A stretch of DNA of 64,000 nt from an uncultured bacterium (GTDB lineage Bacteria > Cyanobacteriota > Vampirovibrionia > Gastranaerophilales > Gastranaerophilaceae). The translations under genes were made by a program, and so were the position numbers. Location: the NCBI GenBank assembly GCA_902795965.1, contig CADBNI010000031.1:1-64000 (forward strand), given 5' to 3'. Position 1 is the first letter of the stretch; each line of letters begins with the position of its first letter. Below are positions 1 through 64,000 of the stretch, one piece after another. Under the pieces are notes generated by a model that had not been told where the DNA came from, ran no database searches, and saw only the letters and a list, made by a program, of their open reading frames with translations.

Positions 1-13
1 CTCTATACATCTG

Positions 14-97
14 ATTGAACCCCTCACCCGAATTTCTAATATTCGAGCAAGCTCTCATATTGAAATTCTACCCTCTCCCACAAGGGGAGAGGGGAAA
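14..97. repeat. Palindromic repeat element, family A
   Basis: This copy has the left end ACCCCTCACCC, then a long imperfect palindrome running from GAATTTC to GAAATTC, then a CCCTCTCCC / GGGGAGAGGGG stem. About 70 bases are almost identical to the copy at 42284-42360. The rest of the gap to 277 holds only degenerate pyrimidine-rich motifs such as ACTTATCAAACTTA and the promoter at 224-253. I see no gene in 1-277. Confidence 0.75.
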
Positions 98-223
98 ATG
101 TGCAAGGGAAGAGGAGGTTATCACACTTAGCTGCCTGACTTCTTAGCTTCCTACCTTACCAAACTTTATTCCCGATACGTACTTATCAAACTTACCCGAC
201 TTACCTTACTTACCCAACCCCAT

Positions 224-253
224 TTGACATAACACCAAGATTTATTTTATAAT
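224..253 (+). promoter_or_regulatory. Sigma70-like promoter of the DUF177-rpmF-plsX-fabH-fabD cluster
   Basis: TTGACA at 224-229 and TATAAT at 248-253 are separated by 18 bases. They lie about 25 bases before the first start codon at 278, which has the ribosome-binding site AAAGGAAG. All genes to 4492 follow on the same strand with short gaps, so this is probably the main promoter. Confidence 0.7.
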
Positions 254-277
254 TATTTCATTAAAGAAAGGAAGATT

Positions 278-529
278 ATGGCTCAGCAATTTAACCCGCA
301 AAATATCAAAAAAAGAACTTCGGTTCTCGTGTTTATCAAAGGATCAACAGCTCCTTTGGTTTTGTATGTTGAAAATGCGGAAGAACTTTACAACGAACTC
401 TTATCGGCTATGAAATCAGCTACTCCGAAACTTATCGAAAAGGAAACCTCAGGACCGTTGAAAAAAACCGCATTCGTTTCAAATCAAATCGCCGCATTAG
501 CAATTCAGGAAGAACAATTTGCAGGATAA
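278..529 (+). CDS. Small conserved-looking hypothetical protein upstream of DUF177
   Basis: This 83-residue soluble protein is not recognised. It has a basic N-terminus (KKRTS), a hydrophobic strand-like stretch around residues 14-30, a helix rich in Glu/Leu around 31-46 and a C-terminus of Ala/Gln/Glu-rich helix. The start follows the good ribosome-binding site AAAGGAAG. It ends three bases before the DUF177 start, so it is probably translated with it. That position suggests a link to ribosome assembly or lipid synthesis, but nothing in the sequence shows a function. Confidence 0.75.
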   Translation: MAQQFNPQNIKKRTSVLVFIKGSTAPLVLYVENAEELYNELLSAMKSATPKLIEKETSGPLKKTAFVSNQIAALAIQEEQFAG

Positions 530-532
530 AAA

Positions 533-1027
533 ATGAATTACAAAATTTCCGTTGAAGAACTCGAAAATACTCCCTCAAAATCAATAGATTTTAAGTTTGA
601 CGACAAAATTGACGAAATAAATTCCGTCGGCTCAATAAATGCCGACTTGAAAATAATTTCGCTCGGTGAATTTATCGAAGTTACGGGAAATGTTAAGGGA
701 ATTGTAAAACTTGAATGCGATTTGTGCCTTAAAGAATTTTGTTACAATTTGGATTTCAACATAGATGAAATGTTCGCTAAAACCGCACTATCAGAAGATT
801 ACGGGCAAGAAACCGAACTTAAAAGCGGACAGTTTGTTACCGATTTAAACGGGAATGATGAGATTGATATTTATGACTTATTGTATCAATCCGTAATATT
901 AAATTTACCAAATAAAAAAGTTTGTGGTATAAATTGTAATGGAGATAATTTTCTCAAAGAAGAAAATTTATCCGATCCGAGATTGAATGTATTCAAAAAC
1001 ATTCAAATACAACCGAAAAATAAGTAG
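533..1027 (+). CDS. yceD: DUF177 (YceD) family protein
   Basis: The family is linked to 23S rRNA accumulation and is typically encoded immediately before rpmF, as here. The 164-residue protein has the family's first cysteine pair (CDLCLKEF, about residue 64) and a second Cys pair (CGINC, about residue 130), a possible metal site. An acidic segment precedes the conserved D-x-Y-D-L-L region near residue 113. The gap to the L32 gene is 27 bases. YceD is the E. coli name; the exact molecular role here is inferred from family and position. Confidence 0.85.
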   Translation: MNYKISVEELENTPSKSIDFKFDDKIDEINSVGSINADLKIISLGEFIEVTGNVKGIVKLECDLCLKEFCYNLDFNIDEMFAKTALSEDYGQETELKSGQFVTDLNGNDEIDIYDLLYQSVILNLPNKKVCGINCNGDNFLKEENLSDPRLNVFKNIQIQPKNK

Positions 1028-1054
1028 TAACACAATAAAAAAAGGAAAAGAAAA

Positions 1055-1384
1055 ATGGCAGTACCTAAGAAAAGAACAGGACATTCCGCTCAAGGAAGCA
1101 GAAGAAGTAACTGGAAAGCAACTAAACCCGAAACAACTAAATGCCCGAATTGCGGCGAAACAGTTTTGGCTCACACTGTTTGCACAGCTTGCGGAACTTA
1201 CAAAGGCAAACCCGTAAGCATTAAAGACAGAGTTGAAGAAAAAGCCGAACCCAAAAAAGTTGCGGCTAAAAAATCAACTAAAACCGAAAAAGCCGAAAAT
1301 TTGAAGGCAGAAGTTAAAGCTGAAGAAGTTAAGGTTGAAGAAACCAAGGCTGAAGAAGTTGCTGAAGAAAAAACGGAAGAATAG
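1055..1384 (+). CDS. rpmF: 50S ribosomal protein L32 with a long charged C-terminal tail
   Basis: The first 60 residues are a normal zinc-type L32: MAVPKKRTGHSAQGSRRSNW followed by CPNCG and CTACG, four cysteines that bind zinc. L32 is normally about 57-60 residues, but this one has 109. The extra 50 or so are almost only Lys, Glu, Ala and Val in a repeating pattern (AEEVKVEETKAEEV). The ribosome-binding site AAAAGGAAAAG precedes the start. It lies between DUF177 and plsX, the usual bacterial order. The tail is probably disordered; the sequence shows no frameshift at its start. Confidence 0.95.
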   Translation: MAVPKKRTGHSAQGSRRSNWKATKPETTKCPNCGETVLAHTVCTACGTYKGKPVSIKDRVEEKAEPKKVAAKKSTKTEKAENLKAEVKAEEVKVEETKAEEVAEEKTEE

Positions 1385-1464
1385 GCTAAATGCTTTAAGT
1401 TGGCATGGCACTAAGATGCAATAGCCTTAGTGCCTTAGCAACTTAACAAAATAAGGGAGATGTA

Positions 1465-2523
1465 ATGACAAGAATAGCAATAGATGCAATGGGCGGGGAT
1501 CACGCTCCTCACGAAATCGTGGCAGGTGCAGTTTGGGCAGCGCAAGAATATGGTGTAGCTATTGAATTGGTCGGTAAGCAGGATCGTATCGAACAAGAAC
1601 TCGACAAAATAGCTAACGAAGGGTTCATGACGGATTGCGGTAAGGGCGGTGCGGCAAAAACTCGCATAAAAATTGACACCTCAAAATTAGACATCAAAAT
1701 TACCCACGCATCGGAAGTAATTGAAATGGGCGAGGCTCCCGGACAGGCTATTCGTAAAAAGAAAAAATCTTCCATAGTACTTGCGGTTGATGCGGTTGCA
1801 ACGGGAAGTTCGGATGCTGTTGTTGCAGCGGGTTCGACAGGTGCCGCTATGGCATCAAGTTTATTCGGTTTAGGCAGAATTCAAGGGATTGACAGACCTG
1901 CTATTGCGGTTACTTTACCAACTATAAAAGAACCGATTGTTGTTATAGACGGCGGTGCAAACAGTAATTGTACACCCGAAATGCTTTATCAGTTTGCGGT
2001 TATGGGTGCAACATTCTCCAAAAACGTTTTAGGTGTTGAAAGACCGAGAGTCGGTGTCTTGAATATCGGTGAAGAAGCGGGTAAAGGTAATGATCTTGCG
2101 CAAAGAACATACAAACTTCTTGAAGAACAACAGGACAAAATAAACTTTGTCGGTAACATTGAAGGAAAAGAAATTTTCTTGAGCATTTGTGACGTTGTTG
2201 TTTGTGACGGATTTGTCGGAAACGTTGCATTGAAGGTTACGGAAGGTGCATCCTCTATGTTGTTCAGAATGCTCAAACAAGAATTTAAATCCGACATTTT
2301 AGGTAAAATAATCGGTTTGCTTGCAAAACCGTTTATGAAACGTATTTACAAAAAAATTAATTATGAAGAATTTGGCGGGGCTTTGCTCTTGGGTGTCAAA
2401 GGTATTACGGTTATTTCACACGGCAGAAGCAGGGCTTATGCAATCAAGAATGCCGTCAGAGTTGCAAAACATGCCGTTGAAACGGGTGTAAACGAAAAGA
2501 TTGCTAAATTTCACGAGGAGTAA
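1465..2523 (+). CDS. plsX: Phosphate acyltransferase PlsX
   Basis: PlsX makes acyl-phosphate from acyl-ACP, the acyl donor for PlsY in phosphatidic acid synthesis. It is a peripheral membrane protein. The N-terminal signature IAIDAMGGDHAPHEIV and the later GSTGAAMA and DGGAN segments are typical, and 352 residues is close to family length. A short extra loop near residues 50-70 (MTDCGKGGAAKT) is unusual but in frame. The start follows AAGGGAGA. The gene is three bases from fabH, so plsX, fabH and fabD are probably cotranscribed. Confidence 0.96.
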   Translation: MTRIAIDAMGGDHAPHEIVAGAVWAAQEYGVAIELVGKQDRIEQELDKIANEGFMTDCGKGGAAKTRIKIDTSKLDIKITHASEVIEMGEAPGQAIRKKKKSSIVLAVDAVATGSSDAVVAAGSTGAAMASSLFGLGRIQGIDRPAIAVTLPTIKEPIVVIDGGANSNCTPEMLYQFAVMGATFSKNVLGVERPRVGVLNIGEEAGKGNDLAQRTYKLLEEQQDKINFVGNIEGKEIFLSICDVVVCDGFVGNVALKVTEGASSMLFRMLKQEFKSDILGKIIGLLAKPFMKRIYKKINYEEFGGALLLGVKGITVISHGRSRAYAIKNAVRVAKHAVETGVNEKIAKFHEE

Positions 2524-2526
2524 GAT

Positions 2527-3534
2527 ATGACTGATAAATTGATACCCTTGCGAATTGCGGGAGTCGGATACAGTTTGCCCGAGACGGTTGTTACAAATGA
2601 CGATTTGACTAAATTGTACGAAACTTCGGACGAATGGATTTATTCGCGTACTGGAATAAAGGAACGCAGACTTGTTTCGGGAAACGAAAACGCGATTGAT
2701 TTGGGCGAAATTGCCGCAAAAAATGCGCTCAAAAAAGCAGGAATGAAAGCGGACGACCTTGATATGATTATTGCCGCATCAACCGCGCCTATCGAGTTGT
2801 ATTCAATGGGTTGTCAAATCCAAAAACGTCTTGATATGACAAAACAAGTTCCTGCGTTTGATGTTTCTGCAGCTTGTACGGGTTTGATTTATTGTTTGAG
2901 CATTGCAAAAGGTTTTGTTGCATCAGGCATGTACAAAAATATTTTGATTGTTGCAACCGATAACAATTCAAAACTTTTGGATTGGACCGACAGAGGCACT
3001 TCGATTTTGTTCGGTGACGGTGCGGGTGCTATGGTCGTAACCGCTTCTGATGACGGGGTTGACGATATTATTACGATTGATATTAAATCTGACGGAAAAT
3101 ATGACCATTTAATCAGTTTGCCTTTTGACGGGAAAAATTGTCCGCTTGTTGAACCGAATGAGGTTCACCCGAGCCTGATTAAGATGAACGGTAAAGGGGT
3201 TTACGCTTTTGTCGCAAAAATTTTACCGAAATATGTGGAAGAATTGCTCCAAAAAACGGGATTAACTTCCGATGATATAGATTATTTAATTCCTCATCAG
3301 GCTAATATCAGAATTATTCAGGCTGTACAGGAAAGATTGGGCATGCCGGAAGAAAAAGTTGTTACCAATATTAAATATTACGGAAATACATCTGCCGCAT
3401 CAATTCCTATCGCTTTGGCGGAAGGTGTTGAAAAAGGCAGCGTAAAATTGGGTTCAACCGCTTTATTGTGCGGCTTTGGTGCAGGCATGACCTGGGGCGG
3501 TGCTATTATTCGCCTGCGTGAAGGTATTTGTTAA
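2527..3534 (+). CDS. fabH: 3-oxoacyl-[ACP] synthase III (FabH)
   Basis: FabH starts type II fatty acid synthesis by condensing acetyl-CoA with malonyl-ACP. The catalytic Cys-His-Asn triad is visible: Cys in SAACTGLIY (about residue 116), His in IPHQANIRI (about 258) and Asn in YYGNTSAAS (about 288). The length of 335 residues is normal. It begins three bases after plsX and ends ten bases before the fabD start. No acpP or fabG follows, so the rest of the pathway is elsewhere. Confidence 0.96.
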   Translation: MTDKLIPLRIAGVGYSLPETVVTNDDLTKLYETSDEWIYSRTGIKERRLVSGNENAIDLGEIAAKNALKKAGMKADDLDMIIAASTAPIELYSMGCQIQKRLDMTKQVPAFDVSAACTGLIYCLSIAKGFVASGMYKNILIVATDNNSKLLDWTDRGTSILFGDGAGAMVVTASDDGVDDIITIDIKSDGKYDHLISLPFDGKNCPLVEPNEVHPSLIKMNGKGVYAFVAKILPKYVEELLQKTGLTSDDIDYLIPHQANIRIIQAVQERLGMPEEKVVTNIKYYGNTSAASIPIALAEGVEKGSVKLGSTALLCGFGAGMTWGGAIIRLREGIC

Positions 3535-3544
3535 GGAGAAAATA

Positions 3545-4492
3545 ATGACTAATAAGATTGCTTTTCTTTTCCCCGGACAGGGTTCTCAATTTGTCGGCAT
3601 GGGAAAAGGCTTATATGAAAATTATCCGTCAGCGAAAAAAGTTTTTGATACCGCTGATAAAACTTTAGGAAAAAGTATAACAAAACTTTGCTTTGAAGGT
3701 CCTGAGGACGAACTTAAACAGACAATAAATACTCAACCCTCGATTGTTACAATGTCGATTGCGGCTTTGGAGGCTTTTAAGTCCAAATTGAATATTACCC
3801 CGCATTTTACGGCAGGACACAGCTTGGGCGAATATTGCGCAATGTTTTGCTCGGGTGTAATGGATTTGAAAACTACACTTCTTGCCATACAAAAACGTGC
3901 ATCATTGATGAGCGAAGTAAAAGGCGGTTCTATGGCGGCAGTTTTGAATGCGCCCGAAGGTTCAGTTGAATTTGCACTCAAAGAGGCATCAAAAATCGGT
4001 TATATTGATATTGCGAACTACAACTCACCCGTTCAGGTTGTTTTGACAGGTGATGACGAGGCAATCAAAAAAGCAGGTGAAATTTTGCTTGAAAAAGGTG
4101 CAAGAAGATTTGTACCGCTTGCGGTTTCGGGAGCTTTTCACTCTAAGTATGTAGAAAAAGCAGGTAAAGAATTTGAAAAATATGTTAAAACTCTTGATAT
4201 AAATGATGCGTCAATCCCTGTTGTTACCAATGTTGATGCGAAAGAAACGGTTGCCGCAGAAGATTTCAGAGCAAAAATGCCGAGACAAATCCATTCTTCG
4301 GTTCATTGGACGCAAACAATCAAAAAAATGGCAGAAAACGGAGTTAATACTTTTGTTGAAATCGGGCCGGGAAAAGTTCTTGCAGGTTTGAATAAAAAAA
4401 TTGCTCCCGAGGCAAAAGTTTATAATATTTATGATGAACAAAGCCTTGAAAATACAGTGTCAGAACTAAAAAAAGAATTGGCAACGGTCTAA
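3545..4492 (+). CDS. fabD: Malonyl-CoA:ACP transacylase FabD
   Basis: FabD loads malonyl groups onto acyl carrier protein. The N-terminal FLFPGQGSQFVGMG motif and the active-site serine in GHSLGEYCAMF (about residue 92) are present, with the partner histidine in SGAFHSKY (about 200). I chose the ATG at 3545 because it follows AAGGAGAAAAT; the longer frame to 3500 would overlap fabH and adds an unrelated tail. The stop overlaps the end of the convergent regulator gene by four bases, so there is no room for a separate terminator. Confidence 0.95.
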   Translation: MTNKIAFLFPGQGSQFVGMGKGLYENYPSAKKVFDTADKTLGKSITKLCFEGPEDELKQTINTQPSIVTMSIAALEAFKSKLNITPHFTAGHSLGEYCAMFCSGVMDLKTTLLAIQKRASLMSEVKGGSMAAVLNAPEGSVEFALKEASKIGYIDIANYNSPVQVVLTGDDEAIKKAGEILLEKGARRFVPLAVSGAFHSKYVEKAGKEFEKYVKTLDINDASIPVVTNVDAKETVAAEDFRAKMPRQIHSSVHWTQTIKKMAENGVNTFVEIGPGKVLAGLNKKIAPEAKVYNIYDEQSLENTVSELKKELATV

Positions 4493-4824
4493 ATTTCTCT
4501 TTTAAGTTCTCTCAAGTTGTTGATAGTTTTATAAATATATTCGGTTTCCGCTGCGCTTGCCTCGTCAAGCCAAGCGGAAATTTTTTGTTTTAAGGATTGT
4601 TTGGAAATTTTGTGTTCGTAATCGAACAAATCCTTTATCTGTATATCAAACACACGTGCCAAAAGCTCCAACTTTTCGGGCTGAGGAAAATGTATACCTG
4701 CCTCTATTTTAGAAATGTGATTAGGTTCAAGTTCAATAAGTTCGGATAATTTTTCTTGTGTAAATCCGTTACTTCTTCTAAGTTCTTTAATTCTTTTACC
4801 TAACATCTCTTTACAAGAAAGCAT
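4489..4824 (-). CDS. XRE-family HTH regulator paired with the pilin at 4965 (cassette 1)
   Basis: A 111-residue protein with an N-terminal Cro/CI-type helix-turn-helix (GKRIKELRRSNGFTQEKLSE, then SKIEAG) at about residues 7-62 and a C-terminal helical tail (ASAAETEYIYKTINNLREL). The tail resembles those of the regulators at 14827 and 55309. The start at 4824 follows TAGGAGGTTTA; an ATG at 4857 is upstream of that site. It is divergent from the pilin-like gene, and an inverted repeat covers that gene's -35 box, so it is probably its repressor. Confidence 0.85.
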   Translation of the reverse strand: MLSCKEMLGKRIKELRRSNGFTQEKLSELIELEPNHISKIEAGIHFPQPEKLELLARVFDIQIKDLFDYEHKISKQSLKQKISAWLDEASAAETEYIYKTINNLRELKREI

Positions 4825-4869
4825 ATTTAAACCTCCTATTTTAGGATAATACTGCATTTTAATTTATTA

Positions 4870-4902
4870 CATGTTGACATGCCCCTAAAAAATATATATA
4901 AT
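4870..4902 (+). promoter_or_regulatory. Pilin promoter and candidate operator, cassette 1
   Basis: TTGACA (4874-4879) and TATAAT (4897-4902) are exactly 17 bases apart, a full sigma70 consensus. The inverted repeat CATGT-TG-ACATG at 4870-4881 covers the -35 box. A consensus promoter with a palindrome on it suggests strong transcription held off by a repressor, presumably the divergent XRE protein. Confidence 0.7.
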
Positions 4903-4964
4903 CATGCGTATTACAATAGATTTTATCTAAAAATATGTTGTTATTTGAATAAAAGGAGAAATTT

Positions 4965-5984
4965 ATGGGCAAAAAACATTTAGGTTTTACTTTAGCGGAA
5001 GTTTTGATTACCCTCGGCATAATCGGAGTAGTCGCGGCGGTAAGCATGCCTATTTTGATTCAAAATGTGAATGAACGGGTTAATTCCGAACGCGAGGCAA
5101 ATATTGCTTTTAAAATTAATCAGGCAATGGAAAAAATGAGAGCGTTAGGACTTTTGAATGCAAGTTACGGTTCAACAGAGGCATTTGTAGATGAATTACA
5201 AAACCATTTAAAAATCGCAAAACGTTGCGATAGCGCACATATCGCAGAATGCTGGCCTACAGCTACCGTTATTGATACAAACGGTGAAGAATATGACGTA
5301 AGTAAAGCAAAAACAGGAAAAGATTTGCAGTTTAAAGACAGAACAACACCTAATGTAGGTCTTGTTCTTGCAGACGGTGCTTCGATAATTCTTACTTATG
5401 ACCCGAATGCTTCTACTTATGATGTCGGCGATGCGATATCTGCAAACAAAGAAGGTAATGCAATCGGCGGAAAGTTTTATACAACAAACTTAACTTCGGG
5501 TCTTGCATACGTTACTGATGTAAACGGCAGAAAAGGGCCGAACAGTCAGGAAACAAACAAGAAAAACGACATCAGAAGTTTTAACGGGGCAGCATTTGGA
5601 ACGGGTTGTGCAGGCAAAATGTCAAGCGGTGACAAATGTGTATTCCAAGTACAATCACCTGGATATGTAAATTGTGCCGATACAACAAGTGATGACTATA
5701 CAAAATATTGCGGACCTCATCCGAGTGGTTATTCAAAAGATTATTGGGCTGGTACTAAAAAAGCATGCAAAAGTATGGACATGGAGCTACCTGAAGAAGG
5801 TGACCTTGTGAGTCTCATGAAAAACGAAACCTGGGAAGGCAAACCTACATCCGGCTACTTTTGGTCGTCCACGGAGAACTCCGACGGTCCTCAGAGCAGC
5901 GCGAAAGTCGTGTACTACAATGGCGGTACGGGCTACACCACCAAGAATAACCGCAATACCGGGGTTGTGTGTGTAGGTAAATAA
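4965..5984 (+). CDS. Pilin-like protein with C-terminal lectin-like (DUF1566-type) domain
   Basis: A 339-residue secreted or surface pseudopilin. The class III leader MGKKHLG is cut before F8 of FTLAEVLITLGIIGVVAA, with the required Glu at mature position 5. A family motif DVNGRKGPNSQ lies near residue 185. The last 90 residues (KACKSMDMELPEEGDL, then YFWSSTENS and VVCVG) look like the C-type-lectin-like DUF1566 fold. Bases 5850-5980 are far richer in GC (about 60% at 5881-5940) than the rest of the gene, as in variable regions of diversity-generating retroelements. It is divergently paired with an XRE gene. Confidence 0.85.
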   Translation: MGKKHLGFTLAEVLITLGIIGVVAAVSMPILIQNVNERVNSEREANIAFKINQAMEKMRALGLLNASYGSTEAFVDELQNHLKIAKRCDSAHIAECWPTATVIDTNGEEYDVSKAKTGKDLQFKDRTTPNVGLVLADGASIILTYDPNASTYDVGDAISANKEGNAIGGKFYTTNLTSGLAYVTDVNGRKGPNSQETNKKNDIRSFNGAAFGTGCAGKMSSGDKCVFQVQSPGYVNCADTTSDDYTKYCGPHPSGYSKDYWAGTKKACKSMDMELPEEGDLVSLMKNETWEGKPTSGYFWSSTENSDGPQSSAKVVYYNGGTGYTTKNNRNTGVVCVGK

Positions 5985-6025
5985 GGCAGCTAAGAAGCTG
6001 AGAAGTTAGCTAAGATATAACAGAC

Positions 6026-6049
6026 CTCTCCTCTTGTGGGAGAGGTTTG
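6026..6049. terminator. Hairpin between the pilin gene and rluD
   Basis: ACCTCTCC and GGAGAGGT face each other around a short loop, followed by TTTGTTTT. This could stop transcription from the pilin gene. It also resembles the short stem of repeat family A, so it may be a remnant of that element. Confidence 0.45.
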
Positions 6050-6119
6050 TTTTACGTCATTACGTGCTTAATAATCTCCTCGTTTGCCTTAATATTGCTT
6101 TCATGGTTTAATTATACCC

Positions 6120-7022
6120 GTGATTATTTACGTTGACGAAAATGACGAAAACAAGCGACTCGACAGTTATTTATCGGAAATAACACCAAATTTGTCGCGC
6201 TCAAAAATTCAGGAACTCATAAAATCCTCCTCCGTTAAAATTAACGACACAACGAAAAAGCCCTCATATTCCCTGAAAGAAAACGACAAAATTGAATTTA
6301 CAATTCCACAAACCGCGCCCCTCACAATCGAACCGCAAAATATTCCGCTCAACATAATTTACGAGGACGAAAACATGCTTGTCGTAAACAAGCCCTCGGG
6401 AATGCTTACCCACCCCACAACAACAGAGCGCGAAAACACCCTTGTAAACGCGTTATTATACAAATACGGAGAAAATCTCTCGAACATTAACGGCGAATTT
6501 CGCCGAGGAATTATACACCGACTTGACCGAAACACATCAGGACTCTTAATGGCTGCGAAAAACAATCCAACCCACGAGTATCTCGCAAACCTAATCAAAA
6601 ACCGACAAATAACAAAAAAATATCGTGCAATAGTAAAAGGGAATATAGAAAAAAATGAGTTTGAAATAGACGCACCAATCGGAAGAGACCTTAACCAACC
6701 GCACAAAATGTCCGTAACCGAAAACGGCAAACCGAGCCTTACAAAAGTAAAAGTTTTGGAACGATTTAAAGATGCAACATACGTTGAACTTACGCTCGTC
6801 ACAGGCAGAACACACCAAATCCGAGTACACATGAAGCACATAAACCACCCCGTATTTAACGATACCCTTTACGGAGCAGGTATGGCAAAAGTCAAAACTC
6901 AAGAACAGGTTTTGCAATCCTTTTATTTAAGGTTTACAAAACCCTTTGGCGGTGAGATAATCGAATTACAGGTTGAACCTGATGAAAAAATCGAAAAAGT
7001 TTTAAAATATTTGAGGAGCTGA
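6120..7022 (+). CDS. RluA/RluD-family 23S rRNA pseudouridine synthase
   Basis: An RNA uridine isomerase of about normal length (300 residues). An S4 RNA-binding domain spans roughly residues 10-65 (LDSYLSEITPNLSRSKIQEL), and the catalytic motif GIIHRLDRNTSGLLM contains the active Asp near residue 139. The later GRTHQIRVHM motif is also typical. It most resembles the RluD subgroup, but the site it modifies cannot be told from sequence. The start is a GTG with no clear ribosome-binding site; I see no better start downstream before the S4 domain. Confidence 0.9.
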   Translation: MIIYVDENDENKRLDSYLSEITPNLSRSKIQELIKSSSVKINDTTKKPSYSLKENDKIEFTIPQTAPLTIEPQNIPLNIIYEDENMLVVNKPSGMLTHPTTTERENTLVNALLYKYGENLSNINGEFRRGIIHRLDRNTSGLLMAAKNNPTHEYLANLIKNRQITKKYRAIVKGNIEKNEFEIDAPIGRDLNQPHKMSVTENGKPSLTKVKVLERFKDATYVELTLVTGRTHQIRVHMKHINHPVFNDTLYGAGMAKVKTQEQVLQSFYLRFTKPFGGEIIELQVEPDEKIEKVLKYLRS

Positions 7023-7024
7023 AA

Positions 7025-7390
7025 ATGCAGATTATATCAGTATTAGCAACATTAATTTTATGTGTCGTGATTATGATGAATTTTCACGAAACCGTAACCG
7101 TCAACGCAATAAGCAACGATTTTGCGCAACTTCTTCACGCAAGTGCGTATTCAAAGGCAATAAATCTTGCTCTTTATTCATTGTGTTTATTCATTTTGGG
7201 CGAAATTTCGGCGATATTTTTCTTTGCACCGTTATACAATTCGCTGAAAAACAAATTTAACGCATACAAACGCGAACTTGAACGCGGTTCAATCTCAAAC
7301 ACAACAGCCGAAGCAAAAATCGGGGTTTTGGAAAACAAAATTACAGTGCTTGAAAAAGCTCTTGATGAAGCATTGAAAAAGAAAAATTAA
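7025..7390 (+). CDS. Small membrane protein, LapA-like (DUF1049) candidate
   Basis: A 121-residue protein with two hydrophobic segments (about residues 1-18 and 46-68) and a charged C-terminal coiled coil (about 75-118). This layout and the segment VVIMMNFHETVTVN resemble LapA/DUF1049 proteins, which act in LPS assembly in enterobacteria. The match is weak, so the family call is tentative. It begins two bases after the pseudouridine synthase and is probably cotranscribed with it. Confidence 0.65.
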   Translation: MQIISVLATLILCVVIMMNFHETVTVNAISNDFAQLLHASAYSKAINLALYSLCLFILGEISAIFFFAPLYNSLKNKFNAYKRELERGSISNTTAEAKIGVLENKITVLEKALDEALKKKN

Positions 7391-7469
7391 ATATTATTTG
7401 TGCGCTACGCGCACCGATAAGTACTTTACTCACTTATCAAACTTATCTTACTTATCAAACTTTTGATAA

Positions 7470-7493
7470 AAAAACTCCCCGAAGGGAGTTTTT
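7470..7493. terminator. Bidirectional intrinsic terminator
   Basis: AAAAACTCCC and GGGAGTTTTT form a 10-base-pair stem around CGAA, with A and T runs on both sides. It lies between two convergent operons and can end transcription from either side. Confidence 0.85.
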
Positions 7494-7762
7494 TACGCTT
7501 CAGCGGTTTCTTTCTGCTTATTGATAAGGTCTTGAAGTTTTTCTTTAATTTCTTCACCTTTTTTTTGCATATCGGAAACCACGTCATCTGCTTTACTTTG
7601 AATTTTTTTGACGGTTTCATCAGCTCTGTCGAGTGCATCTTTCGCACCTTCCGCCAACATTGCGCGTGTTTCTTCACCCGATTTCGGAGCAAGAAGAATT
7701 CCCGCAACGGCTCCGACAACTCCGCCTACTATAAAACCTGCTAAAAATTTTGTTGCTGACAT
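7493..7762 (-). CDS. YtxH-domain protein
   Basis: The 89-residue protein starts with a glycine-rich membrane segment (FLAGFIVGGVVGAVAGILLAP, about residues 5-25) followed by the family motif APKSGEETR and a long amphipathic helix. The start at 7762 follows AAAAGGAGAACAATT; the frame continues upstream to 7786 without a ribosome-binding site. YtxH proteins are small stress- or envelope-associated proteins of unknown mechanism. It is the last gene of a three-gene operon with a DUF948 protein and a second YtxH protein. Confidence 0.85.
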   Translation of the reverse strand: MSATKFLAGFIVGGVVGAVAGILLAPKSGEETRAMLAEGAKDALDRADETVKKIQSKADDVVSDMQKKGEEIKEKLQDLINKQKETAEA

Positions 7763-7824
7763 AATTGTTCTCCTTTTCGTTTTCATTATAACATTTTTAT
7801 CGCAGGATTAATCCCGCGAAACGG

Positions 7825-8181
7825 CTATTTTTTAAATAATTTGTATACGGTGGTAAACCCGTTAATCAAACCGCCAATCAAAGAACCTGAAAGCATCTTT
7901 GTTTTGTCTACCATTTTTCCGACAGCGGTCTTAAAATCACCGACACCTTTGTCGGTATTTTTAATAATCTCATTAATCGCACCAAGAGTTTCATTAACCC
8001 CCTGCAAAGTAGGTTTCAATTCCGTATTAACGATAATTGATGTTTCATTCAAATTTTTGGCAAGTGCCGACAAATCAATAAGCAATTTTACCAAAAATCC
8101 GCCGACAACAAGAACTATAATACCCGTTGCCCATGCTAAAAACGTCAAACCGTTATTCAATGCAATTTGTGAAAGTTCCAT
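7825..8181 (-). CDS. DUF948-domain membrane protein
   Basis: This 118-residue protein has one N-terminal membrane helix (about residues 12-35, ATGIIVLVVGGFLVKLLIDL) and then a long helical region with NETSIIVNTELKPTLQGVNETLGAIN, typical of DUF948. It lies between two YtxH-type genes in one operon. DUF948 and YtxH genes are often neighbours in bacteria, which supports both calls. Function is unknown; the extended helix suggests a scaffold or contact to a partner membrane protein. Confidence 0.85.
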   Translation of the reverse strand: MELSQIALNNGLTFLAWATGIIVLVVGGFLVKLLIDLSALAKNLNETSIIVNTELKPTLQGVNETLGAINEIIKNTDKGVGDFKTAVGKMVDKTKMLSGSLIGGLINGFTTVYKLFKK

Positions 8182-8192
8182 AAATTTTCCTT

Positions 8193-8504
8193 TTAGTAAT
8201 TGTAATCATCATCCATTTCTTCAAGCTCTTTCGCTTTAAGAAGTTTTTTTGATTTAATCATATTGTTGAATTTTCTCAGTTGTCTCTCCAACTTATATTT
8301 CATCAAATCAACGCTTTCGAGAGCTTGTTTTTTAGCCTCGTTAATAGCGGGACAATGTTTTTCGTACAATTCACATGCTGCCTCTTTGAGTTCTTTGCGA
8401 GATTCTTCACCGGACTTCGGAGCATATAAAACACCCGTGATAATTCCGCCTACAACACCTGCAAGCAAGCCCATTCCGAACATTAAAGATTTGTTTTTAC
8501 TCAT
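8193..8504 (-). CDS. YtxH-domain protein (second copy)
   Basis: The 103-residue protein has a glycine-rich membrane segment (LMFGMGLLAGVVGGIITGVLY, about residues 7-27) and the same motif APKSGEESRKEL as the copy at 7493, then a longer basic helix and an acidic end (EEMDDDYNY). It is the first gene of the YtxH-DUF948-YtxH operon, with a ribosome-binding site like GACGAGGTT. The two YtxH proteins share only the N-terminal half, so they may be old duplicates. Confidence 0.85.
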   Translation of the reverse strand: MSKNKSLMFGMGLLAGVVGGIITGVLYAPKSGEESRKELKEAACELYEKHCPAINEAKKQALESVDLMKYKLERQLRKFNNMIKSKKLLKAKELEEMDDDYNY

Positions 8505-8566
8505 AAATTTAACCTCGTCTTTCGATTTTTATAATAACATATTTTTTTACGGATTACAAGCCGACT

Positions 8567-8611
8567 ATTAGTATGATTATGGACAAACCGAAAAAATTAT
8601 ACTAATATAAT
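8567..8611 (+). promoter_or_regulatory. Inverted repeat and -10 box upstream of the small toxin-like gene
   Basis: ATTAGTAT (8567-8574) and ATACTAAT (8599-8606) are perfect 8-base inverted repeats, and TATAAT lies at 8606-8611 right after the second arm. The -35 box is not clear. The repeat could be an operator on the promoter of the small peptide gene at 8705. Confidence 0.45.
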
Positions 8612-8704
8612 ATTCGCAGGGTAAAAAAAGACTCTTTTCAAAGAACGACGACACAACAACACATATTCAATCTCGGTTGTCAGTTCCGAAGAAAGGAGGT
8701 TGTT

Positions 8705-8785
8705 ATGGACAATTTCAATTTAACGTTGATTATGTTATTTCTGATTTTATTTATAACAAGAAACGACACCCACAATAAAATGTAG
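8705..8785 (+). CDS. 26-residue hydrophobic peptide, type I toxin-like
   Basis: The open frame MDNFNLTLIMLFLILFITRN plus DTHNKM is one membrane helix followed by a short polar tail, the general plan of Fst/Ldr/TxpA-type toxins. A very strong ribosome-binding site (AAAGGAGGTTGTT) precedes it. AACAAC in the leader at about 8653 can pair with GTTGTT right before the ATG, which may hide the start. On the other strand a consensus-like promoter (8848-8876) points back into its 3' end. It is too short to be certain, and no close relative is recognised. Confidence 0.5.
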   Translation: MDNFNLTLIMLFLILFITRNDTHNKM

Positions 8786-8841
8786 ATGTCGCTTCAATCT
8801 CTACAGAGTCTTTGGTAGGTCTGACAAACCACCACCCTGCT
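8757..8841 (-). ncRNA. Candidate antisense RNA to the toxin-like mRNA
   Basis: A promoter on this strand, TTGACA-17-AATAAT (8848-8876), would start RNA near 8841. About 80 bases on, CGACA (8787-8791) and TGTCG (8763-8767, as read on this strand) enclose an inner ACA/TGT pair, followed by TTTCTTGTT. This makes a plausible terminator hairpin. The RNA would overlap the last 30 or so bases of the toxin-like frame, as in convergent type I toxin-antitoxin pairs. Inferred from sequence only. Confidence 0.4.
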
Positions 8842-8847
8842 TTCTAC

Positions 8848-8876
8848 ATTATTTACGATTTTTTCCGATTTGTCAA
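8848..8876 (-). promoter_or_regulatory. Promoter of the candidate antisense RNA
   Basis: Read on the minus strand: TTGACA, 17 bases, AATAAT (five of six bases match the -10 consensus). It lies downstream of a stop codon and between two convergent genes, with no open reading frame in front of it, which favours a non-coding product. Confidence 0.5.
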
Positions 8877-8919
8877 CCCTATTTTTGATAAAATTAATCT
8901 TACGAGTTTAAAAATTTTT

Positions 8920-9279
8920 CTAAATCGCCAATTCAAGCACTATATCACGAATTGCGTCTGCCAGATTGTAAAATTTTTTCCTTTTGACTTTGTGAACCTT
9001 GAACATAATCAGCATTCCATAAATCGCAACGGCAGAAATCGTCTTGATTATCAATTTTGTATGCTGTTTTTCTATAAATTTTAAAACCTTATCAACATTT
9101 TCCGAAAAAGCTATGCTCAGACATCTGACATATTGCATGCAGGTTTGTGTCAGAGGATTAAATGTTTTTACACATTCCGTCAAGTCGCAAACCTTCCTGT
9201 CCGCCTTTATTATCAACCCGATAATATTAAAAGCGATAATCAACTCAGCTATAAAAATTATTGCAATAAAGATGTACAT
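8920..9279 (-). CDS. Small membrane protein of unknown function
   Basis: The 119-residue protein has an N-terminal membrane helix (MYIFIAIIFIAELIIAFNII), a middle section with four cysteines (about residues 31-53), a second hydrophobic stretch (about 79-93) and a basic turn (KVHKVKRKKF). No family is recognised. It is convergent with the toxin-like locus and divergent from the MurT-type gene, 60 bases away. The cysteines would face the same side of the membrane; any role is unknown. Confidence 0.6.
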   Translation of the reverse strand: MYIFIAIIFIAELIIAFNIIGLIIKADRKVCDLTECVKTFNPLTQTCMQYVRCLSIAFSENVDKVLKFIEKQHTKLIIKTISAVAIYGMLIMFKVHKVKRKKFYNLADAIRDIVLELAI

Positions 9280-9339
9280 ATTATTCTTTTTATAATAATA
9301 TATAATCGAGATAAGGGGAATACGTCTAAAGGACTATTT

Positions 9340-10662
9340 ATGAAAATCAGATTTTATTTCGCTATAATTATGGCAAGACTTGCTTATACGGCAATAAAAA
9401 TTCTCGGAAAATCGTCGGGAACTTCGTTTGTCGGAATGCTTGCGCTGAAAATCTGTCCGAATTTCTTACATTATTGTTCAAAATACATAAAAAAAGATAT
9501 AGTAACGGTTACCGGAACAAACGGCAAATCAACAACTTCGGGAATTATCGCTCATATTTTGAAAACCGCAAATCAAAAAGTCGTTCACAATCTTGAAGGT
9601 GCAAATATGCTCACAGGTGTTGCAAATGTTTTTGCGCTAAATGTCAGACCATTCAAAAAATTTGATTATGCGGTCATAGAATCTGATGAGGCATATCTGA
9701 CAAAACTTTACGACTGCATGAATGCGGATTATTTAGTTGTAACAAACCTTTTCCGCGACCAATTAGACAGATACGGCGAACTTGACACGACTGCTGGTTT
9801 TATCAAAAACGCAATAGAAAAAAACAAAAATTTAAGATTAATTTTGAATGCGGACGACCCTTTGGTTTCTACTTTCAACCTTACTGATTATGCGGTATAT
9901 TACGGGTTTGAAAACGTTGAATACGATTGCACATACGAACACAAATCAAACGCTCCGTCAGAAGTTTTCAACTGTTCGTGCAAACATCCTTTACAATACT
10001 CAAAACAATTTTTTGCACAGGAAGGTCATTATTACTGTGAAAACTGCGGTTACAAACGCCCCGATTGTGATTATCCCGCAGACGTGAAGGTTTACAATGA
10101 TTATTCGATAATAACTTTGAATATCAAAGGAATTAAATTTGAGTTCAGAGTAAATCTTACGGGACTTTACAATGCTTATAACGCGCTTGCCTCAATAGCT
10201 TTCGGATTTGAAAACGGTTTGAACCAGGCGGAAATCCAAAAAGCACTTGACAGTTACAAAGCTATTTTCGGCAGAACCGAAAAACGTACTATTAACGGCA
10301 ATCCCGTTTTAATCCAACTTATAAAAAATCCGACAGGTGCAAGCGAAGTTCTTAAAACCGTTGATTTAAACTCAAATATCGTAATAGCAATAAACGATAA
10401 CTATGCTGACGGACGGGATATTTCGTGGCTTTGGGACAGCGATTTTGAACAGCTTAAAGATGCAAAAAAACTCGTCATAACATCAGGTATAAGAGCTTAT
10501 GATATGGCTTTGAGATTGAAATATGCGGGTATTCCGCAAGAAAAAATTATTGTCGAACCGAACGTGAAACGGGCAATCGACAAAGCATCAAAAGATGATA
10601 AAACAACCGTATTACCTTCGTATACGGCATTGTTGGAAATTAAAAACGAAAGGACTAAATAA
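9340..10662 (+). CDS. murT: MurT-type Mur ligase (lipid II amidation subunit)
   Basis: MurT with GatD amidates the D-Glu of lipid II. The Mur-ligase ATP site TVTGTNGKSTTSG, a four-cysteine zinc ribbon (NCSCKH and CENCGY) in the middle domain, and the C-terminal DUF1727 motif ADGRDISWLWDSDFE are all present. The Asp in this motif completes the GatD catalytic triad in known complexes. I place the start at 9340; upstream codons to 9133 belong to no domain and overlap the divergent gene. No gatD follows; pdxJ starts immediately after the stop. Confidence 0.88.
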   Translation: MKIRFYFAIIMARLAYTAIKILGKSSGTSFVGMLALKICPNFLHYCSKYIKKDIVTVTGTNGKSTTSGIIAHILKTANQKVVHNLEGANMLTGVANVFALNVRPFKKFDYAVIESDEAYLTKLYDCMNADYLVVTNLFRDQLDRYGELDTTAGFIKNAIEKNKNLRLILNADDPLVSTFNLTDYAVYYGFENVEYDCTYEHKSNAPSEVFNCSCKHPLQYSKQFFAQEGHYYCENCGYKRPDCDYPADVKVYNDYSIITLNIKGIKFEFRVNLTGLYNAYNALASIAFGFENGLNQAEIQKALDSYKAIFGRTEKRTINGNPVLIQLIKNPTGASEVLKTVDLNSNIVIAINDNYADGRDISWLWDSDFEQLKDAKKLVITSGIRAYDMALRLKYAGIPQEKIIVEPNVKRAIDKASKDDKTTVLPSYTALLEIKNERTK

Positions 10663-11373
10663 ATGCTATTAGGTGTAAATATTGATCATATCGCAACATT
10701 AAGAAACGCAAGGGGCGGAATTGAGCCGAGCGTAATTTTGGGTGCGCAAATTGCCGAAGAAAACGGTGCAACCTCTATTACAACTCATTTGAGAGAGGAC
10801 AGACGCCATATTAAAGATGAAGATATTTATACGCTTATAAAAACGATTAAGACAAACCTTAACCTTGAAATGGCAATGGCTGACGATATTCAGGAAATTG
10901 CACTTGAGGTAAAACCGCATTCGATTTGTCTTGTTCCCGAAAAAAGGCAGGAAGTCACAACCGAAGGCGGGCTTGATGTTTCGGGACAGCTTGAAAAAGT
11001 AACCGAATTTATAAAACCGATTTTAGATGCGGGAATTATTGTAAGTTTGTTTATCGACCCTGACGAAGAACAGGTAAAAGCCTCAGCCAAGACGGGAGCG
11101 CAGTTTATTGAAATGCACACGGGTGCTTATGCGGAATGTTTCGGGTATAAAGAGGAAGAAGAAGAATTTCAAAAACTCAAAAAATCCGCAGAACTTGCCC
11201 AAAGTTTGGGGTTAAAAGTCAATGCAGGTCACGGACTGAATTACGAAAACGTCCACAGAATGCACGAAATTAAGGGACTTTATGAACTAAATATAGGTCA
11301 CAGTATAATTTCACGCGCAGTATTTACGGGACTTGGTGAAGCAGTTAGTAAGATGAAAGAATTAATAAAGTGA
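10663..11373 (+). CDS. pdxJ: Pyridoxine 5'-phosphate synthase PdxJ
   Basis: PdxJ closes the ring of vitamin B6 from 1-deoxyxylulose 5-phosphate and 3-amino-2-oxopropyl phosphate. The N-terminus LGVNIDHIATLRNARGG, the THLREDRRHI motif and the C-terminal LNIGHSIISRAVF phosphate-binding segment are characteristic, and 236 residues is the normal size. It starts immediately after the murT stop, so the two are probably cotranscribed. No other B6 gene is in the window. Confidence 0.96.
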   Translation: MLLGVNIDHIATLRNARGGIEPSVILGAQIAEENGATSITTHLREDRRHIKDEDIYTLIKTIKTNLNLEMAMADDIQEIALEVKPHSICLVPEKRQEVTTEGGLDVSGQLEKVTEFIKPILDAGIIVSLFIDPDEEQVKASAKTGAQFIEMHTGAYAECFGYKEEEEEFQKLKKSAELAQSLGLKVNAGHGLNYENVHRMHEIKGLYELNIGHSIISRAVFTGLGEAVSKMKELIK

Positions 11374-11426
11374 AACGTGAGAAGTGAAAAGTCCTTATCG
11401 GAATTAATTTTTAAAGGAAAAATTTT

Positions 11427-11741
11427 ATGAAATCAGAGCAGGAAATAATTGAAGAAATGCAGCAGGTTGTTGAGCAAATGAGGCTTGACGACATTGAGGA
11501 CAATCCGAATATTGTTGATGAAATGTTTGACTGCGATTGCTGCGGTGAAAATAAATGTCTTGCGGGTTCTATTGAATATGAGGGTTACAGGCTTTGCAAC
11601 GACTGTGTTTTGCTTGCGGAAACAGGATTTGCGCTAAACAAAATCAAATCCGTAACCGAACTTGTCGAAGCAATCGAGGACAAAAACCTTGAACGCCTTG
11701 CACAATTCATTAAAGACGAAGAAAAACGGGCAAATAATTAG
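11427..11741 (+). CDS. Small protein with a zinc-ribbon-like centre
   Basis: The 104-residue protein has an acidic helical N-terminus (about residues 1-33), a cysteine cluster CDCCGENKC (about 35-43) and CNDC (about 57-60) that could bind zinc, and a helical C-terminus. The clear ribosome-binding site AAAGGAAAAAT precedes the start. It is 53 bases after pdxJ; the gap carries a short GTGAAACGTGAGAAGTGAAAAG repeat. No family is recognised; two closely spaced cysteine pairs suggest a structural metal site or contact with RNA or protein. Confidence 0.7.
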   Translation: MKSEQEIIEEMQQVVEQMRLDDIEDNPNIVDEMFDCDCCGENKCLAGSIEYEGYRLCNDCVLLAETGFALNKIKSVTELVEAIEDKNLERLAQFIKDEEKRANN

Positions 11742-11742
11742 T

Positions 11743-11985
11743 TTACACAAACTCCAAATTTCTTACCTGAAATGATGAAATCAATGATTTTACATCATCG
11801 GACGGTAATTTGCATTTAAGTTTTTTTTCGGGAAATTTTCTGTAATAATATTCTGACGACAAGACCATAAACCGCAAGCCGTCAAAAATGTTCATTGACG
11901 ACAAATCAAGCGAAAAACCCGAACCGTCATTCTTATCCAAATAATCTTTAAATCCGTCTATATTTTTAAACTTTAATTCTGCCAT
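11743..11985 (-). CDS. Hypothetical protein of about 80 residues
   Basis: A small soluble protein starting MAELKFKNIDGFKDYL, with alternating charged and hydrophobic residues (GFSLDLSSMNIFDGLRFMVL). This resembles small STAS- or antitoxin-like folds, but no family is recognised. An in-frame ATG at 12003 gives six more residues; neither start has a good ribosome-binding site, and I prefer 11985. It is convergent with the zinc-ribbon-like gene, with only one base between the stops. Confidence 0.55.
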   Translation of the reverse strand: MAELKFKNIDGFKDYLDKNDGSGFSLDLSSMNIFDGLRFMVLSSEYYYRKFPEKKLKCKLPSDDVKSLISSFQVRNLEFV

Positions 11986-12084
11986 ACAAAACTCTACGCA
12001 CATAATTTACAAAATTTAAATATTTTGCGTAAATTTAATTCTTTTGTATGATATTTATAATATAATTTTTTAGGGGTAAGAAAA

Positions 12085-13074
12085 ATGGAAACACTTGTTA
12101 TGGAAGCTAATGAAATTAACGAACTCGCAAAAAATGTTCTCGATATCGAAGCGAACTCTATTTTGCGGTTGAAAAATAATATCGGTGAAGAATTTGACCG
12201 CGCTATTGATTTTTTATTCAACTGTAAAGGTCGTGTAATCGTCACAGGTATGGGAAAATCGGGTCATATTGGCAGAAAAATTGCCGCAACATTGACTTCT
12301 ACGGGAACTCCTTCGTATTTTCTTCACCCTGCGGAAAGTACTCACGGAGATTCGGGGATTATTACAAGAAATGACGTTGTAATTGCAATCTCAAACAGCG
12401 GAGAAACTCAGGAACTTTTAAATCTTTTACCTTTAATTAAACGCTTTGGGGTTACTCTCATTGCAATGACGGGCAAATTAAACTCGTCACTTGCCCGTGT
12501 TGCGGACGTAACGCTTGATATATCGGTAGAACGCGAGGCTTGTCCTCTTAATAAAGCTCCTACGGCAAGCACTACGGCAACTCTTGCGATGGGTGATGCG
12601 CTTGCGGTTTGTTTACTCAAGAAACGCGGATTTACGGAAAAAGACTTTTTGCTTTTCCACCCCTCAGGTGCTTTGGGCAAAGGATTTACCTACAAAGTTG
12701 CGGACTTGATGCTTTCAGATACCGAAAAACTTCCGATTGCCAAAGAAACGGATACTTTCGTACAAACTATAGAACTTATCTCCGAAAAGAAATTGGGTAT
12801 GGCAATGATAGTTGATGAAAGCGGACGTTTGACAGGGGTTTTGACGGACGGGGACATAAGAAGAACACTTATTAAGTATCAAAACATCAGACCGTTGTTG
12901 GCAAAAGACGTTATGTCAGTGAATCCGAAACATATTTCAAGTACGGATTACGGTGCTGCGGCTTTGAATCTTATGGAAAAATATTCGATTACGGCATTAG
13001 CTGTTGTTGATGAAAACAACAGACCTTCGGGTGTAATTCATATTCATGATTTGTTGAAAGCGGGTGTTGCATGA
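12085..13074 (+). CDS. kdsD: D-arabinose 5-phosphate isomerase
   Basis: KdsD converts ribulose 5-phosphate to arabinose 5-phosphate, the first step to Kdo in LPS. The sugar-isomerase (SIS) domain covers about residues 30-190 with TGMGKSGHIGRKIA, HPAESTHGDSG and ISNSGET motifs, and two CBS domains follow (about 205-325). The length of 329 is usual. It overlaps kdsC by four bases (ATGA), so the two enzymes are translationally coupled. The pair is good evidence for an outer membrane with LPS. Confidence 0.95.
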   Translation: METLVMEANEINELAKNVLDIEANSILRLKNNIGEEFDRAIDFLFNCKGRVIVTGMGKSGHIGRKIAATLTSTGTPSYFLHPAESTHGDSGIITRNDVVIAISNSGETQELLNLLPLIKRFGVTLIAMTGKLNSSLARVADVTLDISVEREACPLNKAPTASTTATLAMGDALAVCLLKKRGFTEKDFLLFHPSGALGKGFTYKVADLMLSDTEKLPIAKETDTFVQTIELISEKKLGMAMIVDESGRLTGVLTDGDIRRTLIKYQNIRPLLAKDVMSVNPKHISSTDYGAAALNLMEKYSITALAVVDENNRPSGVIHIHDLLKAGVA

Positions 13075-13529
13075 TAAAACTTGCGGCATTTGATGTTGAC
13101 GGAGTTTTGACTGACGGAAGTTTGACGTTTGACGAATTTGGTCACGAATATAAAACTTTTAACGCAAAAGACGGTCAAGGCATTGTAAATTTAAACAATG
13201 CAGGTATTGTAACCGCTATAATTACGGCAAGACAAAACGGTACGGTCGAACACCGCGCTAAAAATCTTAATATAAAAGAACTTCATCAGGGTTCAAAAAA
13301 TAAAATCGCAACATTGGAAGAAATTTTGAAAAAATACGGATTTGGTTTTGAAGAAGTGGCTTATATGGGTGACGATTTGCCAGATATTTGTATTTTGGAA
13401 AAAGTCGCATTGAAAGGTTGCCCGAATGATGCGGTTGATGAGGTGAAATCGGTTGCGAACTTCGTTTCGTCCAAAAACGGCGGACGCGGGGCAGTCAGAG
13501 AATTTTGCGATTATATATTAAAATTTTAG
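13071..13529 (+). CDS. kdsC: Kdo 8-phosphate phosphatase
   Basis: A HAD-superfamily phosphatase of 152 residues, slightly short. It carries the nucleophile motif FDVDGVLTDG (Asp at about residue 8 and general acid two residues on), the TAR motif II region and the MGDDLPD motif. It removes the phosphate from Kdo 8-phosphate. Cap-less, tetramer-forming KdsC proteins have this size. The start overlaps the kdsD stop. kdsA and kdsB are not in the window. Confidence 0.94.
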   Translation: MIKLAAFDVDGVLTDGSLTFDEFGHEYKTFNAKDGQGIVNLNNAGIVTAIITARQNGTVEHRAKNLNIKELHQGSKNKIATLEEILKKYGFGFEEVAYMGDDLPDICILEKVALKGCPNDAVDEVKSVANFVSSKNGGRGAVREFCDYILKF

Positions 13530-13727
13530 CGGGTAGTCTTTGGGGATTTTCCAACCGTTTAACCGGATTATTGCAGTACAATACGCTCTATCAAGTGAAG
13601 TAGGCAATTCCGGTTTACACCCAAACGTAGAACTTGTTTTCAATACGTTTTCACTTCCGTTCCAACTGATTTTATACGGCTCTACAAGCCTGTTAATATA
13701 TATATGATTATTAGATACCCCGACTTA
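13527..13727 (-). pseudogene. C-terminal remnant of a pilin-like gene
   Basis: On the minus strand this stretch reads about 65 codons to a stop and ends ...AYCTAIIRLNGWKIPKDY, PLKF. That is clearly the same ending as the pilins at 36561 (NGWKIPKDYPFKVK) and 45301 (NGWKIPNDYPYKVR). No start, leader or FTLAEV segment exists: an in-frame stop lies just upstream and repeat DNA follows. It looks like what remains of an eighth pilin gene after deletion of its 5' part and its regulator. It overlaps the kdsC end by three bases. Confidence 0.75.
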
Positions 13728-13737
13728 GGAGCATCCT

Positions 13738-13777
13738 TAAGACAAGATTCTGAAACAAGTTCAGAATGACGTGAAGG
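13738..13777. repeat. Short dispersed repeat, family B
   Basis: The stretch AGATTCTGAAACAAGTTCAG followed by AATGAC belongs to a second family of small palindromic repeats, whose ends read like GTCATTCTGA and GAGATT. Related copies are at about 23925, 27988, 38799 and 50899. It is followed by a run of TGAAACG-type heptamers (13793-13825). Confidence 0.5.
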
Positions 13778-13844
13778 ACGGAAAGTCTGTTGTGAAAAGT
13801 GAAACGTGAAAGGTGAAAAGTTCTTTACAGTCAAGATTGAACCC

Positions 13845-13917
13845 CCACCCGAATTTCTAACGCTCCGCGTTGAAATTCTGCCCTCCCCCATGGGGAGGGT
13901 TAGGGAGAGGGGCTGTA
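13845..13917. repeat. Palindromic repeat element, family A
   Basis: Here the core is GAATTTC-TAACGC-TCC-GCGTT-GAAATTC, a different sequence from the copy at position 14 but still self-complementary, flanked by CCCCCACCC and by CCCTCCCC / GGGGAGGG. It fills most of the gap between the pilin remnant and the intact pilin gene. Confidence 0.7.
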
Positions 13918-13929
13918 TATGACAAATCG

Positions 13930-14691
13930 CTATTTTTTGCATTTTGTTTTGCCCGTCCAAGACAGGTCATCACAATGCAGGTAGTCCATATTACCATTTG
14001 TTATAATCCAACCCGCGCCGTTATCTCCGCTACCCGTTTTATCCATTATGCTCTGCAAAGTTTCTTGAGCCTTTTCTATACTACCTCTATGAGCAGGTGT
14101 ACCAAACGGAATAAGTTTATCCTTCAGCAACAAAAAGCCGAAAGAGTCCTTTCCTTGTACATTAGGCTTTTTATATCCGTTTAAATCAACACTGACAAGC
14201 CCGCAAACCGTTGTATGTCCCTCACTGTTTTGGTATGTACATGTCGGAGAATATACTGCCAACCTTACAGCCGTACCGTCACTCATTACAAAATTCGATA
14301 TTCCGCAAACATTTGCCCAATTCCCAACTCGTTTCCAATTATCCTCCGCACCCGAAAGAGTTGCATGATTATCGGCAAAACAACTAAAATCACCTGTCGT
14401 AGTACACTCTTTTGTAATGTTAAGATACTGTTTAAGTATATGAACCCAATCGACGGATGCTGCAATTTTATCCTCGTTATCCGACCATTCGGACATTTCA
14501 CCGTAATCAACTTTTGCATGTTCTATTGCCTGCGAAAATGTCGAATAAAATTTCTTCAGTTTTACAATATTTTCCTGTTCCTGATGTTTTTGTACCAATA
14601 CGGGTATGGTCATTGCCGCCACGACACCGATAATCCCGAGGGTGATTAAGACTTCGGCAAGCGTAAAGGCTTTTGTATTTTTTCTGTTCAT
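13930..14691 (-). CDS. Pilin-like protein (cassette 2)
   Basis: A 253-residue pseudopilin with leader MNRKNTKA and cleavage before F9 of FTLAEVLITLGIIGVVAA. It has the family segment QKHQEQENIVKLKKFYSTFSQA after the membrane helix and the motif DLNGYKKPNVQGKDSFGF at about residues 175-195. Several cysteines could form disulphides outside the cell. The ribosome-binding site GGAGG is six bases before the ATG. It is divergent from the XRE gene at 14827 and expressed from an exact consensus promoter flanked by 17-base repeats. The C-terminus lacks the NGWKIP ending. Confidence 0.88.
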   Translation of the reverse strand: MNRKNTKAFTLAEVLITLGIIGVVAAMTIPVLVQKHQEQENIVKLKKFYSTFSQAIEHAKVDYGEMSEWSDNEDKIAASVDWVHILKQYLNITKECTTTGDFSCFADNHATLSGAEDNWKRVGNWANVCGISNFVMSDGTAVRLAVYSPTCTYQNSEGHTTVCGLVSVDLNGYKKPNVQGKDSFGFLLLKDKLIPFGTPAHRGSIEKAQETLQSIMDKTGSGDNGAGWIITNGNMDYLHCDDLSWTGKTKCKK

Positions 14692-14722
14692 AATTCCTCC
14701 TTATTTTGTACTCTTTATTTTT

Positions 14723-14770
14723 ATTATAACGCATATTATACCCTTTGTCAATATATAACGCATATTATAC
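14723..14770 (-). promoter_or_regulatory. Pilin promoter and twin operators, cassette 2
   Basis: On the minus strand, TTGACA (14746-14751) and TATAAT (14723-14728) are 17 bases apart. Two identical 17-base copies of TATAACGCATATTATAC (plus strand) lie at 14725-14741 and 14754-14770. One covers the -10 box and spacer, the other sits just upstream of -35. Each copy contains the inverted arms TATAA and TTATA. The 29-base spacing is close to three helical turns, which fits two dimers binding on one face. Confidence 0.75.
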
Positions 14771-14826
14771 GTGTAATATAACAAAGTTGCGCTATAAAAT
14801 CGAAAAGGGGTCATAAGTGAGGTGTT

Positions 14827-15144
14827 ATGGATATTATAAGTTTGAAGGAAACAGGATTGTTAATCAGGACACACAGACTTTTGAAGGGGTTGACACAATT
14901 TCAGTTAGCCGAAGCCGTTGAAATGGACGAAAAGCAATTAGGCAAAATAGAACGCGGTCTGCATTATCCGAATGTTGCAACTTTTTTGAAAATAATAAAA
15001 AAATTAGATATTAATGTAGAAAATTTTTACAAATCCAAAACCACATTTCAAAATAGTGAAAACCTGAACAATTTATTGCAAAAAGCTACGGCAAAAGAAC
15101 TTGAACTTACATATATATTCTTAAAAACCATTAAAAATATGTAA
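14827..15144 (+). CDS. XRE-family HTH regulator paired with the pilin at 13930 (cassette 2)
   Basis: A 105-residue protein with a helix-turn-helix at about residues 9-63 (LIRTHRLLKGLTQFQLAEAV, then LGKIERGLHYPN) and the C-terminal tail KATAKELELTYIFLKTIKN. The tail is nearly the same as that of the regulator at 55309 (TATPKELKKYLTIIKTIKE). It is divergent from the pilin gene, with twin 17-base repeats between them. Probably the cassette's repressor, and possibly autoregulated. Confidence 0.85.
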   Translation: MDIISLKETGLLIRTHRLLKGLTQFQLAEAVEMDEKQLGKIERGLHYPNVATFLKIIKKLDINVENFYKSKTTFQNSENLNNLLQKATAKELELTYIFLKTIKNM

Positions 15145-15196
15145 CGTATTTTTGAAATGACTGATTTTGTGGTATTATTGACTTGAGGAGAGGAAA

Positions 15197-15556
15197 ATGT
15201 TTGAGATTAAGACACAGGCTTTTTTTGCGGCAGCACATCATCTTTTGAACTACGAAGGAGAATGCGAAAACCAACACGGGCATAACTGGCTCGTTGAGGC
15301 TTGCGTACAAGGAGATACGCTCGACAAAAGCAACATTTTGATTGATTACAAAGTTTTAAAACGTGAACTTAAAGCGGTTCTTGACCTTTTGGATCATAAA
15401 GATATTAACGAATTGCCCGAATTTAAAGGCGAAAGCCCGTCAAGTGAAATGATTGCATGTTTTATTTACAACAAACTGAAAGAAAAAATCGTGCAGTTGA
15501 GCAAAGTTTCCGTTTGGGAAACTCAATCCTCCTGCTGTTCGTATTTTGAAGAATAG
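15197..15556 (+). CDS. queD: 6-carboxytetrahydropterin synthase QueD
   Basis: QueD makes 6-carboxy-tetrahydropterin, the second step of queuosine synthesis. The 119-residue protein has the zinc ligands in FFAAAHHL and QHGHNW, the catalytic Cys in GECENQHGH and the Glu of WETQSSC near the C-terminus. QueC, QueE and QueF are not in the window and no preQ1 riboswitch is seen in front. The ribosome-binding site GAGGAGAGG is strong. Confidence 0.92.
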   Translation: MFEIKTQAFFAAAHHLLNYEGECENQHGHNWLVEACVQGDTLDKSNILIDYKVLKRELKAVLDLLDHKDINELPEFKGESPSSEMIACFIYNKLKEKIVQLSKVSVWETQSSCCSYFEE

Positions 15557-15636
15557 ATAAAACTTTTATACTGCGAACGCGGTGAGTTTAAAGAGCTTTT
15601 CACGTTTCGCCTCTCACGTTTCACCAAGGAGAAAAA

Positions 15637-16485
15637 ATGAATTTTATACAAGCAATATTGATGGGGATAGTACAGGGTTTGAGTGAATTTTTGCCGATTT
15701 CAAGCTCAGCGCATCTTGTGTTTACCTCTAATTTTTACAAAGTATTTAAGGGAATTGAAATCGTTCAAACTTCAAATGAAGAAGTTTTTTTCGATATAAT
15801 GGTGCATTTAGGCACTTTGATTGCGGTTATAATATTTTTTAGAAAAGATATTATGAATATTATAAAAGCAATGCTCAATGCTCTCAAAACAAAAGATTGG
15901 TCGCAAACCGAGGCAAAATTGGGACTTTACATAATTGCCGGTACGATTTTGACGATTATTTTGGCACTTCCCATAAACGAGATTGCCGAAAAATTGGTCT
16001 ATTCGCCCGAAATTGTCGGAATTTTGCTGTTTATAACAGGGTTTACGCTTTTATACAGCGAATACAAATCAAAAAAAATCGAGGACAAAAAATCGACAGT
16101 AGATTTAAAAAGTTCTGTTTTTATCGGTTTGGCACAAGGTTTGGCGGCACTTCCCGGATTTTCGCGTTCGGGCTGGACGATTGCAACGGGATTGTTTTTC
16201 GGTCTTGACAGAGTAACGGCGGCAAGATATTCGTTTTTGTTGAGTATTCCAATTATTTTGGGAGCATCAATGGTTTATCCGCTCGTAAAAATTGATGTTG
16301 CTGAAGCGGTTCAATATAATTGGACTGCAATAATCGCGGGAACAATCGTGTCGGGAATTACGGGATATTTGTGCATCAAATATTTTATGAAATTTATTTC
16401 CAAATTTTCGCTTGCGGTATTCGGATACTATTGCCTGATTGTGGGATTAATTACGGCAATATTTTTCGGTATTTATAAATATTAA
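15637..16485 (+). CDS. uppP: Undecaprenyl-diphosphatase UppP (BacA)
   Basis: An integral membrane phosphatase that recycles the lipid carrier of peptidoglycan and LPS. The two active-site motifs are clear: GIVQGLSEFLPISSSAHL (residues about 10-27) and PGFSRSGWTIATG (about 171-183). Eight or so hydrophobic helices and 282 residues fit the family. It follows queD by 80 bases; the gap carries another copy of the TTTCACGTTTCGCC heptamer-like repeat. Confidence 0.95.
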   Translation: MNFIQAILMGIVQGLSEFLPISSSAHLVFTSNFYKVFKGIEIVQTSNEEVFFDIMVHLGTLIAVIIFFRKDIMNIIKAMLNALKTKDWSQTEAKLGLYIIAGTILTIILALPINEIAEKLVYSPEIVGILLFITGFTLLYSEYKSKKIEDKKSTVDLKSSVFIGLAQGLAALPGFSRSGWTIATGLFFGLDRVTAARYSFLLSIPIILGASMVYPLVKIDVAEAVQYNWTAIIAGTIVSGITGYLCIKYFMKFISKFSLAVFGYYCLIVGLITAIFFGIYKY

Positions 16486-16565
16486 AAATTGTAAAATTGA
16501 TTGGATTTTACTGACAAAAAATAATATTTACGTGCATTTTATTATAGGAAGTCGTGTGGAGTAAA

Positions 16566-17573
16566 ATGATTTTACCTGTTAACAGTATAACCTTTTCTGC
16601 AAATGACAAAGACAAAAAGTCTTTGGAATATACCCATGACACTTTGTTGAAAAATAATATCGCAACACGCATGCGCATTGGGGTAGACAAAGTTACCAAC
16701 GCATTTACCGTTTATCCGGCAAAGGGAATGAAGGGAAGTAAGAATGCCAATTTTTACGAATTTTTGACAATGGGAACGGTTCCGTATCTTTTGGGCAGCG
16801 GGACTTTGATGATGATGTTTAACGGAACAAGCAAGCATTATGCACCGTTCCAACGTGTTATGTCGCGCGAAACGGGGAACAAATTGGCAATGGGAGTTTT
16901 GTTCTACGGAATTATGAAATCCGTTTCAAAATCTTTTGTCAGTGAACCCGTCAAAATGCTCACGGGCGTTGATACCGAAAGACCTTATGCAAAAGTAATT
17001 TACGAACTTCCTGAAGATATCAACGACACCGACATTATGAGCATTGAACATCATAAAGTATTTGAAAGTGTGGAATTTCCAAGATGGGATTTGCTTTACG
17101 GTGACGAGGTAAAGGGAGAAAAAAGAAATTACAGATACGACAAAATTGCAAAAAAATTAGGACTTGGCAGTAATTTGAACGATTCGGATCAGGAAGTCAA
17201 GCCGAAAATTAAAAATATTGTTGTAAAATCAAATCTTGCCAAAAACATTTCGTCATATCTTTGGGCGGCAGTCGGTGTAGGATTGGCTTTTCAAGAACCT
17301 TGGGAAAAATATTTCCAAGTAATGACATTTAAATTTTGGAAAGGCAAACAGTTTGGCAAATCTTTAAAATCTTTCGGAAAGAGTTTTGTTGAAAGTGCAA
17401 AATCGCTTTGGACAGGCAAAGGTAAAGGAGTTGAAAAACATGCCGGCAAAATGCTTGTCGGAATTGCGGCTTTATCAACGATTTTAGGGGTAATAAATTC
17501 CGTTACGGGGATTAAAAAACCCGCAAAAGCCTCGGAAATAGTTAAGAAAAATGAGGGATATGTAAAAGCATGA
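16566..17573 (+). CDS. Unrecognised membrane protein, first gene of an amylase-containing operon
   Basis: About 335 residues. The N-terminus MILPVNSITFSANDKDKKS is short and polar, then a basic region follows, with hydrophobic stretches at about residues 58-77 (FLTMGTVPYLLGSGTLMMMF), 98-112, 228-245 and 292-310. No signal peptide and no family recognised. The ATG at 16566 has GGAG five bases upstream; a GTG at 16554 (after TAGGAAG) would add four residues. It overlaps the next gene by four bases (ATGA), so the three genes to 21789 are translationally coupled. A membrane partner of the GH13-like protein is a guess from context. Confidence 0.7.
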   Translation: MILPVNSITFSANDKDKKSLEYTHDTLLKNNIATRMRIGVDKVTNAFTVYPAKGMKGSKNANFYEFLTMGTVPYLLGSGTLMMMFNGTSKHYAPFQRVMSRETGNKLAMGVLFYGIMKSVSKSFVSEPVKMLTGVDTERPYAKVIYELPEDINDTDIMSIEHHKVFESVEFPRWDLLYGDEVKGEKRNYRYDKIAKKLGLGSNLNDSDQEVKPKIKNIVVKSNLAKNISSYLWAAVGVGLAFQEPWEKYFQVMTFKFWKGKQFGKSLKSFGKSFVESAKSLWTGKGKGVEKHAGKMLVGIAALSTILGVINSVTGIKKPAKASEIVKKNEGYVKA

Positions 17574-20083
17574 GTACCAACTTAATTCAAAATTACATAT
17601 CCAAACCCGTTACTTCGACACAAACTCAAACCAAGCCGAAGCCTCAATTTGACATTCAGCAGGAACTCAATAACAGAACATTTATAAAACCGCTTCGTGC
17701 AAAAGGTACATTGTTAAACGGTAACATTTTTGCCTCTCCGAAGTACGCTTTTGACAACACGATTTACAGTATAAAAGCTATAAAACACGCAGCAGCAGGT
17801 AATGCCAACGACCACGAATTAGGTAAAATAAATGATGTAGGGCTTGTCGGAGGCGGACTTGCCATTGCTGGCTATTTATTTACAAGACGGACAACTCCGC
17901 TTACAAAAGGATTGGAATTTGTAGGTTTGGGAACATTTCTTGCATCAATGACCATTTGGCCGAAAGTTGCAATTCAGCTCCCTGCGTATTTAATTCATGG
18001 TGTTAATGTTCAGAAAAAATATCAGGACAGTTTTGGCAGAGTAAAACCTTTTTATCAGGATCCGCAATTTATTCCCTGGGATTTGTATTCTGATGAAGAA
18101 ATTCAAAAAATCGGAAATCGTTTGAGAGTACCGAAAGATATTCCTAACCGCAGAGATTTCATTCAGGAAAAAATGAAAAAAATTGCCGTTCAAAACAATA
18201 CTCTTTGGATGCTTACGGCAGGATTTGCACCGGCAATAATGACTGGGTTGGTATGTAATGGGGTTACTCCTTATTTGAACAGATATTTGGATGAAATCAA
18301 GAACAAAAAAGCCGATAATATTTTGGCAAATGTAGAAAAAGCCTCCAAAAAATATCAAACACACCCGATTGAAAACGCGATAAAAGAAATAACCAAAACA
18401 AACGGCAACAAACCGATTACGAGAGAATTGACAGAGCAGATTGCAGATGTGTTTGCAATACATCTTGACCCCGTTACCTCGGAAAGTTTCAGAAAAGATT
18501 TGTCAACCTTCCTTTGGGACGGAAAATATTCAATTACCGAACAAACAGCAAAAGATACCGCAAAAAATATAACGGAAGTATTTAGTAAAGGTTTCTCGGA
18601 AAATTTCTTGAAAGAAGTGCTTCCGAATGAAGAACAGATGTTACAACTTTTCCGCGATAACAATATAGTCGGAACATCATTAAAACCCGTAGAATTTAAA
18701 AAAGTTCAGGACATAGTGGTTAACGAAATAATTAAAAGAGCGGAAACATTTAATCAAGCCAACCCCGATAATGCAGAAGACATAAAATATATTAAAAAAG
18801 TTATCAACTCACACACGACGAACGAACATCCGATTATCAAAGCATTGTCAACAACTCGCTCCGCAATATTGGATTCCGCCGTTCAGACAAAATTGAACAA
18901 TACGGCAAAAATCTTTGATGATTTCAAGGCGAAAAACCTTGCCCTTGATGAATACGCTCTAATCAAAACGGGTTCTGCTCCCGAAACAGTAATTGCAAAC
19001 TACTGGAATGACGTATCGGGTGAAATCTTAAAAACTCTCGGTATTCAATACAAAGATATTGAAAAAATAAGATTTGACCGAAAACTTATGGGCAATTTGC
19101 TTCGTGAACGACTTGAAACAATAGCATCCGATAAAGCTGCTTACGAAAAAGTAATGAAGAATTTGGTCGAAAAAATTTCGACAATAAACACAAAAATTAA
19201 ATCGGGTGATATAAATTCTCACATGCTCAAAGGAGATTACACTCCGACAGCTTATGAAGAAAAAGTTAACACTATTTTTACGGAATATGCATCCGAAATT
19301 CGCAAGGCAGGATTTAACAGAACGGCAGATGCTATTGTCGGCAAAAACGGAAATGAAGCAGGCTCTTACATAGCCGTCCAAAAAGCATTTGCCGAAGAAA
19401 GAATGTTAGGAGTAAAAAGTTCGTTCTTCAGACTGCTCAATACATTGGACTTTTTCAGAAAAGTTGCTGACGACCCCAATGCATTGAGAACATTCAATAA
19501 AGTTCCGCGCGAGGTTAAAGAAGAACTTATTGAAATGTGCAAAATCATCAGTCTTGAAGGTCACTCGTCCGACCATGCCACAAAATTCTACATGATGAGA
19601 AATCCTTCACCCAATGCCGACACAAGCCCGTTAGAAGTTAAGAACGGTAAAATCGTCAACAAATATTTCGGCAAAGCAAACGGAACAACGGATATTCCGG
19701 GTGACAAATTCTTCTATCAAAACGGAATGAATTTTATGTTCGGTGACGGAATTCATAAAGACACTCAAACAATTATTGATAACAGCAGTATTAACGAAGA
19801 ATTTGCAAATTACAGACGACTTGTATTTGAAAAAGTTGGCGGAGAAGAATACTTCTGGAAAAAACGTCACAAAGTATTCGGCTATTCTGACGTTGGTTCG
19901 GATATCAAATTCCTTTTGACGGGTATCGCCCCCGACGAACTTATTTTCAAAACAGGTCAACAGCACTTTAACACAACCAAATGGCTCAAAACATTCGGCT
20001 ATTTTGGTGCGGGATTATTGGGAGTAACAGTTTTGGCTCAATTCTTCTTCGGAAGAATGAAAAATCCGGAGGTTAAAAAATGA
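17570..20083 (+). CDS. Large unrecognised protein with membrane segments (837 residues)
   Basis: The N-terminal 30 residues are Thr/Gln/Lys-rich and probably disordered. Hydrophobic segments lie at about residues 85-100, 112-142 and 211-230, and another near the C-terminus (about 808-828, YFGAGLLGVTVLAQFFFG). Between them is about 570 residues of charged, mostly helical sequence with no motif I can name. The C-terminal tail is short and basic. It overlaps its neighbours by four bases on both sides, so the operon product may form a complex. Base composition is like the rest of the window, with no sign of recent transfer. Confidence 0.7.
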   Translation: MSTNLIQNYISKPVTSTQTQTKPKPQFDIQQELNNRTFIKPLRAKGTLLNGNIFASPKYAFDNTIYSIKAIKHAAAGNANDHELGKINDVGLVGGGLAIAGYLFTRRTTPLTKGLEFVGLGTFLASMTIWPKVAIQLPAYLIHGVNVQKKYQDSFGRVKPFYQDPQFIPWDLYSDEEIQKIGNRLRVPKDIPNRRDFIQEKMKKIAVQNNTLWMLTAGFAPAIMTGLVCNGVTPYLNRYLDEIKNKKADNILANVEKASKKYQTHPIENAIKEITKTNGNKPITRELTEQIADVFAIHLDPVTSESFRKDLSTFLWDGKYSITEQTAKDTAKNITEVFSKGFSENFLKEVLPNEEQMLQLFRDNNIVGTSLKPVEFKKVQDIVVNEIIKRAETFNQANPDNAEDIKYIKKVINSHTTNEHPIIKALSTTRSAILDSAVQTKLNNTAKIFDDFKAKNLALDEYALIKTGSAPETVIANYWNDVSGEILKTLGIQYKDIEKIRFDRKLMGNLLRERLETIASDKAAYEKVMKNLVEKISTINTKIKSGDINSHMLKGDYTPTAYEEKVNTIFTEYASEIRKAGFNRTADAIVGKNGNEAGSYIAVQKAFAEERMLGVKSSFFRLLNTLDFFRKVADDPNALRTFNKVPREVKEELIEMCKIISLEGHSSDHATKFYMMRNPSPNADTSPLEVKNGKIVNKYFGKANGTTDIPGDKFFYQNGMNFMFGDGIHKDTQTIIDNSSINEEFANYRRLVFEKVGGEEYFWKKRHKVFGYSDVGSDIKFLLTGIAPDELIFKTGQQHFNTTKWLKTFGYFGAGLLGVTVLAQFFFGRMKNPEVKK

Positions 20084-21789
20084 TTAGTCCCGTAATGACA
20101 AGTATTTTAAATACATACAGAGTGCCGAATTTTCAGGCGGAAACTCCTGCCAATGAAGTTAAGCAAACAAATTCGGGACTGTTAAACGCTTATTTGAACA
20201 ACCTTGCAATGATTAATGCACCTGCCGTTCAAAAAACGGAAACCTCAGCACCCGTAAATTATCACAACAATTTGAGAACTCTTTTTGTAAATAATCAGGC
20301 AAAAATTTTGGCAATTATTCCGAGGACTTTTAATGCAAAAGACACTAACGGAAACGAATACATTGACGGAAATGAATTACACGGAACATTTTTGAACGCA
20401 ATCGAACGGCTTGACGAGGTAAAAGCTCAAGGGTTTAATACCCTTCATATTCTTCCTATACATCCTACAGGAAAAATGAAGGCAATGGGAACTGCGGGTT
20501 CATTATATTCTCCTAAAGATATGCTCGCAATCGACCCGAATTTGATTGACCCGAAAGATCCTCGAAGCGACAAAGAACAGTTTAAAGCATTTATTGACGA
20601 ATGCCATAAGCGCGGAATTAAAGTTATGATTGATATGCCGAGCTGTGCTTCTTACGATATGTTTTTGGAACACCCCGAATGGATGGCTATGGAACGTGAC
20701 GGACTTGCTAAAACTCCGCAGGGCTGGAACGATATCAGAATGTTTCAACCTTGGGAGGACGAAGGCAAAAGAACACTAAACCCCAAACTGCTTGAGCTTC
20801 ACAAAGAATATGTTGATATGTGCATTGATCTCGGTATTGACGGAATCCGTTCGGACGTTGCAAGGGCGAAACCCGTTGAATTTTGGGACATAATTATACC
20901 TTATTCAAGAATGCGCGATCCCGAATTTGCTTGGCTCGGTGAAACTTATACTTACGAAGATGCTTCTCCGCAGGCGAATATGCCCTATGACAGACCGCAG
21001 GATTCTTTACGTGCGGGGTTTGATGCGATATACGGTCAATATCACATTTTCCACGAATGGCCTGATGCAAAAACCTTTATGGATTATGTAAAAGAACAAC
21101 TTGACATGTCTTACAAACTTCCGAAAGGCAAATCTTTAATCGGTTCTTTTGCAACACATGACGATATTTCACCAATGTTTCACGGCGGAGTTGATTATTG
21201 CAACCTGACAATGGGATTGCAGGCAACGTTACCGATGCTTAACCCCTACATTGTTGACGGATATCAATCGGGGGATTACTATTTGTATCCTTATGAGGCA
21301 AAACAAAACCCCGTAACTCAAACCGACAATCACGAAATGACGGTTCACAGAGGCAGGCTTGATATCTTCAATTTTTCAAGAAAACCCGGCGGTAAAAACC
21401 CCGAAATCGGTAATTTTATGAAAAGTGCGTTTGAGCTTAAAGACAAATACGCAGACGTTATAAACAAAGGTACTTTCATCGAACTTGAAAAAACAGGTGA
21501 TAAGACCGACCAAATTATAGCTTACGCAAGACATCTGAACGGCAAAACCCTTCTTGTCGTTGCAAACAAAAACGTAAACCGTCCGATAGCTTGCAAAGTA
21601 AAAGTTCCGACTCTCAAGAAAGACCAAAAACTTGAAAATCTTCTGCCCTCTTACGGCAAAGAAAGTATTCTTCAGGCAAGAGAAAACGAATTAGCCGTAA
21701 ACCTCGGCCCTGCAAGAGTTCACGTTTTTGAAATCGACACCCCGCATATAGAAAATTACACAAGAAAAATTTACAAACAAAATATATAA
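20080..21789 (+). CDS. GH13-like (alpha-amylase family) protein
   Basis: A 569-residue protein with the GH13 barrel from about residue 105. The nucleophile Asp is in GIDGIRSDVARAK (about 259), the acid Glu in WLGETYT (about 288) and the region IV HD in ATHDDISP. Region I is unusual (VMIDMPSCAS), without the common NH. An EF-hand-like loop DTNGNEYIDGNE lies at about 88-99. No signal peptide is seen; the start MISPVMTSILNTYRVPNFQA resembles other N-termini here. Probably acts on alpha-glucans, substrate unknown. Last gene of its operon, followed by a terminator. Confidence 0.8.
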   Translation: MISPVMTSILNTYRVPNFQAETPANEVKQTNSGLLNAYLNNLAMINAPAVQKTETSAPVNYHNNLRTLFVNNQAKILAIIPRTFNAKDTNGNEYIDGNELHGTFLNAIERLDEVKAQGFNTLHILPIHPTGKMKAMGTAGSLYSPKDMLAIDPNLIDPKDPRSDKEQFKAFIDECHKRGIKVMIDMPSCASYDMFLEHPEWMAMERDGLAKTPQGWNDIRMFQPWEDEGKRTLNPKLLELHKEYVDMCIDLGIDGIRSDVARAKPVEFWDIIIPYSRMRDPEFAWLGETYTYEDASPQANMPYDRPQDSLRAGFDAIYGQYHIFHEWPDAKTFMDYVKEQLDMSYKLPKGKSLIGSFATHDDISPMFHGGVDYCNLTMGLQATLPMLNPYIVDGYQSGDYYLYPYEAKQNPVTQTDNHEMTVHRGRLDIFNFSRKPGGKNPEIGNFMKSAFELKDKYADVINKGTFIELEKTGDKTDQIIAYARHLNGKTLLVVANKNVNRPIACKVKVPTLKKDQKLENLLPSYGKESILQARENELAVNLGPARVHVFEIDTPHIENYTRKIYKQNI

Positions 21790-21811
21790 CGGCACATTAA
21801 ATAAACCGATG

Positions 21812-21840
21812 AAAGGAAGATTGAAAATATCTTCCTTTTT
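21812..21840 (+). terminator. Intrinsic terminator after the GH13-like operon
   Basis: AAAGGAAGAT and ATCTTCCTTT form a 10-base-pair stem around TGAAAAT, followed by T residues. It sits between the amylase-like gene and panD. Confidence 0.85.
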
Positions 21841-21879
21841 AAATATGTTTGGGTTAAAATACATTGGCGAGGTATAAAT

Positions 21880-22236
21880 ATGCTCCAAGAATTTATCAGT
21901 TCAAAAATACACAGAGCGACGGTTACGGACGCAAATCTTAACTATGTCGGCTCAATAACGATAGACGAGACCCTTTTGAAAGCCTCTAAAATAAAGGAAT
22001 GGCAAAAGGTTGATATTTTAGACATAAACAACGGTGAACGCTTTAATACCTATGTTATAAAAGGCAAAGCCGATACAGGTATGATATGCCTGAACGGAGC
22101 GGCAGCAAGAAAAGTTCAACCGGGCGACAAGGTTATTATAATTGCTTACGGTTTGTATAACCCCGAAGAAATGGATAATTACAAGCCCACAATCGTAATC
22201 GTTGACGAAAATAATAAAATATCTAATATTCAATAG
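21880..22236 (+). CDS. panD: Aspartate 1-decarboxylase PanD
   Basis: PanD makes beta-alanine for pantothenate. The proenzyme cuts itself at Gly-Ser in YVGSITID (Ser at about residue 25) to form the pyruvoyl group, and the family's NGAAAR motif (about 71-76) is present. The length of 118 residues is normal. The partner gene panC is at 39997; panB is not in the window. The gene is convergent with the XRE gene of cassette 3. Confidence 0.95.
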
Positions 22237-22537
22237 ATTTATAAAAATTATAAAACATTTTTATCAATTTCGGATTTTTTTCCATAGCTTTTTCAAGCTC
22301 AAATTTTTTATCCTCATCAGACATATCCGAAAAATAATAAAATTCCCAAGGTTGAACGTTCAACGCTTTTGAAAGTTTTTCCAACGTTTCAATAGAGGGT
22401 GAATATTTGCCTGTTTCAAGATAACTCAAACTCGGGATTTCGATATCAATCATTTCCGCCAGCTTTTCCTGCGTAAGATTGCGGGATTTTCTGATGCTCT
22501 GTATTCTTTTACCCAAAAGTTTCTTGTAATCCGACAT
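22223..22537 (-). CDS. XRE-family HTH regulator paired with the pilin at 22705 (cassette 3)
   Basis: A 104-residue protein with a helix-turn-helix at about residues 8-62 ([20 protein letters not shown], then [11 protein letters not shown]) and an aromatic C-terminal tail ([20 protein letters not shown]). The start follows AAAAGGGGATAG. It overlaps the panD end by 14 bases in convergent orientation. The divergent pilin gene 167 bases away has a consensus promoter with a 9-base inverted repeat entering its -35 box; this protein is the likely repressor. Confidence 0.85.
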
Positions 22538-22580
22538 TTCTATCCCCTTTTTAATTATTATTTAATAAAATTTTGGCTCA

Positions 22581-22638
22581 AATAATAATGCACAACTTTA
22601 TAATTATTATTGACAATTATTGCTAAATACTATATAAT
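22581..22638 (+). promoter_or_regulatory. Pilin promoter and candidate operator, cassette 3
   Basis: TTGACA (22610-22615) and TATAAT (22633-22638) are 17 bases apart. AATAATAAT (22581-22589) and ATTATTATT (22603-22611) form a 9-base inverted repeat whose right arm enters the -35 box, and ATTATTG is directly repeated across it. In so AT-rich a stretch part of this could be chance. Confidence 0.6.
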
Positions 22639-22672
22639 ATAAACAGGTACATTAAATTTAAGGAGCGATATA

Positions 22673-22708
22673 ATGTTGAAGATTAAAAAAGAAAGGAGCA
22701 AATTATGA
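22673..22708 (+). CDS. Possible 11-residue leader peptide coupled to the pilin gene
   Basis: An ATG with its own ribosome-binding site (AAGGAGCGA) begins MLKIKKERSKL. Its stop TGA overlaps the pilin ATG (ATGA), and the pilin's own ribosome-binding site AAAGGAG lies inside it. The order fits translational coupling of the pilin to the short peptide. Chance cannot be excluded for so short a frame. Confidence 0.4.
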   Translation: MLKIKKERSKL

Positions 22709-23388
22709 AGAAAGGCACTAAGAGAAAAGTAGCGTTCACGCTTGCCGAAGTTCTCATTACCCTTGGCATAATCGGAGTTGTTTCGGCAATAACAATACCG
22801 ACACTTATTCAAAATTACAAAAAGCATGAAGCAACATCAAGATTAAAAAAATTTTACAGTGCTATGTCACAGGCAGTTTTGCTTTCCGAAAACGATAACG
22901 GACCCGTATTCGGTTGGAGAGAAGGTAATAATGGCGATATACAAGATGAAAACGGGGACTACGACCACAATGCACAGGCGGATTTTTCTTGGAACTACTG
23001 GACAAAATATCTTGCACCGTACATAAAATATACTAAAGCCGAAAAAGGCATTTATGATGAAGAAAATCCCGACAAATTCTATGAAACAAAAGTTTGGCTT
23101 GCTGACGGAACAACTTTTACACTTCATAACGGCGGAACAATGGACGTAAATGTAGACATCAACGGAGAAAAACAACCTAACGAGGCAGGACGTGACCAAT
23201 TCGGATTTATGATAAATACACAAGAAAAAATTTGGGGTAAAAAACATTTCAGTGCAACATATCAATATTGGAACAGAGATACTGCCCAAAATGAATGCAA
23301 AAACAAACAAAATCCTTTAATGTCATGCGGACGTTTGCTTGAAATAGATAATTTTGAATTTAAATCGGATTATCCGTTTAAACTATAA
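22705..23388 (+). CDS. Pilin-like protein (cassette 3)
   Basis: A 227-residue pseudopilin: basic leader MKKGTKRKVA, cleavage before F11 of FTLAEVLITLGIIGVVSA, then TLIQNYKKHEATSRLKKFYS and a soluble domain with the motif DINGEKQPNEAGRDQFGFM (about residues 151-169). Two cysteines near the C-terminus may pair. It ends FEFKSDYPFKL, a diverged form of the DYPFK ending of other copies. It is divergent from its XRE gene and followed by a bidirectional terminator shared with the YajQ gene. Confidence 0.88.
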   Translation: MKKGTKRKVAFTLAEVLITLGIIGVVSAITIPTLIQNYKKHEATSRLKKFYSAMSQAVLLSENDNGPVFGWREGNNGDIQDENGDYDHNAQADFSWNYWTKYLAPYIKYTKAEKGIYDEENPDKFYETKVWLADGTTFTLHNGGTMDVNVDINGEKQPNEAGRDQFGFMINTQEKIWGKKHFSATYQYWNRDTAQNECKNKQNPLMSCGRLLEIDNFEFKSDYPFKL

Positions 23389-23409
23389 AAGAGGGTTAAA
23401 TCCCTCTTT
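23388..23409. terminator. Bidirectional terminator
   Basis: AAAGAGGG and CCCTCTTT pair around TTAAAT between the pilin gene and the convergent yajQ gene. The stem overlaps the last bases of yajQ. Confidence 0.75.
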
Positions 23410-23908
23410 ATCTGTAATTCGTGAACTGCAACGGATAATCGTATTTTTCTTCGTTCGAACGCAAAAGGTGGATTACCTCCTGCAAAACATCTTTATCTTT
23501 GCCCGAAACCCTTATCTGATCACCTTGAATTGATGCTTGAACCTTCTTTTTTGAATCCTTTATATCAGATACAATCTTTTTGGCAAGCTCTTGATTTAAC
23601 CCTTTTTTTAGTTTAAAAACCTGACGAACACGTCCGCCCAAAGCATTCTCAACCGGTTGTGCATCCAAAATTCTTATACTCAAATTTCTTTTGACCAACT
23701 TGGTCTGTAAAATATCGAAAATGTTCCTCAACTTCATATCATCACTTGTCGTAATTGTAATTTCTTTATCCGCATCAAGTTCAATTTCCGAATTTGAATC
23801 CTTCAAGTCAAAACGCGAAGAAACATCTCTTTTAACCTGATCAACCGCATTAACAAGCTCCTGTCTGTCAAACTCCGAAACCACATCAAAACTGCAATCT
23901 TTTGCCAT
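23408..23908 (-). CDS. YajQ family nucleotide-binding protein
   Basis: A 166-residue protein with two ferredoxin-like halves. The start MAKDCSFDVVSEFDRQELVNA and the end KYDYPLQFTNYR are characteristic. In some bacteria the family binds cyclic di-GMP and acts with a transcription factor. The start at 23908 fits the family length. It stands alone, between a pilin cassette and an unrecognised membrane protein, so nothing around it suggests a pathway. A family B repeat lies upstream of it. Confidence 0.92.
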   Translation of the reverse strand: MAKDCSFDVVSEFDRQELVNAVDQVKRDVSSRFDLKDSNSEIELDADKEITITTSDDMKLRNIFDILQTKLVKRNLSIRILDAQPVENALGGRVRQVFKLKKGLNQELAKKIVSDIKDSKKKVQASIQGDQIRVSGKDKDVLQEVIHLLRSNEEKYDYPLQFTNYR

Positions 23909-23924
23909 AACACCTCGTCATTCT

Positions 23925-23978
23925 GAGCCATGCACAGTTCTTCGCTTAGGCTCAATCAATGGGCGAAGAATCTCATAA
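23925..23978. repeat. Short dispersed repeat, family B
   Basis: The sequence reads GTCATTCTGAGCC, then TTCTTCGC, and GCGAAGAATCTCA at the other end. TTCTTCGC and GCGAAGAA are perfect inverted arms. The ends match the copies at 27988 and 13738. It lies upstream of yajQ and could form a hairpin in a transcript. Confidence 0.5.
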
Positions 23979-23993
23979 AAATTATACATAAAA

Positions 23994-24018
23994 AAGTGCA
24001 AGCTGTAAACTTGCACTT
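23994..24018. terminator. Intrinsic terminator after the protein at 24026
   Basis: AAGTGCAAG and CTTGCACTT form a perfect 9-base-pair stem around CTGTAAA, with A/T runs on both sides, just downstream of the minus-strand gene. Confidence 0.8.
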
Positions 24019-24025
24019 GAAAAAT

Positions 24026-24451
24026 TTAAGGGGTTTTAGGTTTTCTTTTGAAAATATTTTTAAATCTCTGCCAAGCTGACGGTTTCGGGGTCGGGGTATT
24101 TGTAACCCAAGATTTCAAAGCATTCCACTGAGTTTTAATATATTTGCCCAATCCGCCCGCATTCTTGATATTTTTCCTTATTGCAGGTACAAATCCCGCC
24201 AAAAATATTACGCCGAGCGCAAGCATGGCTTTTTTAAACGTATTTTTGCTTTCCTGACGTTTTTTATTTATAAGTTCAACCCTGTCGGCATCAGGCTGAG
24301 ACTGCATTTGAATACCGCCAAGATAAGAAGTATTGCCGATTCCTCCGCCGTACATTCCGCTCATAGCACCGAACGGCATGCTCATAGGGCTCATTGTATA
24401 ATTCGCCAAGTCCTGATACATAATCGGGGTATCGAAATCACCGCCTATCAT
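24026..24451 (-). CDS. Small membrane-anchored protein of unknown function
   Basis: The 141-residue protein starts with an unusual Met/Gly/Tyr/Ser-rich stretch (residues 8-50, for example NYTMSPMSMPFGAMSGMYGG). It then has a charged helix, a single hydrophobic helix (about 74-88, AMLALGVIFLAGFVPAI) and a basic, Lys/Pro-rich tail with two Trp. No family is recognised. The low-complexity N-terminus is probably disordered. It stands alone and has its own terminator. Confidence 0.6.
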   Translation of the reverse strand: MIGGDFDTPIMYQDLANYTMSPMSMPFGAMSGMYGGGIGNTSYLGGIQMQSQPDADRVELINKKRQESKNTFKKAMLALGVIFLAGFVPAIRKNIKNAGGLGKYIKTQWNALKSWVTNTPTPKPSAWQRFKNIFKRKPKTP

Positions 24452-24564
24452 AACGATTTCTCCAAAATTTTACCTAACCTTACATGTATATAAAGATTTT
24501 TCGGGTAAAAAAATTTACTTTTTTGTTAATATTTGTTAAGCGAAATAAATTTTGCAAAAGTAAA

Positions 24565-24582
24565 TCGCCTCGAAAGAGGCGA
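24565..24582. terminator. Hairpin downstream of rplT
   Basis: TCGCCTC and GAGGCGA pair around GAAA. On the minus strand the stem is followed by TTTACTTTT, a weak T-run, so it probably ends the rpmI-rplT transcript. Confidence 0.6.
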
Positions 24583-24612
24583 CTTTTAAGAAGACGTTAT
24601 GAAAAAAAAATC

Positions 24613-24966
24613 TTATTTTACTGCTTTAGCAGCCGTTTCAAAAACAACCGAAAATGCTTCGGCATCATTGACAGCCAAATCAGCCAACATTTTTCTGTTT
24701 ACTGCGATATTAGCTTTTTTGCATGCGCTGACAAATCTCGAATAGCTCATTCCGCGTTCTCTGACTGCTGCGTTAATTCTTACAATCCAAAGACGGCGCA
24801 TATTTCTTTTGTTGGTGCGGCGGTCTCTGTAAGCATATTTCAAGGCTTTCATAACAGCGGTGTTAGCGACTTTGAAAATTCTGCTTCTTGCACCGATAAA
24901 GCCTTTAGCTAATTTTAATATTTTTTTATGTCTTTTGCGTAATACATTACCACGTTTTACTCTCAT
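24613..24966 (-). CDS. rplT: 50S ribosomal protein L20
   Basis: A 117-residue protein of normal length: basic N-terminal arm [20 protein letters not shown] and globular end [17 protein letters not shown]20 is needed for early large-subunit assembly. Its ATG overlaps the last base of the rpmI stop (TAATG), so the two are coupled. infC, which often precedes rpmI, is not here. Confidence 0.97.
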
Positions 24967-25178
24967 TATTTACCTCCTTTTTTTCTGTAGGGCAACTCGT
25001 TAGAAATCAATTTGAAATGCGATTTAGAAATCGTAATCGTCTTGAAAATTCTGCGTTTTCTGGAGGCAGATTTGTGTTGGAGCAAGTGGCCAATACCTGC
25101 TTGTCTTCTGATAATTTTGCCTGTTGCTGAGATTTTGTAACGTTTTGCAGCAGACTTGTGAGTTTTCATTTTTGGCAT
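24966..25178 (-). CDS. rpmI: 50S ribosomal protein L35
   Basis: The 70-residue protein starts [15 protein letters not shown], which follows the ribosome-binding site AAAGAGGACAAA, and is strongly basic. The open frame continues 104 codons upstream, but those codons cross a repeat and make no sense as L35, so I start at 25178. L35 is usually about 65 residues. It is the first gene of the rpmI-rplT pair. Confidence 0.95.
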
Positions 25179-25243
25179 TTTGTCCTCTTTCTGTGCATTG
25201 CACGGCTTAAAGTGTAAACGGAATACCTCGGGCATACCAAAGC

Positions 25244-25260
25244 CTTGAGATTTCCTCAAG
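25244..25260 (-). promoter_or_regulatory. Hairpin in the rpmI-rplT leader
   Basis: CTTGAG and CTCAAG pair around a five-base loop about 70 bases before rpmI. In many bacteria L20 represses this operon through its mRNA leader. This stem is in a suitable place, but I cannot match it to a known L20 leader fold. The rest of the 25179-25447 gap holds degenerate GATAAGT repeats and a short family A copy. Confidence 0.25.
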
Positions 25261-25369
25261 AGAAATTGTAGTACAAATCGAACCAAATTGCAAGCAATTT
25301 GTGTATATTTGTAAAAGTGAGATAAGTTAGGTAAGTAGGATAAGTTTGATAAGTACGTATCGTTAAATA

Positions 25370-25412
25370 ACTCCCCTCTCCTAAAGATTAGGAGAGGGTT
25401 AGGGTGAGGTTT
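25370..25412. repeat. Short palindromic repeat element, family A
   Basis: Only the G/C stem is present: CCCCTCTCCT, ATTAGGAGAGGG and then TTAGGGTGAGG. The variable core is missing. It lies in the leader region of rpmI. Confidence 0.6.
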
Positions 25413-25447
25413 GATATTGTTATGCAGGGGTGGCATATGCCCCGCAA

Positions 25448-25666
25448 TTATTCCAATCCCGAAAAGTCCGTCAACTCCGATACCGAGCACTCAAGTGCCT
25501 TTGCAATCAAAATAACCGTATCCAATGAAGGTTTTGAAAACGCAACCTCAATCTTTCCCATAAAATTCAACCCGATACCAATCCTGTCCGCAAGCTGTTG
25601 TTGAGTCAGCCCCACAGCCTTTCGCCTGCGTTTGATATTTTTACCTAATAACTCATAGAAATTCAT
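25448..25666 (-). CDS. XRE-family HTH regulator paired with the pilin at 25756 (cassette 4)
   Basis: A minimal 72-residue regulator: helix-turn-helix from residue 8 to about 62 (GKNIKRRRKAVGLTQQQLAD, then MGKIEVAFSKPSLD) and almost nothing else. A 19-base palindrome overlaps its start codon and a second covers the divergent pilin's -35 region. No ribosome-binding site precedes the ATG. A TATAAT for this gene lies within the shared region. The layout fits a repressor that also controls itself. Confidence 0.85.
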   Translation of the reverse strand: MNFYELLGKNIKRRRKAVGLTQQQLADRIGIGLNFMGKIEVAFSKPSLDTVILIAKALECSVSELTDFSGLE

Positions 25667-25732
25667 ACGTACAGTCTATACGTAAATTTTTGTTAATTAT
25701 ACGTTCCATTAGAACGTAAAATGAGTTATAAT
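25666..25732 (+). promoter_or_regulatory. Twin 19-base operators and pilin promoter, cassette 4
   Basis: Operator 1 (25666-25684) is TACGTA-N7-TACGTA; operator 2 (25700-25718) is TACGTTC-N5-GAACGTA, perfect 7-base arms. Both are 19 bases long with the same outer TACGT and ACGTA, which strongly suggests one dimeric protein. A TATAAT for the pilin lies at 25727-25732 with a poor -35 (TTCCAT, 25704-25709) inside operator 2. Confidence 0.75.
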
Positions 25733-25755
25733 AATATAAAAAAGAGAGTTAAATA

Positions 25756-26532
25756 ATGACTAAAAAATCAAGTTTTACAATGGCGGAAGTTTGGGAAAAT
25801 TTATCAGCCCCCACCCTCCCCCATGTGGGAGGGAAGAATTGCTTAATGAGCAGAGCGAATTTAGCAATTCGGGAGTGGGCTTCTGCTAAAGGTTTTACTT
25901 TAGCAGAAGTATTAATTACATTAGGCATCATCGGCGTTGTAGCGGCAATAACAATGCCTGTCATAAAAAGTAAAATTGAAAAAATCATTCTCAGACAACA
26001 ATTCTTAAAGCAATACAACAATATTGTTTCAATAAGAAAAATTATCGAAACCGAAAGTGGGGATATTATACAGTGCTACGCTATAAGTTTACCTTTTAAG
26101 GCTTTTAACACAGATTGTAACTCTTTTTGGACATCGTTTTTTGAAAAAACAAAAGTTGCAAAAACCTGTCGTTACGGTTCGGAAGGTTGTTCTCCTACAT
26201 ACAAAACAATGGAAGAAGTTGCGGCAGAAGGCGGAAGATACAACGGCACAAGAGAGTATATCGACAAAAAAGCATACACTGCACACATTTTAGCTGACGG
26301 TGCAATTATTTATGTCCCAAATGACTACTGGGTAAAATATGCATTTTTCATTGATGTAAACGGTTCTAAAGCTCCCAATAAATACGGTTATGACATGTTT
26401 CACGTAGTTTTGCACAAAAACGCAACAAAATTGACTGATGTGCCATATCCTATTTGGGAAAAAGGCGGCAGAAGAATAAAAAATATGTTATTAAACAATG
26501 ATGATGTAAACAGCAGCCTTTTTACAGAGTAA
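25756..26532 (+). CDS. Pilin-like protein with a repeat inserted in its leader (cassette 4)
   Basis: A 258-residue pseudopilin. The membrane helix begins at F47 in KGFTLAEVLITLGIIGVVAA. The 46-residue leader is far longer than usual: residues about 19-44 come from a family A element (25804-25882). Before it lies a second pilin-like start, SSFTMAEVW (residues 5-13), as if the leader was split and copied. The later motif is DVNGSKAPNKYGYDMFHV (about 197-214). Ribosome-binding site AAAGAGAGTTAA. Whether prepilin peptidase cuts after residue 6 or 46 is open. Convergent with nadE, one base apart. Confidence 0.85.
   Translation: MTKKSSFTMAEVWENLSAPTLPHVGGKNCLMSRANLAIREWASAKGFTLAEVLITLGIIGVVAAITMPVIKSKIEKIILRQQFLKQYNNIVSIRKIIETESGDIIQCYAISLPFKAFNTDCNSFWTSFFEKTKVAKTCRYGSEGCSPTYKTMEEVAAEGGRYNGTREYIDKKAYTAHILADGAIIYVPNDYWVKYAFFIDVNGSKAPNKYGYDMFHVVLHKNATKLTDVPYPIWEKGGRRIKNMLLNNDDVNSSLFTE
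25804..25882. repeat. Family A palindromic element inside a pilin gene
   Basis: Read on the minus strand it runs CCCACTCCC, the core GAATTGCT...AGCAATTC (perfect 8-base arms), then TTCCCTCCC and GGGGGAGGGTGGGGGC. It is in frame with the pilin and makes up much of its leader. Confidence 0.75.
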
Positions 26533-26533
26533 T

Positions 26534-27937
26534 CTAATACATCCTCTGCATAACGGGCAAATTTGCGCCCGCAAAAAACGCACGTTCCGTCAACCTTACA
26601 CCAAGGCATAACTGATGACGTTTAAACTGCATACGATAAATCTTTCTCACAACTTCATCAACAATAGCCCTGTCGTATTTTTCGCAAATTTCATCAACCG
26701 ATTTGTTTTGTTCCAAATACATCTCGATAATATCGTCAAGAACCGCATAATCGGGCAATCTGTCCGAATCCTTCTGATTTGGGTGCAATTCTGCCGACGG
26801 AGCTTTATCAATAATCGCCTGCGGAATTACCTCACCGTCCTTATTCAAATAGTTTGAAACCTTATAAACATTGGTTTTTGTCAAATCGCAAATCAAATTG
26901 TATCCGCCCGCCAAATCCCCGTATAAAGTGCCAAATCCCATAGCACTTTCGGATTTGTTGCCTGTCGAAAGCAATAAATACCCTTCACGATTTGAATAAA
27001 ACATCAAAATAAGTCCTCTCAAACGTGCCTGCAAATTTTCTTCCGCCAAATCGTGCAATCTTTCGCGACCTTCCATAAACGCTTCAAACAAGTCCTTAAT
27101 CGGTTCGGTAACAGTTTTTATACCTAAATTTTTTGCAAGTTCAACACTGTCAGTCACACTTCCCGTTGACGAAAACATGCTCGGCATCATAACACCCAAA
27201 ACATTTTCCGCTCCCAAAGCCCGAACCGCCAAAACAGCCGTCAATGCGCTGTCAATTCCGCCCGACAAACCCAAAACAACCTTTTTTATCCCCGTATTTT
27301 CACAATACTCTTTAAGCGCAAATGTCGTAACCGTCACAATATCTTTCTCAAACGGTTCTTCAACAAATTCAATTACATGTCCGAAATCAACGGTTTCAAC
27401 ATCTTCTTCACACAAAGGCATCAAAAGAGTTAATTTATTATCGCAATTTTTGGCAAAACTTCTACCCGCAAAAATATTTTCGTCCGCCAAACCAATCGTA
27501 TTCACGTAAACAAAATCACAATCCGTTTCAATCCAGTCTACAAAACTCCTAAACGTATTCATTGCAAAATATCTGTTTTTGACAAGCACATACAAATCGC
27601 AGTCAACACCCGACAAAAACGTATCCGACACAAAAACATTCTTTCCGCAAATTTCAAAATACCCGTCCTCGGACATCTCCACATGCCCGTTTCTTATCAA
27701 AACATCACCGACAAGAATATTTGTATCAAACTTTTTATCCGCAATCGCCTGATAAAACTCGCTTTGCAAATGACGGCATTTTTCGTCCAAAACCAAATCT
27801 TTTCCGCCCAAATCCAAAATATCCGCCTGCGGAAAAATTATCAAATCACTGTTTAAATTAATATGTTTTATAATATTATCAAAATTAAATTTAAAATCAC
27901 CTGTTTTATATTTGATTTGTGCGATTGTCGTTTTCAT
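26534..27937 (-). CDS. nadE: NAD+ synthetase with a degenerate glutaminase domain
   Basis: The C-terminal synthetase domain is intact: ATP-binding LGLSGGIDSALTAVLA (about residue 227), STGNKSESAMGFGTLYGD and the final KRHQLCLGVRLTERAFF. The N-terminal carbon-nitrogen hydrolase domain (about residues 1-185) is shortened and lacks the catalytic residues: the usual FPE is FPQ (Gln 37), and neither the Lys of the KxxLPNYGVFDE region nor the Cys of the CED motif is visible. The protein has 467 residues against about 540 or more in glutamine-dependent enzymes. It probably uses free ammonia. It stands alone. Confidence 0.88.
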   Translation of the reverse strand: MKTTIAQIKYKTGDFKFNFDNIIKHINLNSDLIIFPQADILDLGGKDLVLDEKCRHLQSEFYQAIADKKFDTNILVGDVLIRNGHVEMSEDGYFEICGKNVFVSDTFLSGVDCDLYVLVKNRYFAMNTFRSFVDWIETDCDFVYVNTIGLADENIFAGRSFAKNCDNKLTLLMPLCEEDVETVDFGHVIEFVEEPFEKDIVTVTTFALKEYCENTGIKKVVLGLSGGIDSALTAVLAVRALGAENVLGVMMPSMFSSTGSVTDSVELAKNLGIKTVTEPIKDLFEAFMEGRERLHDLAEENLQARLRGLILMFYSNREGYLLLSTGNKSESAMGFGTLYGDLAGGYNLICDLTKTNVYKVSNYLNKDGEVIPQAIIDKAPSAELHPNQKDSDRLPDYAVLDDIIEMYLEQNKSVDEICEKYDRAIVDEVVRKIYRMQFKRHQLCLGVRLTERAFFAGANLPVMQRMY

Positions 27938-27987
27938 TACGGTTTCCTTATTATTTTTTATATATTATTTTACAATAAGTCTAAAAT

Positions 27988-28043
27988 ACTGTCATACTGA
28001 GCAACAGCGAAAAATCTCATAGCTTTACCGCCTCAGAATGACA
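27988..28043. repeat. Short dispersed repeat, family B
   Basis: The sequence GTCATACTGAGCAACAGCG, then AAAAATCTCAT, and CTCAGAATGACAAG repeats the ends of the other family B copies as an imperfect palindrome between nadE and ftsQ. It may also help end the ftsQ transcript. Confidence 0.5.
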
Positions 28044-28053
28044 AGAAAAGAAT

Positions 28054-28953
28054 TTACTCCAATTTCAAATAATTAACTTTTTCCCAGCTCAAATCCAAAT
28101 ATTTGACTTTGGTTTTGACCTGTTTAACCTGCGGTAAAATTGAGGGAATTCTCTCAATTCGTTTGTAAACGGTTTCATCAAGCCTACCGAGTCTTATGTT
28201 GACCGATTTGATTTTTACGTAAATATCGTTCGGGTTTCTGAAATCAACATATTCAACGGGTTCTTTGGAATATGTTTCTATATATTTAACTATTTTTTGA
28301 ATTTCTTTAACCCGTTTCAAATCCCACTTGTGATAGTCGTCCCCTTTGTTTCCGTATGACAGAACCAAAATCGTTTTATAGGATTTTTTTAACGGCAAAA
28401 ATTCATGCCCGATAAGTTTTCCGTCCGTTGTAAAAAATGCTGCGGGATTAGCTTTTACATCAGGTGCAATCATAATTGCGGGGGTACGTTCACGCAAAAT
28501 AATCTGCATTCTTGCAGGAAAAGCATATCGTCTTATATAAACATCTTCGACAGGAGAAAGTTTCATAATCTCTTTTTTTATGGAAGCTGTCCTTGCCATA
28601 TACAGAGGTACATTAGGTACGTTACTGTTTTTGAGAAGCACCATTATTTTGTGTGACGGAACGATATGATTGTTAATAATTTGTATCGCATTTCCGTCAA
28701 CACGACTGAACGCTTTGGAATCCATATACCAGCCTTTTAATTTCAATGCGTGGTAAAGCCCAAAAACCATCAAACACATAAGGAAAAACCTTCCGACATT
28801 TCTCAAACGCTCCTGTTTAAGTCTGCCTTTTCGCACAAGTCTTTCTCTGCGTTTCTTTTTTACAAAACGCTTTCCGTCGGGAACTTGTTCCGTTGTTTCT
28901 TCAACTTCCGCATTTTCAAGATTTTCTGAATTCTCTGAATTTTCTTCGTTCAT
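28054..28953 (-). CDS. ftsQ: Cell division protein FtsQ/DivIB
   Basis: A 299-residue division protein with an acidic then strongly basic cytoplasmic N-terminus (about residues 1-52), one membrane helix (about 53-70, GRFFLMCLMVFGLYHAL), a POTRA domain (about 77-155) and a beta domain with the segment RRYAFPARMQIILRERTPA. It connects the divisome to peptidoglycan synthesis. It overlaps ddl by one base at the end of murC-murB-ddl-ftsQ, a common order in the division and wall cluster. ftsA and ftsZ do not follow. Confidence 0.88.
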   Translation of the reverse strand: MNEENSENSENLENAEVEETTEQVPDGKRFVKKKRRERLVRKGRLKQERLRNVGRFFLMCLMVFGLYHALKLKGWYMDSKAFSRVDGNAIQIINNHIVPSHKIMVLLKNSNVPNVPLYMARTASIKKEIMKLSPVEDVYIRRYAFPARMQIILRERTPAIMIAPDVKANPAAFFTTDGKLIGHEFLPLKKSYKTILVLSYGNKGDDYHKWDLKRVKEIQKIVKYIETYSKEPVEYVDFRNPNDIYVKIKSVNIRLGRLDETVYKRIERIPSILPQVKQVKTKVKYLDLSWEKVNYLKLE

Positions 28954-29903
28954 TATTTGTTCAATCCTGCGCTGTTTAAAATTAATTGTACCAAATTATC
29001 GTAGTCTATGTCCATAGCCTTTGCTTGAGCGGGCAAATCGCTTACCGCAGTCATTCCGGGACTTGTATTAATTTCCAAAAGGTACGGAATATCATTCATC
29101 ATCATAAAATCAATTCTCGAAACACTTCTGCAACCCGCAGTTTCAAACGCTTTTACCGCAACTTCTTTTACATGCTCGGTTACTTCTTTTGAAAGGTTTG
29201 CGGGACAGATAAAATCCGACATTCCGCTTGTATATTTTGCCTCAAAATCGTACCATTCCGTTTTCGGTCTTATTTCAAGAATTTCGGTTGCAAACGGTTT
29301 TCCGTCACGTTCCAAAACCCCTACGGTTACAAAAAATCCGTCTATAAATTCCTCAATCAAAACATCATCATTATATTTTATTGCAGTTTCATAAGCAGAT
29401 TGCAAATCCTCTTTTTTATCAACCTTTGTCATACCAAAACTTGAACCTTCACTGACGGGTTTTACAAACAGAGGATAGGTCAAATCTTTTGTTTTTTCAA
29501 AAAGATTTTCACCTTTTCTGACAAACGCGGATTTTGCCATCGGAATATCTTTATTTGTCGAAAGAATACGCTTTGTGTATTCTTTATTCATACAAATCGA
29601 ACTTGCCATAACACCGCAGCCCGTATAAGGAATTTTTAAAATTTCCAAAATTCCCTGAATACAACCGTCCTCACCAAATTTTCCATGTAACGCATTGAAA
29701 GCATAGTCATAATTTCCGCATTTTAATTTATTTGCGATATCGGTATCAACAACCACCAATTCCGCATTTTTATAGCCCAATCTTTGCAACGCATCAAAAC
29801 AACCTTTTCCCGAACGCATGGAAACATCTTTTTCCGAGGACATTCCACCCGCAAGCACTGCAATTTTTGCATTTTTATCTATAACACTCTCAATTTTTTG
29901 CAT
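28953..29903 (-). CDS. ddl: D-alanine-D-alanine ligase
   Basis: An ATP-grasp ligase of 316 residues. Visible motifs are the N-terminal GGMSSEKDVSMRSG, HGKFGEDGCIQGILE with its substrate Glu, FVKPVSEGSSFGM and the magnesium-binding end LLEINTSPGMTAVSDLP. It makes the D-Ala-D-Ala of the peptidoglycan stem. The start overlaps murB by 25 bases. The Ddl type (not VanA-like) is suggested by the normal SSFG loop. Confidence 0.95.
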   Translation of the reverse strand: MQKIESVIDKNAKIAVLAGGMSSEKDVSMRSGKGCFDALQRLGYKNAELVVVDTDIANKLKCGNYDYAFNALHGKFGEDGCIQGILEILKIPYTGCGVMASSICMNKEYTKRILSTNKDIPMAKSAFVRKGENLFEKTKDLTYPLFVKPVSEGSSFGMTKVDKKEDLQSAYETAIKYNDDVLIEEFIDGFFVTVGVLERDGKPFATEILEIRPKTEWYDFEAKYTSGMSDFICPANLSKEVTEHVKEVAVKAFETAGCRSVSRIDFMMMNDIPYLLEINTSPGMTAVSDLPAQAKAMDIDYDNLVQLILNSAGLNK

Positions 29904-30859
29904 AATTCAACCTCATCTTTATTATCACCCAAGTATCTGATTTCGGGCAAAAGTTCTATACCAAATTTTTCATTCACTCTTTTTTGCATTTCAAGCATAA
30001 GTTGCAAAACATCAGTTGATGTTGCATTTCCGTCATTCACAATAAAATTTGCGTGATTTTCCCAAACTTTTGCACCGCCGATTTGCAAATCCTTCACTCC
30101 GCATCCGTCCAAAAGTTTTCCCGCAGAATTGTTTTCGGGATTTTTGAAAATACTTCCGCAATTCGGGAGAACAAGTGAAGGCTGATGAGCTTTCCGAAAC
30201 TCCAAATTTTCCGTCATTTTTTGTTTGATTTTTTCGGGATTATCAGGTGTAAGTTCAAATTCCGCCTCTAAAACGATATAATTTTTATCCTGACAAATCG
30301 AATGACGGTATGAAAATTCCATTTCGCTTTTTGTCAAAGTTTTTATATTTTCCCCGTCATATATTTTTGCGGATTTAAAAACATCAGCAATACACTGCCC
30401 GTGCGCTCCCGCGTTCATAAAGACTTCTCCGCCGACAGATCCCGGAAAACCTATCATAAATTCAAACCCGCTCAATCCGTATTCTGCAGCGGTTTGAGCT
30501 AATTTAGGGCCTTTTACTCCAGCACCTGCAATAATAACCGTTTTGTGTTTGACCTCACCCGCAGGCGTAAAATTCGCAAGCTCATTAACGCCTGCTCCCT
30601 CTCCTAATTTAGGAGAGGGGTGGGGTGAGGTAAAAATTTCATCAAGTTTTGAAGTTGAAAAAACAGCACCCGAAAACCCGAATGACGAAACCAAAGTATT
30701 GGACAAATTGCCGATTACAGCGATTTTTTCAGGCAAATTTTTCATGTCCTCAAATTTTTCGGGAAAATAAACCTTTGCAATTTTCCCGCCAATTTTAAAA
30801 GAAGTATAATTTTTTATTTCAAAATCTTCTTTAATGAGCAATTTGACAGACCTCATCAT
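29879..30859 (-). CDS. murB: UDP-N-acetylenolpyruvoylglucosamine reductase with an in-frame repeat insertion
   Basis: MurB reduces UDP-GlcNAc-enolpyruvate to UDP-MurNAc using FAD and NADPH. Type I signs: NYTSFKIGG, LSGFEFMIGFPGSVGG, SYRHSI, NCGSIFKNP (catalytic Ser) and LLPEIRYLG (catalytic Glu). A family A repeat (30552-30631) is inserted in frame, adding about 27 residues (TSPHPSPKLGEGAGVNELAN and on) in the FAD domain between the SKLDEI and KTVIIAGAG strands. The reading frame is intact on both sides, so the enzyme probably tolerates the loop. The start overlaps the murC end by 29 bases. Confidence 0.94.
   Translation of the reverse strand: MMRSVKLLIKEDFEIKNYTSFKIGGKIAKVYFPEKFEDMKNLPEKIAVIGNLSNTLVSSFGFSGAVFSTSKLDEIFTSPHPSPKLGEGAGVNELANFTPAGEVKHKTVIIAGAGVKGPKLAQTAAEYGLSGFEFMIGFPGSVGGEVFMNAGAHGQCIADVFKSAKIYDGENIKTLTKSEMEFSYRHSICQDKNYIVLEAEFELTPDNPEKIKQKMTENLEFRKAHQPSLVLPNCGSIFKNPENNSAGKLLDGCGVKDLQIGGAKVWENHANFIVNDGNATSTDVLQLMLEMQKRVNEKFGIELLPEIRYLGDNKDEVELCKKLRVL
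30552..30631. repeat. Complete family A palindromic element inside murB
   Basis: Outer ends ACCTCACCC and GGGTGAGGT are perfect inverted repeats. The core is GCAGGCGT...ACGCCTGC (8-base arms), followed by CCCTCTCCT / AGGAGAGGG. This is the most complete copy in the window and defines the element's plan. It is translated as part of murB. Confidence 0.85.
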
Positions 30860-32210
30860 TCAAAGCGGTAAGTTCTTTGCTCAAGTTTGTAATCGTTCCC
30901 GCACCAAGCCCGATTACAACATCATTTTCTTCCAAAGTCGGATACAATTTTGAGGCAACTTCCGCAATCGTTCCGGGAACATATTTGCAGGGGATTGAAA
31001 TATGTTCGGACAAATCGCGCGTAAAGTTTTTGGAATTAATCCCTTCAATTTCATCTTCAGATGCTGCGTAAACATCAGTTACAACGACCTCATCAACACC
31101 GTCAAAAGCATCCAAAAATTCATTCCAAAGATTTTTCAAACGAGTATATCTGTGCGGTTGAAAAACTGCAATAATACGTTTTCCGTCCATACCCTCGGCA
31201 GAAGAAAGAGTTGCCTTAATTTCGGTGGGGTGATGCGCATAATCGTCATAAATCGTTATTCCGTCAAATTCACCGACTTTCTGAAATCTTCTTCCCATAC
31301 CCGAAAAAGTTGCAAAATGCGGTTTGACTTTCGCAACATCAACACCCGCCTGATGCAAACTTGCAATTACCGATAAAGCGTTATAAACATTGTGTTTTCC
31401 ACGCAAGATAATTGTCAAATCCGTTAAAAATTCGCCTTTGTAATAAACGTCAAAAACCGTACAATCAGACATAAGACGAATATTTTTGGCCGTATAATCG
31501 GCATCTTCTTCAATGCCGAAAGTAAGAGTTTTGTGACTGTGAAGTTCTCTTGTAGCTTTGTTATCTTTATTTACGAGAACAACCGAACTTTCGGGAATAT
31601 TAGAAATAAATTTTTCAAAAGTTTCAAGAATTGATTTAAGTCCCTCTTTATAAAAATCAAGGTGATCAGCCTCCAAATTGTTTACGACACAAACATTCGG
31701 CGCATATTTAACTATTGTTCCGTCACTTTCGTCCAACTCTGCCGTAAAATATTTTCCGTCCTGACACTGCGCATTTATACCTAATTCGGGGATAATTCCT
31801 CCGACAACGAAAGATGGCTTTAACCCCGCTTTTTCAAGCACATAAGAACAAAGCCCCGAAGTTGTTGTTTTGCCGTGAGTTCCCGAAAATCCGAGGAAAA
31901 ATTTTCCCCATTTGGAAATTTCCGCCAAAATATCCGAACGGTGATAAACCTTCAAGCCCAATTCTTTTGCCCTAATCATTTCGGGGTTTGTATCTCTGAT
32001 AGCCGTACTTGCAACGATAGTAGCATCAGCGGGAACATTTTCCGCTCTTTGCCCTATATAAACCGTTGCACCTAATTTTCTCAATTTGTCAATATATTTG
32101 CTGTCAACGATATCCGAACCCGACACTTCACAGCCGTTTTCCAACAAATACTTCGCCAAACCGCTCATTCCTACACCGCCAATGGCGATAAAATAATATT
32201 TTTTATTCAA
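30831..32210 (-). CDS. murC: UDP-N-acetylmuramate-L-alanine ligase
   Basis: The 459-residue Mur ligase has the N-terminal dinucleotide-like fold (FIAIGGVGMSGLAKYLLENG), the ATP site FSGTHGKTTTSG (about residue 110) and the C-terminal domain with YDDYAHHPTEIKATL and FQPHRYTR, both diagnostic for MurC. It adds L-Ala to UDP-MurNAc. First gene of murC-murB-ddl-ftsQ; all four overlap, so they form one operon. Confidence 0.96.
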   Translation of the reverse strand: MNKKYYFIAIGGVGMSGLAKYLLENGCEVSGSDIVDSKYIDKLRKLGATVYIGQRAENVPADATIVASTAIRDTNPEMIRAKELGLKVYHRSDILAEISKWGKFFLGFSGTHGKTTTSGLCSYVLEKAGLKPSFVVGGIIPELGINAQCQDGKYFTAELDESDGTIVKYAPNVCVVNNLEADHLDFYKEGLKSILETFEKFISNIPESSVVLVNKDNKATRELHSHKTLTFGIEEDADYTAKNIRLMSDCTVFDVYYKGEFLTDLTIILRGKHNVYNALSVIASLHQAGVDVAKVKPHFATFSGMGRRFQKVGEFDGITIYDDYAHHPTEIKATLSSAEGMDGKRIIAVFQPHRYTRLKNLWNEFLDAFDGVDEVVVTDVYAASEDEIEGINSKNFTRDLSEHISIPCKYVPGTIAEVASKLYPTLEENDVVIGLGAGTITNLSKELTALNDEVCQIAH

Positions 32211-32273
32211 AATCTCAATCCTTATGTAACATTACTATTATAATACAGAAATACAAATCCTGTCGGAATTTTA

Positions 32274-32555
32274 CTATTTGTTAAGATTGTTTTGCATCTG
32301 AGAAATTTTATGAGGCAGCCAAAGCGGGTTTGCCACCATAGAATATAATTCCGCCTGTGTATGATTAAAGGTATTTATTGAGTTTCTCAACCTGTCATTT
32401 TCTATTTGTTCGGGTGTAATTTCATAACGCAAAAATGTATTAATCGGTGGTTCGGCAATATTATACATAAAATTGCCCGTTTTTACGGTTTGCTTTTTCA
32501 GGTTTTCATATTGCTGATTATTTATGGGGTAATAATTTCCAAAACTTATTCGCAT
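32274..32555 (-). CDS. Small hypothetical protein with an ISF-type N-terminus
   Basis: The 93-residue polar protein starts MRISFGNYYPINNQQYENLK and is rich in Asn and Gln, with no hydrophobic segment or known motif. Its first residues resemble those of unrelated proteins in this window (SITFSAN at 16566, RIGFQGYKP at 62949, VPNFQAE at 20080). No good ribosome-binding site is seen. It lies alone between murC and leuS. Confidence 0.5.
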   Translation of the reverse strand: MRISFGNYYPINNQQYENLKKQTVKTGNFMYNIAEPPINTFLRYEITPEQIENDRLRNSINTFNHTQAELYSMVANPLWLPHKISQMQNNLNK

Positions 32556-32624
32556 ACAAGTATTATAAAATAAAAAATAAAATTTTTTGCTACTTTTAAG
32601 ATATTGTCAACAATTCCATTAAAA

Positions 32625-32643
32625 AAGGGGCTTTATGCCCCTT
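32625..32643. terminator. Intrinsic terminator after leuS
   Basis: AAGGGGC and GCCCCTT pair around TTTAT, with an A-run on the plus-strand left that becomes a T-run for the minus-strand leuS transcript. The stem overlaps the leuS stop. Confidence 0.8.
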
Positions 32644-35140
32644 ATTTAACAACTATATTGACTAATTTTTTCGGAACGACAATCGTTTTGACAATCGTTT
32701 TTCCTGCCGTAAGCTCTTTTATCTTTTCACTTGAAAGCGCAAGAGCCTTCAATTCTTCCTGTCCGAGAGCCTCGTCAGCCTCAATCTTGTCCTTAACTTT
32801 TCCGTTAATCTGAACAACAAGAGTTATTGAACTTGCTTTTGCCAAATTTTCGTCCCAAACGGGCCATTCTTGAGCGTGGATTGAACCCTCACCACCCAAT
32901 TCGTGCCATGCTTCTTCAGTCAAGTGAACAGCTACGGGTGCCATTAATCTTATTAATGTTTTTACGGCAAAATTATAAGTATTCTTATATTCATCAATAT
33001 AAAAACCTTTGTTTTTATTATTTACCCAATCGTAAATAGCATTAACAAGCTCACGATATTTAGAAATTACAGTATTAAATTGATAATCATTTGAAATATC
33101 GTTAGTAATACCTTTTATAGCTATATGAACCGTACGAATCAAATCGTCATTATCTTTTTCTTTTACATCAGATAAATCATAATCTTTACTAAAATCGGTA
33201 TTCTTATGGTTCAACCATAAAAGTCTCCAAACTCTGTTCAAGAATTTGTAACAGCCTTCAACACCTGCGTCCGACCAGTCAAAATCTCTTGCCGGGGGTG
33301 AATCCGAAAGGATAAACAACCTTGCGGTATCTGCTCCGTAGTTTTCAAATATTTCATCGGGATCAACCGTATTACCCTTGGATTTTGACATCTTTGAACC
33401 GTCTTTCAAAACCATTCCCTGTGTCAAAAGATTTTTAAAAGGTTCGTCAAAATCAAGCAAATTACAATCGCGCAACGCTTTTGTAATAAATCTTGAATAC
33501 AAAAGGTGCAAAATAGCGTGTTCAATACCGCCTACATACTGATCAACAGGAAGCCAGTGATTTACTTTATCTTTGTTAAAACACTCTTTGTCATTCTTTG
33601 CATCAGCATAACGCAAATAATACCAGCTTGAACACATAAACGTATCCATAGTATCGGTTTCACGTACCGCATGCCCTCCGCAAACAGGACAAACAGGGTC
33701 TTTGAAAGTCTTTGAAGTAGTAATCGGAGATTTTCCCACAACCGAAAAATCAACATCTTTCGGCAACATTACGGGTAATTGATTTTCGGGAACGGGTTGT
33801 ATTCCGCATTTGTCGCAATAAACAACGGGGATAGGCGCACCCCAATATCTCTGACGCGAAATCAGCCAATCTCTGAGTCTGTATTGAGTTTTAAATTCGC
33901 CAAAACCTTCGTCAACGGCTTTTTGAGTAATTGCTTTTTTAGCCTCAGTATTTTTCATACCGTTAAATTCGCCCGAATTTACCAAAATACCTTCGTCGGT
34001 ATATGCTTCATGTTCGCAATCTGATGGATTTTCAGAATTTTGAATAACCACCTTCATAGGAAGGTTATATTTTTTTGCAAAAGCAAAATCTCTCTCATCA
34101 TGTGTCGGAACAGCCATTACGGCACCCGTTCCGTATTCCGCCAACGCATAATCGGCAGTCCAAAGCGGGAAAATTTCTCCCGTAAACGGATTTTTACAAT
34201 GAGTTCCCAAAGGAACACCCGTTTTAATTCTTTCGGTCGAAAGTCTTTCAATTTCGGTCATTTTACGGGCATTTGCACGATATGCCTCAACGGTTTCTTT
34301 ATTTTCCGCCGTTGTAAGTTTTTCAATATCAGCGTATTCGGGCGCAACAACAAGATAAGTTATACCATAAACCGTATCGGGACGTGTTGTATAAACGGGA
34401 ACTTCCATTTTTTCACCTGACGGTGCATCTACAACGGGAAATCTGAAAATAGCACCTTGAGATTTTCCAATCCAGTTTGCCTGCATAGTTTTTACATTAT
34501 CGCCCCAACCTTTGAGTTTGTCCAAATCTTCAAGCAAAACTTCGGCATAATCCGTAATTTTCAAAAACCACTGTGACAAATATTTTTTCTCTACAACGTG
34601 ATCGCATCTCCAGCACTTGCCGTCAATAACCTGCTCATTTGCAAGAACCGTACCGCATTCGTCACACCAGTTTACGGCAGCTTCTTTTTTATACGCAAGA
34701 CCTTTTTTATATAATTGCAAAAATAACCACTGCGTCCATTTGTAATAATCGGGTTTGCAGGTGGTGACTTCTCTGTCCCAATCATAAGAAAGCCCGAGCA
34801 TCTTGAGCTGTTTTGTCATATAAGCAATATTTTCAACAGTCCATTTTTCGGGGTCTGCGCCATGTTTCATAGCGGCATTTTCAGCGGGAAGTCCGAAACT
34901 GTCCCAACCCATAGGGTGAAGAACATTGAAACCGTTCATTTTCTTGAAACGAGCAATTACGTCCGTAATCGTGTAATTCCTGACATGCCCCATGTGAAGT
35001 TTGCCCGAAGGATACGGAAACATTGACAAAGCGTAAAATTTCGGTTTGTCACTTTCGTCCTCGGTTTTAAAAACTTTGTTATCTTCCCAGTTTTTCTGCC
35101 ATTTTTTTTCTATTTCTTGCGGAAAATACGCTTCTTTCAT
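32642..35140 (-). CDS. leuS: Leucyl-tRNA synthetase
   Basis: A class I synthetase of 832 residues, a typical bacterial length. The HIGH motif appears as PYPSGKLHMGHVRNY (about residue 45), the KMSKS motif as DGSKMSKSKGNTVDP. A zinc-type CDECG...CWRC segment (about 155-178), an editing domain with TTRPDTVYGITYLVVAPEY, and the tRNA-binding C-terminus follow. I start at the ATG at 35140, which follows GGAGAGAAAAAG; the frame begins at a TTG five codons upstream. It has its own terminator. Confidence 0.97.
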   Translation of the reverse strand: MKEAYFPQEIEKKWQKNWEDNKVFKTEDESDKPKFYALSMFPYPSGKLHMGHVRNYTITDVIARFKKMNGFNVLHPMGWDSFGLPAENAAMKHGADPEKWTVENIAYMTKQLKMLGLSYDWDREVTTCKPDYYKWTQWLFLQLYKKGLAYKKEAAVNWCDECGTVLANEQVIDGKCWRCDHVVEKKYLSQWFLKITDYAEVLLEDLDKLKGWGDNVKTMQANWIGKSQGAIFRFPVVDAPSGEKMEVPVYTTRPDTVYGITYLVVAPEYADIEKLTTAENKETVEAYRANARKMTEIERLSTERIKTGVPLGTHCKNPFTGEIFPLWTADYALAEYGTGAVMAVPTHDERDFAFAKKYNLPMKVVIQNSENPSDCEHEAYTDEGILVNSGEFNGMKNTEAKKAITQKAVDEGFGEFKTQYRLRDWLISRQRYWGAPIPVVYCDKCGIQPVPENQLPVMLPKDVDFSVVGKSPITTSKTFKDPVCPVCGGHAVRETDTMDTFMCSSWYYLRYADAKNDKECFNKDKVNHWLPVDQYVGGIEHAILHLLYSRFITKALRDCNLLDFDEPFKNLLTQGMVLKDGSKMSKSKGNTVDPDEIFENYGADTARLFILSDSPPARDFDWSDAGVEGCYKFLNRVWRLLWLNHKNTDFSKDYDLSDVKEKDNDDLIRTVHIAIKGITNDISNDYQFNTVISKYRELVNAIYDWVNNKNKGFYIDEYKNTYNFAVKTLIRLMAPVAVHLTEEAWHELGGEGSIHAQEWPVWDENLAKASSITLVVQINGKVKDKIEADEALGQEELKALALSSEKIKELTAGKTIVKTIVVPKKLVNIVVK

Positions 35141-35169
35141 TCTTTTTCTCTCCAATCTTTACAAGCATA

Positions 35170-35197
35170 TTAACATAAAAAGATTTTTATGTATAAT
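35170..35197 (+). promoter_or_regulatory. Promoter of the secreted protein, possibly leaderless
   Basis: TTAACA (35170-35175) and TATAAT (35192-35197) are 16 bases apart. The ATG at 35204 lies only seven bases after the -10 box, where transcription would begin, so the mRNA may have no leader. No ribosome-binding site is visible. Confidence 0.5.
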
Positions 35198-35203
35198 ATT
35201 ATT

Positions 35204-36115
35204 ATGAAAAAGATATCCGTTTTATTAACTTTGGCTTTATTACTGACGGCTTTTGGCTCACAAACTCCTTGCAATGCGGGATTTTTTGCCAATAAAAAAG
35301 CGCAAATCGAACAAAATAAAATTTACAAATCAACAATTCAAGATATAAAAAATATTATTGAAAAGCAGGATTTGTATGCTAATAAACAGGATTACGCGGG
35401 GCTTTCATCGCTTTATTCCGTTAATTTTGTAAACTCGGACGGGTTTGACAGAGATGTTTATTTCAAACTTATTCAAGACACCTGGAAAACTTATCCCGAC
35501 ATAACCTACACAACGGAAATAAAAAATATTGAATTTTCCGATAATTACGCAACGGTTTTTGTCAAAGAAACCGCAGTTGCAACTTCAAAAGAAGAAATTG
35601 GCGAATACGAAACAATCGGAGAACTTTATTCCGTATCAAGATGTGTTTATCACCTTGAAAAAATCGGTACAACCTGGAAAATCAGCTCCGAAAAAATTAT
35701 TGAAGAAACTACCACGTTAAAATACGGCGATGCAAGATATTTAAATATTGAATTAAATGCCCCAAAACAAATCGGTTCGGGCAAATTTTACACAACCACG
35801 TTAAAAGTTGATGTTCCTCAAGGTACAACCGCCGTAGCGTCAATCAACAAAGAAAACATTGTCTATCCGCAAACGCAATCCGATAGTGCTTTCAGAAGGG
35901 TTTCGGGGAATGTTTTGGAACGTGTTTTTCAATCCAACAAAGACAACGTAAACGAATATACGGTAGCATCTGTCGGCATTACGCAAGCCGAAAGCTATGA
36001 CGAACAAAGAATAAGAGTTTATATGAACGGACTTGCGTTCATTATGACAAGAGTAAACGTAATTCCCGAAAACAGATTTATAAAAATAGAGGATAAAGAT
36101 GAACAAAGCAAGTAA
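35204..36115 (+). CDS. Secreted protein with a SnoaL/NTF2-like N-terminal domain
   Basis: About 303 residues with a Sec signal peptide MKKISVLLTLALLLTAFGSQ ending near CNA-GF. The next 130 residues (IIEKQDLYANKQDYAGLSSL through TTWKISSEKIIEE) look like an NTF2/SnoaL-like cone fold; the C-terminal half is beta-rich and not recognised. I prefer the ATG at 35204 over 35189, because the earlier codon lies before the -10 box of the only visible promoter. It overlaps lspA by 17 bases. Probably periplasmic. Confidence 0.75.
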   Translation: MKKISVLLTLALLLTAFGSQTPCNAGFFANKKAQIEQNKIYKSTIQDIKNIIEKQDLYANKQDYAGLSSLYSVNFVNSDGFDRDVYFKLIQDTWKTYPDITYTTEIKNIEFSDNYATVFVKETAVATSKEEIGEYETIGELYSVSRCVYHLEKIGTTWKISSEKIIEETTTLKYGDARYLNIELNAPKQIGSGKFYTTTLKVDVPQGTTAVASINKENIVYPQTQSDSAFRRVSGNVLERVFQSNKDNVNEYTVASVGITQAESYDEQRIRVYMNGLAFIMTRVNVIPENRFIKIEDKDEQSK

Positions 36116-36560
36116 GTTTATTTATTTTATTACCTGTTACGTATTTTTTATTTTCACCGATTTGTATTTATCGCAAATAATGGTTGAAAAAATCACCGGC
36201 GGGTATACTCTTTCAAACCCCGTATTCTCATTGAATTATGTAAAAAATACAGGTGCGGCATTCAGTATTTTGCAAGACTCACGCGAACTTTTGATAATCC
36301 TTTCGGTTGTTGCGCTTGTTTTGCTTGCAATGTATGTAATCAATCATTTGAAATCAATTTCTTTAAAAATGTGCTTTTTCATCACGATATTATCGGCAGG
36401 TATTGCGGGGAATTTGCACGAACGCATTGCATTAGGCTATGTAAGAGATTATTTTCAACTAAACTTTATCCACTTTCCCGTATTCAATATTTCCGACATA
36501 TTTATCAATGTCGGTGTAATCGCGTTGATAATATTGATTTTATTGAAAAAGACGAAGTAA
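36099..36560 (+). CDS. lspA: Lipoprotein signal peptidase
   Basis: A four-helix membrane aspartyl peptidase of 153 residues that removes lipoprotein signal peptides. The motifs are NYVKNTGAAFSIL, then GNLHERIALGYVRDYF and FPVFNISDIFI, holding the two catalytic Asp (about residues 118 and 133). The usual GNLIDR reads GNLHER here, a mild change outside the catalytic pair. It is translated with the secreted-protein gene (overlap) and convergent with the pilin of cassette 5, which begins its stop codon right after it. Confidence 0.92.
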   Translation: MNKASKFIYFITCYVFFIFTDLYLSQIMVEKITGGYTLSNPVFSLNYVKNTGAAFSILQDSRELLIILSVVALVLLAMYVINHLKSISLKMCFFITILSAGIAGNLHERIALGYVRDYFQLNFIHFPVFNISDIFINVGVIALIILILLKKTK

Positions 36561-37454
36561 TTATTTAACCTTAAACGGGTAGTCTTTGGGGATTTTCCAA
36601 CCGTTTTGCATAATAGCAAATGTGCAATAACAATTATAATATGAGTTTTTATTACAAGAAAAATTTCCACCCTCATACATATTGTCAAAATTCTGATGTA
36701 AGCCATGCGCATAAGGCATAAAACCTTTTCTGTAATGAAAATAATCAGTAGTTACATTTTGAGCAAATCGAAATATAAAAAAATTTTTACCGCTATCACT
36801 GTAATCGCTAAAAGTATTCATATTAAAATTTTTAGCATTAGGGTAGAAAAAATAATCGGCATTGGAACCGTATCCCACATTCATAACTTCACTTTCATTA
36901 TCATTTTCATCTTTTACTACCTGCATATATTTACTTATTAACAAACTGCCGTCAGGTAAATAAATTTTGTTGTATGTATAATTGTTATCTTTTATGCGTT
37001 CAATTTTTACAACCTTAATATACGGAGCAAAATATTTATTCCAAAAATTTTCATCACTGAAATCCCAATCCTCTTTTGCTCCATAATCAGCCTCAGCTCT
37101 CTGAATAGCTTGATTCATAATCGTATAAACTTTTTTTTTTCTTTTTTCGACAATTATGTTTTTACATTTTTGTACAACAACAGGCAATGTCATTGACGCC
37201 ACAACACCGATAATGCCGAGGGTGATGAGGACTTCGGCTAAGGTAAACGCGAAGCGTTTACGTGAAAAGACTTTATCGGGTATTGAACCCCTCACCCGCA
37301 TTTGTACGGCTCTTTCATCTCCTACAAATGCACCCTCTCCCCGTTGGGGCGAGGGTAGCTTATTCAACGATAACAGCCGACCTTCTTGCCCGCCGTTCTT
37401 CCTGCCCTCTAAACTCAGCTTCTTAGCTGCCTTTGACTTAGCTGCTTCTTTCAT
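36561..37454 (-). CDS. Pilin-like protein with a 69-residue leader (cassette 5)
   Basis: A 297-residue pseudopilin. FTLAEVLITLGIIGVVAS begins at F70 after Ala 69. The good ribosome-binding site GAGGAGCAAATT supports the start at 37454, so the leader is really long. Residues about 32-58 (KLPSPQRGEGAFVGDERAV) come from a family A repeat at 37274-37352. The soluble domain has many Tyr and Phe and ends with a four-cysteine segment and MQNGWKIPKDYPFKVK, the ending shared with the copy at 45301 and the remnant at 13527. Divergent from the XRE gene at 37543. Confidence 0.86.
   Translation of the reverse strand: MKEAAKSKAAKKLSLEGRKNGGQEGRLLSLNKLPSPQRGEGAFVGDERAVQMRVRGSIPDKVFSRKRFAFTLAEVLITLGIIGVVASMTLPVVVQKCKNIIVEKRKKKVYTIMNQAIQRAEADYGAKEDWDFSDENFWNKYFAPYIKVVKIERIKDNNYTYNKIYLPDGSLLISKYMQVVKDENDNESEVMNVGYGSNADYFFYPNAKNFNMNTFSDYSDSGKNFFIFRFAQNVTTDYFHYRKGFMPYAHGLHQNFDNMYEGGNFSCNKNSYYNCYCTFAIMQNGWKIPKDYPFKVK
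37274..37352. repeat. Family A palindromic element inside a pilin leader
   Basis: Left end ACCCCTCACCC, core GCATTTGTA...TACAAATGC (9-base arms), then CCCTCTCCCC and GGGGCGAGGG. It is in frame on the minus strand and lies in the same orientation relative to the gene as the copy in the pilin at 25756. Confidence 0.75.
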
Positions 37455-37472
37455 AATTTGCTCCTCTATTTG

Positions 37473-37517
37473 CCTAATATATTAGTCATTTTATCATGAT
37501 ATTAGGTAGATTATCAA
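37473..37517 (-). promoter_or_regulatory. Pilin promoter and candidate operator, cassette 5
   Basis: On the minus strand, TTGATA (37512-37517) and TAAAAT (37488-37493) are 18 bases apart, with a TG one base before the -10 box. CCTAATAT (37473-37480) and ATATTAGG (37499-37506) are perfect 8-base inverted arms that enclose the -10 box. Confidence 0.6.
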
Positions 37518-37542
37518 TATATTAACCATTAAAATTTACATT

Positions 37543-37770
37543 ATGAAACAAATCAATGAAAATACCATATTTAAATTAGGGCAAAAAATCAGAGTTGAAA
37601 GGCAAAAGCGAAGGATTTCACAAGAAAAATTAGCTGAATTATCTGATTTAAACAGAAATTTTATCGGAATGGTTGAGCGCGGCGAAACAAACATTACCGT
37701 TAAAAATCTTGAAAATATTGCCAATGTATTTGAAATAAATTTAAGCGAACTTTTTAATTTCGTTATATAA
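37543..37770 (+). CDS. XRE-family HTH regulator paired with the pilin at 36561 (cassette 5)
   Basis: A compact 75-residue protein consisting mostly of a helix-turn-helix (GQKIRVERQKRRISQEKLAE, then IGMVERGETNITVKNLE) and a short end LSELFNFVI. This type is frequent among phage-like and restriction-control (C protein) regulators, but no restriction genes are near. It has no clear ribosome-binding site. It lies 88 bases from the divergent pilin and ends at a bidirectional terminator shared with rplL. Confidence 0.85.
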   Translation: MKQINENTIFKLGQKIRVERQKRRISQEKLAELSDLNRNFIGMVERGETNITVKNLENIANVFEINLSELFNFVI

Positions 37771-37771
37771 A

Positions 37772-37795
37772 AAAGACCTCCCTAAGGAGGTCTTT
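37772..37795. terminator. Bidirectional intrinsic terminator
   Basis: AAAGACCTCC and GGAGGTCTTT form a perfect 10-base-pair stem around CTAA, between the XRE gene and the convergent rplJL operon. Confidence 0.9.
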
Positions 37796-37814
37796 CAACA
37801 TCATATTAAATCGA

Positions 37815-38192
37815 CTATTTGATTTCAACAGTTGCGCCTGCTGCTTCAAGCTGTTTTTTGATAGCTTCGGCATCTTCTTTTTTGATACCTTCTTTAACAG
37901 CTTTAGGAGCACCGTCTACCAAATCTTTAGCTTCTTTCAAGCCAAGACCTGTGATAGCACGAACTTCTTTCAATACAGCGATTTTGTTAGCACCTGCTGA
38001 AGCCAAGATTACGTTAACTTCAGATGCTTCATCTGCTGCTGCTTCGCCTGCTGCTGCGGGAGCTGCTGCTGCAACTGCTACGGGAGCTGCTGCTGATACA
38101 CCGAATTTTTCTTCCATAGCTTTTACTAATTCTGCTGCTTCCAACAAAGTCAATTTTTCGATTGATTCCAAAATAGTTTCTACATTACTCAT
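37815..38192 (-). CDS. rplL: 50S ribosomal protein L7/L12
   Basis: The 125-residue stalk protein has the N-terminal dimerisation helix ([20 protein letters not shown]), an Ala-rich hinge (about residues 33-56) and the conserved factor-binding domain [20 protein letters not shown]. It is the second gene of rplJL; rplA and rplK are not upstream. Confidence 0.97.
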
Positions 38193-38250
38193 TATTTTTT
38201 CTCCTTTTAGTTTTTTTGTACATTAATAATTTACGCTACACGTAAAAACG

Positions 38251-38772
38251 TTAAGCTGCTTTTTGGTCTCTGACGGCTGCCATAGCACGTGTAAGTTGTG
38301 CCATAACCGCATTGATAGAGCCAACGATACCCGAAGCGGGTGAGTTGACGGAACCGAGAATTTTTGCGATAAGTTCTTCTTTTGAAGGCATTTTTGCAAG
38401 TGCTTCAACTTCTTTAGCATCAAGCAATTTGCCGTCCAAAGCTCCGCCTGTAATAACACCTTTCTTGGTGTCTTTGATGAATTTAGCAACCAATTTTGCA
38501 GGGCTTACCTGATCTTCAAACCCGAAAGCAATAGCTACGGGACCTGTCAAAGAATCTGTAAGAATTTCAAAATCAGTACCTTTCAAAGCGATTTTAGCCA
38601 AAGTATTTTTTGTAACCATATAATCGCCGCCTTCTTTTTGAAGCGAACGTCTGAGGTTAGTAATTTCTTCAACCGACAAACCTTTGTATTCGGTTACGAT
38701 TGCTACTTGAGCTTTTTCGGCTTTTGATTTTATTTCATCAATTTTTTCTGATTTAAATGCTTTTGTTGCCAT
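38251..38772 (-). CDS. rplJ: 50S ribosomal protein L10
   Basis: L10 holds the L7/L12 stalk on the ribosome. The 173 residues include AQVAIVTEYKGLSVEEITNL and DYMVTKNTLAKIAL, both typical, and a C-terminal helix that binds L7/L12 dimers. The leader upstream can form the L10-type autoregulatory fold. No rplA-rplK precede it, unlike the usual cluster. Confidence 0.96.
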   Translation of the reverse strand: MATKAFKSEKIDEIKSKAEKAQVAIVTEYKGLSVEEITNLRRSLQKEGGDYMVTKNTLAKIALKGTDFEILTDSLTGPVAIAFGFEDQVSPAKLVAKFIKDTKKGVITGGALDGKLLDAKEVEALAKMPSKEELIAKILGSVNSPASGIVGSINAVMAQLTRAMAAVRDQKAA

Positions 38773-38798
38773 TTTTGCTCCTTTGTTTTTTTAATGAG

Positions 38799-38835
38799 AT
38801 TACTACGTCGGGCTTTGCCCTCCTCGTAATGACAT
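38799..38835. repeat. Short dispersed repeat, family B
   Basis: GAGATTACTACGTCGGGC and GCCCTCCTCGTAATGAC resemble the ends of the other family B copies and pair imperfectly. It lies between the L10 leader and rplJ. Confidence 0.45.
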
Positions 38836-38914
38836 TTTTAATATCGACCTGATTTGAACATTAAAAAAGACTTTGCATCTTTTATCAATATTCAGACCGC
38901 AAAATCTCATAACA

Positions 38915-39035
38915 AAGCTATATTCGACTGTGTTACCTCGGTTAGCTGATTTATTAAGGGAGTTTATTATTCCCGCAAATCTTCGCTCACGCTTTGATTT
39001 ACCACAACCCCCGCTAACTGTCTGCGGTGATAACG
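38915..39035 (-). promoter_or_regulatory. Probable L10 leader (autoregulatory mRNA element)
   Basis: On the minus strand, GTTAGC (39013-39018) pairs with GCTAAC (38941-38946), the second arm followed by CGAGGTAACAC. This resembles the conserved AACCGAGGT region of L10-L12 leaders. An inner hairpin GGGA...TCCC lies between them. The site starts about 140 bases before rplJ. The remainder of the 38773-39073 gap holds a family B repeat and no gene. Confidence 0.6.
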
Positions 39036-39073
39036 ATATAATATATTAAAAATTTTAAAAAATCAATAGGCAG

Positions 39074-40000
39074 TTAACCTTTCTTAACTAAAGAAAAAAT
39101 TTCACTGCCGCCGTTTATGTCGTACAGTCCCTTCAAAAGTACGGCATAAAACATTGGTTTCGGTTTTATATTGTATCGAAGATTAAAGTTTCCGTAACAA
39201 ACTACCTCATTTTTATGACGAAGTCTCAAAAGATTTTCAAGTGACGGCAAAACTTTTGTATCAAAATCCACATTATCATAATACGCTTCCACCGCTACAT
39301 AGGAATACAAATCCCAGCGGGATTTTTTCATATTTGCTCTTATGCGATTTATACTTTCATCAATAAAAAATAAGAGGTTATCAATTTTGTTAAAATCTTT
39401 CAACTTGATTAAAAGCCTGCCTCTGCTGTTAATAAACGTGCAATCCGGAACTGATTTTACGGACGCATAAAACATCTTCAAAGCATCATCTATCTTTTCT
39501 TTTACACCATTATTTTCGTCACCGCCCCATACAGTATCAATTTGCATATCTTTTGCATCAAATTCAATCATTACGGCAACTCTGTTGTATTTTTTAACAA
39601 GCGCATCAGCTTCTCTTTTAAGTTCTTCGTTAAAATTTTTCTCAATTTTTCTGTTACATTCAACGATTGCAAACCCGATGTTTTCAATAATTCTGTGAAC
39701 GTAATATTTTGATTTTGAAATCAAAAATACCGCTAACAGTGCGACAATATCAAACATCAAAAGCGAACCGTCTATATATACACCACCGACTTCAATGTCG
39801 TGGTTATAAAATATTTTTACAAACTCGGATATTGAGTCTGCCAAAGGCATTGCAAATGCAAATATATTTGAACCTATAAGATTAAAAAACCAATATGTTG
39901 CCGTAAAAAATACCAACATCATCAAAATTATTTGAACAACAAACAATAAATTTAAACTAAGTTGAAAAAATTTTGACAATAATTTGTAAAAATGAATCAT
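39074..40000 (-). CDS. Membrane protein of unknown function with a cytoplasmic domain
   Basis: The 308-residue protein has two or three N-terminal membrane helices (about residues 15-60 and 80-95), a charged helical linker (about 105-135) and a mixed alpha/beta domain to the end. The layout (RVAVMIEFDAKDM, RGRLLIKLKDF, YVAVEAYYDN) recalls degenerate nucleotide-cyclase/GGDEF-like folds, but no catalytic motif is visible. It overlaps panC by four bases (ATGA), so it is translated after it. A role with panC is not obvious. Confidence 0.65.
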   Translation of the reverse strand: MIHFYKLLSKFFQLSLNLLFVVQIILMMLVFFTATYWFFNLIGSNIFAFAMPLADSISEFVKIFYNHDIEVGGVYIDGSLLMFDIVALLAVFLISKSKYYVHRIIENIGFAIVECNRKIEKNFNEELKREADALVKKYNRVAVMIEFDAKDMQIDTVWGGDENNGVKEKIDDALKMFYASVKSVPDCTFINSRGRLLIKLKDFNKIDNLLFFIDESINRIRANMKKSRWDLYSYVAVEAYYDNVDFDTKVLPSLENLLRLRHKNEVVCYGNFNLRYNIKPKPMFYAVLLKGLYDINGGSEIFSLVKKG

Positions 40001-40857
40001 ACGTTCTCCAATGCTATATTATCAATAAGCCTTACATCACCAATTTTTAGCGCAATAAACACAATAGTATTTTTGTCTGCGATTTTCTTTTCTTCCAAAT
40101 CGTCAGCGTCACGAAATTCAAGATATTCAAGCGAATGATGTTCGTTTAAGTAGGAAAATGCGGTTTCGTGAAGCAGTTTGCAATCCTTTATACCTTTTTC
40201 GTAACACGCTTTTATATTAAACAGTATTTTGCTTAATACAAGAGCTTCTTTTTTATCGTTTTCCGACAAATATTTGTTCCTTGACGAGAGTGCAAGCCCG
40301 CTTTCCTCTCTGACAATCGGACATGGAATAATTTGTATGGGAATATTCAAATCCTTAACCATTTTTTTCAAGATAATTAATTGCTGTCGGTCTTTTTCGC
40401 CAAAAAACGCAAAATCGGGTTGAACAATGTTGAACAATTTATTTACAACCGTACAAACCCCGTCAAAGTGTCCTACACGGGATTTTCCGCAGAGTTTATC
40501 CGTATAAAAATATGGCGGAATGACGTATGTCAAAAAATCATTTGACAGAATATGCCCTTCGCCGTACATTTCTTTTGGTGACGGGGCAAAAACGATATCT
40601 ACACCCGCATCATTGCAAAGTTTTTCGTCTGCCTCCAAAGTTCTCGGATACTTGTCCAAATCTTCACCGGGACAGAATTGAATCGGATTTACAAAAACCG
40701 AAACAACAGTTTTGTCGCATTTTTCAACCGATTTTTCGATAAGACTTTTGTGTCCGTCATGTAACGCGCCCATTGTAGGCACAAGCCCGATTGAAAGCCC
40801 TTGTTTTCGCCATTCTTTAACCTGTTCTCTGACTTCAGCTATCGTATGAATTAACAT
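39997..40857 (-). CDS. panC: Pantoate-beta-alanine ligase
   Basis: PanC joins pantoate and beta-alanine using ATP. The 286-residue protein has VPTMGALHDGHKSLI (the HxGH-type ATP motif, about residues 27-41), VFVNPIQF, FGEKDRQQL and LALSSRNKYLS, all typical. It uses the beta-alanine made by PanD (21880). panB is not in the window. It is the first gene of a two-gene operon with the membrane protein at 39074. Confidence 0.96.
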   Translation of the reverse strand: MLIHTIAEVREQVKEWRKQGLSIGLVPTMGALHDGHKSLIEKSVEKCDKTVVSVFVNPIQFCPGEDLDKYPRTLEADEKLCNDAGVDIVFAPSPKEMYGEGHILSNDFLTYVIPPYFYTDKLCGKSRVGHFDGVCTVVNKLFNIVQPDFAFFGEKDRQQLIILKKMVKDLNIPIQIIPCPIVREESGLALSSRNKYLSENDKKEALVLSKILFNIKACYEKGIKDCKLLHETAFSYLNEHHSLEYLEFRDADDLEEKKIADKNTIVFIALKIGDVRLIDNIALENV

Positions 40858-40894
40858 AATATCTCTCTTTCAAAGATATTATAACATAAAAAAA

Positions 40895-41968
40895 TTAAGC
40901 CAAAATATTCAAATAATCGAACAATTCCTGTTCTTCTTTATTCAGTCCGTCAACAACACGTTTTGCATTCAGTTCCGTGAATGTTTCGTGAGTAGGAGAA
41001 TTTGCAGAATAGCCCGAAAGGTTATTTTTTACCGCTTTATATTTTGCAGGAAGTTTTTTATTATTAAACGAAATTAATTTCGGATGAGTTCCGTGCATTA
41101 TTTCATGCAAAGGCGCATGGTAAGGTGCTTTTGTCGAACACCACCCCTCTCTGAAAACTTGTTTTGCAGGATTTAGCAAAATAGAACCTTCCCCGTACAA
41201 AAGATTTTCACCGCCCACGGGCAAAAAATCCGTTGCAATTACGTTTTTTGGAACTTGAACACCGCCTTTTGAAGCAACCTCAAACGCTTTCAAAACATTT
41301 TTTGCAAGTTCTTCATTATCCTTTAGCGAAACAAATTTTGCTCCGTATTGTTCTTTTAAAATATTTTCTATCGCAATTACCTGCGGATTTGTCGACTGAA
41401 CATGCATTGCACGCTCACGCGCCAAAACAAAATCGGTACGTTTAGCTTTCAATTTGTAAACATATTGTTCCATATCAAGCGTAAATTTCGGCAGTTTTTT
41501 GCCTGTATAAACAGCCTCAGCGGATATATTATTCATCACTAATCTGAGATAATTCCGCAAGTATTCAATATCTTGGTTTACAAGAATTTTCGCCAATTTT
41601 TCGGGCGTATCCGCTTTTGCAATCCTTTGCATAACATTTTCATCACAAACTTTAGACAATTCCCGCATCAAATTTTGTTTTTTAAACGCAAAATTCTCCG
41701 TCAATGTGCGATTAGCCTGCTCAAGCATTACTTTTTTTAAGCCTCTTATGGCATAATCGGGATTTTGACGCACCATACGCATTTCTTGAGCCTTTTTTGC
41801 CGCTCTGCGCAACTCATATTCTACCCTCGTTTTTGGTTCGGGTAATGACGATTTATTTACCTTTGAAATCATTTTGTCAAAAATAGTATCAAATTTTGAT
41901 ATCTTTTTGACTTTAGTCAAATCTTTCGCAATTATAGGCAATTTAGCGGCAATTTTTTCAATCCCCAT
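40895..41968 (-). CDS. Putative HExxH zinc metallopeptidase-like protein
   Basis: The 357-residue protein is helical and basic in its first 180 residues, with no signal peptide. Near the end is HEIMHGTHP (His 288, Glu 289, His 292), a zincin-type HExxH, and a later segment THETFTELNA (about 327-336) that could give the third ligand. No family is recognised. The predicted promoter (TTTAAA-17-TATAAT on the minus strand, -10 box at 42070-42075) would place four CCATA repeats at the start of its mRNA. A protease or secreted effector is a guess. Confidence 0.65.
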   Translation of the reverse strand: MGIEKIAAKLPIIAKDLTKVKKISKFDTIFDKMISKVNKSSLPEPKTRVEYELRRAAKKAQEMRMVRQNPDYAIRGLKKVMLEQANRTLTENFAFKKQNLMRELSKVCDENVMQRIAKADTPEKLAKILVNQDIEYLRNYLRLVMNNISAEAVYTGKKLPKFTLDMEQYVYKLKAKRTDFVLARERAMHVQSTNPQVIAIENILKEQYGAKFVSLKDNEELAKNVLKAFEVASKGGVQVPKNVIATDFLPVGGENLLYGEGSILLNPAKQVFREGWCSTKAPYHAPLHEIMHGTHPKLISFNNKKLPAKYKAVKNNLSGYSANSPTHETFTELNAKRVVDGLNKEEQELFDYLNILA

Positions 41969-42044
41969 AGCATTTCTCCTATATATTCCCCCGTATATAT
42001 AGAAAAAATTTTAGCCCAAAATAGTTGCTACGGGCGCAATGCGA

Positions 42045-42064
42045 CCATACCATACCATACCATA
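42045..42064. repeat. Four tandem CCATA repeats in the leader of the HExxH gene
   Basis: The pentamer CCATA is repeated exactly four times, next to the predicted transcription start of the minus-strand gene. Such short tandem repeats can gain or lose copies during replication. Confidence 0.7.
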
Positions 42065-42189
42065 GAGGCATTATAAGCGGATTTCAGCCTGTTTTAAATT
42101 AATTTTTACAAAAGTTTACAATTTGGGTTTGACTAAATTTTGATTTTCTTACTTTGCCATTATTATAAGATATTTTATCATTTTAACTA

Positions 42190-42262
42190 CCTCTCCCCTT
42201 GCGGGAGAGGTCTGTTTTCGACTTGAGCGGAATGCGAAAGTCTGAAAACAGGGTGAGGGGTG
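42190..42262. repeat. Family A palindromic element, first of an inverted pair
   Basis: CTCTCCCC and GGGAGAGG, then the core TGTTTTCGACTT...AAGTCTGAAAACA, and the end GGGTGAGGGG. It is the inverse orientation of the copy that follows 21 bases later. This 41969-42427 gap contains no gene; beyond the repeats I see only the promoter of the HExxH gene. Confidence 0.75.
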
Positions 42263-42283
42263 ACATGTTTGATTTTCTTTTAT

Positions 42284-42360
42284 ACCCCTCACCCGAATTT
42301 CTAATATTCGAGCAAGCTCTCATATTGAAATTCTACCCTCTCCCGCAAGGGGCGAGGGTA
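42284..42360. repeat. Family A palindromic element, second of an inverted pair
   Basis: ACCCCTCACCC, the core GAATTTC...GAAATTC with inner AATAT/ATATT and GAGC/GCTC arms, then CCCTCTCCC and GGGGCGAGGG. It is almost identical to the copy at 14-97. Confidence 0.8.
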
Positions 42361-42427
42361 GAAAAATTTCTTAACTTGTTAACCTCAACAATAAATTAGA
42401 AAAAATCCAAACTTTTGCAGTTTCCTC

Positions 42428-44968
<2,541 letters not shown>

Positions 44969-45021
44969 CTAAGTCATATCCCTTGATAGCATTGTAACAC
45001 AAACATTTCAAAATTACAAAA

Positions 45022-45195
45022 TTATTTATTTTTTGTAACGTCAGGTAAAGTTTCGGCTTTTGTAATTTTAACCGTATTATTTTCAACCTTAACTTCAAGC
45101 ATGTCTTCTTCGGGATTAACATCAATAAGCTCTAAAAGGGTTTTAGGCATAAATAAAGCCCACCCGCTCCCCGAACGTGACAATTTCTTTTTCAT
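45022..45195 (-). CDS. AbrB/SpoVT-like regulator paired with the pilin at 45301 (cassette 7)
   Basis: A 57-residue protein with a swapped-hairpin AbrB-type fold: SRSGSGWALFMPKTLLELI, then EEDMLEVKVENNTVKITK. I place the start at 45195 after GGAGGGATAT; the earlier in-frame ATG at 45207 lies before that site. It takes the position held by XRE regulators in the other six cassettes. A 12-base perfect inverted repeat lies between it and the pilin gene and reaches the pilin's -35 box. No toxin gene is next to it. Confidence 0.75.
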   Translation of the reverse strand: MKKKLSRSGSGWALFMPKTLLELIDVNPEEDMLEVKVENNTVKITKAETLPDVTKNK

Positions 45196-45205
45196 ATATC
45201 CCTCC

Positions 45206-45256
45206 ATGATTTTGTAACTACAAACACTTTACAAAATCATAGTAATAAGTTATACT
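45206..45256 (+). promoter_or_regulatory. 12-base inverted repeat and pilin promoter, cassette 7
   Basis: ATGATTTTGTAA (45206-45217) and TTACAAAATCAT (45229-45240) are perfect inverted arms around 11 bases. The right arm overlaps the -35 box TTTACA (45228-45233), which is 17 bases from TATACT (45251-45256). AGGATAATATA is directly repeated at 45268 and 45291. Confidence 0.75.
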
Positions 45257-45300
45257 GTTATATTATAAGGATAATATACTTATATTAGAAAGGATAATAT

Positions 45301-45888
45301 ATGAAAAAAATTAAAGGTTTCACCCTTGCGGAAGTTTTAATTACTTTAGGTGTAATTAGCATAGTTGCTGCCATGACATTACCCACAATCATTCAAAAAT
45401 ATCACAATCACGTTGTTGAAACAAAGTTAAAGAAAATATATACGGTTATGAACCAAGCTATGAGGCTGTCTGAAATTGACAACGGAGATAGAAAATATTG
45501 GCATGGTACAATACATAGCAAAAACGGAATTGAACAATATATTTTACCATACATAAAATATACAAAAGTTGAAGAAAATCCGGGAAATGGTGATAATGAT
45601 TTTGTATCTATATATTTTGCAGACGGTTCTATTTTAAGAGTCAGCAAAAAATGGAACGGGCAATACAACTATTACACAATGGATGTAGATAAATGCCAAA
45701 AATTTGATCATTATCAAGGACGTTGCATGTTTGCATTTGTATCATACACTGACAAATATTATTTTGAAAGTTTTTATTCTGAAAATCATGGAACATACGG
45801 TTGTAATAATACAGGAATGAATTGTGCTGCTCTTATACAATATAACGGTTGGAAAATTCCTAACGACTACCCTTACAAGGTTAGATAA
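45301..45888 (+). CDS. Pilin-like protein (cassette 7)
   Basis: A 195-residue pseudopilin, the smallest here: leader MKKIKG, cleavage before F7 of FTLAEVLITLGVISIVAA, then IQKYHNHVVETKLKKIYTV and a Tyr-rich soluble domain. It has four cysteines and the ending CAALIQYNGWKIPNDYPYKV, shared with the copy at 36561. Ribosome-binding site AAAGGA. It is divergent from an AbrB-type gene and convergent with the nuclease at 45892 (three-base gap). Confidence 0.88.
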   Translation: MKKIKGFTLAEVLITLGVISIVAAMTLPTIIQKYHNHVVETKLKKIYTVMNQAMRLSEIDNGDRKYWHGTIHSKNGIEQYILPYIKYTKVEENPGNGDNDFVSIYFADGSILRVSKKWNGQYNYYTMDVDKCQKFDHYQGRCMFAFVSYTDKYYFESFYSENHGTYGCNNTGMNCAALIQYNGWKIPNDYPYKVR

Positions 45889-45891
45889 AAA

Positions 45892-46521
45892 TTACATGCA
45901 AATTTTTCCGTATTCGCAAAAATCACATGATTTAAACCGCTCGATTTCGGGTTCGCCCAAAAGTCGGGCGATTTTATCGCAAATATCGACAATTCGCTTT
46001 TCGTATTCGTTTGATTTTTCCGCATCAAACGGTATAACGCAATTTTGATTATTTTTCAAATCTATATAAACAAAACTTACTTTTGCACCCGTTTTTTTTG
46101 ACAAGCACAACAAATAAACCATTGTTTGAAAATCGTATTCGGGATTTTTCGGGATTGAACCCGTTTTGTAATCAAGAATAAAATATTCGCCCGAATTTTC
46201 ATCTTTCACAACAGCGTCAAGCCTTCCGCCAACCCAATATTCGCCAACCCTGCACGAAAGATTATATTCGGAATTAACGTATTTTTTTTGGAAAAATTCG
46301 TTGGTTTTCAAACTCTCCCAAACTCTTTGCTCATCAGCATTCAATACTTTTTCAAGTTTTTCGATATTATCTCCGCGAAGATAATAATTCGCAAGTGCGT
46401 GAATTTTTTTACCTTTTTCAAAAAACGAGGCTTTTTGCGGAACGGAAATTCCCTCAACATATTTGTAAAAATACTTTTTCGGACAGGTTTGGAATGTTTT
46501 CAGCATATTCGGACTATACAC
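45892..46521 (-). CDS. PD-(D/E)XK nuclease with a probable Fe-S cluster (RecB/AddB type)
   Basis: The 209-residue nuclease has the catalytic pattern GRLDAVV (about residue 100) and FILDYKTG (about 117-124). Four cysteines (C13, then C199, C202, C208) are arranged as in AddB and Cas4, where they bind a 4Fe-4S cluster. It overlaps the helicase gene by eight bases, so the two products probably form one helicase-nuclease. No cas1 or cas2 gene is near, which argues against Cas4. Likely role: processing of double-strand DNA breaks. Confidence 0.85.
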   Translation of the reverse strand: MYSPNMLKTFQTCPKKYFYKYVEGISVPQKASFFEKGKKIHALANYYLRGDNIEKLEKVLNADEQRVWESLKTNEFFQKKYVNSEYNLSCRVGEYWVGGRLDAVVKDENSGEYFILDYKTGSIPKNPEYDFQTMVYLLCLSKKTGAKVSFVYIDLKNNQNCVIPFDAEKSNEYEKRIVDICDKIARLLGEPEIERFKSCDFCEYGKICM

Positions 46522-49500
46522 GGTTTACCTCCTTCAAAACCTCCCCAAAAATAATATTTGGCGGTTCATCTTTTATTTTGTCATAAGACTTAACTTTTCT
46601 GCTCGTTGTAAAATAAAGATATTTCTTTGCCCTTGTAATAGCAACATAAATAAGCCTTAAATATTCCGCCAAAAGCTCTTTTCTAATCTCAAATTCCGAC
46701 TTTGGCTCATAATTCGGATTTAAGCGTTTCAGATTTTCCGTAAAATCCGATTTGATTTTAATATCATTTATATCAAGCGGAAGATTTTTTTCCGAAAATT
46801 CGGGAACAAAAACGTAATCAAATTCATCACCTTTGGATTTGTGCATTGTCATAACCTGAACCTTGCCCGCAACAAATTCTTTTGAACTTTCATCTTCTTC
46901 GGAGAAAAATTTAAAACCGCTCAAAGAAGGTTTCTTTGCAAGCTCTCCGAGTCTTTCCAAAAGTGTCGGAAAATCTTTGTAGCTCATACTCAAACGTTTT
47001 ATTAACGTAGAAATCAGATAAACATTGGATTTTTCGATTTCTGACGAAAAATAATAAAGCCCGATTTTTATAGCCAATTCTTCGGGTGCAAGATGCGAAA
47101 ACGACAACCAATAAGTCAAATCCCAATAAAACTGTTCCAGATAAATATTATTTATACCGTCACAATCAAGCTCAATAAAAGGAGTTTCGTACTTGCGAAT
47201 TTCAAGCCCCAATCTTTGCTTATACAATCCGACCTCAGCCAAAATTTCGTAATTATCCGCAACAACTTCATTATCAAACGGTTTCAAAACCATTTGCATT
47301 ACGGAAAAAATCGTTCTGAAAATAGATTTTTGTTCCAAACTTTCGCTTCGTGTAATACTTTTCAGCCCGCTGTTGTTTATAAAATTTATCCACTGACCGA
47401 CCTGAAAATTACTCCTCAAAAGTATACCGATAGTACATTTCGGGTCTTTTTTCAATGCCTGTTTAATTTCACGCAAGATATAATTTCTTTCTTCAAGCGG
47501 TTTTTCAAAAATTACGGATTTAACCGAATTTTCACTTACGGGATTACGTCCCTCAACGGGGTTCATAAAAATTTTGTAAAACGCATCTTTTGTTTCTTCT
47601 TTCGTATCAGCCCAACAAACAAGATTATTTGCGAGTGTCCAAACATCTTTTGTACACCTTTGCGAACAATTCATTTCAACACTTTCGCTTTCGGATATAA
47701 ATTTTCTGAAACCTTCAACATCAGCATTGGAAAAAGTCGTTGTAATTGCCTGATTTATATCTCCGCAACGAATTATATTCCCGTACTTTGCACTCAAAAG
47801 ATTTATAAGCCGTTGTTGAATTGAAGAAGAATCCTGCGCTTCATCTTCAATAATATATTGACAAATATTTTGATAATATTCTCTTATATCGGGATTTTCC
47901 TCCAACAATCTTACGGACGAAACGAGCATGTCGTCATAGTCAATCAAATTTCCTTCGCGCAAAATGTTTTGATATTCGTCAAAAAATGTTTTGAATTTTT
48001 CAATTTTTTTGTCATTGACATTTTCAAAATTTCCGCCTCCGATTTTAAAAACCGAAACCCCTCTGTCAAAATCGTCCGTTTCCGTTTTTTTGAGTTTAAG
48101 TTTATCGGAAATGGTACGGATTATGCGTGTTCTTTGAGTATCGTCACAAATTTCAAAATCCGAAGGCAATCCCAATCGTTCAAAATTTCCGTTTTCTTTT
48201 AAAATCCTCAGTGCAAGCCCATGAATTGTACTAATATTCGGCAAATGCGAAGAATTTCTGACCGTTTTAATTTTGTCGCGAAAATTCCTTGCAGCCGATT
48301 CCATATAAGTCATGACAAAAATATTATCGGGGTTAATTCCGCTATCCAAAAGTTTTATGATAAGCGCAAGCAAAATTGTGGTTTTGCCCGCCCCCGGAAC
48401 TGCAGAAATAGCCATTTTTCCTTTTTTGTAAGCCAAAACGGGCTTTTGATCGTCACGCGGAGTAATATTGAAGGATTTTTTATCATTTTTATCTTCTTCT
48501 TTATTTTCAACAACCTTTATAAATTCTTCAATTCCGCCAAAATTTTCCAAACCGTTTCCGTCAAAAAGGCTTGAGTACGCAAAAACATGTTCGCCCGCGC
48601 AAAGAGTAAGTTTTCTCAAAATCCTTGCGGTTTTTTCTTTGGATAATTCTATATTGTCATCTATAGTAAATTCGTCTTTCTCCCAGCCTCTTTGGAAAAC
48701 CCAAGCGTTATACAAAGGCCCCGTATCGCTTTTTATCCATTCATCACTCGAAACATCAAGCCAGAGTTGATATTTGGTTTTGACCTGATTGTCAATAATT
48801 TTTTGCGGAGTGGATATTGTCAAGTCATTTTTAGCGGTATTAAAAACAGTATAAGGATTTTCGGCAATAATCGAATTTTCAATTCTGTTGATTATATCAT
48901 CTTGACGTGAAGCAAAATCTTTTCCCAAAACATTTTCAAAATCTTCAAGTTGTTTGATAAAAAAGTTGAATTTTGTGATTTCTGAGGGATTTATAGTGGT
49001 AAAATCCGCCACGTTATAGATATCATAAACTTTTTCGGATAATTTTTCATCACTGCTCTTGAGTTTGGCAAGAATTTCACCGAACTTTTGATATTTTTCG
49101 GTGTATTCATCAAGTTTGAATTTATGTTCAATAATCTCACCCGATCTCAAAAACTCCGACAAAATATTCCTGCAATGCTTGACGGGAATTCCCAAAAATT
49201 CCGAAAGAATTACACGCAATTCAAACTCTGAAATTGTCATGCCCCCCGCAAGTTTGAGTATTGCAAGAACGGATTTTACAAGTTTGTTTTGAACAAGTTT
49301 TTCACTACCCGACAAAAACGTCAAATTGCATTTAAGATTTTCTTTCAATGAAAATTTGAGCATGTCGTCAATTACGGGAGTAATAACGGAAATTTCGGAA
49401 GGAAGGACATTTTTGCCCAAAAGTTCTTTAATTTTTTTTACGGCTTCATCAATCATTGAGGCGCGTTTTGAAGGTGAATTTAGCGAAAAATTTTCAAGCT

Positions 49501-50362
49501 GTTCCGTATTTTCGCCCGTAACATTATTATACAATTTTTCGGCATCATCAGCCGTTTTGTTTTGTGAAACAATTTTTTCGGCATGCTCTTTAAAAAGTTC
49601 TTCAAACTTCCACACCGCGGTTCTGTCCGCACTCAAATACCCCGTTCTGCTTGCTCCTTTTGAATCGTAAGCAATAAAAACACTTTTCAGTTGAGGCTTT
49701 AAATACTCAATAAAGTCAAAGCACAAAGGAGTAATCTCATCACCGTCATCAACAAACAGGTATTTTATTTTTTGAAAGTAATCCGAATTTTTGTAAATAT
49801 AATTGAAAACAAGCCCCTGTCTTAAATAATCAAAATCACGCAGTGCAAGGGTTTTTGCCAATAATTTTTTCAAGGCTTTTTTTGCATCATCAGCAAAACT
49901 TTCACCCAAAACATTTGACCGCCATTCAATTTCATCATCATTCAAATTATTTTGAACGATTAGCGAATAACGTCTAAAAAGCTGGTGCAGCAAGGATTTT
50001 TTGGAATTGTAACCCTTAAACGGCACTTCTCTGATTATATCACTCAGCAAAAATTGAGAAACTTCAAGCCCCGCAAGGTTTGGGAGTATTGTCGGATTTT
50101 CAAACGGATTTATATTTTCAAGGAACGCCCAATTATCGTTTACGGCATTGTAAACAAGCCCGAAAAACGAATATATTTGAAGTTTTTCTATACAATCGAC
50201 GGTAAGTCTTTCAAGTGTTTTGTCAACAAATTCCTGTTTTCGACTTGAATTTTGAACTATAACCAAAATTTCCGAAGAATTAACTCCGTTGTTCAATAAT
50301 TCCGCATATTTTTCTATAAGCAAATCCGTTTTATTAGTTGATAAATCGCCCTCAATCAGCAC
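46514..50362 (-). CDS. Tandem UvrD/AddA-like helicase
   Basis: A 1282-residue protein with two superfamily 1 helicase modules. The first (about 1-600) is degenerate: its Walker A reads GDLSTNKT (residues 5-12) and its motif II YLFVDDGDE (about 201-209). The second is complete: AVPGAGKTT (about 654-662), a DYDDML segment, EDEAQD (about 839), RCGDINQAI and RLIYVAITRAKKYLYF. The plan resembles AddB-like plus AddA-like helicase parts in one chain, with the nuclease as a separate small protein. Probably a RecBCD/AddAB-like recombination enzyme. Confidence 0.85.
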   Translation of the reverse strand: MLIEGDLSTNKTDLLIEKYAELLNNGVNSSEILVIVQNSSRKQEFVDKTLERLTVDCIEKLQIYSFFGLVYNAVNDNWAFLENINPFENPTILPNLAGLEVSQFLLSDIIREVPFKGYNSKKSLLHQLFRRYSLIVQNNLNDDEIEWRSNVLGESFADDAKKALKKLLAKTLALRDFDYLRQGLVFNYIYKNSDYFQKIKYLFVDDGDEITPLCFDFIEYLKPQLKSVFIAYDSKGASRTGYLSADRTAVWKFEELFKEHAEKIVSQNKTADDAEKLYNNVTGENTEQLENFSLNSPSKRASMIDEAVKKIKELLGKNVLPSEISVITPVIDDMLKFSLKENLKCNLTFLSGSEKLVQNKLVKSVLAILKLAGGMTISEFELRVILSEFLGIPVKHCRNILSEFLRSGEIIEHKFKLDEYTEKYQKFGEILAKLKSSDEKLSEKVYDIYNVADFTTINPSEITKFNFFIKQLEDFENVLGKDFASRQDDIINRIENSIIAENPYTVFNTAKNDLTISTPQKIIDNQVKTKYQLWLDVSSDEWIKSDTGPLYNAWVFQRGWEKDEFTIDDNIELSKEKTARILRKLTLCAGEHVFAYSSLFDGNGLENFGGIEEFIKVVENKEEDKNDKKSFNITPRDDQKPVLAYKKGKMAISAVPGAGKTTILLALIIKLLDSGINPDNIFVMTYMESAARNFRDKIKTVRNSSHLPNISTIHGLALRILKENGNFERLGLPSDFEICDDTQRTRIIRTISDKLKLKKTETDDFDRGVSVFKIGGGNFENVNDKKIEKFKTFFDEYQNILREGNLIDYDDMLVSSVRLLEENPDIREYYQNICQYIIEDEAQDSSSIQQRLINLLSAKYGNIIRCGDINQAITTTFSNADVEGFRKFISESESVEMNCSQRCTKDVWTLANNLVCWADTKEETKDAFYKIFMNPVEGRNPVSENSVKSVIFEKPLEERNYILREIKQALKKDPKCTIGILLRSNFQVGQWINFINNSGLKSITRSESLEQKSIFRTIFSVMQMVLKPFDNEVVADNYEILAEVGLYKQRLGLEIRKYETPFIELDCDGINNIYLEQFYWDLTYWLSFSHLAPEELAIKIGLYYFSSEIEKSNVYLISTLIKRLSMSYKDFPTLLERLGELAKKPSLSGFKFFSEEDESSKEFVAGKVQVMTMHKSKGDEFDYVFVPEFSEKNLPLDINDIKIKSDFTENLKRLNPNYEPKSEFEIRKELLAEYLRLIYVAITRAKKYLYFTTSRKVKSYDKIKDEPPNIIFGEVLKEVNRV

Positions 50363-50507
50363 ATCATACTCCTTAATAATAATTGTAGCATGAACAATAA
50401 AAAATTTTTTTTGTCTTCATCTTAACAGACTATTGCATTTTTTTAGCTGTTAGTCTATTATAAAAGCACAAGGATAACAAGATAGCATAAAAACGGAGGC
50501 AAAAAAT

Positions 50508-50714
50508 ATGCAAGAATTAGAAGAACAGATTGGATTTTCAGCAGGACAGATTTATGAATATTTGTCAAGCAACGGAGAAGCAACTTTTTCAAAAATGAAA
50601 AAAGAATTGGATCTTAAAGGCAACTTTGCAGACTTAGGTCTTGGCTGGCTGGCAAGAGAAGGAAAAGTTGATATCTCTAAAAAAGGGACTTCTGTAAGCG
50701 TAAGACTTAAATAG
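50508..50714 (+). CDS. Winged helix-turn-helix protein (DUF2582-like)
   Basis: The 68-residue protein folds as one winged helix: IGFSAGQIYEYLSSNGEATF, then a recognition helix and the wing LGWLAREGKVDISKKGTSV. It matches the small DUF2582 family known from Bacteroidetes and others. Ribosome-binding site GGAGG. A promoter TTGCAT-17-TATTAT lies before it and a terminator follows at 50733. Its target is not known. Confidence 0.8.
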   Translation: MQELEEQIGFSAGQIYEYLSSNGEATFSKMKKELDLKGNFADLGLGWLAREGKVDISKKGTSVSVRLK

Positions 50715-50732
50715 TTTCTTTCTTAAACTTAT

Positions 50733-50760
50733 AAACACACCGCATAAGCGGTGTGTTTTT
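50733..50760 (+). terminator. Intrinsic terminator
   Basis: AAACACACCGC and GCGGTGTGTTT form a perfect 11-base-pair stem around ATAA, then a T-run. Confidence 0.9.
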
Positions 50761-50832
50761 GTTTTATAAGTATGGTAAAGTTTGATAAATTGGGTAAATA
50801 CCTTTGGTGTGCGCAGCACACGATACTTCTTA

Positions 50833-50991
50833 TAATCACCACTTAGTGAAACAGTAACAAAGCGAATTTTGTCTGAGCGATAAAGTATTGACAATATAAT
50901 GAGATTGCCACGTCCTCACTAACGTTCGGACTCGCAATGACAATAGAGTATAGCGAGTTAATTCGCTTTAGGTTGAACTTAGTGGTGATTA
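50833..50991. repeat. 159-base nested inverted repeat, MITE-like
   Basis: Outer ends TAATCACCACT (50833-50843) and AGTGGTGATTA (50981-50991) and inner arms AAAGCGAATT (50859-50868) and AATTCGCTTT (50960-50969) are perfect inverted repeats. A family B repeat (GAGATTGCCACG...CGCAATGAC, 50899-50942) lies in the middle. There is no open reading frame. The 50715-51295 gap has no gene; besides this element it holds the hairpins at 51022 and 51081. Confidence 0.7.
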
Positions 50992-51021
50992 AGCGGTCAT
51001 GGCGCAGTTTCTCTTTCTTTC

Positions 51022-51101
51022 CTCCATTTCTTTCTCTTTGCTTCGCCCAAAAACAAAGAGAAAGAAATGGAGTACAGGATGTGGGGGTGCATAGCCCCCA
51101 C
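51022..51101. repeat. Two strong hairpins, 19-base and 7-base arms
   Basis: The arms at 51022-51040 and 51054-51072 (beginning CTCCATTTCTTTC and ending AAGAAATGGAG) match over 19 bases without error around a 13-base loop. Next to them GTGGGGG (51081-51087) and CCCCCAC (51095-51101) pair. No T-run follows, so these are not simple terminators. They may be part of a larger mobile repeat. Confidence 0.7.
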
Positions 51102-51295
51102 TTTATATATTTGAATTAAAATAGCAATTACCTAAATATTTATTAATTTTTATTAAGATTTAATATACATTTAAAACCTTGTCATATCAACACTTTTCAA
51201 AATTAGTATATAAAAATTAAATAAAAAATAGCACTTTTTTATATCTGATTGTTTTTATTAAAGTATAAGGACGTCAGAGAAGAAAAGGAGAATAT

Positions 51296-51484
51296 ATGGC
51301 ACGAGTATTGATTTCTATGCCCGAAGAATTTTTGGAAAAGATTGATCAGGTTGCTGACGGAGAAAACAGAAGCCGCAGCGAACTAATCCGCGAAGCTCTG
51401 AGAACTTACATCTACAAACAAAAAGTTCGAGAGTCAACGACATCCGCAAGAAACGCAGAATTGTTGGAATCATTATTGGAATAA
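51296..51484 (+). CDS. Ribbon-helix-helix (CopG-type) regulator
   Basis: The 62-residue protein has the strand RVLISMPEEFLEKIDQVAD followed by GENRSRSELIREALRTYI, a classic ribbon-helix-helix. Such proteins are often antitoxins or plasmid regulators, but no toxin gene is adjacent. A strong ribosome-binding site AAAAGGAGAATAT precedes it and a terminator follows it, so it is a single-gene unit. Confidence 0.88.
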   Translation: MARVLISMPEEFLEKIDQVADGENRSRSELIREALRTYIYKQKVRESTTSARNAELLESLLE

Positions 51485-51511
51485 GACCGCATAAAGCGGT
51501 CTTTTTTTTGT
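51483..51511 (+). terminator. Intrinsic terminator after the CopG-type gene
   Basis: AAGACCGC and GCGGTCTT pair around ATAAA, followed by eight or more T residues. Confidence 0.9.
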
Positions 51512-51547
51512 TGTTAAAATTTAAGTAAATAGTATTGCGTATAATAA

Positions 51548-52849
51548 TTAAACAGTTCCCAAAATCGCTACCATCGTCCAAAAAACGAACTGTATCTGAG
51601 GTCTGAAAAATACCGTATCTACCATTCCGTGAACACAAACCCCAAAAACCGATATTAATGCCGTCGAAACAAGGATTACATATTTCAAATCCTGTGACTT
51701 CAAAATAAATTTTACCGAATTTTTAATCAAACTTACCAAAAATCCCAAAAATGCCACAAGTGCAAAAATTCCGCTTTCAACCGCTATTTCAAGAAAAATA
51801 TTATATGCACTCAAAGCATCAAATCCCGTTTTCATATACAATCCGTATATTTCACGGAAATTTTGGTTTCCGACCCCGATTCCCAAAAGCCAATTATCTC
51901 TGAACATATCCAGCGAAGAATGATATACATTAAATCTGAACGAATTGGAAGAATCCTGACGCATTGCAAAAATTGACAAAACTCTTGCCCGCAATGATGC
52001 CGTCATTAATATAACAGTCGTAACAAATGCCGTAACCCCGCCAACAACCGACAAATATATATGTTTATAATTTTTCCACAAAAATTTTGCCGAAACCGCA
52101 AAAATTCCGATAGCAATAATCAGCATTCCCATATAAGACCCCCGGCAACCCGTCAAAAACAGGGTCAAAGTCGACAACAATGCCAAACCCAAAATTCCAA
52201 AAGCAACCTTATACCTTTTATCAACATAAAAATATGCCGACAACCCATATAATGCAGGAATTCCCGCTACAAAATATCCGCCCAAAAGATTGGGATTTAA
52301 CGGTTTCAAAGTTCCGTAAACTCTCGTCATTACCTGTTCGGGGTTAAGGTTTGAAACATCTTGCCACGTAGAAATTTCATCAACTTTCGCAAAATTTTGC
52401 AATAAACCCACAACAGCCTCAAAACTTACGCAAAGTCCTATTGCCCCTAAAATATAAGGGATTTTGTCCTTGTTTTTACGCAAATATTGAGCGACCGACA
52501 AATAAAAAGCCAAATAAGTAAAAGTTTTGAAAAATCCTTTCAAACTCAAATAAAACAATGTCGAACCCGCAAGGCTGATTATTACAATCATGAAATAAGC
52601 CAAAAGCCAAAGTTCAAAAGTTTTGCACTCAAATTTTTCATCAGGCTTTGTCAAAATTTTAACAAACGTCAAAAAAACCGTTACAAGTGCAAGAAAACCT
52701 ATTACATCAGATGACATTACCGTTGATGCCAAAAACACCGCAATAATTGATGCGAAAATCAGCTTGTCGATATTTTGCAAAAACAAGCTGTTTTCATATA
52801 AAAATTGAGATTTTTCTCTTACAAACCCAAGAATATTATTGAACATCAT
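51548..52849 (-). CDS. O-antigen ligase/polymerase family protein (IctB-like)
   Basis: A 433-residue membrane protein with ten or more hydrophobic helices. The segment TRVYGTLKPLNPNLLGGYF and the later FLTGCRGSYMGML are typical of the WaaL/IctB group, and a long loop before LLGIGVGNQNFREIY matches the periplasmic loop of ligases. In cyanobacteria IctB relatives are annotated as bicarbonate transporters, but LPS ligase or polymerase is the better guess, since it is next to a heptose-phosphate kinase. It overlaps the DUF4330 gene by 14 bases. Confidence 0.82.
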   Translation of the reverse strand: MMFNNILGFVREKSQFLYENSLFLQNIDKLIFASIIAVFLASTVMSSDVIGFLALVTVFLTFVKILTKPDEKFECKTFELWLLAYFMIVIISLAGSTLFYLSLKGFFKTFTYLAFYLSVAQYLRKNKDKIPYILGAIGLCVSFEAVVGLLQNFAKVDEISTWQDVSNLNPEQVMTRVYGTLKPLNPNLLGGYFVAGIPALYGLSAYFYVDKRYKVAFGILGLALLSTLTLFLTGCRGSYMGMLIIAIGIFAVSAKFLWKNYKHIYLSVVGGVTAFVTTVILMTASLRARVLSIFAMRQDSSNSFRFNVYHSSLDMFRDNWLLGIGVGNQNFREIYGLYMKTGFDALSAYNIFLEIAVESGIFALVAFLGFLVSLIKNSVKFILKSQDLKYVILVSTALISVFGVCVHGMVDTVFFRPQIQFVFWTMVAILGTV

Positions 52850-53402
52850 TATTAGTGTTTATGGAACTGTGATACTGATTGTCGTCCGTATCGGGCATAA
52901 CTTTCAAATCAGAAACCGTTCCCGTAAATTTGTAATCTTTTCCTTCCAACGTGACGGGCAAGCCCATTTTTATTTTGTTACCGCCAACAACCGCTCCGTC
53001 TTTTGTAATTTTTGCGGTATCGGTCAAAGTTACCGTTATATCGTACATGTTTGCCTGAGAAACATCTTCGACAACCATAACCTTTTTATTGCTAATCATA
53101 GGCAGAACAACTTTTTTGCGTTCGGCTTTTACGTTCAAAACATCCAAATCAGTATAGGGAACGTTTCTTATGCTGATAAATGTTTTTTCGTCGGCTTTGA
53201 CAGGAATTTCTCCGCCCGTAAGCGTAACCCCTCTGATAAATATTTGAAAAGATATCTTTGAAGTCGCTTCAATCTGTTTATCTGCAGTCTGCCTGAAATG
53301 TTTAAACGTAATAAATCCGACAATTAGAGCAATAATTACACCTGTTATAATGATTAAATCAACAGGTTTAATCTTTTTACAAAATTCATAAAATTTTTCC
53401 AT
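52836..53402 (-). CDS. DUF4330-like membrane-anchored protein
   Basis: The 188-residue protein has one N-terminal membrane helix (about residues 14-33, VDLIIITGVIIALIVGFITF) and a beta-rich domain outside the membrane, ending in a polar Asn/Asp-rich tail. The segment VDLIIITGVIIALIVG and the repeated beta pattern fit DUF4330, a family common in cyanobacteria and clostridia. It sits between hldA and the O-antigen-ligase-like gene in one operon, so it probably acts in surface polysaccharide synthesis or export. Confidence 0.7.
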   Translation of the reverse strand: MEKFYEFCKKIKPVDLIIITGVIIALIVGFITFKHFRQTADKQIEATSKISFQIFIRGVTLTGGEIPVKADEKTFISIRNVPYTDLDVLNVKAERKKVVLPMISNKKVMVVEDVSQANMYDITVTLTDTAKITKDGAVVGGNKIKMGLPVTLEGKDYKFTGTVSDLKVMPDTDDNQYHSSINTNNDVQ

Positions 53403-53413
53403 AAAATTCTCTC

Positions 53414-54418
53414 CTATAATTTATCGACGGCATCAAGGATTTCGTCGATAGTTGTAGTGGCACAGCCGAACTGTCTTACGACAATGCTTGCGGCAATATT
53501 GCCGATAATTGCGGCGGAAACAAAATCCGCACCCGCAGCCAAAGCAAGCGTATAAACGGCAGTAACCGTATCACCCGCACCGGTAACATCAAAAACTTCC
53601 GATTTATTAAATACGGGAATTTTTGTATAATTCTTGTTTGCGCGGGCAACAAACATTCCGTCCGCACCACAGGTAATCAGTATTGCTTTTGCATTGGTTT
53701 GTTCAAGCAATTTGTCACCCGCTTTTTGCAAATCTTCATCATTTTCAATCGAAAAACCAACGGATTTTTGTGTATCGGGAAGGTTTGGGGTCATTGAGGT
53801 TATGTTTTTGTAAACTTCCAAATCTTTTTGTGCATCAACAACAATAATTTTATTATGTTCGTTTGCAAGCCTTATTGTTTCTTTGATAATTTTCGGGGTA
53901 AGCGTTCCGATATGATAGTTTGAAAGAATAATTGCATCGTGTTCGGGGATAGCGCGTTCTATTTGTTTCAAAACTTCCGTTTCGATTTCGGGGCTTAAGT
54001 ATCCGCTTGTTTGACGATCAATCCTGACAATCTGCTGGGTTATTGAAGTTGTAATAGACCCTGAAATTCTTGTTTTTGTAGTAGTTTTGCGTGAAGGATC
54101 AACAACCAAATAACCGCAATTTACGTTTGCTTCTTCAAAAGTTTCTCTAAGCTGTGTCGCTTGAAAATCGTCCCCGCAAACACCGATAACGCTGACTTTT
54201 CCCCCATTCAAGGCTGATGCATTATGTGCAGCATTTGAAGCCGCACCAAGAATTAATTTTGTAGCCGAATGGCGTAGAATAAGAACGGGAGCTTCTCTGG
54301 AGATTCTTTCGGCATCACCGTAAATCATTTCATCAATAGCCAAATCACCGATTACTAAAATTTTCGGCTCGCATAATTTTTTGATATAAGAAACAAGTTG
54401 TTCTTTGTTTACAAACAT
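53414..54418 (-). CDS. hldA: D-glycero-beta-D-manno-heptose-7-phosphate kinase (PfkB family)
   Basis: A 334-residue PfkB-type kinase with DLAIDEMIYGDAERISREAP, the glycine-rich LGAASNAAHNASALNGG and the active-site motif DVTGAGDTVTA (catalytic Asp). It matches the kinase half of HldE/RfaE, without the nucleotidyltransferase half, so the pathway uses separate proteins. The start at 54418 follows AGAGGATTTTT; the frame continues upstream over the pilin gene's end. First gene of an LPS operon with DUF4330 and ligase-like proteins. Confidence 0.9.
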   Translation of the reverse strand: MFVNKEQLVSYIKKLCEPKILVIGDLAIDEMIYGDAERISREAPVLILRHSATKLILGAASNAAHNASALNGGKVSVIGVCGDDFQATQLRETFEEANVNCGYLVVDPSRKTTTKTRISGSITTSITQQIVRIDRQTSGYLSPEIETEVLKQIERAIPEHDAIILSNYHIGTLTPKIIKETIRLANEHNKIIVVDAQKDLEVYKNITSMTPNLPDTQKSVGFSIENDEDLQKAGDKLLEQTNAKAILITCGADGMFVARANKNYTKIPVFNKSEVFDVTGAGDTVTAVYTLALAAGADFVSAAIIGNIAASIVVRQFGCATTTIDEILDAVDKL

Positions 54419-54482
54419 AAAAATCCTCTGTCTGTATATTACCACAAACAAAAAATTTGACAAACCAAACAGATTTTGGTAC

Positions 54483-55187
54483 TTACCAGGGATATTCGGG
54501 AGCCAACTTCCATCCGTCATACATTATTAACAATGCACAATAAAAACCTGCTCTCGAAATACTGCTCGAGTTACTGCAACCGTAATTTACATTTTGCAAA
54601 ATATCGGCTCTTTGCGGATTTTTTCCGAGTCCGTATAAATAATTACCATAACCCCACGGCATTAAACCTCCATCCTTATTAATAAGAAAGAGAAACCAGT
54701 CACGTCCGACTTTGTTCGGTGCAGCAGTTCCGTTCAAATCAATACCTAAAGGTTTGTAACCTTCCGCACCTGTACCGAAAGATAATAAGGTCCCATTCGA
54801 CAATATAACATTATAAGAATCACTAAATATCATATCATTAACAAGAACACCTGCTGCATTATTATATTGTATATTTCTGCTTTTTATCATCAAGTTTTCC
54901 GACTTGACATCTTTTAAATAATTTTTAATATATTTTGAATAAAATTCTTCACCATTAATATCATAATCCCATTCACTAACATATCCGTTGTCAATTTCCG
55001 ACATTTTTACCGCCTGTTCAAGAATACTGTATGTTTGTTTCAAACGATTTACAGTAACATGCTTTTGATAATTTTGCATTAATGTCGGTAGCGTTATTGC
55101 CGCAACAACTCCGATAATAACAAGGGTGATTAATATTTCCGCAAGAGTAAAACCTTGAAATACTTTCATACTGCCTTTAATGCTCAT
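54483..55187 (-). CDS. Pilin-like protein (cassette 6)
   Basis: About 234 residues. The leader SIKGSMKVFQG ends before FTLAEILITLVIIGVVAA. The family motif is DLNGTAAPNKVGRDWFLFL, and the ending CALLIMYDGWKLAPEYPW is a diverged form of the NGWKIP ending. Two ATGs lie together; the second (55187) has better spacing from GGAGG. An exact TTGACA-17-TATAAT promoter lies in the gap to its divergent XRE gene, with a palindrome right after the -10 box. It is followed by hldA on the same strand. Confidence 0.88.
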   Translation of the reverse strand: MSIKGSMKVFQGFTLAEILITLVIIGVVAAITLPTLMQNYQKHVTVNRLKQTYSILEQAVKMSEIDNGYVSEWDYDINGEEFYSKYIKNYLKDVKSENLMIKSRNIQYNNAAGVLVNDMIFSDSYNVILSNGTLLSFGTGAEGYKPLGIDLNGTAAPNKVGRDWFLFLINKDGGLMPWGYGNYLYGLGKNPQRADILQNVNYGCSNSSSISRAGFYCALLIMYDGWKLAPEYPW

Positions 55188-55215
55188 CATTCCTCCAATC
55201 TTTCTTGTTTATTAG

Positions 55216-55260
55216 GTGGTATTTTTACCACATTATAAATTATAAAGTGCATTTTGTCAA
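55216..55260 (-). promoter_or_regulatory. Pilin promoter and palindromic operator, cassette 6
   Basis: On the minus strand TTGACA (55255-55260) and TATAAT (55232-55237) are exactly 17 bases apart. GTGGTA-TTTT-TACCAC (55216-55231), a perfect 6-base inverted repeat, touches the -10 box on the transcription-start side. ACAC and GTGT repeats near the XRE start may form a second site. Confidence 0.75.
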
Positions 55261-55308
55261 GTGCAAAAAGTAACAAATATAACACAATATAGTGTAAAAG
55301 GTGTTAAA

Positions 55309-55635
55309 ATGAACAGTGATGAAATAATAAGAAAAAATATAGGTTTAAAAATAAAAGCGGCACGTGTTAATAAAGGCTATACACAGTATATGCTTGCCGA
55401 AAAAGTAGAAATGGACGAAAAGCAGTTGTCGAGACTTGAAGCAGGAAAACATTTCCCGACCTTGAAAACTCTTATTGCAATAAGCAAAGAGCTTGATATG
55501 AATTTGGGTGATTTTGACAATAATCGAGATTTAAAAGATGTTGCATATTACACACTCGTTGATATTTTGAGAACAGCAACCCCCAAGGAATTAAAAAAAT
55601 ACCTTACAATAATCAAAACAATCAAGGAAACCTAA
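55309..55635 (+). CDS. XRE-family HTH regulator paired with the pilin at 54483 (cassette 6)
   Basis: A 108-residue protein: helix-turn-helix at about residues 11-66 (GLKIKAARVNKGYTQYMLAE, then LSRLEAGKHFPTLKTL) and the tail TATPKELKKYLTIIKTIKE. It is clearly related to the regulator at 14827 over its whole length (both share EMDEKQL). I start at the ATG at 55309, after AAAAGGTG; an earlier GTG at 55261 lies in the promoter region. Convergent with infB, three bases apart. Confidence 0.86.
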   Translation: MNSDEIIRKNIGLKIKAARVNKGYTQYMLAEKVEMDEKQLSRLEAGKHFPTLKTLIAISKELDMNLGDFDNNRDLKDVAYYTLVDILRTATPKELKKYLTIIKTIKET

Positions 55636-55638
55636 TTT

Positions 55639-58110
55639 TTATAAACTTTGTCTTTCAACTTCTTCGGTTGTAGAAACTTCGATTATGTCACCGACTTCGA
55701 TATCGTTCCATTTTGCAAACGAAATACCGCATTCAAAACCTTGCGCAACCTCTTTTACATCATCTTTAAAACGTTTCAACTGGTCTATTGCACCGCGGAA
55801 AATCTCTTTGCCGTCACGCAAAAGAACCGCATCTTTACTTCTTACAATCTTGCCTTCCGTTACATAACAACCCGCAATTCTTGTTGTCTTACCGATTGTA
55901 AATATCTGACGGACTTCTGCTTTACCGAGTTCAACTTCTTTAATTTCGGGTTCAAGCAGCGAAAGCATTGTCTTTTCGATATCTTCCAAAATCTGATAAA
56001 TAATATCGTATTTCTTAATCGTTACCCCTTCTTTTTCCGCTGCGGCAAGCGCGTTTGAATCCTCTTTTACCGTAAAGCCCAAAATCAAAGCGTTTGATGC
56101 CGAAGCCAACATAACATCAGCCTCCGAAATATCACCGACACCAACGTGAATAATTTTTGTCTTAATCTCTGTCGATTCAAGTTGCGCAATCGCCTGCGAA
56201 ACAGCCTCAGCCGAACCGTTTGTATTAGCCTTAATAATCAAATTCAACTGCGGAATATCGTCTTCACCCGCAACCGCTTCGCGGCGGACATGTGCGGGCA
56301 GCATTGCATCAAGACGTTTGTCGCGTTCTTTTTCTTTGCGTTCGGCAACGATTTGTTTCATTTCTTTTTCGTTCTTAACAACTTCAAAATAATCACCCGC
56401 CTGAGGAACTTCCGTCAAACCGAGAATTTCAACAGGGGTGGAAGGTTCTGCTTTTTGGATTCTTTCACCCGCATCGGACAACAACGCTCTAACCCTTCCG
56501 CAAGCAGTACCGACAACGATACAGTTACCTACGCGCAAAGTTCCGTTTTGAACCAAAAGGGTAGCAACAGGGCCTTTTCCCTTATCCAAATTTGCCTCAA
56601 TAACAACACCTGATGCCTCTGCCTTTGGATTAGCCTTCAAATCCTGAACATCAGCAACAAGTAAAATGTATTCCAAAAGTTCATCAATACCCGTACCCTG
56701 CAACGCGGAAACCTTAACGGTAATCGTATCACCGCCCCATTCTTCGGGAACAAGCCCGTGTTCGGTCAACTGTTGTAAAATTTTATCGGGATTTGAATCG
56801 GGTTTATCAATCTTATTTACCGCAACAATAATGGGAACTTCCGCAGCTTTTGCGTGATTTATAGCCTCGATTGTCTGGGGCATAATACCGTCATCGGCAG
56901 CAACAACAAGAATTGCGATATCAGTCGCTTTTGCACCGCGCGCCCTCATTTCCGTAAACGCTTCGTGACCCGGAGTATCGACAAACACAATTTTCTTTTC
57001 CTGTTTGTTGTCCAAATAAACCGTATAAGCACCGATAGATTGGGTAATACCACCAACTTCGGTTGCGACAATTTTATGTTTGGAAGCTCGGATACTGTCT
57101 AACAGTGTCGTTTTACCGTGGTCAACGTGACCCATAATACTTACAACCGGTGCGCGTTTTTTAAGTAATTTTTTATCAACTTCGGTTAATTTTTTAACTT
57201 TTTCTTCTTTTTCGAGTTCTTCTTCCATATAAGCCTCAAGGTCTTCATCAAGAACTTCAAGCTCGTATTCGGCACAAATCTTTTTGATTACGTCAATATC
57301 AATAAGCTGGTTGACGGTTGCCATAATTCCCTGAAACATAAGAAATTTAATAATTTCTGCGGGAGTTTTTTGAATTTTTTCCGAAAGTTCGCTTATGGTC
57401 ATGGCTCTGTTAACAACAATTTGAGTAACTGCCTGAGCTTCTTCCTCTTTGTGAGAACGTTTTTTATGCTTTTGAGCCGCTGCTTTTTCAAGCGAAATTC
57501 TTTCCTGTTCTTCTTTTTTAGAGTTAAAATCTTTTCCTTTTTTCTTGTTATCGGTACGACGTCTGCCCTGACCTTTGTTTTCGTAAATATCCTGTGAAAT
57601 TATTGTTCTTTGAATAGGTTTTCTTTCGCCGGACGGTTTTTCAAACGGTTTTTTATCGGGACGAGCAGGTTTTTCGCCTCTCGGAGGTCTTTGAGGTCTT
57701 TCCGGTCTTTCACCTCTCGGTCTTTCGGGACGTTTTTCTCCGTCACGGGGAGCGCGTCTTACGATTTCAAGACGATTAAGAACAGTTTTCGGTTTTACGA
57801 TTTCAACTTTTGGTGTTGATACTTTTTTTACCGGTTCGGTTTTTTCGACTTTTTCTTCTTTTTTAGGTTCTTCTTTAACGACTTCGGGAGCTTTGGATTT
57901 TTTAACGACAAATGCTTTAGGTTTTTTCGCCTGTTGTTTTACTCCGCCCGAAGCGATAAAATCTTTCAGCTTCTTCACCTGATCAACCGTAACCGTACTG
58001 GAATGAGTTTTGCCCGTAATTGAAATCTGTGCAAATTTTTCAAGAACTTCTTTACTCGAAAGTCCCATTTCTTTAGCTAATTCGTTTATTCTGATTGTAT
58101 CAAAACTCAT
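55639..58110 (-). CDS. infB: Translation initiation factor IF-2
   Basis: The 823-residue GTPase has an N-terminal IF2N domain ([20 protein letters not shown]), a long Lys/Pro/Arg-rich linker (about 55-215), a second IF2N domain (about 230-280) and the G domain with [14 protein letters not shown] (about 328), DTPGHEAF and NKID. The C-terminal domains that bind initiator tRNA follow. It overlaps the ylxR gene by 11 bases. nusA, often just before ylxR, is replaced here by prfA. Confidence 0.97.
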
Positions 58111-58345
58111 TTATTAATTTTCCTTTCAGCTCTTGCGGTACGGAGGTTTTCAAGATTTTAGAGATTTTATTTTTTTTGAAAGCGGCCTCTATACAAGAAT
58201 TATTATAGCAAAGATATACCGATCTGCCAAATTTTTTGTTGTCGGGGTTTATAATTATTGTGCCGTCTGCATTTGAGCGTGTTATCTTAATCAATTCATC
58301 TCTGTTTTTCAGTTGACCGCAGCCTGCACATTTTCTTATAACCAC
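58100..58345 (-). CDS. ylxR: YlxR (DUF448) family protein
   Basis: A short 81-residue RNA-binding-type protein. The family signature RKCAGCGQLKNRDELIKI opens it, and GRSVYLCYNNSCIEAAFKKN follows, giving four cysteines. It lies directly upstream of infB, its usual place, and its ATG overlaps the prfA stop by one base. Members have been linked to regulation or RNase P activity; its role here is unknown. Confidence 0.92.
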   Translation of the reverse strand: MVIRKCAGCGQLKNRDELIKITRSNADGTIIINPDNKKFGRSVYLCYNNSCIEAAFKKNKISKILKTSVPQELKGKLINEF

Positions 58346-59427
58346 TAATTTACCTCTGCAAGTTTTTCCAACTTTAATTTTTGATCGTGTTCAACCAACA
58401 AGTTGATTAGTTCGTCCAAATCACCGTCAATAACAGTGTTTACATTTAAGTTATGATTTATTCTGTGATCGGTCAGGCGACCCTGCGGGAAATTATAGGT
58501 TCTGATACGTTCGGATCTGTCACCCGTACCGACCTGAGAACGGCGCAAGTCCGTAATTTCCTGCATTTGTTTTTGAACTTCCATATCGTATAGTTTAGCT
58601 TTCAAAATTTGCATTGCACGTTCTTTGTTTTGAAGCTGTGAACGTTCTTCCGTACAGAAAATCATAATTCCCGTAGGTTTGTGAAAAAGACGTGCGGCAG
58701 TTTCGACTTTGTTTACGTTTTGACCGCCTGCGCCTCCCGAACGTGCAGTGGACATTTCGATATCTTCGGGTCTGATTTCGATTTCGACATCATCAACTTC
58801 GGGCATAACGGCAACCGTTGCGGTAGAGGTATGAACCCTTCCTTGGGATTCGGTTACGGGAACACGCTGAACACGGTGAACTCCCGATTCGTATTTAAGT
58901 CTTGAATAAATACTGTCACCTTTCATTGAAATAATAATTTCGGAAAAACCGCCCGCTTCGCATTCGGTTTTGCTCAAAATTTGAGTTTTCCAGCCCTGCT
59001 TGTCGGCATAACGCATATACATTCTTGCTAAATCGCCCGCAAAAATGTTTGCCTCGTCACCGCCTGCACCGCCTCTGATTTCGAGCATAATATCCTTGTC
59101 GTCCATAGGATCGCGCGGAAGAAGAAGAACTTTCATTCTTTCTTCAATAACGGGAATTTTTGCCTCATTTTCTTCCATTTCGGCTTTCAAAAATGCCCTC
59201 ATTTCTTCATCGGTTTCCGAATGAATCATTTCCTTTGCATCTTCGATAGCCTGAGTAACCTGTTGCCATTCATGATAAATATTAACCGTTTCTTCCATTG
59301 ATTTACGTTGTTTGGAAAGTTCTTTAAACTTGTTATAATCCTGAATTACAGCGGGATCGGAAAGTGTTTCGCCCAATTCTACGTATTTTTGTTCAATTTG
59401 TTTGATTTGTTCTACTATATCGTTCAT
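58345..59427 (-). CDS. prfA: Peptide chain release factor 1
   Basis: RF1 ends translation at UAA and UAG. The catalytic loop is [14 protein letters not shown] (about residue 230), followed by [40 protein letters not shown] marks the RF1 type. The GGQ surroundings differ from the common GAGGQHVNTTDSA form and match the cyanobacterial one I know, which supports the proposed relationship. The length of 360 is normal. It starts the prfA-ylxR-infB operon; the methyltransferase gene prmC is not adjacent. Confidence 0.95.
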
Positions 59428-59493
59428 ACTTCGATTGTAACAGGAACATGAAAATTTTCAAATTTACCGTTCAAATTTCATAATAACAGATGA

Positions 59494-59522
59494 TTGAACT
59501 TTTTTTGTTATTAACACATAAT
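59494..59522 (+). promoter_or_regulatory. Promoter of the TerC-like gene
   Basis: TTGAAC and CATAAT are 17 bases apart and lie 21 bases before the start codon at 59544, which has the ribosome-binding site ATGGAG. Confidence 0.55.
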
Positions 59523-59543
59523 TGGTTGTAATGGAGAAAATTT

Positions 59544-60602
59544 ATGCTTGAATATTTTTTAGAATCTTATATTATAACCATAGTCGGTTTGACAAGTGCT
59601 TACTTTTGGGGCGAACACGTACACCCCGGAAGCGGGTTAATTTGTATATTTATCGCACTTGTTTTAGGTGTTTTGGAAATAAGTCTGTCATTCGACAATG
59701 CCGTTATTAACGCAATGAAACTCGAAAAAATGTCTCCGCTCTGGCGTCACAGATTTTTGACCTGGGGTATAGTTATTGCCGTATTCGGAATGAGATTTTT
59801 GTTCCCGATACTCGTTGTTTCGATTTTTGCAAAATTAAGTATGCTTGAAGTCACCAAAATTGCTCTGACAAATGCGGACAAATACGCTCATTATCTGCAA
59901 CAAACACATGCTCCGATAGTTACGTTCGGCGGAATGTTTCTTATTATGTTGTTTCTTAACTACTTTTTCAATCACGAAAAAGAAGTTCACTGGATAAGAC
60001 CGATTGAAAATTGGCTTGCGCATCTTGACTACATGCGCGGAATAGAAGTCTTGATTTCATTTCTTATGCTGCTTGCAACCCAATATTTTGTACCCGAAGA
60101 ACAAAAAATGGCTGTAACCGTTGCAGGAATTTGGGGGGTAATTACATATTTAGCAATAGACGGTTTTACTCATTATCTTGAAAAACACGAACAAATGCGT
60201 ATAGACAAATGTGCCGTACAGGGTGCTGCCTGCACAGGATTTGTAAGTTTTCTTTACCTTGAACTTATTGATGCATCATTCTCGCTTGACGGAGTTTTGG
60301 GAGCGTTTGCCCTGAGTAACGACATAATCATAATCTCAATAGGACTTGCGATAGGTGCAATTTTTGTACGTTCGTTAACAATTATGTTAGTCGAAAAGAA
60401 AACCCTCAAACAATTTTTGTATCTTGAACATGGCGCACACTGGGCAATCGGGGCGTTAGCTTGTCTGATGCTTGTTTCAACCGTAAAAGAGATACCCGAA
60501 ATTGTTACCGGCGGAATAGGGCTTGCATTTATAATTCTTTCGTTAATTTCATCAATTTTACACAACAAAAAACAGGAAAGATTATTGGCAAAAAATGATT
60601 AA
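59544..60602 (+). CDS. TerC/DUF475-family membrane protein
   Basis: The 352-residue membrane protein has about nine hydrophobic helices. Two acidic, repeat-related motifs mark the family: LEISLSFDNAVINAMK (about residues 49-64) and LELIDASFSLDGVLGAF (about 237-253). They resemble the Asp/Glu metal site of TerC-like proteins. DUF475 proteins are linked to tellurium resistance clusters or to metal handling; here no other ter gene is near. Probable metal transport or metal homeostasis. Confidence 0.85.
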   Translation: MLEYFLESYIITIVGLTSAYFWGEHVHPGSGLICIFIALVLGVLEISLSFDNAVINAMKLEKMSPLWRHRFLTWGIVIAVFGMRFLFPILVVSIFAKLSMLEVTKIALTNADKYAHYLQQTHAPIVTFGGMFLIMLFLNYFFNHEKEVHWIRPIENWLAHLDYMRGIEVLISFLMLLATQYFVPEEQKMAVTVAGIWGVITYLAIDGFTHYLEKHEQMRIDKCAVQGAACTGFVSFLYLELIDASFSLDGVLGAFALSNDIIIISIGLAIGAIFVRSLTIMLVEKKTLKQFLYLEHGAHWAIGALACLMLVSTVKEIPEIVTGGIGLAFIILSLISSILHNKKQERLLAKND

Positions 60603-61473
60603 ACTTCCTATGATTTCATTTGTCGTAACCTCATACAATTACGAAAAATATCTTTTAAAAACACTTGAAAGCATAAAATCACAAACCTACAAAAATTTTG
60701 AAATAATAATAGTTGACGACTGTTCAAGCGATAATTCCGTAAAAGTTGCCGAAGATTTTATCGCAGATAATCAGGATTTAAGAATTACGCTGATAACTTC
60801 CGAAAAAAATTGCGGACAATTAAGCGCAATGATAAAAGGACTGAATTGTGCAAAGGGTCAGTTTGTAAGTTTTGTCGACAGTGATGATGTCTTGTTCCCG
60901 GAATATGCTCAAAGTCATATAAAAACGCACCTTGAAACCTCGGTTGCATTTACTTCCTGTCAAATTGCCGAGATTGGGGAAGACGATGAACTTCACACGC
61001 TAAATTCAATTTCGTCACCTCACTGCGACACGCTTGACAAATTGTTTGCGGGCGAAAACTTTAATAAAAAAGTTCTGAAAAACAAGCGATTCGGAGGCTG
61101 GTATTGGTCGCCAAACAGTTCGGCAATGTTTCGTAAAGCCTCAATAGAGATTATATCGGATTACAAGAATACGGAAAGTTGGAAAATCTGCCCGGATAAA
61201 TTTTTGTTTAATTTCGCACATCTGATAGGTGGTTCTGCGATTATTTATACGCCGTTGGTCGGTTACAGACGTCACAAAAATAATGCGGGCAACTGCACGC
61301 TTGTGACGGGAAACAAAAGACTTCACAGTGATTACACGACAAAAATCAATATAAAAAATAATATAAAAATTCGTCCCGAAACAATAAAATTTTTGTGGCA
61401 AGAACGTCAAAAAATCGGCAAAAGAAATACCGCCAAACTAATTTTGACGGTAATTCTTTCTTGTATTTTTTAA
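60595..61473 (+). CDS. Family 2 glycosyltransferase
   Basis: The 292-residue GT-A enzyme starts with SFVVTSYNYEKYLLKTLESI, has DDCSSDNS (about residues 41-48) and the metal-binding SFVDSDDV (about 93-100) and a later GWYWSPNSSAMFRK acceptor-side segment. No membrane helix is seen except a weak one at the end (TVILSCIF). It overlaps the TerC-like gene by eight bases, so they are cotranscribed. The sugar it transfers is unknown; surface polysaccharide is likely. Confidence 0.87.
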   Translation: MIKLPMISFVVTSYNYEKYLLKTLESIKSQTYKNFEIIIVDDCSSDNSVKVAEDFIADNQDLRITLITSEKNCGQLSAMIKGLNCAKGQFVSFVDSDDVLFPEYAQSHIKTHLETSVAFTSCQIAEIGEDDELHTLNSISSPHCDTLDKLFAGENFNKKVLKNKRFGGWYWSPNSSAMFRKASIEIISDYKNTESWKICPDKFLFNFAHLIGGSAIIYTPLVGYRRHKNNAGNCTLVTGNKRLHSDYTTKINIKNNIKIRPETIKFLWQERQKIGKRNTAKLILTVILSCIF

Positions 61474-61547
61474 TTTTAAATTTTATATAACGGAACACCG
61501 CCTCTTTTACTTTTTTAGCGGAAGTTTTGCGCTCCCGCAAATCCGTA

Positions 61548-62897
<1,350 letters not shown>

Positions 62898-62948
62898 TCA
62901 TGTCAAAAATTTTTCTTCACTTGAGTTATAACAGAAGAAGGTGCTCAC

Positions 62949-64000
62949 GTGAAAGTAGGTTTTAATCAGGTAAAATTTAACAGGATTGGTTTTCAGGGTT
63001 ACAAACCCGTAAAATCCGAATATGGTGACAGGGAATATGAATTTAACTACGTTTATGATGACAGCAAACAAGACTGTTATCTTGAAGTATTTCTTGTCGA
63101 CAAAGACGAAAACGGAAACTATCTTATAACCGGTGAAAGAGATAATCACGGCAACGTAAAACCGATTACAAACTACAACGCAATGGTCGAAGGCAGAGAA
63201 GAATTTGCCGTAAAACTTAATCCAAACGGAGCAACTTCAATAGACCTTGCTGCAGATTACGGTATTGCGCCAAATCAGGCTTTTGCATATCACTATGTTT
63301 TGCGCCCGAAAGGCAAGCCTTTCGACACTCCCGAATACAAAATTGATGCGGGTAACGTAATTAACGAAACCAATGGCGGAAACAATCCCAACAGAATATT
63401 CAACTTGGTAACCGACAGAGCTTCCTCCTCAACAAAAGGCGGGGCAATGAAACTTATTGTTCCCGATATAAACAATGTGGCATGGGTATACGACAATTTT
63501 GAAAATAATTACAAAATAACCCCGAACAAAAATCTTGAACGCGCACGCAAAACAAACAAAAATTTTGCCAACAAAATCGGCGGTTCGCTTGCAGGTATAG
63601 AAAAAGACCTTGAACAAGGTAAACTTGACAACTTTACAAGAATAATCACAACACCTCTCTTTACCGACGACAGTCTTTCCGCTCACGCTTACTGGAACAA
63701 AAACTGTTTTCAAATGGCGCAAAGCCTCGGAAACATAAATAATTACGCATCATTACAGAGAAAAATGTTTGCAAAAGGCATGAATTTGGTTTCTGACGGT
63801 GCTTACGTAAACGAAGGACTTGAGGGAGTTCACTTCAGACACGTTTTGCAATGGGGTAAAAAATCCCCGTACTTCAACTGGTTCAGAATTTCGGGACTTC
63901 AAGACAGTCCGTTGAGCATGGGTGTGTTCGGCAAAAAAATTGACCACGTAACTCACAGAATTGTCAACTCAAAATACAATTTTGAACAAAAAGACGACGG
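62949..64000 (+). CDS. GH13-like protein, 5' part only (runs off the window)
   Basis: An open frame from a GTG start (MKVGFNQVKFNRIGFQGYKP) continues without stop to the end of the window, at least 350 residues. The first 110 residues are beta-rich, as in the N-terminal domains of GH13 enzymes. A later segment KMFAKGMNLVSDGAYVNEG resembles GH13 conserved region I. The catalytic residues would lie beyond the window. The N-terminal GFQGYKP resembles VPNFQAE of the GH13-like protein at 20080. There is no signal peptide. The start codon is uncertain: no strong ribosome-binding site. Confidence 0.7.
   Translation, partial: MKVGFNQVKFNRIGFQGYKPVKSEYGDREYEFNYVYDDSKQDCYLEVFLVDKDENGNYLITGERDNHGNVKPITNYNAMVEGREEFAVKLNPNGATSIDLAADYGIAPNQAFAYHYVLRPKGKPFDTPEYKIDAGNVINETNGGNNPNRIFNLVTDRASSSTKGGAMKLIVPDINNVAWVYDNFENNYKITPNKNLERARKTNKNFANKIGGSLAGIEKDLEQGKLDNFTRIITTPLFTDDSLSAHAYWNKNCFQMAQSLGNINNYASLQRKMFAKGMNLVSDGAYVNEGLEGVHFRHVLQWGKKSPYFNWFRISGLQDSPLSMGVFGKKIDHVTHRIVNSKYNFEQKDD

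Follow-up and report, generated by a model that had tools for sequence, protein, structure and literature searches.

GH13 enzymes that work inside bacterial cells are normally regarded as soluble. The solved structures closest to the GH13 enzyme of the locus described here, termed ORF3, are 4gkl, 1gju, 3dhu, and GlgE. The best profile match (E 2.3e-25) is 4gkl, a small bacterial alpha-amylase; the match with it and with 3dhu, an enzyme of the same kind, begins past the EF-hand-like loop of ORF3, neither amylase is known to have membrane partners, and 3dhu, unlike ORF3, retains the N-H pair of region I. The best single-sequence match in the PDB (E 2e-19) is the GH13 maltosyltransferase of Thermotoga maritima (1gju), which shares with ORF3 an N-terminal 'prt..a...g' stretch, a region I without N-H, and an R-x-D region II, but contains about 115 residues (260-376) between the matched segments for which ORF3 has no counterpart. 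To our knowledge, the Thermotoga enzyme has no membrane partners. The maltose-1-phosphate maltosyltransferase GlgE (GH13_3) was matched by the ORF3 profile at about 6e-16 over the catalytic domain up to region III, but carries about 150 extra residues ahead of the match, with ORF3 residue 100 aligning with GlgE residue 248 or thereabouts. Because the alignment offsets place this extended N-terminal region outside ORF3, the identification of ORF3 as GlgE was dropped. For ORF4, a second and far larger GH13 protein of the same genome, the best profile matches (E about 1e-30, covering the initial portion of the barrel) were the neopullulanase, maltogenic amylase, and cyclomaltodextrinase group (1sma, 2wc7, 1j0h), from which it differs in its length of 1391 aa and in its large inserts; its regions I and II are about 500 residues apart. 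Region I of ORF4 reads D-G-A-[YF]-V-N-E, which is not the usual form.

The window, that is, the whole stretch of DNA that was analyzed, comprises the first 64,000 nucleotides of contig CADBNI010000031.1 (73,376 bases) from an uncultured member of the Gastranaerophilales whose genome amounts to 1.81 Mb in 85 contigs. Coordinates of the features are given in Table 1. ORF1, ORF2, and ORF3 are all encoded on the plus strand, and the four-base ATGA overlaps that the earlier note had described were found at each of the two joints. For ORF1, the ATG at 16566, which has GGAG immediately 5' of it, is a likelier start than the alternative GTG at 16554.

Table 1. Positions in the window of the four genes and of the segments discussed in the text
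Feature	Position	Strand	Details
ORF1	16566..17573	+	335 aa; 339 aa from GTG at 16554; predicted membrane protein, about four moderately hydrophobic segments
ORF1 domain common to the ORF2 N-terminal domain	16626..17315	+	hhalign
ORF2	17570..20083	+	837 aa; ORF1-like N-terminal membrane domain (predicted), long helical middle, C-terminal hydrophobic helix
ORF1-like domain of ORF2	17693..18289	+	hhalign
C-terminal hydrophobic helix of ORF2	19994..20050	+	followed by the GH13 domain in fused proteins
ORF1/ORF2 ATGA overlap	17570..17573	+	sequence
ORF2/ORF3 ATGA overlap	20080..20083	+	sequence
ORF3	20080..21789	+	569 aa; GH13 enzyme, no signal peptide; D185, D259, E288, H360-D361
EF-hand-like loop DTNGNEYIDGNE	20341..20376	+	ORF3 residues 88-99; predicted Ca2+ site
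ORF4	62949..63998	+	first 350 of 1391 aa; runs on to contig position 67124; GH13

Conservation of the trio was assessed with a scan of genome contigs, which gave 505 relatives of ORF3; locus counts refer to the 80 loci listed. ORF1, ORF2, and ORF3 follow one another in this order in 74 of the 80 named loci listed, and the other six end at contig ends. The named GTDB matches of ORF3 are Candidatus Gastranaerophilales and Melainabacteria MAGs, some of them filed under other names. Among 58 relatives, ORF1 was found in 50 and ORF2 in exactly the same 50, while ORF3 was matched at E <= 0.001 in 54, three of these matches being weak and due to other proteins (G041, G043, G051). The trio is contiguous in the loci read from the order's other families, with the exception of one in which ORF3 lies ahead of ORF1 and ORF2 (L087), one genome in which the genes are divided between two contigs (G038, loci L077 and L078), and one locus in which ORF3 is in two broken frames (L088). 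In a class-wide search of evenly drawn genomes, ORF2 homologues were detected in 205 of 289, some of them from families f9 and f15, which do not belong to the order, and the trio itself was found in both of these families; a single genome of family f8 gave a weak ORF2 match (E 1e-4). Phylum-wide, ORF1 was matched in 131 of 292 genomes, with all matches listed belonging to families f1 and f6 of the order; none was found among the listed genomes from outside the class, 141 matchless genomes not being listed by name. Since the arrangement recurs in 74 of the 80 listed loci, throughout the order, and in two further families of the class, its conservation goes beyond chance, and the coupled operon proposed in the earlier note is borne out in relatives; the outcome named there as refuting it, a trio scattered in related genomes, was not observed. 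The gap between ORF1 and ORF2 is +1 in 53 of the 74 listed complete loci and lies within -4 to +2 in 73; that between ORF2 and ORF3 is -8 in 24 and -4 in 18, and in eight of the 74 an overlap of 32-74 bases was called. Tight packing of the genes is thus conserved, and ATGA itself is not. The suggestion that the ATGA overlaps fix the stoichiometry of the products was abandoned because gap lengths vary freely among the 74 complete loci.

The trio is not the whole system, since ORF4 also belongs to it. The gene at 62949, already singled out as related and GH13-like, extends past the window, and in this genome lies on the contig of the trio at a distance of about 41 kb; in the other genomes of the window's genus that were searched, it was not found beside the trio. 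ORF4 homologues (24-30% identity by blastp) come next after the trio, on its strand and at a distance of 34 to 311 bases, in eight genomes (L074, L078, L080, L083, L085, L088, L089, and L090); in five others (L086, L240, L241, L243, and L244), the last four of which are from outside the order, they lie upstream of it in divergent orientation. With ORF4 scored as present at E < 1e-20 and ORF2 taken from its own search of the 58 relatives, presence and absence of the two genes agree in 56 (49 with both, seven with neither; Fisher p 2e-7, uncorrected for kinship). The two discordant genomes are G053, with ORF2 only, and G050, with ORF4 only; the latter is 66% complete, and its ORF3 adjoins a contig end (L108). 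All four genes are lacking from G046 and from G051, each of which has two congeners that carry them (G054 and G055, and G036 and G056, respectively), and losses of the set therefore recur. Nearly all gut Gastranaerophilales examined hold or lose the four genes jointly, and neighborhood together with co-occurrence identifies ORF4 as a displaced fourth member of the system of the trio.

Independent evidence for physical association comes from gene fusions. In nine loci read from families f9 and f15, ORF1, ORF2, and ORF3 are adjacent in all nine (in L239 the contig ends inside ORF3), and in three of them, from three separate genera of f9, ORF2 and ORF3 form a single uninterrupted frame of 986 aa (L240), 1082 aa (L243), or 1030 aa (L244). 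The fused chain consists, in order, of the ORF2 N-terminal domain, the helical stretch, the C-terminal hydrophobic helix, and an entire GH13 domain; in two other f9 loci (L237, L241), ORF2 and ORF3 are two genes. The fusions place ORF3 next to the C-terminus of ORF2. Together with the persistence of the trio, they support, at the level of gene sequences, the earlier proposal that the GH13 enzyme and the membrane proteins act as a unit at the membrane.

ORF1 and ORF2 were described in the earlier note as two unknown membrane proteins resembling nothing recognized. Neither one, alone or as a set of 19 homologues, gave a Pfam or NCBIfam family above cut-off, and searches of the PDB with profiles of both proteins gave nothing under E 0.02. 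AlphaFold2 models, of fair to good predicted quality, are nearly all helical (ORF1, pLDDT 79 and pTM 0.75; ORF2, pLDDT 84 and pTM 0.71). Foldseek comparison of these models with the PDB returned no hit at E <= 0.001, a result that is compatible with a known fold, and the best Z scores from VIA, 6.6 for ORF1 and 7.8 for ORF2, are no higher than is common among unrelated helical proteins, with no family standing out. The description as two unknown proteins understates the case, since ORF1 and ORF2 are paralogues over a shared domain, as judged by profile comparison: ORF1 corresponds to the first 240 residues of ORF2 when the order-wide profiles (A4 against A5) are aligned with hhalign (probability 97.6, E 2.9e-12; 194 columns, or about 195 residues, at 18% identity), and genus-level profiles gave a probability of 56.7 with E 1.1e-4. 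Both are likely membrane proteins, because several hydrophobic segments are predicted in each; these segments are glycine/alanine-rich and only moderately hydrophobic (best 19-residue Kyte-Doolittle means of 1.2-1.9 for the window proteins), so that any count of spans is approximate, and net loop charges indicate no single clear topology. Assignment of the membrane side is for this reason based on the missing signal peptide of ORF3: as free-standing ORF3 has none, the C-terminus of ORF2 would, most simply, face the cytoplasm.

ORF3 scored 26.9 bits and ORF4 22.7 bits against PF00128 (cut-off 22). In ORF3, D185, R257, D259, E288, H360, and D361 are invariant in 19 of 19 homologues, and Asp259, Glu288, and Asp361 are the catalytic residues. 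In a wider collection of 187 ORF3-like proteins, the rows of which include repeat copies of one gene and secreted paralogues, R-x-D was present in 176 of 177 readable rows, Glu in 176 of 176, and His-Asp in 174 of 177. The altered region I noted earlier was found as D-M-P-S-C-A in place of the usual D-x-x-x-N-H, with the Asp retained; the family form is D-[LM]-P-S-C-A, with the N-H pair replaced by S-C-A or similar. The insert likened to a calcium loop is likewise present as the EF-hand-like loop DTNGNEYIDGNE, in which D88 and E99 are nearly invariant across the 19 homologues; it is kept in the order, reads D-x-N-x-D-G, a more classical form, in the fused proteins, and is a probable Ca2+ site on the basis of its residues. 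Catalytic motifs are damaged in a second copy at L245, which is without the region IV His, and in a distant homologue at L109, and some members may for this reason lack enzyme activity. Corresponding residues of ORF4 (Asp283, Arg818, Asp820, Glu868, His966, and Asp967) are invariant in 10 of 10 sequences.

The absence of a signal peptide from ORF3, which had been considered unusual for a glucan-active complex at the membrane, is general in the operon. The window protein has no N-terminal hydrophobic stretch, and among the 73 operon ORF3 proteins measured, the highest 11-residue Kyte-Doolittle mean within the first 40 residues is 1.27, so that none reaches 2.0. At other sites in genomes of the genus, and also in G033 and G034, there is a gene for a paralogue of ORF3, about 515 aa long and roughly 40% identical; all five copies read carry an N-terminal hydrophobic stretch resembling a signal peptide (2.28-2.97). 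Judging by these N-termini, export is probable for one branch of the GH13 group, and the operon proteins probably stay inside the cell.

At E <= 0.001, the only PF00128 matches in the genome are the ORF3 and ORF4 genes, and no ordinary GH13 GlgB or GlgX is among them. The genome does encode GlgA, a phosphorylase of the GlgP type, and three GH57 hits, and glucan metabolism therefore exists in this organism without ordinary GH13 GlgB or GlgX hits at this threshold. According to published genome analyses, fermentation of starch and glycogen is possible in these bacteria, and an alpha-amylase is listed (PMC3787301, PMC4040986).

On balance, we lean towards the view that the products of the four genes make up an alpha-glucan-active complex, tethered to the membrane and facing the cytoplasm, which a search within the phylum has so far revealed only in the class of the Gastranaerophilales. 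The paralogues ORF1 and ORF2 would form a membrane platform; ORF3, with its catalytic acids intact, would dock on ORF2, of which it is the C-terminal domain in three relatives, and would do so also in species without the fusion; and ORF4, with its large inserts, would be the second enzyme. The most likely task of both GH13 enzymes would be to remodel alpha-1,4-glucan chains on the cytoplasmic side of the membrane, alongside GlgA, GlgP, and GH57. The reaction may be hydrolysis or, given the resemblance of ORF3 to maltosyltransferases, transfer, a resemblance to be taken as a lead only. Of the 'glucan-active complex' in the earlier note, the unit at the membrane has thus held up, and glucan activity is kept as a prediction from the GH13 catalytic residues. 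A more far-reaching reading can be put forward only tentatively: the set may be a lineage-specific intracellular membrane machine, in which a new paralogous family anchors two GH13 enzymes to build, remodel, or hand over alpha-glucan, which dates back at least to the common ancestor of the Gastranaerophilales and the two further families, and which is used beside GlgA, GlgP, and GH57.

The polymer acted upon could be something other than a storage glucan. UppP lies upstream of the trio in 66 of the 80 listed loci, PanD lies downstream in 59 of the 80, and KDO-type phosphatase/isomerase genes (Kds-type envelope genes) adjoin it in the window's family; because of the UppP and Kds-type neighbors, a complex that works on an envelope-bound glucan or another glycan, made at the inner face and passed outward, is conceivable, and membrane tethering as such would suit it. 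We nevertheless regard this explanation as rather doubtful, since UppP, PanD, and the KDO genes were seen beside the trio in the window's family only, the neighbors differ beyond it, where the quartet alone is conserved, and the conserved set includes no exporter gene. The moderate, glycine/alanine-rich hydrophobicity and the ambiguous loop charges would also fit proteins that cover the surface of a storage granule or of a membrane inside the cell and recruit both GH13 enzymes there, their helices not being ordinary inner-membrane spans. GlgA and GlgP are present in the organism; the granules themselves are conjectural, however, and ORF1 and ORF2 resembled no granule protein in the Pfam and NCBIfam searches, which makes this explanation improbable. 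Accessory GH13 domains are found in the SLC3 subunits of animal transporters, and the attachment of a GH13 domain to a membrane protein, together with the loss of the region IV His from the L245 copy, would fit ORF1 and ORF2 being a transporter or channel. Such a role is very unlikely, because the catalytic acids, needless for a non-enzymatic function, are kept almost throughout the readable ORF3-like rows, and ORF1 and ORF2 matched no transporter family in the Pfam and NCBIfam searches.

The preferred reading of a cytoplasm-facing glucan-active complex combines enzymes of a known kind, GH13, with a membrane family, a gene quartet, and an ORF2-GH13 fusion that appear to be new as far as the full texts covered by a limited literature search extend; no description of these, or of such an operon, was found in them. 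A GH13 enzyme that has no signal peptide, is coupled to a membrane protein of an apparently new family and in relatives is fused with it, and shares its presence or absence with a giant second GH13 protein suggests that the processing of glucan is organized at a membrane. Since the gene set occurs almost throughout an abundant gut order of mostly uncultured bacteria, it bears on the storage or use of glucose polymers by these organisms. Through the fusion, a pair of proteins that would be annotated as hypothetical can be tested as partners of an enzyme whose class is known.

A docking peptide shared by the start of ORF2 and the linker of ORF3 was also considered. In 16 pairs, the best 11-residue score averaged 21.6, compared with 17.6 for shuffled sequences, and five of the 16 were at or under 0.03; this excess was too weak for a claim, and the peptide was not retained. 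Counts of F-x-G over all N-termini were not enriched (20 against 22.2 shuffled in G025, 26 against 21.3 in G040, and 10 against 7.3 in the window genome). An excess was confined to Asn/Ser/Gln-rich N-termini, a subset picked afterwards, with nine of 41 against 2.97 at one cut-off, and 12 of 86 against 5.9 and two of nine against 0.7 at two further cut-offs.

Many uncharacterised proteins encoded in these genomes carry an Asn/Ser/Gln-rich N-terminal tail closing with [x]-F-[KTSQG]-[GAS], and the F and G of this motif were invariant in 10/10 proteins of the ORF4 type (the large GH13 protein that is the fourth member of the system). Across N-termini overall, no enrichment of the motif was found relative to shuffled sequences. 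Within the Asn/Ser/Gln-rich N-termini, a subset picked afterwards and at one cut-off, the motif occurred in 9/41 as against 2.97 in shuffled sequences (500 shuffles, highest value 8). It may be a sorting or docking motif that has so far gone unrecognised.

A second copy of the trio (membrane proteins ORF1 and ORF2 with the GH13 enzyme ORF3) was located in a genome that also carries the fused form, in which ORF2 and ORF3 are one protein. In the GH13 protein of this copy, the His of region IV is gone (GSFLTPYDY), and the protein is perhaps a non-catalytic duplicate. An ORF3 paralogue of ~515 aa carries a predicted signal peptide, and in L099 it is adjoined by a GlgC-like gene.

In G039, the trio is followed immediately by two tandem genes (~628 aa each) with identical EF-hand-like starts (DFNKDGKVTYDDYEYAV). 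A small conserved 141-aa protein, which has a hydrophobic stretch at its centre, is encoded close to the trio in a number of genomes from the window's genus (e.g. L094, L106, L107, and L112). Seven dispersed genes within the 64 kb encode prepilin-like proteins sharing a near-identical 'FTLAEVLITLGIIGVVAA' stretch, the remaining sequence being divergent.

Coordinates of features in the window and in related loci (L) and genomes (G)
Feature	Position	Strand
Tail-bearing gene, ORF4	62949-63998	
Tail-bearing gene, ORF1	16566-17573	
Tail-bearing gene, ORF3	20080-21789	
Tail-bearing genes, other loci	L114:17821-19770; L117:1-384; L131:3289-3888; L131:8487-8834; L241:4434-7379	
Second trio copy	L245:5970-10226 (G079:C12)	
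ORF3 paralogue	G000:C8:40928-42409 (L091:6851-8398)	
ORF3 paralogue, further loci	L097, L098, L099, L100	
Tandem gene pair, G039	L079:11564-13453 and 13600-15483	
Small conserved protein, function unknown, 141 aa	24026-24451	(-)
Prepilin-like gene 1	4965-5984	
Prepilin-like gene 2	13930-14691	(-)
Prepilin-like gene 3	22705-23388	
Prepilin-like gene 4	25756-26532	
Prepilin-like gene 5	36561-37454	(-)
Prepilin-like gene 6	45301-45888	
Prepilin-like gene 7	54483-55190	(-)
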